NCBI GenBank assembly: GCA_016946835.1
Contig: JACVTC010000138.1
Span: 450,001 to 482,500, forward strand
Reading direction: 5' to 3'
DNA length: 32,500 bases
Origin: Neocallimastix lanati (nom. inval.)
Lineage: Eukaryota > Neocallimastigomycota > Neocallimastigomycetes > Neocallimastigales > Neocallimastigaceae
Position numbers and translations under genes: made by a program. Every line of letters begins with the position of its first letter. The stretch's first letter is position 1. Positions 1-32,500 of this stretch are shown here, in pieces. A model generated the notes under the pieces. It saw nothing but the letters and a program-made list of their open reading frames with translations. It was not told the origin of the DNA and searched no databases.

Positions 1-1
1 A

Positions 2-782
2 CGCTATTCACGAAAACAAATTTCTTGGATTAAAAATAAATTATTACCAAGATTTATTGAGGATACCCTCGATCCTCAACAGGGAAGACTTTATATTTTA
101 GATATTACAGGTAATAATAAAGTAATAAATAATAAAGTAATAATAAAGTAATAAAGCAATTAAATAATATAACATAATAACTTATACCGTATACCGTATA
201 CTGTACCCCTCAAAGGAAAAATAAAAAAATAAAATAAAAAAATAAAAAAATAAAATAAAAAAATAAAAAAATAAAAAAATAAAAAAATAAAAAAATAAAA
301 AAATAAAAAAATAAAAAATAAAAAAATAAAAAATAAAATAAAAATATATCATTCTCTATAAATATCTCTTAATTTATAGAAATAATTCATTTTATTATTT
401 TATTTAATTTATTTTTCAATTCAATTTATAATCCATTAATATTTTATTAATTCTCTATTAATTTTATATTATTTATTTACTTATTTATTTATTTTTTATT
501 TATTTATTTATTTTAATTTTTACTATGATTATATATATTATATGGGATTAGACGTAAGTCAGTGGGATAATGCTGTATCCAAAGTTTCAAATAACGTACT
601 CAAAGGTAAATAGTAATAGTTATTCAAAGCTTGTACAATATATATATATATATATATATAATTATTTAATTTCATTTAGTTTTGTAAAAAAAAAAAAATT
701 TTTTTATTTTTTTTTTTTTTTGTATTAACTTATAAATATTTATTATAATAATAATAATTAATTATTAACTATTATAATTAAC

Positions 783-872
<90 letters not shown>

Positions 873-1277
873 CTTTTTTTTTTTTTTTTTTTTTTTATTG
901 CTATTATCATAGATTTTATTCAAGGTAATGAAACTTTAAATCCAAGAGAAGTTAATACCGTAGCCAGAGAGATCTATCATGAAATAGAAATGCCTGTAGA
1001 TCCTCATTCTGATGATGTAGCCCAATTAAGAAAACGACAACATTCCAGTCAATGGGAAAAATATGAATGTGATGTCTGTCGTAATTCGGAAAAGAAGCCA
1101 CGACTATTAAATGGACTAGTGGAATGGGAAAGACACAAGAAAAGTCGATCTCATCGTATGAACGTTAAACGACAACGAAAAATTAAAGAAAAAGCTGATA
1201 AAGAAGTAATAGTAGTAGAAAAAGAAGAAGAAGAAGAAGAAGAAAAAAAGGGAAGAAAAATAAAAGAAGAAAAATAG
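2..1277 (+). CDS. MOD5: tRNA dimethylallyltransferase (Mod5/TRIT1 type), C-terminal part, 5' end outside window
   Basis: Exons read 2-110, 552-605 and 913-1277, all joined in phase 1 at GT..AG sites; the stop is TAG at 1275-1277. Exon 1 encodes YSRKQISWIKNKLLPRF, the basic segment typical of MiaA/Mod5 enzymes. Exons 1-2 give LYILDITDVSQWD, very close to the LDATDLSQWD segment of yeast Mod5. Exon 3 ends in the matrin-type C2H2 zinc finger found only in eukaryotic members (CDVC ... H-x5-H in HKKSRSH), followed by a Lys/Glu-rich tail that runs into a GAA microsatellite. The enzyme transfers dimethylallyl from DMAPP to N6 of A37 in tRNAs that read UNN codons; in yeast one gene serves cytosol, nucleus and mitochondria. 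The ATP/DMAPP-binding core lies upstream of the window. Identification is strong; the splice sites are inferred from reading frame. Confidence 0.92.
215..346. repeat. AAAAAAT/AAAAT microsatellite in intron 1 of the tRNA-modification gene
   Basis: Runs of 4-7 A separated by single T occupy the first half of the 441-bp intron 111-551. Non-coding. Confidence 0.85.
783..872. repeat. (ATT)n microsatellite in intron 2 of the tRNA-modification gene
   Basis: About 30 uninterrupted ATT units, followed by a poly-T tract that serves as the pyrimidine tract before the acceptor at 911-912. Confidence 0.9.
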
Positions 1278-2039
1278 AAGAAGAAGAAGAAAAAAAAATA
1301 GAGAGAAATTTAATTAAGATTAAAGAAATAGAATAAAAATATTATTAAATAAATTATTTATGTGTGTTTATATAAAAGAAAAATAATAATAATAATAATA
1401 ATAGTAATAATATGATGATGATGATGATGATGATGATAATTAGATGAATTTAAATTTAAAATAAAATAAAATAAAAGTAAAAATAGAAAAAAAAAAAATA
1501 AATAAATAAATAAAATAAACTCAACCTATTCAATATTATGATTTATTGAAGATAAAAATCAAATTTTTATTTTATTCATTCATTCATTAACAAATTTATT
1601 TATTTATTTATTTATTTATTTAAAGAGAATTTGTTTTATATATATTTATTATTTGTTTTATATATATATTAATTTCTAATTTTCTTTATACCTACCATAA
1701 AAAATAAAATTAAAAATAATTATAATAATAATAATAATAGAAAAATAAATAAAAAAAATAATAAAATAAAAAAATAGAAAAAATAAAAAAAAAGTAATAG
1801 GATTAATTGATATATATACAATTGGTTAAAGTATGAAAGATAAAAATGACTAAAAAAAAAAAAAAAATTTTTTTTTATTTTTTTTTTAATAAATAATTAT
1901 AAAATATATTTATATTTTTTTAAAAGAAAATTAATCTTTATTATTATTTTTTATTTTTATTATTATTTTTATTATTATTTTTATTTTTATTTTTTATATT
2001 TTTATTATTATTTTTATTTTTTTAATTTATTTTTTTAAT

Positions 2040-2070
<31 letters not shown>

Positions 2071-2156
2071 TTTTTTGTTAATAAATTTAAATATTCTATT
2101 TTATTTTATTCTATTTTATAACTTTTATTTATTTATTTATTTTTATATCTTATATC
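1278..2156. other. Convergent intergenic region, low complexity
   Basis: This lies between the stops of two converging genes. It holds GAA, ATG (1412-1437), TTTA and ATT runs. Predicted frames here consist only of Phe/Ile/Leu/Tyr and are by-products of the repeats. No further gene is seen. Confidence 0.7.
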
Positions 2157-2561
2157 TTATTTCTTTTTATTTTGAAATTCTGATATTCTATTCTTTCGTC
2201 TATTCAGTTCTGCATGACTTAGTACTAACATTTTTTCAAGTTGTTTATCCGTACTCATTTGATTAGTAGCATTCAGTTGATAGATTGGTGCAATGTTGGC
2301 TGCACTTTTTTCATTTTGTAATATATAGTTTTGATCTTGCTGTTGATTATTTTGATTTTCATTTTTTAATTGAGAATTTACCTTTGAATATCGTTTAACA
2401 ATATCTATTCCTTTAACGGGATCATACGTATTCACTTGCTCATACCTTTTCATTGCTAAATAATTTATTTTTTCCTAAAATCATTTAAAATAAAGTAAAA
2501 AAAAAAAAAAAAAAAGGTATTAGTATAAATATATATATATTAATTTATTTAATTATTAATA

Positions 2562-2609
<48 letters not shown>

Positions 2610-3012
2610 AGAAGTATATATATATATATATTACTTTTTGTATTGAATCAATTAATGCTAATTCTCTTCCTCTAGCATCATTGGCATATTGATTATTAAT
2701 AATATTAAAACCTTTTCTGGTAAAAAAAAAAAAAAAGAAAAAAAAAAAAAAACAATAAAAAATAAATAGTAATAATATTAATAATAATTATTATAATGAA
2801 TAAAAAAAAAAAAAAAATATTTATTTTTATTTATTATTTAATATATGCTATTTATATATATAGAGAGAAATAATAATAATAAGGAATGATGATGATAATT
2901 ACCCAGGTCTATTATATTTAGAATGTAATCTCTTTTCTTCAAGACGTTTACTACTGGCATTATCTTCCATTACTATTTTATTCCAACGATTTTTTTCTCT
3001 CTTTTCTCTACT

Positions 3013-3050
<38 letters not shown>

Positions 3051-4311
3051 TATATATTACATATAACAATTAATATTAATGAATTTAATAATGACTTATT
3101 TAATTAATCTTTAACTATTGAAAGTCATATTATTTTAACAATAATATATATAATGAAGAAAAAAAAAAGTTTTTTTTTTTTTTTTTTTTTCATTTACTTT
3201 ATATTATTTAAATATCTCATTTCTGTGTCCTTTTTAATTTTTTGTTGTTGCTTTAAGTATAATTCAGGATTGGGTCCGGTAAACCGATCTTGATCCACTT
3301 TTAAATATATATAGATAGATATACATAGATATACATATACATAGGTATAGATAAAATAAATGAAAATAAAAATATATACATATAATAGTAATAATAATAA
3401 TAATAATAATAAAAATTTATATATATTAATTTTCTTTTATTCTATTTTTTTTTTTTTTTCTTTTATATATATAATATTATGAAGAAAGTAAAATTTAATA
3501 TAATATTAATAATAATATGAAAAAATAAAATGAAAAAAAATATTGAAAAATTTATTTTTTTTTAATAGTTTTATATATATATATATATATATATAAAGTA
3601 TCAATTGTATATATATTATTATATTTCAATTTAAAACTAAAAATTTTAAATGCATTCCTAATTTAAAAATAAAATAACATAGTATGGTTTGACATTTATA
3701 TTTTTTTTTTTTAATTTCTTAGATAATATATAAATATAGAGAGATGACTATTTATTGAAAACTACATAGTGTGAATTTTTTTTTTTTTTTTTTTTTTTAA
3801 ATTACTTTAATATATATATATAAAAGTTTTTTTTTTTTTTTTTCTCATTCATAAAATTATATATTATTCTTTATGTTTTAAACATATGAAAAATTGATAA
3901 TATATATATATATATATATATTTTTTTTTCTATTTCTACTTCTCTACTTTGTTATATTTTATTAATACTTATATATATATATTTGTATGTTTTTTTTTTT
4001 TTATGTATGTATGTATGTATGTAATGTCTGTATGAAGGAATACCTTTGATCGGTGGTATATGATTATTGGAATTACTTCGTAAGGGAGAACAATTTCCAA
4101 ATTTAAATACTTCATGACTATAATTTCGTTCATTATTCGTTATTCTGGGCCATCTTGAAGGATAAAAATTTTTATCTTGAGTTCCATTCCTATCTCCTTT
4201 ATACCAATGAAAATAGGTTTGAGTTCGAGAATCGGCTAAATCTTTTGAAGGTTCAAAAAATAAGGGATCATGATAAGTGGAACGATTTCTATTATTTTTT
4301 GGATAAAGCAT
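2157..4311 (-). CDS. Uncharacterised charged protein, 293 aa, five exons
   Basis: Exons on the minus strand: 4311-4044, 3297-3198, 3016-2903, 2716-2635 and 2474-2157. Each boundary is GT..AG and the phases (1, 2, 2, 0) fit without a frame break, giving 882 nt. The N-terminal third is rich in aromatic residues and Arg/Asn (MLYPKNNRNRSTYHDPLFFE, then TQTYFHWYKGD and PSRWPRI). The middle is strongly charged (QQQKIKKDTEMRY, SREKREKNRWNK) and probably helical. The last exon is Gln/Asn-rich. There is no signal peptide, membrane helix or catalytic motif that I recognise. Small basic proteins of this style occur among axonemal proteins, and gut-fungus zoospores are flagellated, but that is only a guess. 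Introns carry long poly-A/T tracts, e.g. about 40 A at 2567-2607. The gene structure is well supported; the function is unknown. Confidence 0.72.
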
Positions 4312-4502
4312 AATTTTTTTTTATTATTAAAAACAATAACAACAGCAACAACAACAACAAGCAAACTACTACTACTACTACTACTTTTTTTTTTTTTTTT
4401 TTTTATTTCTTTTTTTATTATTTCTTTTTTTTTTTATTATTACAATTTTTTTTCTTTTATTATTATCTTTATTATCTTTTATTATTTTAATTTTTAATTT
4501 TT

Positions 4503-4582
4503 ATTTTTTTTTTATTTTATTTTATTTTATTTTTTTTATTTTATTTTATTTTATTTTATTTTATTTTATTTTATTTTATTTT
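4503..4582. repeat. (TTTTA)n microsatellite
   Basis: Mostly perfect pentanucleotide units with one poly-T interruption near 4532. Confidence 0.85.
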
Positions 4583-5606
4583 AAATATAAAAAATTTGGT
4601 TTTGATTTTTTTTTTTTCCTGGTTCTCTCTCTCTTTAATTTTTTGTTAATATTTTTTTTTTTTTTTTTTTATGAATTAAAAGTTTTTTTTTTTTTTTTTT
4701 GGATATATGTATATATGTATATACCTATATTTTAATATTAATATGATTTAATATAATATATTTTATTTTTATCCCTTTTTTTTTTTATTTTATTTTATTT
4801 TATTTATTAGATCCTAATTTGTATTGTTATTTTATTATATTCTTTATTTTTATTTATTCTTTTCAATATATTTAAATATTAAGATTTAAAAAAAAAAAAA
4901 AAAAAAATTAATTATTTTTTTTTTTCCTGAAAACTTCGGCAATAATATATATATATATATATATATTTTTTTTTTTTTTATCATAAAGAATTAAGTTAAT
5001 AATTTATTTTTAATAATTTTTAATAATAGATTTAAAAAAAAAAAAATTAGTAGGATTAGAAAAAATAAATATAAATAAAAAAAAAAATGTTAATTATATT
5101 TATGAAATGAAATATAAAAAAATTATTCTTGGATATTAGAAAATAAAATTATATACATCAATATTAAAAAAAAAAAAAAAAAAAAAAACGAATAAAAAAC
5201 AGAAATAAAATAAAATAAAAGAATATATATATTCATTATAGTTTATTATTATTATTATTATTTTGTTTTGTTTTTCTTTTTATTGAATAAAAATAATTGA
5301 TTTATCGCTTTTTTAAAATATTTTATTTAATAACTTAATTTAATATTTAATATATATTTAAATAAAAAAAAAAATTATAAAAAAAAAATAATAAATATAT
5401 ATATATTTATAATTTATATTTTTATTATATAATATTTATTATATTTATCATATCTTTTTTAAATAAACTTTCTTTTATATTTTGAACTATTTTTTTTTTT
5501 AATAAAAAATATAAAATACATTCATAACATACATACATATATATATTTTTTTTACAAAAAAAAAAAAAAAAAAAAAAAAAATTACTTTAAATTGTTTTTT
5601 TCAATT

Positions 5607-5888
5607 AAAGTTTTACAAAAAAAAAAAAAATTTTTTTAAATTTTAAAATTTATCTTTTATTATTATTATTATTATCATTATTATAAATATTATTATTATA
5701 AATATTATTATTATAAATATTATTATTTATTAAATATTTCAACAAAAATTTGATTATCCATTCAAAAAATTTTAATAAAAGTAAAAAAAAAGGATTATAC
5801 ATCAAAATGAATACTTATATATATTTCGTCTTAGTTTCAAAGTTTTACAAAAAAAAAAAAAAAATTTAAATTTTAAAATTTAATATTA

Positions 5889-5937
<49 letters not shown>

Positions 5938-6400
5938 GTATTAGTATTAGTATTAGTTATTAGTATTAGTATTAGTATTAGTTATTAGTATTAGTATTAG
6001 TATTTCTATTATTATGATTATCCATTCAAAAAATTTTAATATTAAAAAAAAAAAAAGGATTATACATCAAAATGAATACTTATATATATTTCGTCTTAGT
6101 TTCAAAGTTTTACAAAAAAAAAAAAATTTAAATTTTAAAATTTAATATTAAATAATAATAATAATAATATTAATATTATTATTATTATTATTAGTATTAG
6201 TATTAGTATTAGTATTAGTATTAGTATTAGTTATTAGTATTAGTATTAGTATTAGTATTTCTATTATTATGATTATCCATTCAAAAAATTTTAATATTAA
6301 AAAAAAAAAAAGGATTATACATCAAAATGAATATATATATATATATATTTCGTCTTAGTTTCAAAGTTTTACAAAAAAAAATTTATTTAAATTTTAAAAT
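5607..6400. repeat. Tandem array of about three units of 232-265 bp
   Basis: The anchor AGTTTTACAAAA recurs at about 5609, 5841 and 6106, with a last copy near 6365, giving spacings near 232, 265 and 259 bp. Each unit also carries TCCATTCAAAAAATTTTAAT, an A-run, GGATTATACATCAAAATGAA and TTTCGTCTTAGTTTCAAAG. Units differ mainly in an internal ATT/TTAGTA microsatellite. No transposon termini are visible, so this looks like a short satellite made by unequal exchange. Confidence 0.85.
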
Positions 6401-6531
6401 TTAATATTTATTAATAATAAATATTAAATTATTAACAAAAAACATCTCATTCTCACCTTTTTTTTTTTTTTTTTTTTTTTTTGGTTCTTAAATAAAAAAC
6501 ATCCTATTCCCACCTTTTTTATATATATAAT

Positions 6532-6790
6532 TTAAAAATCAATACTATCTCCATCTCTTCCACCAAAAAGGAAGTTATCTATAAACGGTACACCGTCATT
6601 TACATTATTTACACACTCATTATTCAAAAAATTACTACTAATATTAACACAAAATTTCACCATATTATCCGTAACAATATTATTATTTTCAGTATCATTA
6701 ATATTATTATAATTCCTATTTTCACTATCAGTACTATTACTATTATTATTAACAATATTATATTTATTGTTTGTATTATTAATACAAGAA
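6532..6790 (-). pseudogene. Orphan Asn-rich 3' exon or gene remnant
   Basis: On the minus strand an open frame of about 80 codons ends in TAA at 6534-6532. It reads Asn/Ser/Thr/Asp-rich sequence and then a less biased end (VKFCVNISSNFLNN ... GVPFIDNFLFGGRDGDSIDF). Base composition is less extreme than the surroundings and the amino acids are those of real genes here, so it was probably coding. Upstream are a run of about 43 A and no start codon or convincing exon, so it looks like a stranded last exon. No family recognised. Confidence 0.4.
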
Positions 6791-6811
6791 AAGAAAAGTA
6801 AAAAATAGTAA

Positions 6812-6820
<9 letters not shown>

Positions 6821-6863
<43 letters not shown>
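6821..6863. repeat. Poly-A tract, about 43 bp
   Basis: Uninterrupted A homopolymer beside the orphan exon. Confidence 0.9.
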
Positions 6864-6866
<3 letters not shown>

Positions 6867-7372
6867 AAATATCAATGAATAGGAGTTTATTCCAAGTAGA
6901 AGAAGGTATAATTATATTCAACTAAGTATAATTTTTTTTTTTTTTTTCACTATCAAAAATTTAATAAAATTAGTAATCATTTAATCATTTAAATAATAAT
7001 AACAATGATAATAATAATAATGATAATATATTTTTTTCATTTACAATTAAAACTTTATTTATTTTTGAATTTTTTATATTTTTTAAAACTATTAAATAAT
7101 AAAATTAAAAAATTATATATTTAAAATCTAAAGGTTTATTAATAATAATTTGTACATATATAAATATATTTTCATTAAATATAAATTAAAAAAATTATAT
7201 TAGATTAGAATATTTTAAAGGTACTATAATAAATATTTTTGATAATAAAGATAAAAAAAATAAAAAATAATTAAAAAAAAAAAAAAAAAAAAAATAAGAT
7301 ATATTATAAATTTTTAAAATTACAAATTATTGTTCATATTTTTGTTCTTGTAAACTAAAATTTTTATATTAC

Positions 7373-7411
<39 letters not shown>

Positions 7412-7618
7412 GAAAATAATAAAAAAAAAAAAAAAATTAATAATCTATATTTAAAAAACTAAATATAAAACCTTAATATTTAGAAAAAAAATATTACTAT
7501 TAATTATAATCTTTTTTTTTTTTTTTTAATATGTTATATATAAATTATATTTTTAAATATATTTTTCTAAATTGGTTTTAGTTTTTTTTTTTTTTTTTAA
7601 TAATAAAATTTTACTTCC
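6864..7618. other. Intergenic A+T-rich region
   Basis: Homopolymers (T-run about 7375-7408, A-runs) and unstructured A+T sequence. It includes the 3' flank of the SH3 gene. Nothing coding is recognised. Confidence 0.6.
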
Positions 7619-8839
7619 TTATTGAGTTAAAATTGAACTTAATTCAGTTTTTTGAACCCAACTTGGAAGAACAGAAGAAACAGATGAAGCTCTTCTAGTT
7701 CTTTTGACCTTGTTCTTAGAAGATGATCTTTTTAAAACAGAAACAAACTTTCCATTCTTAACTAATTCAGATCCCATAATTTGTTCGTTTTGAGTAGTTA
7801 AACAACAAGTAGGGAAAATACCATCGAACTTTGTTGATAAATTACGACCAAGTGAATATCCATCATTATATGATTCCTTTACACAAACAAGATCTCCACG
7901 TCTTAAAATAATTTCATCAGAAACGAGTGGAGTCCAAGCAACATGACATTTATAAGCTCTGTTTTTAGTAAGAGAATAATTACTAGCATTAACAGATTCA
8001 GAAACAACTGGTTTATCATTAATAAAGGCATCATCTCTATTAACAAAACTTAAACTTAAACTTCTAGATAACCTTCTTAAAGTATTTGATTTTTTAGCCT
8101 TTTCAGGTATAGTAATATTACTTCTTCCAGCTAAAAATTCATTTCTAATTCTATTAAATTCAGCACTTTGTCTGTAATTTTTATATCCAAAAGCAGCTAT
8201 AAAAGCAACACTGGTAAAACCAACACCTCCTAATAAATAGGCAGTAGCATTTGAACCTTCATTTTTTTGAGAAGAACCTGGGATGGCTTCTGTAGCATTT
8301 TGTGCCTTTTGACTAGTTTGTGGAATCTCAGTTTGTTGATTATTAGTGTAAGGAGTATTGATTGGTGTATTAACAACATTATTAGTATTTGTGTTTTGGT
8401 TAGAGTAGCTTTGATTTAAATCATATTGATTACCGTTATTTTGGATATTATTATTTTGGAAATTACTATTTTGGAAATTATTATTTTGGAAATTTTTATT
8501 TTGGAAATTATTATTTTGGTTTGAGTATGTATTAACAGTAGGTCCATTATTGTTCGGAATTTCGTTTATTATACCGGCAACATTATCTTGTCCAAAATTA
8601 TTTTGGTTTTGGTAATTATTAACGGTTGAACCATTATTAATAAAATCTACTAATTATTAATCATTGCATTCATATTTAATTAATATCAACATTTCATTAA
8701 TAAATGATTTTTAAACTAAAAATAATATCTTATTAATTTTAAAACATAATTTTAACTAATACTAACCAGTTCCATATGCTAAACTATGCTTACTAAGTAA
8801 ACAAACAGTTGATAAAGCAACAATAAATATTGACTTCAT
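7619..8839 (-). CDS. Single-pass membrane protein with signal peptide, Asn-rich ectodomain and C-terminal SH3 domain, 366 aa
   Basis: Exons: 8839-8767 and 8646-7619 on the minus strand, joined in phase 1 at GT..AG. Residues 1-22 form a signal peptide (MKSIFIVALSTVCLLSKHSLA). Residues 25-155 are an Asn/Gln/Thr-rich stalk with five N-x-N-F/I-Q repeats at about 70-92. Residues 160-179 are a transmembrane helix (AYLLGGVGFTSVAFIAAFGY), followed by basic Arg/Lys residues, so the C-terminus is cytosolic. Residues about 255-308 are an SH3 domain with the usual marks: a hydrophobic start (YKCHVAWTP), DEIILRRGD, the DGYSLGRN loop and DGIFPTCCL in place of the common G-x-(F/V)-P-x-x-Y/V end. The tail is basic and Ser-rich. 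The layout resembles yeast Fus1 (extracellular stalk, one helix, SH3) and suggests a cell-surface scaffold binding proline-rich partners. Orthology to Fus1 is not shown. Confidence 0.85.
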
Positions 8840-9229
8840 TTTTTATATTCTTCACAAAAATTTTTATTTACAATTTGATTTCAAAATTTTTTGATTAAAA
8901 TAAAATTTTCTTTGAAATATAGCAATATTGTAAAAAAGAATTCTCTATTACAAAATATTACTTCTAATAAATATTTATTGTTTAATTTATTTATTATGCA
9001 AATAATTTCATAGAATTATTTATTACTAATAATATCAATATTTGATCTCTTTTAATATTTTTTTTTTTTGTTTATTAATGTTTTTAAAAAAAAATATTAT
9101 AAAATTATAAACTATTAAAATTTATAAAATCTTATTAATATAAAATTTTATAACGATCTCATAAAAAAATAAAAAATTCAAAATTAAAAGTTTAAAAAAA
9201 AAATTTTAAAAAAAAGAAATCTAAGAAAG

Positions 9230-9266
9230 ATGTCGTTATATTTATATTCTGCTTATTCAACAAAGG
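9230..9266 (+). other. Possible lone first exon, divergent to the SH3 gene
   Basis: ATG in a good context (A at -3) opens a 12-codon frame, MSLYLYSAYSTK, ending at a GGTAAAA donor-like site. No matching downstream exon was found in the next 3 kb, so this may be a chance frame or the stump of a lost gene. Confidence 0.2.
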
Positions 9267-10009
9267 GTAAAAAAAAAAAAATTATATATATATTTTTAGT
9301 ACATTATTTATTAAATTTTAAATATAATCCAATTGAATGTAATATATTAGTAATTTGATAATCCCAATTTATTTCATGTTATATATGCAAAATTCAAATC
9401 ATCCATAAAAAGAAAAAAAAAAAAAATTTTTTTAATAATGAACTGAATTAATAATTCCATATTTGGAAAAAAATAACAATATTTAAATATTGAAATGAAT
9501 AGTAGATAAATTCAATTGATTTTGATTATACACAATATATATATAATTTTTGACTTTCATACTTGGAAAATTTATATATGGCTGAATAGATTATTTTTGT
9601 AAGTTCGTAAACTTTAAATAAATTAAATTTTAAATGAATATTAAAAAATAAATTAAAAATAAAGGTGTGAAATTTTTATTTCCATTATATTATAATATAT
9701 AGACCAATTTATTAAAAATGAATAAATTTTAAAAAATACAAAATTTTATAATTTTAAAGTTTATTAAATTTTTAAAACGAATATGAATTAGAGTTCCTTT
9801 TAATATATTTTAATAAAATTTATATATTAAATTTTTCTTAATTATTATTATTATAATTATTTATTATAACATATATTAAAATTAATAATAATATACCTAA
9901 CTTGTACTTTTTAAAATTATGCACATTTAATATGATAAATAATCTTAATAATATTAAACAATTTAAAATATTATAGTTATTTGTTTTAAATAAGTAAATA
10001 AATAAATTA

Positions 10010-10256
10010 ATTAATTAATAAATAAATAAATAAATAAATAAATAGATAGATAGATAGATATATAAATATATAAATATATGAATATATAATTATATGAATA
10101 TATAAATATATTAATATATAATTATATAAATATATAAATATTTAAATATATAAATATATAATTATATGAATATGAATATATAAATATATGAATATATAAA
10201 TATATAATTATATAATTATATAAATATATGAATATATGAATATATGAATATTTAGA
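10010..10256. repeat. AATA/GATA and ATATAA/ATATGA microsatellite
   Basis: Tetranucleotide AATA then GATA units, passing into variable ATATAAAT/ATATGAAT steps. Confidence 0.8.
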
Positions 10257-10805
10257 TATTATTTATTCTATTTTAATTTTTATTCAAAAAGCCTAAATCG
10301 GAATAATAGATAAAAGGTAACATGACATTGGCATTATTGAATGTTATATTTATTTTTGTTTAATTGGTAATTGGTAACGTAACCTTTTTTTTGGTTTGTT
10401 TTGTTTTGGTTTGTTTAATTTAATCCCTTCATATCATTGTATATACAAATAAAATTAAAACTAAAATTAAAAGTGAGTGTGATAGATTTATATGTTTTTA
10501 TCTCTTTTATAATTTATAACAAAAATTATTATAAAAATTAATATTTAAAAATTATAATTATTGAAATAAAATTAACCTAATGAAATAATTATTAAATATG
10601 GAAAATACTATTGCTTTGGTTTTTCTGCAATATTAATCATTTAAGTAATCATCTTTTTCCTTTTTTTACATATTAATATTCTTCTAATTAATAATGGAAT
10701 ATTATTAAAAGCTACATTAAAATAATATTATTAATTATTTATTATTATTTATTATTTAATATTGAATTATCTATTTATTATTCATAATTATCTATTTATT
10801 ATTCA

Positions 10806-10887
10806 TAATTATTTTATAATATTTTATAATATTTTATAATATTTTATAATATTTTATAATATTTTATAATTTATAATATTTTATAAT
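10806..10887. repeat. ATTTTATAAT decamer tandem repeat
   Basis: About seven near-perfect copies in a row. The unit contains the palindrome TTATAA. Confidence 0.85.
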
Positions 10888-11317
10888 TAATCATTTATTT
10901 AAAGTAATTCGATTTGTTTTACATTACATGTGTTAATGTAATGTAATTAATATAATTAATATATACATAACCCTCTTTCATTAAATATTAAATATTTATA
11001 ATATTTTGTTATTATTTTTTTAGAAAATATATATAAAATAATTTGTACAGAATATATTAATTTATTACCATATAATAAATGTACTATACATAATATCACA
11101 ATATATTTTCAATAAATAACAATATAATTTAATTTTACACATTTATCTACAATGAAATAAATATATATATTTTATTAATTATATTTATTAAAAATATGTA
11201 TATAAATATTTTGTGTTTTTCACACTTAGTATTAATTATTATTAATATTAATTATTATTATTATTATTAAGATGATCTTTTTATCATCATCATTAATATT
11301 ATTATTAAAAATACAAA

Positions 11318-11455
11318 CCTTTTTATTATTATTTATTATTTATTATTTATTATTTATTATTTATTATTTATTATTTATTATTTATTATTTATTATTTATT
11401 ATTTATTATTTATTATTACTATTTATTATTTACTATTTATTATTTATTATTATTA
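11318..11455. repeat. TTATTAT heptamer array
   Basis: Around 15 copies of a 7-bp TTATTAT/TATTTAT unit. The apparent 67-codon frame across it is Leu/Ile/Tyr/Phe only. Confidence 0.85.
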
Positions 11456-12172
11456 TTATCCATAATTATTATTAATACAGATATTGTAACCTTTTCTTTA
11501 TTAAATAAATAAAAAGTATTTTGTGAATATATTATTTAATTTAAAATATTATCATCTACATTGTTTATATAAGATAAAATAAAAATGTTACCATAATAGA
11601 ATATTATAAAGTGGTATTAATTTAAATACTTTATTAAATGTACTTTACAAATAAATGATTTTATATTAAATATTATATTAATACTTTTTATATATTAATA
11701 AAGAATAACAAAAAAAGAAAAAAGAATATTAAAAATATTTTACATATTTTAAATCTATAAACTATATTTTATGTAATTATTTAATATGAAAATGTATTAA
11801 TAATATAGTAAATACTATATTATTAACTATATTTAATATAAAAATTTTTTATATTAAATAAAGCATTTTCTTTTATTTTTTATTTTTTTTTTAAAATATT
11901 ATTATGCAATTATTTTAAATTCTTTTTTTTTTTTTTTTTTTTTTTAACCGTTGCGGCATATTTTTAATTTGTAAATCATTGCTATAATCTAATTTTACAA
12001 TATAATATAATATAATATAATATATTAATGGAATTTAAATTTAAAAAAGATTTACAAAAAATTTAAAATTATTTAGTCATAATTATATTAATATAATTAT
12101 ATTTTTTAAAAATAATTCTTTGGTTAATATCTCTAATTTTAAAATAAAAAAATATATATATATATATATATT

Positions 12173-12298
12173 TTTTTTAACGACCGTAGCAGGATTTCTC
12201 CCCAGCTGCACATATGTAGACACACAATGGTTTATTACTAGAGCCCTTATCTAACTTCCTATTTAGTAGGTGGTCCCGTCCCTGCTGGACTGCCTTAC
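12173..12298 (-). mobile_element. 5'-truncated non-LTR retroposon tail (LINE-like)
   Basis: A roughly 125-bp island with far higher G+C than its surroundings. On the minus strand an open frame runs from about 12298 and ends (…AAGEKSCYGR, then TAA) immediately before an A-run (T8 at 12172-12179). AT-rich AATATATATAT flanks both ends and may be a target duplication, though in a TA-repeat this is weak. G+C island plus 3' A-run and no 5' part fit a truncated LINE. No reverse transcriptase motif is present, so the family is not recognised. Confidence 0.45.
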
Positions 12299-12316
12299 AA
12301 TATATATATTTCATAT

Positions 12317-12546
12317 TACTATTTTATTATTCAATTATTCAATTATTCAATTATTTATTATTTATTATTCAATTATTCAATTATTCAATTATTTATTATT
12401 TATTATTCAATTATTCAATTATTCAATTATTTATTATTTATTATTTATAATTTATTATTTATTATTTATTATTTATCATTTATTATTTATTATTTATTAT
12501 TTAATTATTTATTTATTTATTATTTAATTATTTAATTATTTATTAT
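12317..12546. repeat. TTCAATTA/TTATTTA compound microsatellite
   Basis: Three blocks of TTCAATTA units alternate with TTATTTA units. This is a higher-order repeat of about 60 bp that decays to pure TTATTAT. Confidence 0.8.
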
Positions 12547-13633
12547 TTATTATCGATTATTTAATAATTATAGTTTTTTTTATTTAAATTATTAAATAAA
12601 GATATACTATATATTTATATTACTAATACATTACATTAGCTTCATTATCTTAATATAACATATTATTTTAATATTTATTTATATGTATTAATAAAATATA
12701 TATATTGAAGGTATTGTGGATTAAAGGATGAGCATAAATTTTGTAATATCTTCTATTGATGTAATATAAAATTTTTTATATTTTTTATGAAAACTGAAAT
12801 ACACTTGATTCAGTGTTAACTATTTAAATTGAATAAGTAATAATATCACGAGAGTCAAATGTTTTAACAAAATGTTTTTTATTATTACCTTTTAAAAATG
12901 TATTTATATATTTCATTAAATGTACTGTTCATATTTAGTTAAAGAAAATGTTCTAACATTATTCTAAATTCATATTAAATAATATAATTATGAAACAATA
13001 AAATGAAACAATATATTTCTTAATTTCAATAAATATAGCAAGAATACAAGTGTGAAGTAACAAAACATCACCACATATCATTAAACTTAAAAAATCTTAC
13101 ACCCTGAGATTATCCTAATATTCAAGACAATTAATTTATAGAATAAAAAAAAACAATAAAATTAAAAATTTTATTTCAAAAAATACAATTAAAATATTTT
13201 TTTTACAAAATTATTATCCAAAAAATATATTTCTATTAATTAATTATTTGTCCTTGATAATAATTAGGATTAAATAAATATCTTTTTTTTTTTTATTCTT
13301 ATTTTTTATAACTAAACATTCCTTGATGCTATATAAAGTGATACTTTCGTTTCATTATTTCATTCGTTATTATTATTATTTTTTTTTTTTTTTATTATTA
13401 TTTGGCAATATATCAATTTTTTAATATCTAATTTTATTTAATAAACAAATTATTAATATTTAAAATTTTGACTTTTTTTAAAAAAATTTTTTTTTACAAT
13501 TATAAATTATTTAAATAATTTTTGTATAATCATATAAATTTTATGGAGAAAGGTTAATTTTTTTTTTTTTTTTGTGTCATTTTCTTTCTTAATTTATGAA
13601 TATTAAGAATGATATTCATAAATCTAATTACCA
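12547..13633. other. Intergenic region without recognisable gene
   Basis: Less repetitive A+T sequence, with no open frame of coding composition. It holds the first copy of the 26-bp direct repeat (13532-13557). Confidence 0.5.
13532..13557. repeat. 26-bp direct repeat, copy 1
   Basis: Perfect copy of 14022-14047, beginning ATATAAATTTTATGG and ending AAAGGTTAA. Too long and too G-containing to be a chance microsatellite match. Confidence 0.85.
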
Positions 13634-13745
13634 CTATTTTGCAGATCTATAACTCTTGATACTATTTTTATTTTGTTCATCAGAATAAACAGGAAATAGT
13701 ATTTCCAAAACTTCATCAGAACTAATTTTATCTTTTTTTATCTTT
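13634..13745 (-). pseudogene. Orphan C-terminal exon
   Basis: The minus strand reads KIKKDKISSDEVLEILFPVY and then SDEQNKNSIKSYRSAK, ending in TAG at 13636-13634. The composition (Asp, Glu, Ser, Pro, Val) is that of host proteins, not repeat. AG acceptor-like sites precede it, but no upstream exon was found before the receptor gene's 3' end at 14519. It may be a remnant, or a distant alternative 3' exon of that receptor gene. Confidence 0.35.
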
Positions 13746-14021
13746 TAAAACTTTAATACTAATGATAAAATTTAATATTAAAAACTCTAATCATTAACTT
13801 TTTTCTAATGATAAATTAAAAAAATAATTTTAAAAATTTTAAATTTTTTAAATAACTGTTTTATTTTTTTTTTACCTTTCCTTATAAAAAAAATATATAT
13901 ATATATATAAAGAATAGAATAATGAATAGAATTAAAAATATATAACTTTATAGTTATTAATTATTTATTTTAAATTATAATTACTTTTGAATTAATACTT
14001 CTTTTATTTTTATTTTTAATA

Positions 14022-14047
14022 ATATAAATTTTATGGAGAAAGGTTAA
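14022..14047. repeat. 26-bp direct repeat, copy 2
   Basis: Identical to 13532-13557, 490 bp away. The two copies bracket the orphan exon at 13634-13745. Confidence 0.85.
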
Positions 14048-14471
14048 ATAGTTTTAATTTTAAAATTTTGTAAATATTTTAGTTATAACCTTGTTATTAA
14101 CTTTATTAATTATTTATTTATAAAACACTTAATTTTCATTAAATAATTATTTTAATTTAGAAAAATATAATCTATTTACAAGTATATAATTAATTTATAT
14201 AAATTTTTTAACTAATTTTTTATATAGAAAATTCATATTTTTTGTATAAATTAATTATTTAAAAATAGTATTGATATATAAATTGATGAGTAACAAATAA
14301 ATAATAGTATCATTAATTTCAATAAAAGATGTATAATTTCGATAGATTAATAATATTTATAAAAAATAATTTTCTTAATTTTTTTTTTTTTTTTATGAAT
14401 TTAAGTTATATTAACAATAATAACTTAAATTTCAGGAAACATCTTTTAAATTATCTTTTTATTTAAATATT

Positions 14472-14502
<31 letters not shown>

Positions 14503-14518
14503 GTTTTTAAATTTGGGA

Positions 14519-16085
14519 TTAATCTATAGGATTAAAACCGATGGAACTTCCACTTGATTCTGTGTCAGAATCTTCATTTGTTTTTTTAGTTTTAGTAGTA
14601 GTATTTGAAAATGATGTTGAATTTTTAATTGATTTATTGTAATGATATTGTATAATTTTTAGTGATATATTAGAAATATTGGAATGAGCTTTTGGTTTAT
14701 AAATTTCATCCAGTATACCTATTGATTTTTGTGATCTTTTCTTTTTGATCTTTTCTTCATTTGAACTTTCTTTGAAATTATTTATTAATTCTTTAATCAT
14801 TAATTCTTCTTCTTTATTATCACTAAAATGAAATATTCTTAAGAAATAAAGAAGTACATAATTAGACAATGTGAAAAGAATTAATATAAAATCATGTATT
14901 ATAAAATATGCTTTATAATCATTTAATCGAGATTGATGTATAATGATAAAAAGGGTAATGAAAAAAATACTAAAATAAACAGAAACAATTAAAAATCTAA
15001 CATCATGTTGTGTTGTTTCAATATTCCATTCAACAAAAATTAGAAAGAGGATAATCAAATAATATATCACTTTAATAAAAAATAATGAAAATACAATAAT
15101 TTTCTGAAATGCGGTGATTATTCCACATTTTTGAAATAACTGTCCATATTGGTTGGATACCGTTCTCACTTTAAACGGTGAAAGAAAAATTAAAATACTT
15201 ATTAATATTGTATCAAAGATAATAAAAATGAGTAAAAACGAATATTTATGATTTTTTACCCATATTGATATTTTATTTTCTTCTGGAAAGTTTGAAATTA
15301 ATTTATATAATAATGGTACTGAGCATAAAATTGTACCATAGGATAATAATATCAATCTTAGTGTGCAATTTGTTGGTGTTACCCTTCCAAAATATGTAAA
15401 CGATGTCGATAAAGTTAAAATACATCCAAATACAAGTAAAATCCAAAATGATTTGGGTAAAAATATATAGGAAAATTCAAATTTTCTAATAAATAGAAAA
15501 CTCAATGATAACAAAATAACTAATAATATGGTACTTAATATAATCATAAATACTAATCCAAGAAGTGAATCTTCTGATTTATAGGATATAAAATAGATAT
15601 GTGTCATATCATAAATTTGGTTTAACACCTCAGATGCGCTCTTAATATTATATAAAAATTCATATATTAAGGACTTACATTTTAAATAATAATCAAAGTA
15701 GTCTTTTACATTTGAACTTGATTGTATTAGAGGCTGAATCATTCTAATAAATCTACAATTAATAACTTTACATATTTCATCATCTCTATAAAATTTAATT
15801 ATTCCTGAATAGAATCCATAGTTATATACAAGTCTTTTCTGTGTTTCTTCGGATGTCATATAAGTTACTACTTTTGCAGCTGCTAATTTTTTTTCATCAC
15901 TCGAATAAACACTTATACCTAAATTAAATCCACCTAAACATGATGCAGACATACCTTCTTTCATACCAGGTATAATAGTTTTTTCATATTTAGGACTTGA
16001 ATAAGTATCCCAGTATTTTACAAATAATGCTTTTTCTTCTGTTAATTTTTTATAAATTAAATCATTACTACTTGGAATACCTGGA

Positions 16086-16129
<44 letters not shown>

Positions 16130-16312
16130 GAATTGATATAAAATTAAAAAAAAAAAAAAATTATTTTAGTTTCATAAATAATTTAATAATAATAAAATTT
16201 GATAATTATAAAAATGTTATTATTAATAGTAGTATTAATAGAACTAATATTATTAATTAATTATTATTTTTCTTTTATAAGTTTTGAAAAAAAAAAAAAA
16301 AAAATTTAAAAA

Positions 16313-16346
<34 letters not shown>

Positions 16347-17365
16347 TATAATATATTTAAGTTTTTACCTAATGATATTTTATCTCTTATTTTTTTCATC
16401 ATTTTTAACGCATTAACAGAAATATCACCAGTTAAATGAGGGTAAACTCTCTCTTTTTCCCTTGATGAATAAATAAATTCATATATAGAACATATTCCAT
16501 ATTCATCATCTAATAATAAAATTAATAATAATAATAATAATAATAATTTTATTAATTAACAAGTATATTAAAAATTAATGCACTAAATATTTATTTAATT
16601 AAATTATAATTCAAATAAAAAAAAAAAAAAATTAAAAATAAAAATATCTTACTGCAAAATAATCCCTCGTATCCATCTATCTCAGTATTATTAAGTTTTC
16701 TTTCTTCATCTAAAATATAAATACTTGTTTCTAGTAACTCATTCCAGGTTCTTGGTATATTTTTATTATATTTATTTAAAAGTTCTTTGTTTGAATATAA
16801 AACATTATAGTAAAATGAAAATGGCTATTATATAATAATTATATTACAACGTAACAAAAAATAAAATTTAAAACAATAAAATTAATAAATTAATATATAA
16901 TATTAAAACCATAATTAAAATATATATATATATATATATATACGATATAATTAATAAAAAAAAAAAAAATACTATTTACAATTCCAACCCATTTAGAGCC
17001 ATACATACATGAATATGATGAAATACCTTTTTCATATAATGCAATATGCTCTTTGGGTAACCATTCTTTTAAATCCACAAAAAAAGATTTGTATCTTGTT
17101 GTATGAATATTTTCATAGAAATATACATCATAATCTTTTGTTTTTTTTCTTAAAAGTATTTCCAACATTGAACCATAATCACTCATATACCCTGTTGAAT
17201 TTGATTTTGTATATAGATCTAATTTTAATGTAATATTTAAATTATTTTGAAGTGAATATTCATTAAAATCATTGACTAATGGTAAAATAACTCGTTCCTC
17301 ATTTCTAGATGAAAATGCTATAGCATTAATTGAAATTGCTTTTCCTACATTGTCTATTAAAAAAA

Positions 17366-17413
<48 letters not shown>

Positions 17414-17588
17414 GAGACAAATTGATAAATAGATTGATTGATTAATGTTATTTTTCCTATACCATAAATGTTTTAATATAATAATAAAAATTAAAGAATT
17501 AGATTATATTACTTAAGTAAAAGAAAAATAATAAATAAAGTATTAATTCAAAATATCGAATTTCCTTTTTAAATATAAATATCTTCAT
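14519..17588 (-). CDS. Receptor: bacterial-type solute-binding domain fused to class C (7tm_3) GPCR domain, 776 aa
   Basis: Minus-strand exons: 17588-17513, 17353-16980, 16824-16653, 16509-16369 and 16086-14519. All splice sites are GT..AG, phases 1, 0, 1, 1, total 2331 nt with no frame break. Residues 1-25 are a signal sequence (MKIFIFKKEIRYFELILYLL). Residues about 30-420 are a family 1 extracellular solute-binding protein: KWVGIPFSFYYNVLYSNKELL, PRTWNELLE and GGFNLGISVYSSDEKKLAAA are classic blocks of sugar/peptide ABC binding proteins. Seven helices follow at about 429-454, 467-486, 496-518, 537-557, 580-606, 618-638 and 647-671. The TM2-TM3 segment YFGRVTPTNCTLR ... VPLLYKL matches the class C pattern with its conserved Cys. 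A 105-residue Ser/Lys/Asn tail is cytosolic. Likely a plasma-membrane sensor of sugars or other nutrients signalling through G proteins; the ligand is unknown. Confidence 0.92.
16088..16128. repeat. Poly-T tract (poly-A on the coding strand) at the intron 4 acceptor of the receptor gene
   Basis: About 41 T on the plus strand. On the coding strand this is poly-A running directly into the AG that opens exon 5. Confidence 0.85.
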
Positions 17589-17704
17589 ATTTAATTATTA
17601 TAATTTATTTTAATTTTATGATTAATTATTCCTAAAATATAATTTACGACAGAAAATTATATTTCGTTATAAGAAAATTTCATATTTTTCATATTTCATT
17701 AAAT

Positions 17705-17750
<46 letters not shown>

Positions 17751-17795
17751 AATAATTCTCAAAAGATACATAATTAATAATTATATATTTAACAT

Positions 17796-17843
<48 letters not shown>

Positions 17844-18121
17844 ATTAAATATTTTTATTAGTATTTTTATTAACTTTATTATAATAATATATTCTAAAAA
17901 ATATTAAATTTTAACGATCTTATTATTATTACTATATTATAAATATATAAATACAAAAAAGTTTTAAATTTTAAAATTCGACGATCTTTTTAATTTTTAT
18001 TTTTATTTTATATTGAAAGTTTAAATTTTATAATTGTCAATTTTATCTTTATTTTTAATTAACTTTTTTAAATAATATGGATTAAATTATTTTAGTATTT
18101 TTAAAATTAATATTTAATAAC
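17589..18121. other. 5' flank of the receptor gene
   Basis: Two poly-A tracts (about 17709-17748 and 17804-17840) and unstructured A+T sequence. A repeated fragment (AGTTTAAATTTTA / AGTTTTAAATTTTAAAATT) may be part of older repeats. No gene seen. Confidence 0.6.
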
Positions 18122-18304
18122 CCAAAAAAAAAAAAAAATTAAACATAAATTATTTAATAATTAAAATAAAAAAAAAAAAAAAGGTTAAACATAAATTATT
18201 TAATAATTAAAATAAAAAAAAAAAAAAAGGTTAAACATAAATTATTTAATAATTAAAATAAAAAAAAAAAAAAGGTTAAACATAAATTATTTAATAATTA
18301 AAAT
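18122..18304. repeat. 46-48-bp minisatellite, left block (four copies)
   Basis: Unit: GGTTAAACATAAATTATTTA followed by ATAATTAAAATA and an A-run. The same unit reappears at 21965-22029 and 22533-22575, so one array was split by later insertions. Confidence 0.9.
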
Positions 18305-18370
18305 TGACAAAAAATCGTAAATAAATATTTACTTTTTACTAAAAGTTTTATTTTTATTAAAGAACCTATT

Positions 18371-18481
18371 TTTTTAATAATAATACATGATTTAATATTT
18401 TTATATTCATAAAAATTACATTCGATGGAACGTACATATTTATTATATTAAATACATGACTTATTAGAAATAATATAAAAG
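18371..18481. repeat. 111-bp direct duplication flanking the young element, left copy
   Basis: Equals 21662-21772 apart from G18424 versus A21715. The last base overlaps the first G of the 5' LTR. Confidence 0.9.
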
Positions 18482-18840
18482 TTAGAAAATTAGTATTTTT
18501 AGTTTATAAATTTAATTAACATTTTAATTAATATTTTTATTTTATTACAACTTTTATTATAATTTTAAATATTAAATAGTTTATTATAAATAAATAGGAT
18601 ATATTATATTAATATATAGTTTATATAGTTTATGAATATAGTTTTAAAAAATTTTTATTTTTATAAGCCTCTTTTATATAGTTAATATTAAAACATGTAT
18701 TTAATGTATTAAAATATGTATGATCCATCAAATGTATTTTGTATGTATAAATAACATTAAATTATGTATTCTTAAAAAATAAGCCTTTTGCTTCAAATAA
18801 ATAAAGTTAATAAAAAAACAAATATTGAGATTTTTTAACA
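18480..18840 (+). repeat. 5' LTR of the young element
   Basis: 361 bp ending GATTTTTTAACA. The expected TGTTAG start reads AGTTAG here, so the terminal T is missing or replaced by the left flank. Contains AATAAA-like signals near its 3' end. Confidence 0.92.
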
Positions 18841-18855
18841 GATTAAGAGTCTCAT
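18841..18855 (+). promoter_or_regulatory. Primer-binding site complementary to the anticodon arm of tRNA-Lys(CUU)
   Basis: GATTAAGAGTCTCAT directly follows the LTR. Its complement ATGAGACTCTTAATC is the start of the anticodon arm of eukaryotic tRNA-Lys(CUU) as I know it (for example human: GAGCATGAGACTCTTAATCT), through the anticodon CUU to the 3' side of the stem. This implies priming by a 5' tRNA half of about 39-40 nt. Confidence 0.65.
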
Positions 18856-18903
18856 TTGACTCGATAAGTTTGTGTGGAAATTTAGAATACTTAGTTAATT
18901 AGG

Positions 18904-19085
18904 AAATTTAGTAATTTAGTAATTTAGTAACTTAGTAACTTATTAATTTAGCAATTTAGTAATTTAGCAATTTAGTAATTTAGCAATTTAGCAATTTAGT
19001 AATTTAGTAATTTAGTAACTTAGTAACTTATTAACTTAGTAATTTAGTAATTTAGTAATTTAGTAATTTAGTAATTTAGCAACAT
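18904..19085. repeat. AATTTAGT octamer array in the element's leader
   Basis: About 22 copies of AATTTAGT with variants AATTTAGC, AACTTAGT and AACTTATT, between primer-binding site and gag. It is inside the transcribed leader of the element. Confidence 0.85.
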
Positions 19086-19284
19086 AGTATAATTAGGATA
19101 TTTAAGATTAACAATACTTAAATATACACATAAGTAAATAAGAAACACATCAGAATTAGGAAATTAGTATTTGAATGTTTCTTATATAATTTAGTAATTA
19201 GAATTTAGAAATAGTAATTAGCAATTTATAATTAATAAACAAATTCATTAAATAATATTAAAAATATATTATTACATTTAAGAA

Positions 19285-20928
19285 ATGACCGGAACAACTA
19301 GAACAGTTCTTAATAGGATGGAATATGTCCTAACAGAAGATAACTACGATGAATGGTATGAAGACTTTATCCTCGAACTCCAAGGCGCTGGATTAAGTGA
19401 ATACGTAGAAAAAAACATAGATGATATAGTAAAAGAAGTAGAGAAGAAATATACAACCAAAGATAAGAAGGGAAATAATATCTTATCTGAAGAAGGCGAA
19501 AACAAAATTAAGGAACATAAAATGAACAACTTCAAAGTTTTGAGTTTTTTAAGAAAATCTGTTGATGCAAAAATAAAATCCTTTATTAGAAGTAAGGAAG
19601 AAGAAAAAAATTCAGCATACTTAATATTAAAGGTACTAAAGAAGAAATACCACGAAGAAGAATTCAATGAAATACCAAAACTCTACAGAAGATTAGAAAA
19701 TATGAGGGCCGAAAGCGATAAAGAAACTTTAGAATACATCGAAGAATTTTTAGAAATCACGCAAAAGTTAGGAAAATTAAATAATAAACTTAGCAATAGG
19801 GAAAAATTAAACTACTTGTTTAAAGGACTACCAGAGAAACAATTAAATTTCTTAGAAATAAGATACAGTATCTCAGAAGACGTCGATGAAATATTAGAAG
19901 ATATGAAGAAGCAAATTAGAAATCGTAGAATCTTTATCCCAGGAAAAAATAAAGAAAAAGAAGAAGAAATATCACAAATATCCAAAGGAAAAAATAAGAA
20001 TAAAAATAAAGACAAAGGCAATAATTACGAAAGTTGTGATGAAGACGATATCTGCGAGAAATTCAATAATAAAAGAAGTATAAATAATAAGAAAAAGCGT
20101 TGTTATTTATGTGATAGTGAAAACCATTTAGTTTACAACTGCCCCTTTAACCCTAAGAATCCTCATAACAATATTAAACACATAGCAGAACAATTCCAAA
20201 AATTAAATATTTCAGTTGATGAAATAAACGATATTGAATTATGTTATGACAGTGATTCGGATAGCGATAGTAGTATAGTTAAAATAAAAGAAATAAATTT
20301 AATTGAAACTGAAAATAGTACAATGGAAACAAATTTATGTGAAATAAGCACCACTTCAGAAGAAGAAAAAGAAGATAATAATGATAATCAATATTTAGAA
20401 TTTAAAACTATAGATGATATAAGAAAATTCAATTATGACACAAATTATTGTAATAACAGTAGTGATAACAACAAATTTAAAAATAATAACACACCGAATA
20501 AAACAGAAAACACAAATATTTTTCAAAAGGAAAATAATATTATTTATGATTTAAATAATTATATTATTAATGGTATTTATAATAGCAATGAATATAATAA
20601 CGGTAATTATAAGAATTTAGGTATAAATAGTAACATACATAATAATGAAAAAGAAAGTATGAATAAAAATAATATTTTGAATAATTACCAAAATTATGAA
20701 AATGAAAATCCTGTTACGATAGATAAATATGTAATTGAATCATTTCAAGATAAAATAAACAAAACAAATTGTAAATTGAATAAATTATTGAAATGTTTGA
20801 GTGAAATTGAAGAAAAGAACAATAACATCCAGAAAATTATTAAAGAATATTTACAAATTATGAGATTTGATAATACTTATGAAAATTATGAAAAATATAT
20901 GAAAATAATTAATATAACAATATTTTGA
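19285..20928 (+). CDS. Gag polyprotein of Ty1/copia-type retrotransposon, 547 aa
   Basis: Start ATG 19285 has A at -3 and is the first in-frame Met. Residues about 10-230 form a helical copia-type (UBN2-like) capsid region: YILTEDNYDEWYED-like opening (YVLTEDNYDEWYED), then IPKLYRRLENMR, TLEYIEEFLEITQKLGKL, SNREKLNYLFKGLPEKQLNF, the usual order in copia Gags. Residues 230-270 are Lys/Asn-rich. Residues 273-286 are a CCHC zinc knuckle, CYLCDSENHLVYNC (C-x2-C-x4-H-x4-C), for RNA binding. Residues 320-545 are an unusual acidic then Asn-rich extension ending in a predicted coiled coil (KLNKLLKCLSEIEEKNNNIQ). It forms the virus-like particle that packages the element's RNA. Intact frame and matching LTRs suggest it is still mobile with a helper. 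Confidence 0.9.
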   Translation: MTGTTRTVLNRMEYVLTEDNYDEWYEDFILELQGAGLSEYVEKNIDDIVKEVEKKYTTKDKKGNNILSEEGENKIKEHKMNNFKVLSFLRKSVDAKIKSFIRSKEEEKNSAYLILKVLKKKYHEEEFNEIPKLYRRLENMRAESDKETLEYIEEFLEITQKLGKLNNKLSNREKLNYLFKGLPEKQLNFLEIRYSISEDVDEILEDMKKQIRNRRIFIPGKNKEKEEEISQISKGKNKNKNKDKGNNYESCDEDDICEKFNNKRSINNKKKRCYLCDSENHLVYNCPFNPKNPHNNIKHIAEQFQKLNISVDEINDIELCYDSDSDSDSSIVKIKEINLIETENSTMETNLCEISTTSEEEKEDNNDNQYLEFKTIDDIRKFNYDTNYCNNSSDNNKFKNNNTPNKTENTNIFQKENNIIYDLNNYIINGIYNSNEYNNGNYKNLGINSNIHNNEKESMNKNNILNNYQNYENENPVTIDKYVIESFQDKINKTNCKLNKLLKCLSEIEEKNNNIQKIIKEYLQIMRFDNTYENYEKYMKIINITIF

Positions 20929-21203
20929 ATGTTAATTACGATAATCCAGGAAATGAAATTGAAAAAAGTGTAAACAAAAATAGTCTAGGCAAAAAAACTG
21001 GTGAAAATTATAAATATATGAAGAAAAACATTTTTTCAGAAAAAAATTTTTTTAATAATAAAAATTTGTCAAAAATTGATCAAAAATTAAAAATTAATAC
21101 GAATGAGCAAAATTTGAAATTTAATTATAATGTACATGCGTTTGAATTTAAATCTGATTCGTTAGCTGAGAAAAATTTAGGTTGTACTACTACAGATAAA
21201 TAA
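20913..21203 (+). CDS. Small frame overlapping the end of gag in the -1 frame
   Basis: Opens after a stop at 20910-20912, overlaps the last 16 nt of gag and runs to TAA at 21201-21203. It has no early ATG, so expression would need a -1 frameshift or a downstream Met. The sequence is Lys/Asn-rich (NVNYDNPGNEIEKSVNKNS, later NVHAFEFKSDSLAEKNLG) and not recognised. It may be a leftover of the deleted protease/pol junction or an accessory product. Confidence 0.4.
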   Translation, partial: YNNILNVNYDNPGNEIEKSVNKNSLGKKTGENYKYMKKNIFSEKNFFNNKNLSKIDQKLKINTNEQNLKFNYNVHAFEFKSDSLAEKNLGCTTTDK

Positions 21204-21291
21204 GAATTATTAGCAAATTAGTAAAGATATAAAAATATTAAAAAAAATAGCAAATTTTCTTATTAAACAAAGATTTTACAATACTTTGTTT

Positions 21292-21300
21292 AGGGGGGAA
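21292..21300 (+). promoter_or_regulatory. Polypurine tract
   Basis: AGGGGGGAA directly abuts the TGTTAG start of the 3' LTR. It is the expected plus-strand primer site for reverse transcription. Confidence 0.9.
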
Positions 21301-21661
21301 TGTTAGAAAATTAGTATTTTTAGTTTATAAATTTAATTAACATTTTAATTAATATTTTTATTTTATTACAACTTTTATTATAATTTTAAATATTAAATAG
21401 TTTATTATAAATAAATAGGATATATTATATTAATATATAGTTTATATAGTTTATGAATATAGTTTTAAAAAATTTTTATTTTTATAAGCCTCTTTTATAT
21501 AGTTAATATTAAAACATGTATTTAATGTATTAAAATATGTATGATCCATCAAATGTATTTTGTATGTATAAATAACATTAAATTATGTATTCTTAAAAAA
21601 TAAGCCTTTTGCTTCAAATAAATAAAGTTAATAAAAAAACAAATATTGAGATTTTTTAACA
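21301..21661 (+). repeat. 3' LTR of the young element
   Basis: 361 bp, TGTTAG ... TTAACA, with TGTTA/TAACA terminal inverted repeats. Identical by eye to 18481-18840. Confidence 0.93.
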
Positions 21662-21772
21662 TTTTTAATAATAATACATGATTTAATATTTTTATATTCA
21701 TAAAAATTACATTCAATGGAACGTACATATTTATTATATTAAATACATGACTTATTAGAAATAATATAAAAG
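21662..21772. repeat. 111-bp direct duplication, right copy
   Basis: Copy of 18371-18481 that continues without a break into the rest of the older inverted LTR (…AAAAGAGGCTTATAAAAA). Confidence 0.9.
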
Positions 21773-21964
21773 AGGCTTATAAAAAATTTTAAAACTATAT
21801 TATTTGTATCATAAACTATATAAACTATATATTATTGTAATATATCCTATTTATTTATAATATACTATTTAATATTTAATATTTAAAATTATAATAAAAT
21901 CAAAGTATTGAACAAAGTGTTAATTAAAAATTTAAACTAAAAATACTAATTTTCTAACAAAAAT

Positions 21965-22029
21965 ATAAAAAAAAAAAAAAAAAAAAGGTTAAACATAAAT
22001 TATTTAATAATTAAAATAAAAAAAAAAAA
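21965..22029. repeat. Minisatellite, middle block (one copy)
   Basis: One GGTTAAACATAAATTATTTA unit and A-runs between the older LTR and the SINE-like insert. Confidence 0.8.
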
Positions 22030-22043
22030 AAAAAAAAAAGGTT

Positions 22044-22532
22044 TTTTTTTATTTTAATTTTTTTTTATTTTTAGACTATCCCTTGTAAGTCTTGATCATA
22101 TCATCCCAGCCACAACAGACAACTAATATCAGACAAACTTTATAGCGGGTGTATCAGGATACAACAAAGTGCTCCCATGCCATACCATTTCGGCGTCGAC
22201 GCTCTCAGTCACGGATTACAGAACCACAAGATTTGGAGATGATGGATACGGCAAGCCACAAGCACATATACTATAACATTATTATTTATTTACTACATTA
22301 CCTTTCTCCAAATTAGGAAATCTATCCTAACACGTGAGGATCACGCCGATATATTAACTAATGAGGATTTACAATACGCAGGAATCACCCCGCTTCAGGC
22401 AATGTATACGTACAACTGAGAAGCACGATCATAGTGTAGACGATGACTTGTTCGATTTAGGGTTAGGCTGTCAAATGGATTATAATGGGTGGTAAGGTGG
22501 AATTGAACTCCGGACTATTGACCTCAGGGTAT
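22044..22532 (-). mobile_element. SINE-like or truncated LINE retroposon with A-rich tail and target duplication
   Basis: 22073-22530 has near-balanced base composition, unlike everything around it. On the minus strand it starts near 22532, has a Pol III B-box-like GGAGTTCAATTCC at 22511-22499, no clear A box, many stops in all frames, and ends in an A-rich tail (T-rich 22044-22072 on the plus strand). A10-GGTT occurs at 22533-22546 and again at 22030-22043, as expected for a target-site duplication of about 14 bp made by target-primed reverse transcription, although it lies in the minisatellite, whose units share this string. Family unknown. Confidence 0.55.
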
Positions 22533-22575
22533 AAAAAAAAAAGGTTAAACATAAATTATTTAATAATTAAAATAT
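22533..22575. repeat. Minisatellite, right block (one copy)
   Basis: Last GGTTAAACATAAATTATTTA unit. It marks the far edge of the original array. Confidence 0.8.
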
Positions 22576-23684
22576 AAAAAATAATAAAACATTTTACAGT
22601 GCTTTTTTTTTTTTTTTTTTTTTTTTTTATAGAGAACTTTAATATGAATTTTTGAATTAAAATTTTATAATAAAAAAGTGATAAAAATATTTTAAACAAA
22701 AATAAATACATATTGAATAAATTTTGTTAATGAAAAATATATTTATCTTATATTAATTATTTATTATTATAATTATCCTAAAGTTATATTTTTATTTATT
22801 ATTAAAGTTTTATATTTATCGTTTTTCAAGCTATAAATTTTTGCATATATATATATATATTTTTTTTTTTTTGAATTTTATATTTATTACTGTAGTATAA
22901 CTAAAATATAAAAATATATAAAAATATTATATATTATAATATTTTTATATCAAAAACAAAATATTGTTCATAAAAACAATTTACATAATTTTATTTTATT
23001 TTTTTTTTTTTTTAATTTCATTTAAAATAGATATGAATTAATTTTATTATAATTATAATGTAAAAAAAATTTTTTTTTTTTCAATTAAAATTTATTATCA
23101 AATTTAATAATATTAAAAAATTATTATTAATAATTATAACTAATAATTAGCAATTGTTTAATAATTAAAATAATGTGATATTTTTATTGGTAAAAGGATT
23201 CATATATTAATTATTAAATTGATTTATTTATTTTTATTCTCAAATTCAATAAATATATATAAGTAAAAAGTAAAAAAAAATTTCTACCACTTTCATTTAC
23301 TAAAAGAATAACTATTTCAATTTTTATCTGATACTTTTTTTCAATTTAATAATAGAGTAATAATAACTAATTTGGATAAATTAAGTATCTAACCAATAGA
23401 CTACTTTATGGTAGTTACATTCTTATAACATTAATAAATTATAGATTGTTTTCAAATAGGAATTTTTACAAAGATATCTCTATTTAATATTAATAACCTA
23501 AATTGATTATTCAAATTAATAATTTTTTCTTTTTTTATTTATTTTCTTTATTTCTTAATAAAAAAATGTTTTAAAATATACTAAAATTTTTAAAAAAAAT
23601 TTTTTTTTTTTTTTTTTACATTAATATTAATATTAAAAAAAAATTATTTTCTTGTTGAAAGAAATAATAATAAAAAATATACAT
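22576..23684. other. A+T-rich region without recognised features
   Basis: Homopolymers (T-run near 22603-22629) and unstructured A+T sequence. I see no coding frame or terminal repeats. Confidence 0.55.
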
Positions 23685-23754
23685 CACCTGTAGGATTCTA
23701 ACCTACATTCCCACTGGGAAATGGCTTAGTAGGCTACACCACGTTAACCCCACT
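23685..23754 (-). other. tRNA-like sequence with Pol III boxes (pseudo-tRNA or SINE head)
   Basis: The minus strand carries a perfect T arm, GTAGG-TTAGAAT-CCTAC, with a B-box-like GGTTAGAATCC. An A-box-like TAACGTGGTGTAG lies 43 nt upstream, the right spacing for a tRNA. However, the acceptor ends do not pair and the anticodon region folds as a 7-bp stem with a 4-nt loop, so it is not a working tRNA. Confidence 0.4.
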
Positions 23755-24120
23755 TATTTATTGACAAGGAGCATCATATTACTAAAAAATGAACATATAA
23801 TAAATTTATTATTATACTTATTAATTATGATGTTGTTGAAAATATAACAGAATTTCAATTTCAATGTCAATTTTAGTTATATAAATTTCAAATAATAGTA
23901 TTATTATTTATTATTAATAAATAATAATAATTAATAATAATTAATAATAATTAATGAATTAATATAGACTCTAAGAACTTTCGTGTTATTTTCTGCTGGA
24001 TGAATAAAAATAATCCTATCCTTGACAAATTTTAACGTTTTTCATTGAACTTATGAAGGATAGATTAAGTGAGGTAGATGCCATTTTTTTAAATTGCCAT
24101 TATAGGCGTTTATACATATT

Positions 24121-24152
<32 letters not shown>

Positions 24153-24239
24153 GAATGGTAAAGTTACTGATTACAATAATGAATTCTGTAGGCTTACTGA
24201 TAAAACAAACTGAAATGAATTTACCTTTACCTTGATTGA

Positions 24240-24365
24240 TGCTTATATTAAAGGGTTGTATCCATTTATCTCTTGAAGAAAGAGAAAGAAGAATTAAGGA
24301 GGGGCTTTGCCTATATTGTGAGCAATAAGATCATAAATTAAAAAACTGTTCAAAAAAAATCAAAT
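24240..24365 (+). pseudogene. Gag C-terminal fragment with broken zinc knuckle
   Basis: Reads LEERERRIKEGLCLYCEQ, stop, DHKLKNCSKK. The CCHC spacing (C-x2-C-x4-H-x4-C) is kept but a stop replaces the residue normally Gly/Pro. Confidence 0.8.
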
Positions 24366-24429
24366 AAATTTAACTCCTCCTGATATGGCTTGATCTAATT
24401 CATCTATGAGATTTAACAAAAGATTGTAT

Positions 24430-24730
24430 TATTAAGTGCTCTTTTAGTTAGCACAATAAATAAAATAGATTTAGGTTCCGACTTGAATCTTATGGATACT
24501 AACTTTGCTAAAATTAACTATTTTAAAATTTTATATAACAATTTAGAAGCTGGTAAACATTATTGGTATTGCTGGAGGTAAAGGCATGGTCAGTAAAACT
24601 ATGCCATTCCTATTTAATGTTAGTTATCTTCAGGTTTTAATCGAATTCTTTGTGATTACTTTAAACGATAAATTTGAGTGCTTTGTTGGTTCCATATTCC
24701 ATAAGGAAAACAAACCATCAATGGTTTTCA
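24430..24730 (+). pseudogene. Retropepsin-like protease fragment
   Basis: ALLVSTINKIDLGSDLNLMD resembles the gypsy protease active site (…IDSGSDLNLM…), with the catalytic Ser-Gly pair altered to Leu-Gly. A further frame at 24586-24740 (MPFLFNVSYLQVLIEFFV) fits the protease body. Confidence 0.65.
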
Positions 24731-24745
24731 ATAATAATATTTTAG

Positions 24746-24781
<36 letters not shown>

Positions 24782-24999
24782 GATAATAATAACAATGTTT
24801 CGGATTCTTTATTAATTGAATCCAATTCTTCAACCTCAGTTAATTTTGTTCCTGCTTCTTCTTATTCTTCTTCTTCTTCTATCAGTTCTACTTCACTTCC
24901 TCTTACTCCGGTAACTGACCTCCATCTTTTCAAAATTAGCCTACTCCAGTTCATACATTCCTAATAATTCTTTAAATGGTAATTCGTCTGCTTTTCTTA

Positions 25000-25093
25000 C
25001 ATTATTGATTATGTTTTTGATCTTAAGCCTAATTCTAAGTTATATTATAATGAAATCTACCCTTTTTACTCTTCCTGAAGAAATATAAGGATA
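25000..25093 (+). pseudogene. Reverse transcriptase N-terminal fragment
   Basis: DYVFDLKPNSKLYYNEIYPF, then a frameshift into TLPEEI, is the Ty3/gypsy RT opening (H-D-Y-x-I-x-L-x-P ... Y-P-L-S-x-x-E). The catalytic palm is absent. Confidence 0.75.
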
Positions 25094-25378
25094 TTAAAAA
25101 AAATAAAAATAAAAAAATAAAAATAAAAAAATAAAAATAAAAAAATAAAAATAAAAAAATAAAAATAAAAAAATAAAAATAAAAAAATAAAAATAAAAAA
25201 ATAAAAATAAAAAAATAAAAATAAAAAAATAAAAATAAAAAAATAAAAATAAAAAAATAAAAATAAAAAAATAAAAATAAAAAAATAAAAATAAAAAAAT
25301 AAAAATAAAAAAATAAAAATAAAAAAATAAAAATAAAAAAATAAAAATAAAAAAATAAAAATAAAAAAATAAAAATAT
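25094..25378. repeat. 14-bp satellite (AAAAAAATAAAAAT)n
   Basis: About 20 regular copies alternating runs of 7 and 5 A. It lies exactly where RT core and RNase H would be expected in the gypsy relic. Confidence 0.9.
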
Positions 25379-25384
25379 ATTCAT

Positions 25385-25749
25385 TCTTGTAATGTTTGCT
25401 ACTCTTTCAAAGGTTCTTATGGTTTACTTAAAATCTTTACCTATTGGTAATAATCTTTTGGAATCAATTTCATTGGAATTTATTTAAGACTTTCCCCTCT
25501 TCCAACGGAACGACTTGAAGTCTTGTGGTAACTGATCGATTTAAGAAGAAGGCTTATTTTGTACCTTTCGAATTAAGTTCTTTCTGCTGAGGTTTGTGCT
25601 AAACAATTTTTTAATTCCATTTTCAAACTTCACGGTCTTCCAAAGGATGTTGTGTCGGTAAGAGGTACTCAGTTTACTTCTAAACTTTGGAATAGAATAT
25701 TTAATTTACTCCATGTTGAACCTTCACTTTTCCTCTGCTCATTATCAGC
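25385..25749 (+). pseudogene. Integrase, zinc-binding end and catalytic core, first part
   Basis: SCNVCYSFKGSYGLLKSLPI matches the CxxC end of the integrase zinc domain and its linker. The SISLEFI block has Glu in place of the first catalytic Asp. HGLPKDVVSV-RGTQFTSKLW has Val in place of the second catalytic Asp. Frameshifts occur between blocks. Confidence 0.82.
25745..25749. repeat. Target-site duplication TCAGC, left copy
   Basis: Matches 26480-26484 exactly and brackets the TG..CA insert. Confidence 0.75.
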
Positions 25750-26479
25750 TGTAAAATGTTCCTTATGGAGCAGATTACAATTACGAAAAAAACAAAAAAC
25801 AACAAAAACAACACTATCAATAATAATACTCTAATGAAATTTATTTTATTAAAAAAATTCTTTTATTAATCTCTTTATTATAAAAATTCTTTTTATTAGT
25901 TATTAACTGCAAAATAGTTAATAACAACTACATTTTTTTTAATAGAATAATTTTACATGCATTTATATTTTTTCTTAATTATATTATAATACACTATTTC
26001 TATTTATTTAAACATATATTCAATATAAAATAAACAAAAACCAATCTAAAATTAAATAAAGTTATAAAAAAACTAAAACTAATTCAATAAGCTTTTTATT
26101 CAATTTGTTTTGACTCAAATTGAATAAGTTCTTATTTATTATTTATTTATTATTCTTTTATTATTAATACTATTAATTATATATTACTATTTAATTTTTA
26201 TGATTATTAAACTAAACTAAAATTAAACTTAACTAAAATTAAATTAAACTAAAATTATTAAAATATTTTATTACTAAATTTTAGGTTATTTAAAAATTAA
26301 TTTTATATTTTTAAATTTATATATTATATAAAATATAAATTTATTATTAATTTTCATAAATCAATTAATTTCATAATTTAATGCATTAGCATTATTTTGT
26401 AAACGTGAATTACATTAAATAATTTAATGTACAAAACAAATTTAATTAATGTACTAAAGATATTGATCATATCTTTACA
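25750..26479. mobile_element. Solo LTR (or LTR-like element), 730 bp, inside the integrase pseudogene
   Basis: Begins TGTAAA and ends TTTACA (6-bp terminal inverted repeats with TG..CA), flanked by 5-bp TCAGC duplications. Removing it rejoins the integrase sequence SAHYQ|QTNGLSE. It holds a 12-bp-arm hairpin, TTATTCAATTTG ... CAAATTGAATAA, at about 26097-26128. No coding frame. Confidence 0.8.
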
Positions 26480-26735
26480 TCAGCAAACCAATGGACTATC
26501 GGAAAAGGATAAATGCAATACTTGAATAATACTTAAGATATTACATCATTAACCAACAAAATAATTAGATGGAAAATTTATCCCTTGCAGAATTTACTTA
26601 TGATAACACAATCCAGGAATCTACAAATGCTACTCCTTTCTTTCTTAATTATGGATTTAATCCTAAATTTGTTCTTTCTACTCCAGATTGTTACTCTTGT
26701 TCCTCGTACTGAAATTATCATTAAAGACACAAAAA
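26480..26735 (+). pseudogene. Integrase catalytic core, second part
   Basis: QQTNGLSE (holding the third catalytic residue, Glu) is followed, with frameshifts, by NLSLAEFTYDNTIQESTNA and then TPFFLNYGFNPKF. This is the standard gypsy integrase C-terminal core. Confidence 0.85.
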
Positions 26736-26815
26736 GAATTAAGAAATATACTTTAACGAAAATCTTCAAGAAAAAAAATTATCATAATGATATACATATG
26801 ATTTATATATCATTT

Positions 26816-27236
26816 TAGAGAAAAATCTTTTAATTCCTAATTGTATAATTAATACAAAGTTACAGAATAATATTTATATATTATTAATTTATGTTTATTA
26901 AAATCCATTATGTTTTTTTCTTAAATAATTAATTATAAAATTTATATTAAATAATTCAATACTAATATTATTTTTACCCATAAAAAGAAAATTTAATAAG
27001 CTATAATTACTAAACCACAATAACCAATTTCTGTAAAGTTGATATAATTATCTTTACATTATATTGTTATTTTATCATTAATAAATTAGGATAAATATTT
27101 TTGCATTTTATAAATATTTTAAATAATGTATAAATGCATTAGATGTCGTTTTAAGTAATTATTAAATTAAATTTTATATTTAAAAATCTTAATTATATTA
27201 GCTAATATTAAAATAAATATAAATTCTTATTATATT
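26816..27236. other. A+T-rich spacer
   Basis: No gene, no clear terminal repeats. It may hold the degraded 3' end of the gypsy relic. Confidence 0.5.
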
Positions 27237-27644
27237 TGTTAAGAATCAGGAATTTGTGGTTTATTGTTATATCAATTTTATTAATATGTTTTATAATAAA
27301 GAGTTTATTCAAATTTAATTATTCTAAATGAAATGCTTTTATTTTAATACATTGTGGCTTATACATTATTTATTATATTACAATAAGCTTCAAATGTATT
27401 GAAGCATATTGTAATATAATAAATATTCTAGTCATTTAAACTTATTAATAACTATTATAAATTGTTTCATAATTGATTAAGATTCAATGTTTCAGTTAAT
27501 TTTCTTTTGAAGGTTAATTTTTGTTAATTTTCACTATTTTATTCATTTCCAAGATAAATATTATTTTTAAATAATCAGCACAAAGATCAGTTAAGCAGCT
27601 TTCCTTTTAATATTTTAAGTTCTTTTTTTTTTTATTTTGCCTAC
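27237..27644 (-). repeat. 3' LTR of the minus-strand relic
   Basis: About 408 bp. Plus strand TGTTAAGAATCAGGAATTTG ..., similar to 28553 onward (TATTAAAAATCAGAAATTTA ...) for roughly 180 bp, including AATACATTGTGGCTTATACA in both. Confidence 0.7.
27367..27425. repeat. Long hairpin, 27-bp arms with 5-nt loop
   Basis: Arms 27367-27393 and 27399-27425 pair with a single mismatch around loop ATGTA (centre AAGCTTCAA/TTGAAGCAT). It lies within the relic LTR and is not symmetrical in the other LTR copy. Confidence 0.85.
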
Positions 27645-27656
27645 TTCCCCCTAAAA
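27645..27656 (-). promoter_or_regulatory. Polypurine tract of the relic
   Basis: TTTTAGGGGGAA on the minus strand, nearly the same as the TTTAGGGGGGAA of the young element, next to the LTR edge. Confidence 0.6.
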
Positions 27657-28447
27657 TTCAAATTTAATCAATAAGTATAATTTGTAGATGGATAAACATC
27701 ATTTATTTATATATATCTCTCATGGTTATATTTATTATTTTATTACACCTTTCATCATGAAGGTTTGCATTAGGATTATATTGAATTAGTTATTATCTAA
27801 AACCATTTCATGCTAGGTTTAATAATACTATTATTGTTAGAATGTACCCCAGGAATTACCATTCTATTATATTTCCCTTGAATATTTGGGATATTATATT
27901 TTAATTATTTTATATGATCTCTGATGTATAGTTTCTTTTATTAGTATAGTTTATATTTATTTATACGCATTTTGATATGTATAAATACACGTTAAAATAA
28001 CTATACTTTAAATAAGGTGTTTTGTTCATTAAAAAGAATCATTAACTAATATATAATTGCTTAAATCTTCTTAATATATATTATTAAATTGTATTTTGTA
28101 TATTCATAGGGCGGAAATAGTCTTTCACATAGTAGATTCCTTCATGTAAAGATATATTATATTACTAATAGCCAAGAGTTTATTTGTTAAAATATCAAAT
28201 TATAATTTCAATTTTAAGAGTCTCTAGTATTGAAGATATAATTTTCTTTAATATACGCTTAAGCGTGTTTTTCCCTATTAAATTAAAATTTTTTATATTT
28301 TTGAGGTTTTATTTAACTTGTAGTAACTTCCTTTTATTAACTATTTTATATTTTATGCGTTTCTTCAATTTTGCAATCAGTTTTTTTTAGTTTTCCTAAA
28401 ATTGACATAATGAATAATGAGTAGCTTTTATCACAATTTAAAATTCA

Positions 28448-28478
<31 letters not shown>

Positions 28479-28530
28479 TGGCATGATATTGTTTCTGGCA
28501 AAAGATTTTTTTTGCTAAGAATCTTTTTAA

Positions 28531-28552
28531 GAGTTAGATGACACTCTTATTC
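28531..28552 (-). promoter_or_regulatory. Primer-binding site of the relic, tRNA-Lys(CUU) anticodon-arm type
   Basis: The minus strand reads GAATAAGAGTGTCATCTAAC and TC right after the LTR end. It agrees with the young element's GATTAAGAGTCTCATTTGAC, TC at 18 of 22 positions although the LTRs themselves differ. Confidence 0.6.
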
Positions 28553-28740
28553 TATTAAAAATCAGAAATTTATGGTTTATAATTATGTCAATTTTATTAA
28601 TATATTTTATAATAAAGAGTTAAACTCAAAATTTAATTATTCTAAATTAAATACTTTTATATTAATACATTGTGGCTTATACATTATTTATATTACAAAA
28701 TTTTCAATACATTTGAAGCTTATTTTTTTATACATTTCAC
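28553..28740 (-). repeat. 5' LTR of the minus-strand relic (recognisable part)
   Basis: Aligns with 27237-27420. Beyond 28740 similarity is lost. Confidence 0.65.
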
Positions 28741-29173
28741 AATATTATATACTCTATTTTTATTATTAATATTTTATTAATATCAGTTTTATTTAATATT
28801 ATTGATAAACAACTTATAATAAAGTATAAAAGAGTAATGAATATATTATCTTTTATGTTCTTTGTAACGTTATTGTGTGTATGTATATTTCATAATAATT
28901 ATATATTAATATTTGATACTTACTCTTATTAAATATATATTATTATAATCCCTTCAAAAGGAAATTATTAAATATAATATATTTTAAATATTAAGTGTTA
29001 AATATTTTTTTTTATTACATACAATTATCTTTTTCTTAGTTAATTATTATAGAATTATTGATATAAAATTCGACATATTGACCTAGTAACATTTAAGATT
29101 ATAAAACTTCCTTTCTTTATTTTTTGACAATATTATTAGATATAAATTTAGAAAATGAGGAAGGTTACAATAT

Positions 29174-29272
29174 ATTAAAGATGACTTTTATAGAAAAGAT
29201 GAGAGTTTACTGGGCTTCATATATGATTACTTTGAGCATAATAAGGATTATATTCTTTTTGATATAAAAAAA
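29174..29272 (+). pseudogene. Short coding-like remnant
   Basis: Frame IKDDFYRKDESLLGFIYDYF followed by EHNKDYILFDIK. Rich in Asp/Tyr/Lys, unlike chance A+T frames here; upstream the frame is closed by stops. Possibly a transposon ORF scrap; family not recognised. Confidence 0.25.
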
Positions 29273-29906
29273 ATAATAATAATAAAATATAAAATAAAAT
29301 AAAAAATAACTATTAAAGAAATATTAAACATTAATTAATAATAATAATATATTATTTTATAAAAAAATAAATAATTTAAAAATTGTTTATTTAATAATAC
29401 GTTAAGATTTACAATGACATCCAAGAAATTTAATAATCAATATCATTTTAGACTATTTTTTTAACTGTTATTGTATATGCATATATATATTTTTTATTTT
29501 TAGGTGTTTTTAAAAATTTTTTAATAATTTAAATTAATAAATTTTTATTTATAAAGTTAAATTATAAATTTTATTATAAATTTAACTTTTGTATATTATT
29601 TTATATTATTAATATATATAATGTATATGTATAATAATTTATTTTTACTTTATTATAAAGTAAAAAAATAATATATACATATAATCTTATATATAATCTT
29701 ATATATTTAGAAAGAATGATTAAATGGATATTCCATATTATAGGATAAAAAAAAAAAAAAAAAAATAATACTAATAATAATATAAAATAAATTCTTTTAC
29801 TCATATTTTTAAATGTATTTTTAGATTTTCATTATTACCAAATAAACTATTTAAATATTTTCATTAATATAACAGATTTTTTTTTTTATTATTATATTAT
29901 TTTTGA

Positions 29907-30174
29907 TATATTTATTTATTTTATTTATTTATTTTATTTTATTTATTTTATTTATTTATTTTATTTATTTATTTTATTTATTTATTTTATTTATTTATTT
30001 TATTTATTTATTTTATTTATTTATTTTATTTATTTATTTTATTTATTTTATTTATTTATTTTATTTATTTATTTTATTTATTTATTTTATTTATTTATTT
30101 TATTTATTTATTTTATTTATTTATTTTATTTATTTATTTTATTTATTTATTTTATTTATTTATTTTATTTATTT
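29907..30174. repeat. 13-bp satellite (TTTTATTTATTTA)n
   Basis: About 20 copies with T-runs of 4, 3, 3 in strict order and one short interruption. The 104-codon frame across it has a 13-residue period and is not a gene. Confidence 0.9.
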
Positions 30175-30923
30175 AATATTTCAAAGAATCTTTACAGCAT
30201 TTATAGAAGTAATGTAGCACATTAATATTAACATTCAAAATATCTAGCTATTTATTGCATTTTCTTGAGGTTATAATCAAAAAAGGATAAACTAAATCTT
30301 TTTTAATTTAAATTAAGGCTATAATATTTGTTATATCTAAAAAAATACTACCATTTTAAAATTTCATAATTATATATGAAGTTTATCATTCTTTATTTGT
30401 TTATTTATTTACTTTAAATAAAATTATATATTAATATTATTTGTGTATAACAAATTATATTAATTACTTAAATGAATGTAATGTATAATTATTATTCTAA
30501 CCTTTAAAAATAATATATAATATTTTTTTTTAAATAAATTATATTATTTAAATAATTAATTAAATAAATATTTTATATTTATTTTAAATAATAATAATAT
30601 TAATAAAAAAAAAAAAAAAAAAAGTAGAGAATTATATTTGTTTACATTATTTTGGTTATTAGACTTGTAAAATTAAAGGTAAATAAGTATTGAAAATAAT
30701 GATAATACAAAAATTTAAATATTGAAAGTTGAATGATCTTTTTTCAAAATTAAAATTATTAAAAAAAAATAGGTTTGTTGATTTTTTTTTTTTTTTTTTT
30801 TTTTTTTTATTATTAATATTATTTTTTTTTAATAATTAAATTTAATAAAAGAAAAACGGAATAAAGGAAAATAAAGAAAAAAGGAAAAAAAAAAAAAAAA
30901 AAAGTAAATTTAAATAAATATAA

Positions 30924-30935
30924 ATGAAAAAATGA
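30924..30935 (+). promoter_or_regulatory. Minimal upstream ORF overlapping the Argonaute start
   Basis: ATGAAAAAATGA: Met-Lys-Lys-stop, with its stop overlapping the Argonaute ATG as ATGA (30932-30935). It could make translation depend on leaky scanning or re-initiation. Confidence 0.5.
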
Positions 30936-32500
30936 GTACGGCAGTAACAAAACCAACTATGCCAAGACGTCCAGATTATCTTAAAGCTGGACGTTCAATT
31001 ACTTTAGATACAAATTTCTTTCTAGTTAGACACATTTTATCTGGTATTATATATCAATATGATGTATCAATCACCCCAGAAATACCTTCTTCAAGATGTC
31101 GTGAAATTTTTAGAACATGGGAAAGTGAAAACAAAGAATTATTAAGAAATATTTTACCGGTATATGATGGTCGTAGCACAATGTATACAAAAGAAAGATT
31201 AAATATTGAAAAAGATACTCAACAATTTGAATTAAAAATTTATAAGAAGGAAGATAAAGAAAGGAGAGGAAGACCACAACGCTTCAATTTCCAAATCAAA
31301 AAAGTTGGTGAAATTAATATGGACAGATTGCACATGTTTTTAGATGGAAAAGTAACTACTTGTCCAGAAGAAACTATTATGGCAATTGATGTTGTTTTAA
31401 GAAATAAGCCTTCATTAATTTTTACTCCAATTGGTAGATGCTTCTTTAATCGTGATGATCATCAATCCGCATTTGGTGGTATTGAATTTTGGAGAGGTTA
31501 TTATCAAAGTGTAAGACCAGGTAATGGAAAAATTTATATTAATATGGATGTTGCCGCTGCTGCTTTCTATGAACCTAAATCAGCTTTAGATGTATTAGCA
31601 AGAGCTATTGGTAGAGATATTGAAAGAGATATTAGAGGACCGTTATCTGAGCATGATTTAAAGAGAGCTGAACGTGAATTAAAAGGATTAAAATTCATTA
31701 CTAATCACACTGGTGGAAAGAGGAGAAGATACAAAATTACTGGTCTTACAACTGTTCCAACTGACAGGTTAAAGTTCCAAGTTGGTAAATCTGATAGAGA
31801 AGATACTGTTAGTAATTATTTCCAAAATCGTTATAATATTAGATTGAATTACCCATTCCTTCCATGTATTATTGCGGATAATCCAAAAAAGCACATTTAT
31901 ATGCCAATTGAAGTTTGTGAAATTATTGAAGGTCAAAGATACAATAAGAAATTAAACGATAAGCAAACTTCAGATATGATTAAATTTACTTGTCAACCAC
32001 CAAACAAAAGAGCTGATGCTATCAGAAAGGGTATTGATATTATTTCTGATCCATTAAACAATGAATATCAAGAAGCTTATGAAATTAGCTTTGATACTAA
32101 AATGACTTCTGTTGAAGCTCATGTTCTTCCAGAACCAAGAGTTTACTATAATCAAAGGGGTGGAGAAAAATCAATTAAACCAAACTTTGGTAAATGGAAT
32201 TTAAAGGATAAGGTTTTAGCTAGATGTAATGAATTCAAATCTTGGTCTGTTGTTGTTTTTGCTCCACAATTTAGATTAAATTCAGGTCAAGTTCTTAACT
32301 TTATTCGCCAATTAAGTGATATTTGTATTAAGGAAGGTATGCAAGTACCACAGGGAGAACCACCAGTCTTACACGCTAATCCAAATGGTAATATTAAGAA
32401 TATTCTTGCACAATCCTTCGAAGATGCGCATAGAGTCTATGGTCGTCCACCACAACTTATTATATGTGTCTTACCCGATACGAAGGCTGCTCTTTACAAT
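30932..32500 (+). CDS. AGO: Argonaute (eukaryotic AGO/QDE-2 type), N-terminal 523 codons, 3' end outside window
   Basis: Open from ATG 30932 to the window edge without an intron. Residues 1-160 are the N domain (GRSITLDTNFFLVRH, YQYDVSITPEIPS, DGRSTMYTKERL). Residues 161-210 are the L1/DUF1785 segment (IGRCFFNRDD, GIEFWRGYYQSVRPGNGKIY, INMDV). Residues about 215-345 are PAZ (VSNYFQNRYNIRLNYPFLPC and IYMPIEVCEIIEGQRY), which holds the guide 3' end. L2 follows with the typical VLPEPRVYY (residues 398-406). MID begins near 435 (SWSVVVFAPQ ... QLIICVLPDT). The PIWI slicer domain would lie beyond the edge, so catalytic competence cannot be judged. Eukaryotic Argonautes bind small RNAs and silence matching transcripts; in fungi they often restrain transposons. 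Usual length is about 850-1000 residues, so somewhat over half is visible. Confidence 0.96.
   Translation, partial: MSTAVTKPTMPRRPDYLKAGRSITLDTNFFLVRHILSGIIYQYDVSITPEIPSSRCREIFRTWESENKELLRNILPVYDGRSTMYTKERLNIEKDTQQFELKIYKKEDKERRGRPQRFNFQIKKVGEINMDRLHMFLDGKVTTCPEETIMAIDVVLRNKPSLIFTPIGRCFFNRDDHQSAFGGIEFWRGYYQSVRPGNGKIYINMDVAAAAFYEPKSALDVLARAIGRDIERDIRGPLSEHDLKRAERELKGLKFITNHTGGKRRRYKITGLTTVPTDRLKFQVGKSDREDTVSNYFQNRYNIRLNYPFLPCIIADNPKKHIYMPIEVCEIIEGQRYNKKLNDKQTSDMIKFTCQPPNKRADAIRKGIDIISDPLNNEYQEAYEISFDTKMTSVEAHVLPEPRVYYNQRGGEKSIKPNFGKWNLKDKVLARCNEFKSWSVVVFAPQFRLNSGQVLNFIRQLSDICIKEGMQVPQGEPPVLHANPNGNIKNILAQSFEDAHRVYGRPPQLIICVLPDTKAALYN

Follow-up and report, generated by a model that had tools for sequence, protein, structure and literature searches.

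A primer-binding site complementary to the anticodon arm of tRNA-Lys(CUU) suggests half-tRNA priming of Ty1/copia-type elements in Neocallimastix lanati

Introduction

Which tRNA, and which part of it, starts reverse transcription in an LTR element whose primer-binding site (PBS) appears to face the inside of a tRNA? This question is raised by a locus on contig JACVTC010000138.1 of the anaerobic gut fungus Neocallimastix lanati (nom. inval., Neocallimastigomycota), where we analysed a stretch of 32,500 nt (positions 450,001 to 482,500, forward strand), hereafter the window. To our knowledge, the cleavage that yields half-tRNAs and the factors that set the length of a half-tRNA PBS are poorly known beyond copia and Ty5. 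A reading of the window made from its sequence only had proposed that the bases directly behind a 5′ LTR pair with the anticodon arm of tRNA-Lys(CUU), that the element primes with a 5′ half of this tRNA cut near nucleotide (nt) 40, and that this would constitute a variant of the copia mechanism. Here, we describe the element, the fit of its PBS to the tRNAs of the same genome, and the abundance, limits and surroundings of this site across the assembly.

Results

A gag-only Ty1/copia-type element in the window

The element occupies positions 18480-21661 (plus strand) and comprises two LTRs, the PBS, a gag-like open reading frame (ORF) and a purine tract. Its 5′ LTR (18480..18840, +) ends in ..TTTTTTAACA and its 3′ LTR (21301..21661, +) is not followed by a PBS; both are 361 nt long and mismatch at 1 of 361 positions (363 nt at 99.7% in blastn), the first base being A in the 5′ LTR and T in the 3′ LTR. 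As the sequence-only reading had stated, the PBS, GATTAAGAGTCTCAT, begins at the first base after the 5′ LTR, at position 18841. The leader contains 8-base repeats of the AATTTAGT type (18897..19087, +, limits approximate; family D2 of the repeat listing), and the gag-like ORF of 547 aa (19285..20928, +) carries a copia-type gag domain according to Pfam (PF14223, E 1.3e-6, above cut-off) together with a CCHC knuckle that scored below its cut-off. A G-rich polypurine tract identified by inspection, AGGGGGGAA (21292..21300, +), adjoins the 3′ LTR, giving the Ty1/copia layout, in which two LTRs enclose an internal region that has the PBS at its left end and the polypurine tract at its right end. 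We found no pol (protease, integrase, RT-RNase H) in this copy, whose only ORF of at least 120 aa is the gag-like one; indeed, only ~360 nt separate the gag stop from the purine tract, too few to accommodate pol. The window element is a non-autonomous copy and, being gag-only, needs Pol from elsewhere.

The element is flanked by 111-nt copies of one sequence (18371-18481 and 21662-21772) that have 1 difference between them, without a 5-bp duplication. By eye, the 111-nt flank looks like part of an older, reversed, related LTR that extends to ~21961; break repair, recombination or assembly are possible origins of the two copies. The window also holds a second, decayed PBS on the minus strand (28539..28552, 2 mismatches), followed by what by eye resembles the sequence of another family of elements, L010 (see below).

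The PBS fits the anticodon arm of tRNA-Lys(CUU)

The PBS, GATTAAGAGTCTCA (18841..18854, +), is the exact complement of nt 27-40 of tRNA-Lys(CUU), since T27-C40 of this tRNA in the same genome reads TGAGACTCTTAATC and pairs with PBS bases 1-14. The claimed complementarity to the anticodon arm thus held exactly for 14 nt, whereas the 15th base (T, 18855, +) lies opposite G26 and offers only a possible G-U wobble. The tRNA with the required anticodon arm is present in this genome: ARAGORN identifies tRNA-Lys(CUU), a strict pattern yielded 73 gene matches over the whole genome, and a script read the gene in 15 of 30 fetched loci, the remaining 15 being on the minus strand. When compared over the whole length of 11 tRNA species, the window site scored 14 with Lys(CUU) and 7 with the next best, Ala; these species are those of the fetched arrays and form an incomplete tRNA set, so another isoacceptor could in principle score higher. 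Judged from sequence, the PBS targets the anticodon stem-loop and implies a primer end near nt 40, as in hemiviruses.

An intact tRNA 3′ end might nevertheless prime the element, with the internal tRNA-Lys match a coincidence, given that priming from the 3′ end is the general case (PMC8515867). In the normal 3′-end register, however, the window site never exceeded 5 of 18 matches with any of the 11 species, and no better or longer 3′-end match was found within this incomplete set. Moreover, the PBS does not start with TGG, the complement of CCA, and a coincidence would have to extend to a 14-mer that is common to 72 loose families (described below), which makes 3′-end priming extremely improbable.

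The site is abundant and follows LTR ends

To place the window copy in its genomic context, we searched the assembly (199 Mb in 762 contigs; AT-rich in the stretches read). The PBS extended to a 15-mer ending in T occurred 668 times genome-wide, and 1,234 occurrences, tRNA genes included, were counted for the 15-mers ending in A, C or G; the reversed-pattern control gave 0 in both cases. Without the 73 tRNA genes, ~1,830 non-tRNA copies of the 14-mer remain, an abundance that is not due to chance. We read 161 copies, namely 160 of the 200 listed places on contigs C1-C21 plus the window copy, and in these the 14-mer comes after LTR-like ends. Ungapped single-linkage grouping by LTR end or downstream sequence gave 72 loose families, a number that varies with the cut-offs because of the single linkage, and grouped the window copy with loci L015, L028 and L147. 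By family (n=72), the two bases preceding the PBS were CA in 33, AA in 19, TA in 15 and other in 5. Two further groupings, by k-mers (36 clusters) and with gaps, were dropped as they merged unrelated AT-rich sequences.

For several families the LTR boundary could be placed. In a family bearing reverse transcriptase (RT), a 247-nt repeat terminates exactly at the PBS, being identical before the PBS in L191 and L192 and past the 3′ end (L193); in L070, L075, L083 and L085, a repeat terminates at most 1 nt from the PBS. A check of 3-kb loci found a second copy-like match in 11 of 60, only some of which end at the PBS, while the remaining loci showed no second LTR terminating at the PBS in the mostly short stretches examined. 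Many elements are probably longer than these stretches.

An 18-mer combining LTR end and PBS also matched 2 viral contigs outside this genome. We rejected this as chance, the match lying in both contigs in a long ORF among phage-like ORFs and no LTR being found.

Carriers of the site encode copia-type proteins

Taking 1.5 kb on each side, we found ORFs of 130 aa or longer downstream of the PBS in 25 of 60 loci. Pfam was run on 20 of these 25 ORFs (leaving out L069, L074, L075, L079 and L088): at E<=0.01, 17 matched either a copia gag domain (PF14223, PF17241) or Pol_BBD (PF22936), a domain of pol, and 13 of the 20 lay above the curated cut-off. The ORF of L071 had zinc knuckles only, and those of L016 and L062 had no Pfam match. 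We also paired copia RT matches (PF07727) with PBS sites on contigs C1-C23, for which the PBS-site lists are complete, which covered 12 of the 150 listed RT matches, 76 of the 100 listed sites ending in T and 99 of the 100 listed sites ending in A, C or G. In nine of these 12 cases, a PBS on the same strand precedes the RT match by 2.7-5.3 kb; the distance is 4.49-4.50 kb in six of them, which are probably one family. The other three have no listed PBS, and 1.1-1.2 kb of sequence at the expected distance contained no site at up to 4 mismatches; truncated elements or a different primer are possible reasons. Beyond these 12, the RT match at C24:1841893 has a PBS 4.9 kb upstream. Judged by their gag and RT-bearing relatives, the carriers belong to Ty1/copia.

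Sharp edges of the site point to C40 and to the vicinity of G26

We next considered where exactly the site starts and ends. With PBS bases 1-2 left free after CA, GA was kept in 95 of 100 listed sites (977 genome-wide; control 0), which places the start of the PBS across from C40, outside the loop. When bases 11-16 were left free (787 sites; reversed control 14), base 14 was A in 98 of 100 listed sites, and base 15 was T in 42, A in 32, G in 22 and C in 4. The 161 copies read gave a similar picture at base 15 (T 71, A 47, G 40, C 3), the perfect complement C being rare.

These limits also bear on the idea that the sites, whose letters are tRNA-derived, are dispersed tRNA-Lys pseudogene fragments and not PBSs. 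Such an origin is at odds with limits fixed at nt 27 and nt 40, with sites that adjoin LTR ends wherever a second LTR is seen, and with the copia gag/pol ORFs that follow the sites on the tRNA-complementary strand; it is refuted for the families examined, and we give it practically no chance. The sharp edges of the PBS fit a primer end at C40 combined with a plus-strand stop at G26, and the site in the window is very probably the PBS of a non-autonomous Ty1/copia-type element whose minus-strand primer would be a tRNA-Lys(CUU) 5′ half ending at C40.

G26 of eukaryotic tRNAs is commonly N2,N2-dimethylated (m2,2G). A homologue of Trm1 (PF02005) was matched in this genome by 8 pieces at two places; some of the pieces have internal stops, as would be expected from introns or decay. 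In HIV-1, plus-strand DNA stops at m1A58 (PMC13191261); by analogy, we infer that G26, expected to be m2,2G, might stop the plus strand and thereby fix the 14-nt PBS. Half-tRNA priming could equally be combined with a length that is given by where the anticodon stem ends (nt 27) or by RT/RNase H geometry and not from a modified G26. Nt 27, the first anticodon-stem base, directly adjoins G26, which makes the two limits indistinguishable by sequence, and the stem boundary is an equally simple alternative to the G26 stop. The scarcity of C at base 15 (3/161; 4/100 listed) is what one would expect were G26 never copied into the plus strand, although much of it could also result from drift, the genome being AT-rich. 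We put the chance that the length has such another cause somewhat short of even.

Complementarity continues into the D arm in some families

If the complementarity to the tRNA continued past the PBS, it would read CGCTCTACCGATTGAGCTAG. We therefore scored the 45 nt after the PBS against tRNA nt 1-26, using one representative per family (n=72) and dinucleotide shuffles. Twelve of the 72 families scored at least 7 for complementarity, against 1.1 expected, as compared with 1 family against 1.3 expected in the sense-strand control; two stretches of the tRNA 3′ half that were tested gave 0 and 0 families against 0.5 and 0.13 expected. Exact 5-mers in the register of a straight continuation numbered 20 against 0.66 expected. 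At register 0, the best family, L120, had matches at 16 of 20 positions (P 1.6e-7 for one family), which survives correction for 72 families, followed by L083 with 14 and by L062 and L067 with 13 each. Near-chance values of at most 8 of 20 register matches were seen in 64 of the 72 families, and exact complementarity to the D arm is slight in the window element. All of the seven best families are mismatched at nt 26, and six of them also at nt 25. The D-arm-matching families are probably related: they have further sequence in common, and given this probable shared ancestry the family counts are not independent. The match may serve annealing, or may tolerate over-extended plus strands in the manner of the lentiviral over-extension sequence.

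Past the D-arm-like stretch, and within 80 nt after the PBS, the motif AAG[C/T]TAAG occurs in 9 of the 18 family representatives listed (L018, L062, L065, L085, L087, L116, L170, L177 and L184). Its AG[C/T]TA portion could pair with tRNA nt 8-12, placing C/T opposite G10. In L062/L063 and L085/L086, tandem units of ~74-77 bp consist of LTR end, PBS and D-arm-like stretch; these units may represent very small elements or LTR-junction remnants in tandem.

Inverted repeats beside the PBS and the question of self-priming

In the window, GACTC (18858..18862, +) is an inverted repeat of GAGTC within the PBS (18847-18851) and is predicted to form a 5-bp hairpin with it. GACTC begins at PBS+2 to +5 in 16 of the 72 family representatives, against 0.93 expected (at PBS+4 in the window copy), and PBS hairpins with a stem of at least 7 were found in 8 of 72 families, against 1.5 expected. 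Both excesses would suit a self-primed element, either Tf1-like from the 5′ end of the RNA or via a cut in the downstream arm of the inverted repeat. For the former, the complement of the PBS anywhere in the window LTR does not go beyond chance (best 6 nt, equalled in 311 of 500 shuffles). For the latter, the repeat usually spans only the middle of the PBS, yet bases 1-2 are kept in 95/100 listed sites; as these first bases are usually not reached, the GACTC hairpin would be a poor self-primer. Self-priming also leaves the identity with tRNA nt 27-40 and the D-arm complementarity unexplained, and we consider it very unlikely. The GACTC hairpin may hide the PBS in free RNA.

Another box, GCCGG, follows the PBS in 16 of 25 copies of the L010 family. 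As a general feature it was rejected, being found in 1 of 72 families and 16 of 161 copies, all in that one family of 25. In L010 it can, by base complementarity, pair with tRNA nt 3-7, a lead from one family. Ahead of GCCGG, a hairpin of different sequence is predicted from PBS+12 in sub-families L010, L016, L030 and L080; it is not predicted in L013, and L020 and L026 fold otherwise.

Discussion

A tRNA-Lys(CUU) 5′ half ending at nt 40 accounts at once for a site that starts at C40 and ends at nt 27, for the missing 3′-end match among the 11 tRNA species read and for a D-arm complementarity that, in related families, was found for the 5′ half only, so the earlier proposal of a half cut near nt 40 gains support from the site edges and the D-arm complementarity. 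Under the mechanism that we favour, the primer would end at C40, on the 3′ side of the anticodon stem, its nt 27-40 would anneal to the PBS, and reverse transcriptase would extend C40 into U5. Plus-strand strong-stop DNA would then copy the attached half as far as nt 27, stopping at G26, presumably m2,2G26, to give the 14-nt PBS. In some families, the leader RNA might also pair with the D arm, which would aid annealing or match over-extended plus strands, while RT and integrase for the window copy would be supplied by autonomous relatives that share its PBS. A much broader proposition, which we hold to be doubtful, is that Copia of this genome is largely locked to one tRNA half and that the leaders carry its modification map: the PBS would end at the m2,2G26 stop, in one family group, over-extension would match nt 7-24 of the D arm, with nt 25-26 forming an internal loop, and the L010 family would add a hairpin plus GCCGG against the freed acceptor strand (nt 3-7).

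Drosophila copia primes with initiator tRNA-Met. The same holds for yeast Ty5 (PMC5371799, in the text available), and this primer differs from the tRNA-Lys(CUU) that fits the window element. The exact LTR-adjacent half site for initiator tRNA-Met, CAGGTTATGAGCCC, occurred 0 times genome-wide, a weak control as the tRNA sequence behind it was not taken from this genome. Initiation at nt 40 is in itself well precedented: according to the accessible part of PMC1181622, nt 40 of a half-tRNA, a position within its anticodon stem-loop, provides the 3′-OH from which hemivirus cDNA starts, and such a start in Drosophila copia, 1731, yeast Ty5 and Volvox Osser is the one proposed here for the window element. 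With Ty5 there is a further likeness, in that the gag of L028, a member of the window's family, matches PF17241, the Ty5 Gag N-terminal region; the window ORF is not among the PF17241 matches listed.

The closest precedent for the tRNA itself is FunCo1, a clade of fungal Copia elements whose PBS, ATTAAGAGTCT, is described in the available text of PMC5445492 as complementary to an internal region of a D. melanogaster tRNA-Lys gene. This PBS is contained in that of the window element as bases 2-12 (18842-18852), a likeness that concerns the PBS, and it weakens the suggestion of a new variant of the copia mechanism. FunCo1 is reported almost only from Pezizomycotina, and the part of its account available to us makes no mention of tRNA halves, of a stop at a modified base or of contact with the D arm (PMC5445492). 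Puccinia Copia elements and fungal Helenus TRIMs likewise have PBSs against the tRNA anticodon loop, some of them being non-autonomous as here; the tRNAs named in the accessible portion of that report are Tyr, Ile, Asp and initiator Met, and Helenus LTRs bear tRNA-like sequence (PMC10886601). Half-tRNA priming of the lineages Bianca, Osser, Bryco and Gymco-II is described in plants for Ty1/copia only, with just 1/2 tRNA-Met and 1/2 tRNA-Ile reported in the portion available (PMC6317226). The D-arm continuation, for its part, recalls the lentiviral over-extension sequence, a post-PBS complementarity to the primer tRNA that is tied to the m1A58 plus-strand stop; lentiviruses, however, use full-length tRNA-Lys3 primed at its 3′ end, whereas a 5′ half and, by inference, G26 would be involved here (PMC13191261, as far as its text is available).

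Priming from nt 40 of a half-tRNA is known from hemiviruses, and a site against an internal part of tRNA-Lys from FunCo1; the system described here is not new in kind. A known but unusual priming mode seems to be very widespread in this genome, and what is new, as far as our searches reach, is this scale in a gut fungus, the exact limits of the site, the D-arm continuation and the hairpin beside the PBS. In the open PMC literature, seen mostly as listings, we found no account of a D-arm continuation or G26 limit in half-tRNA elements, nor of the primer sites of gut-fungal elements. If borne out, the leader features could make this group of elements a variant. With ~1,830 14-mers and one defined tRNA, both tRNA cutting and PBS length become testable and, if the proposed priming is true, the spread of a mobile-element population would be tied to how one tRNA is cleaved and modified.

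Additional observations

The tRNA-Lys(CUU) genes lie in arrays (L031-L060; contigs C94, C160, C188, C251 and C252), with Ile, Asn, Lys(UUU), Asp, Gln, Val and Ser tRNA genes nearby, and on C188 and C251 they alternate in orientation at a spacing of ~5.5 kb. This is either an unusually repeated cluster or an assembly effect. Elsewhere in the window, an array of a 14-bp unit of the AAAAATAAAAAAAT type spans 25050-25433, and an ORF at 14519-15964 (-) encodes a class C 7-transmembrane domain (7tm_3, E 1.7e-12) with a weak, under-cut-off match to a bacterial solute-binding protein near its N-terminus. Dockerin-type domains (PF02013) numbered 1,440 candidates in the assembly, of which the best 150 were scored, and were found in 0 of 14 control genomes.
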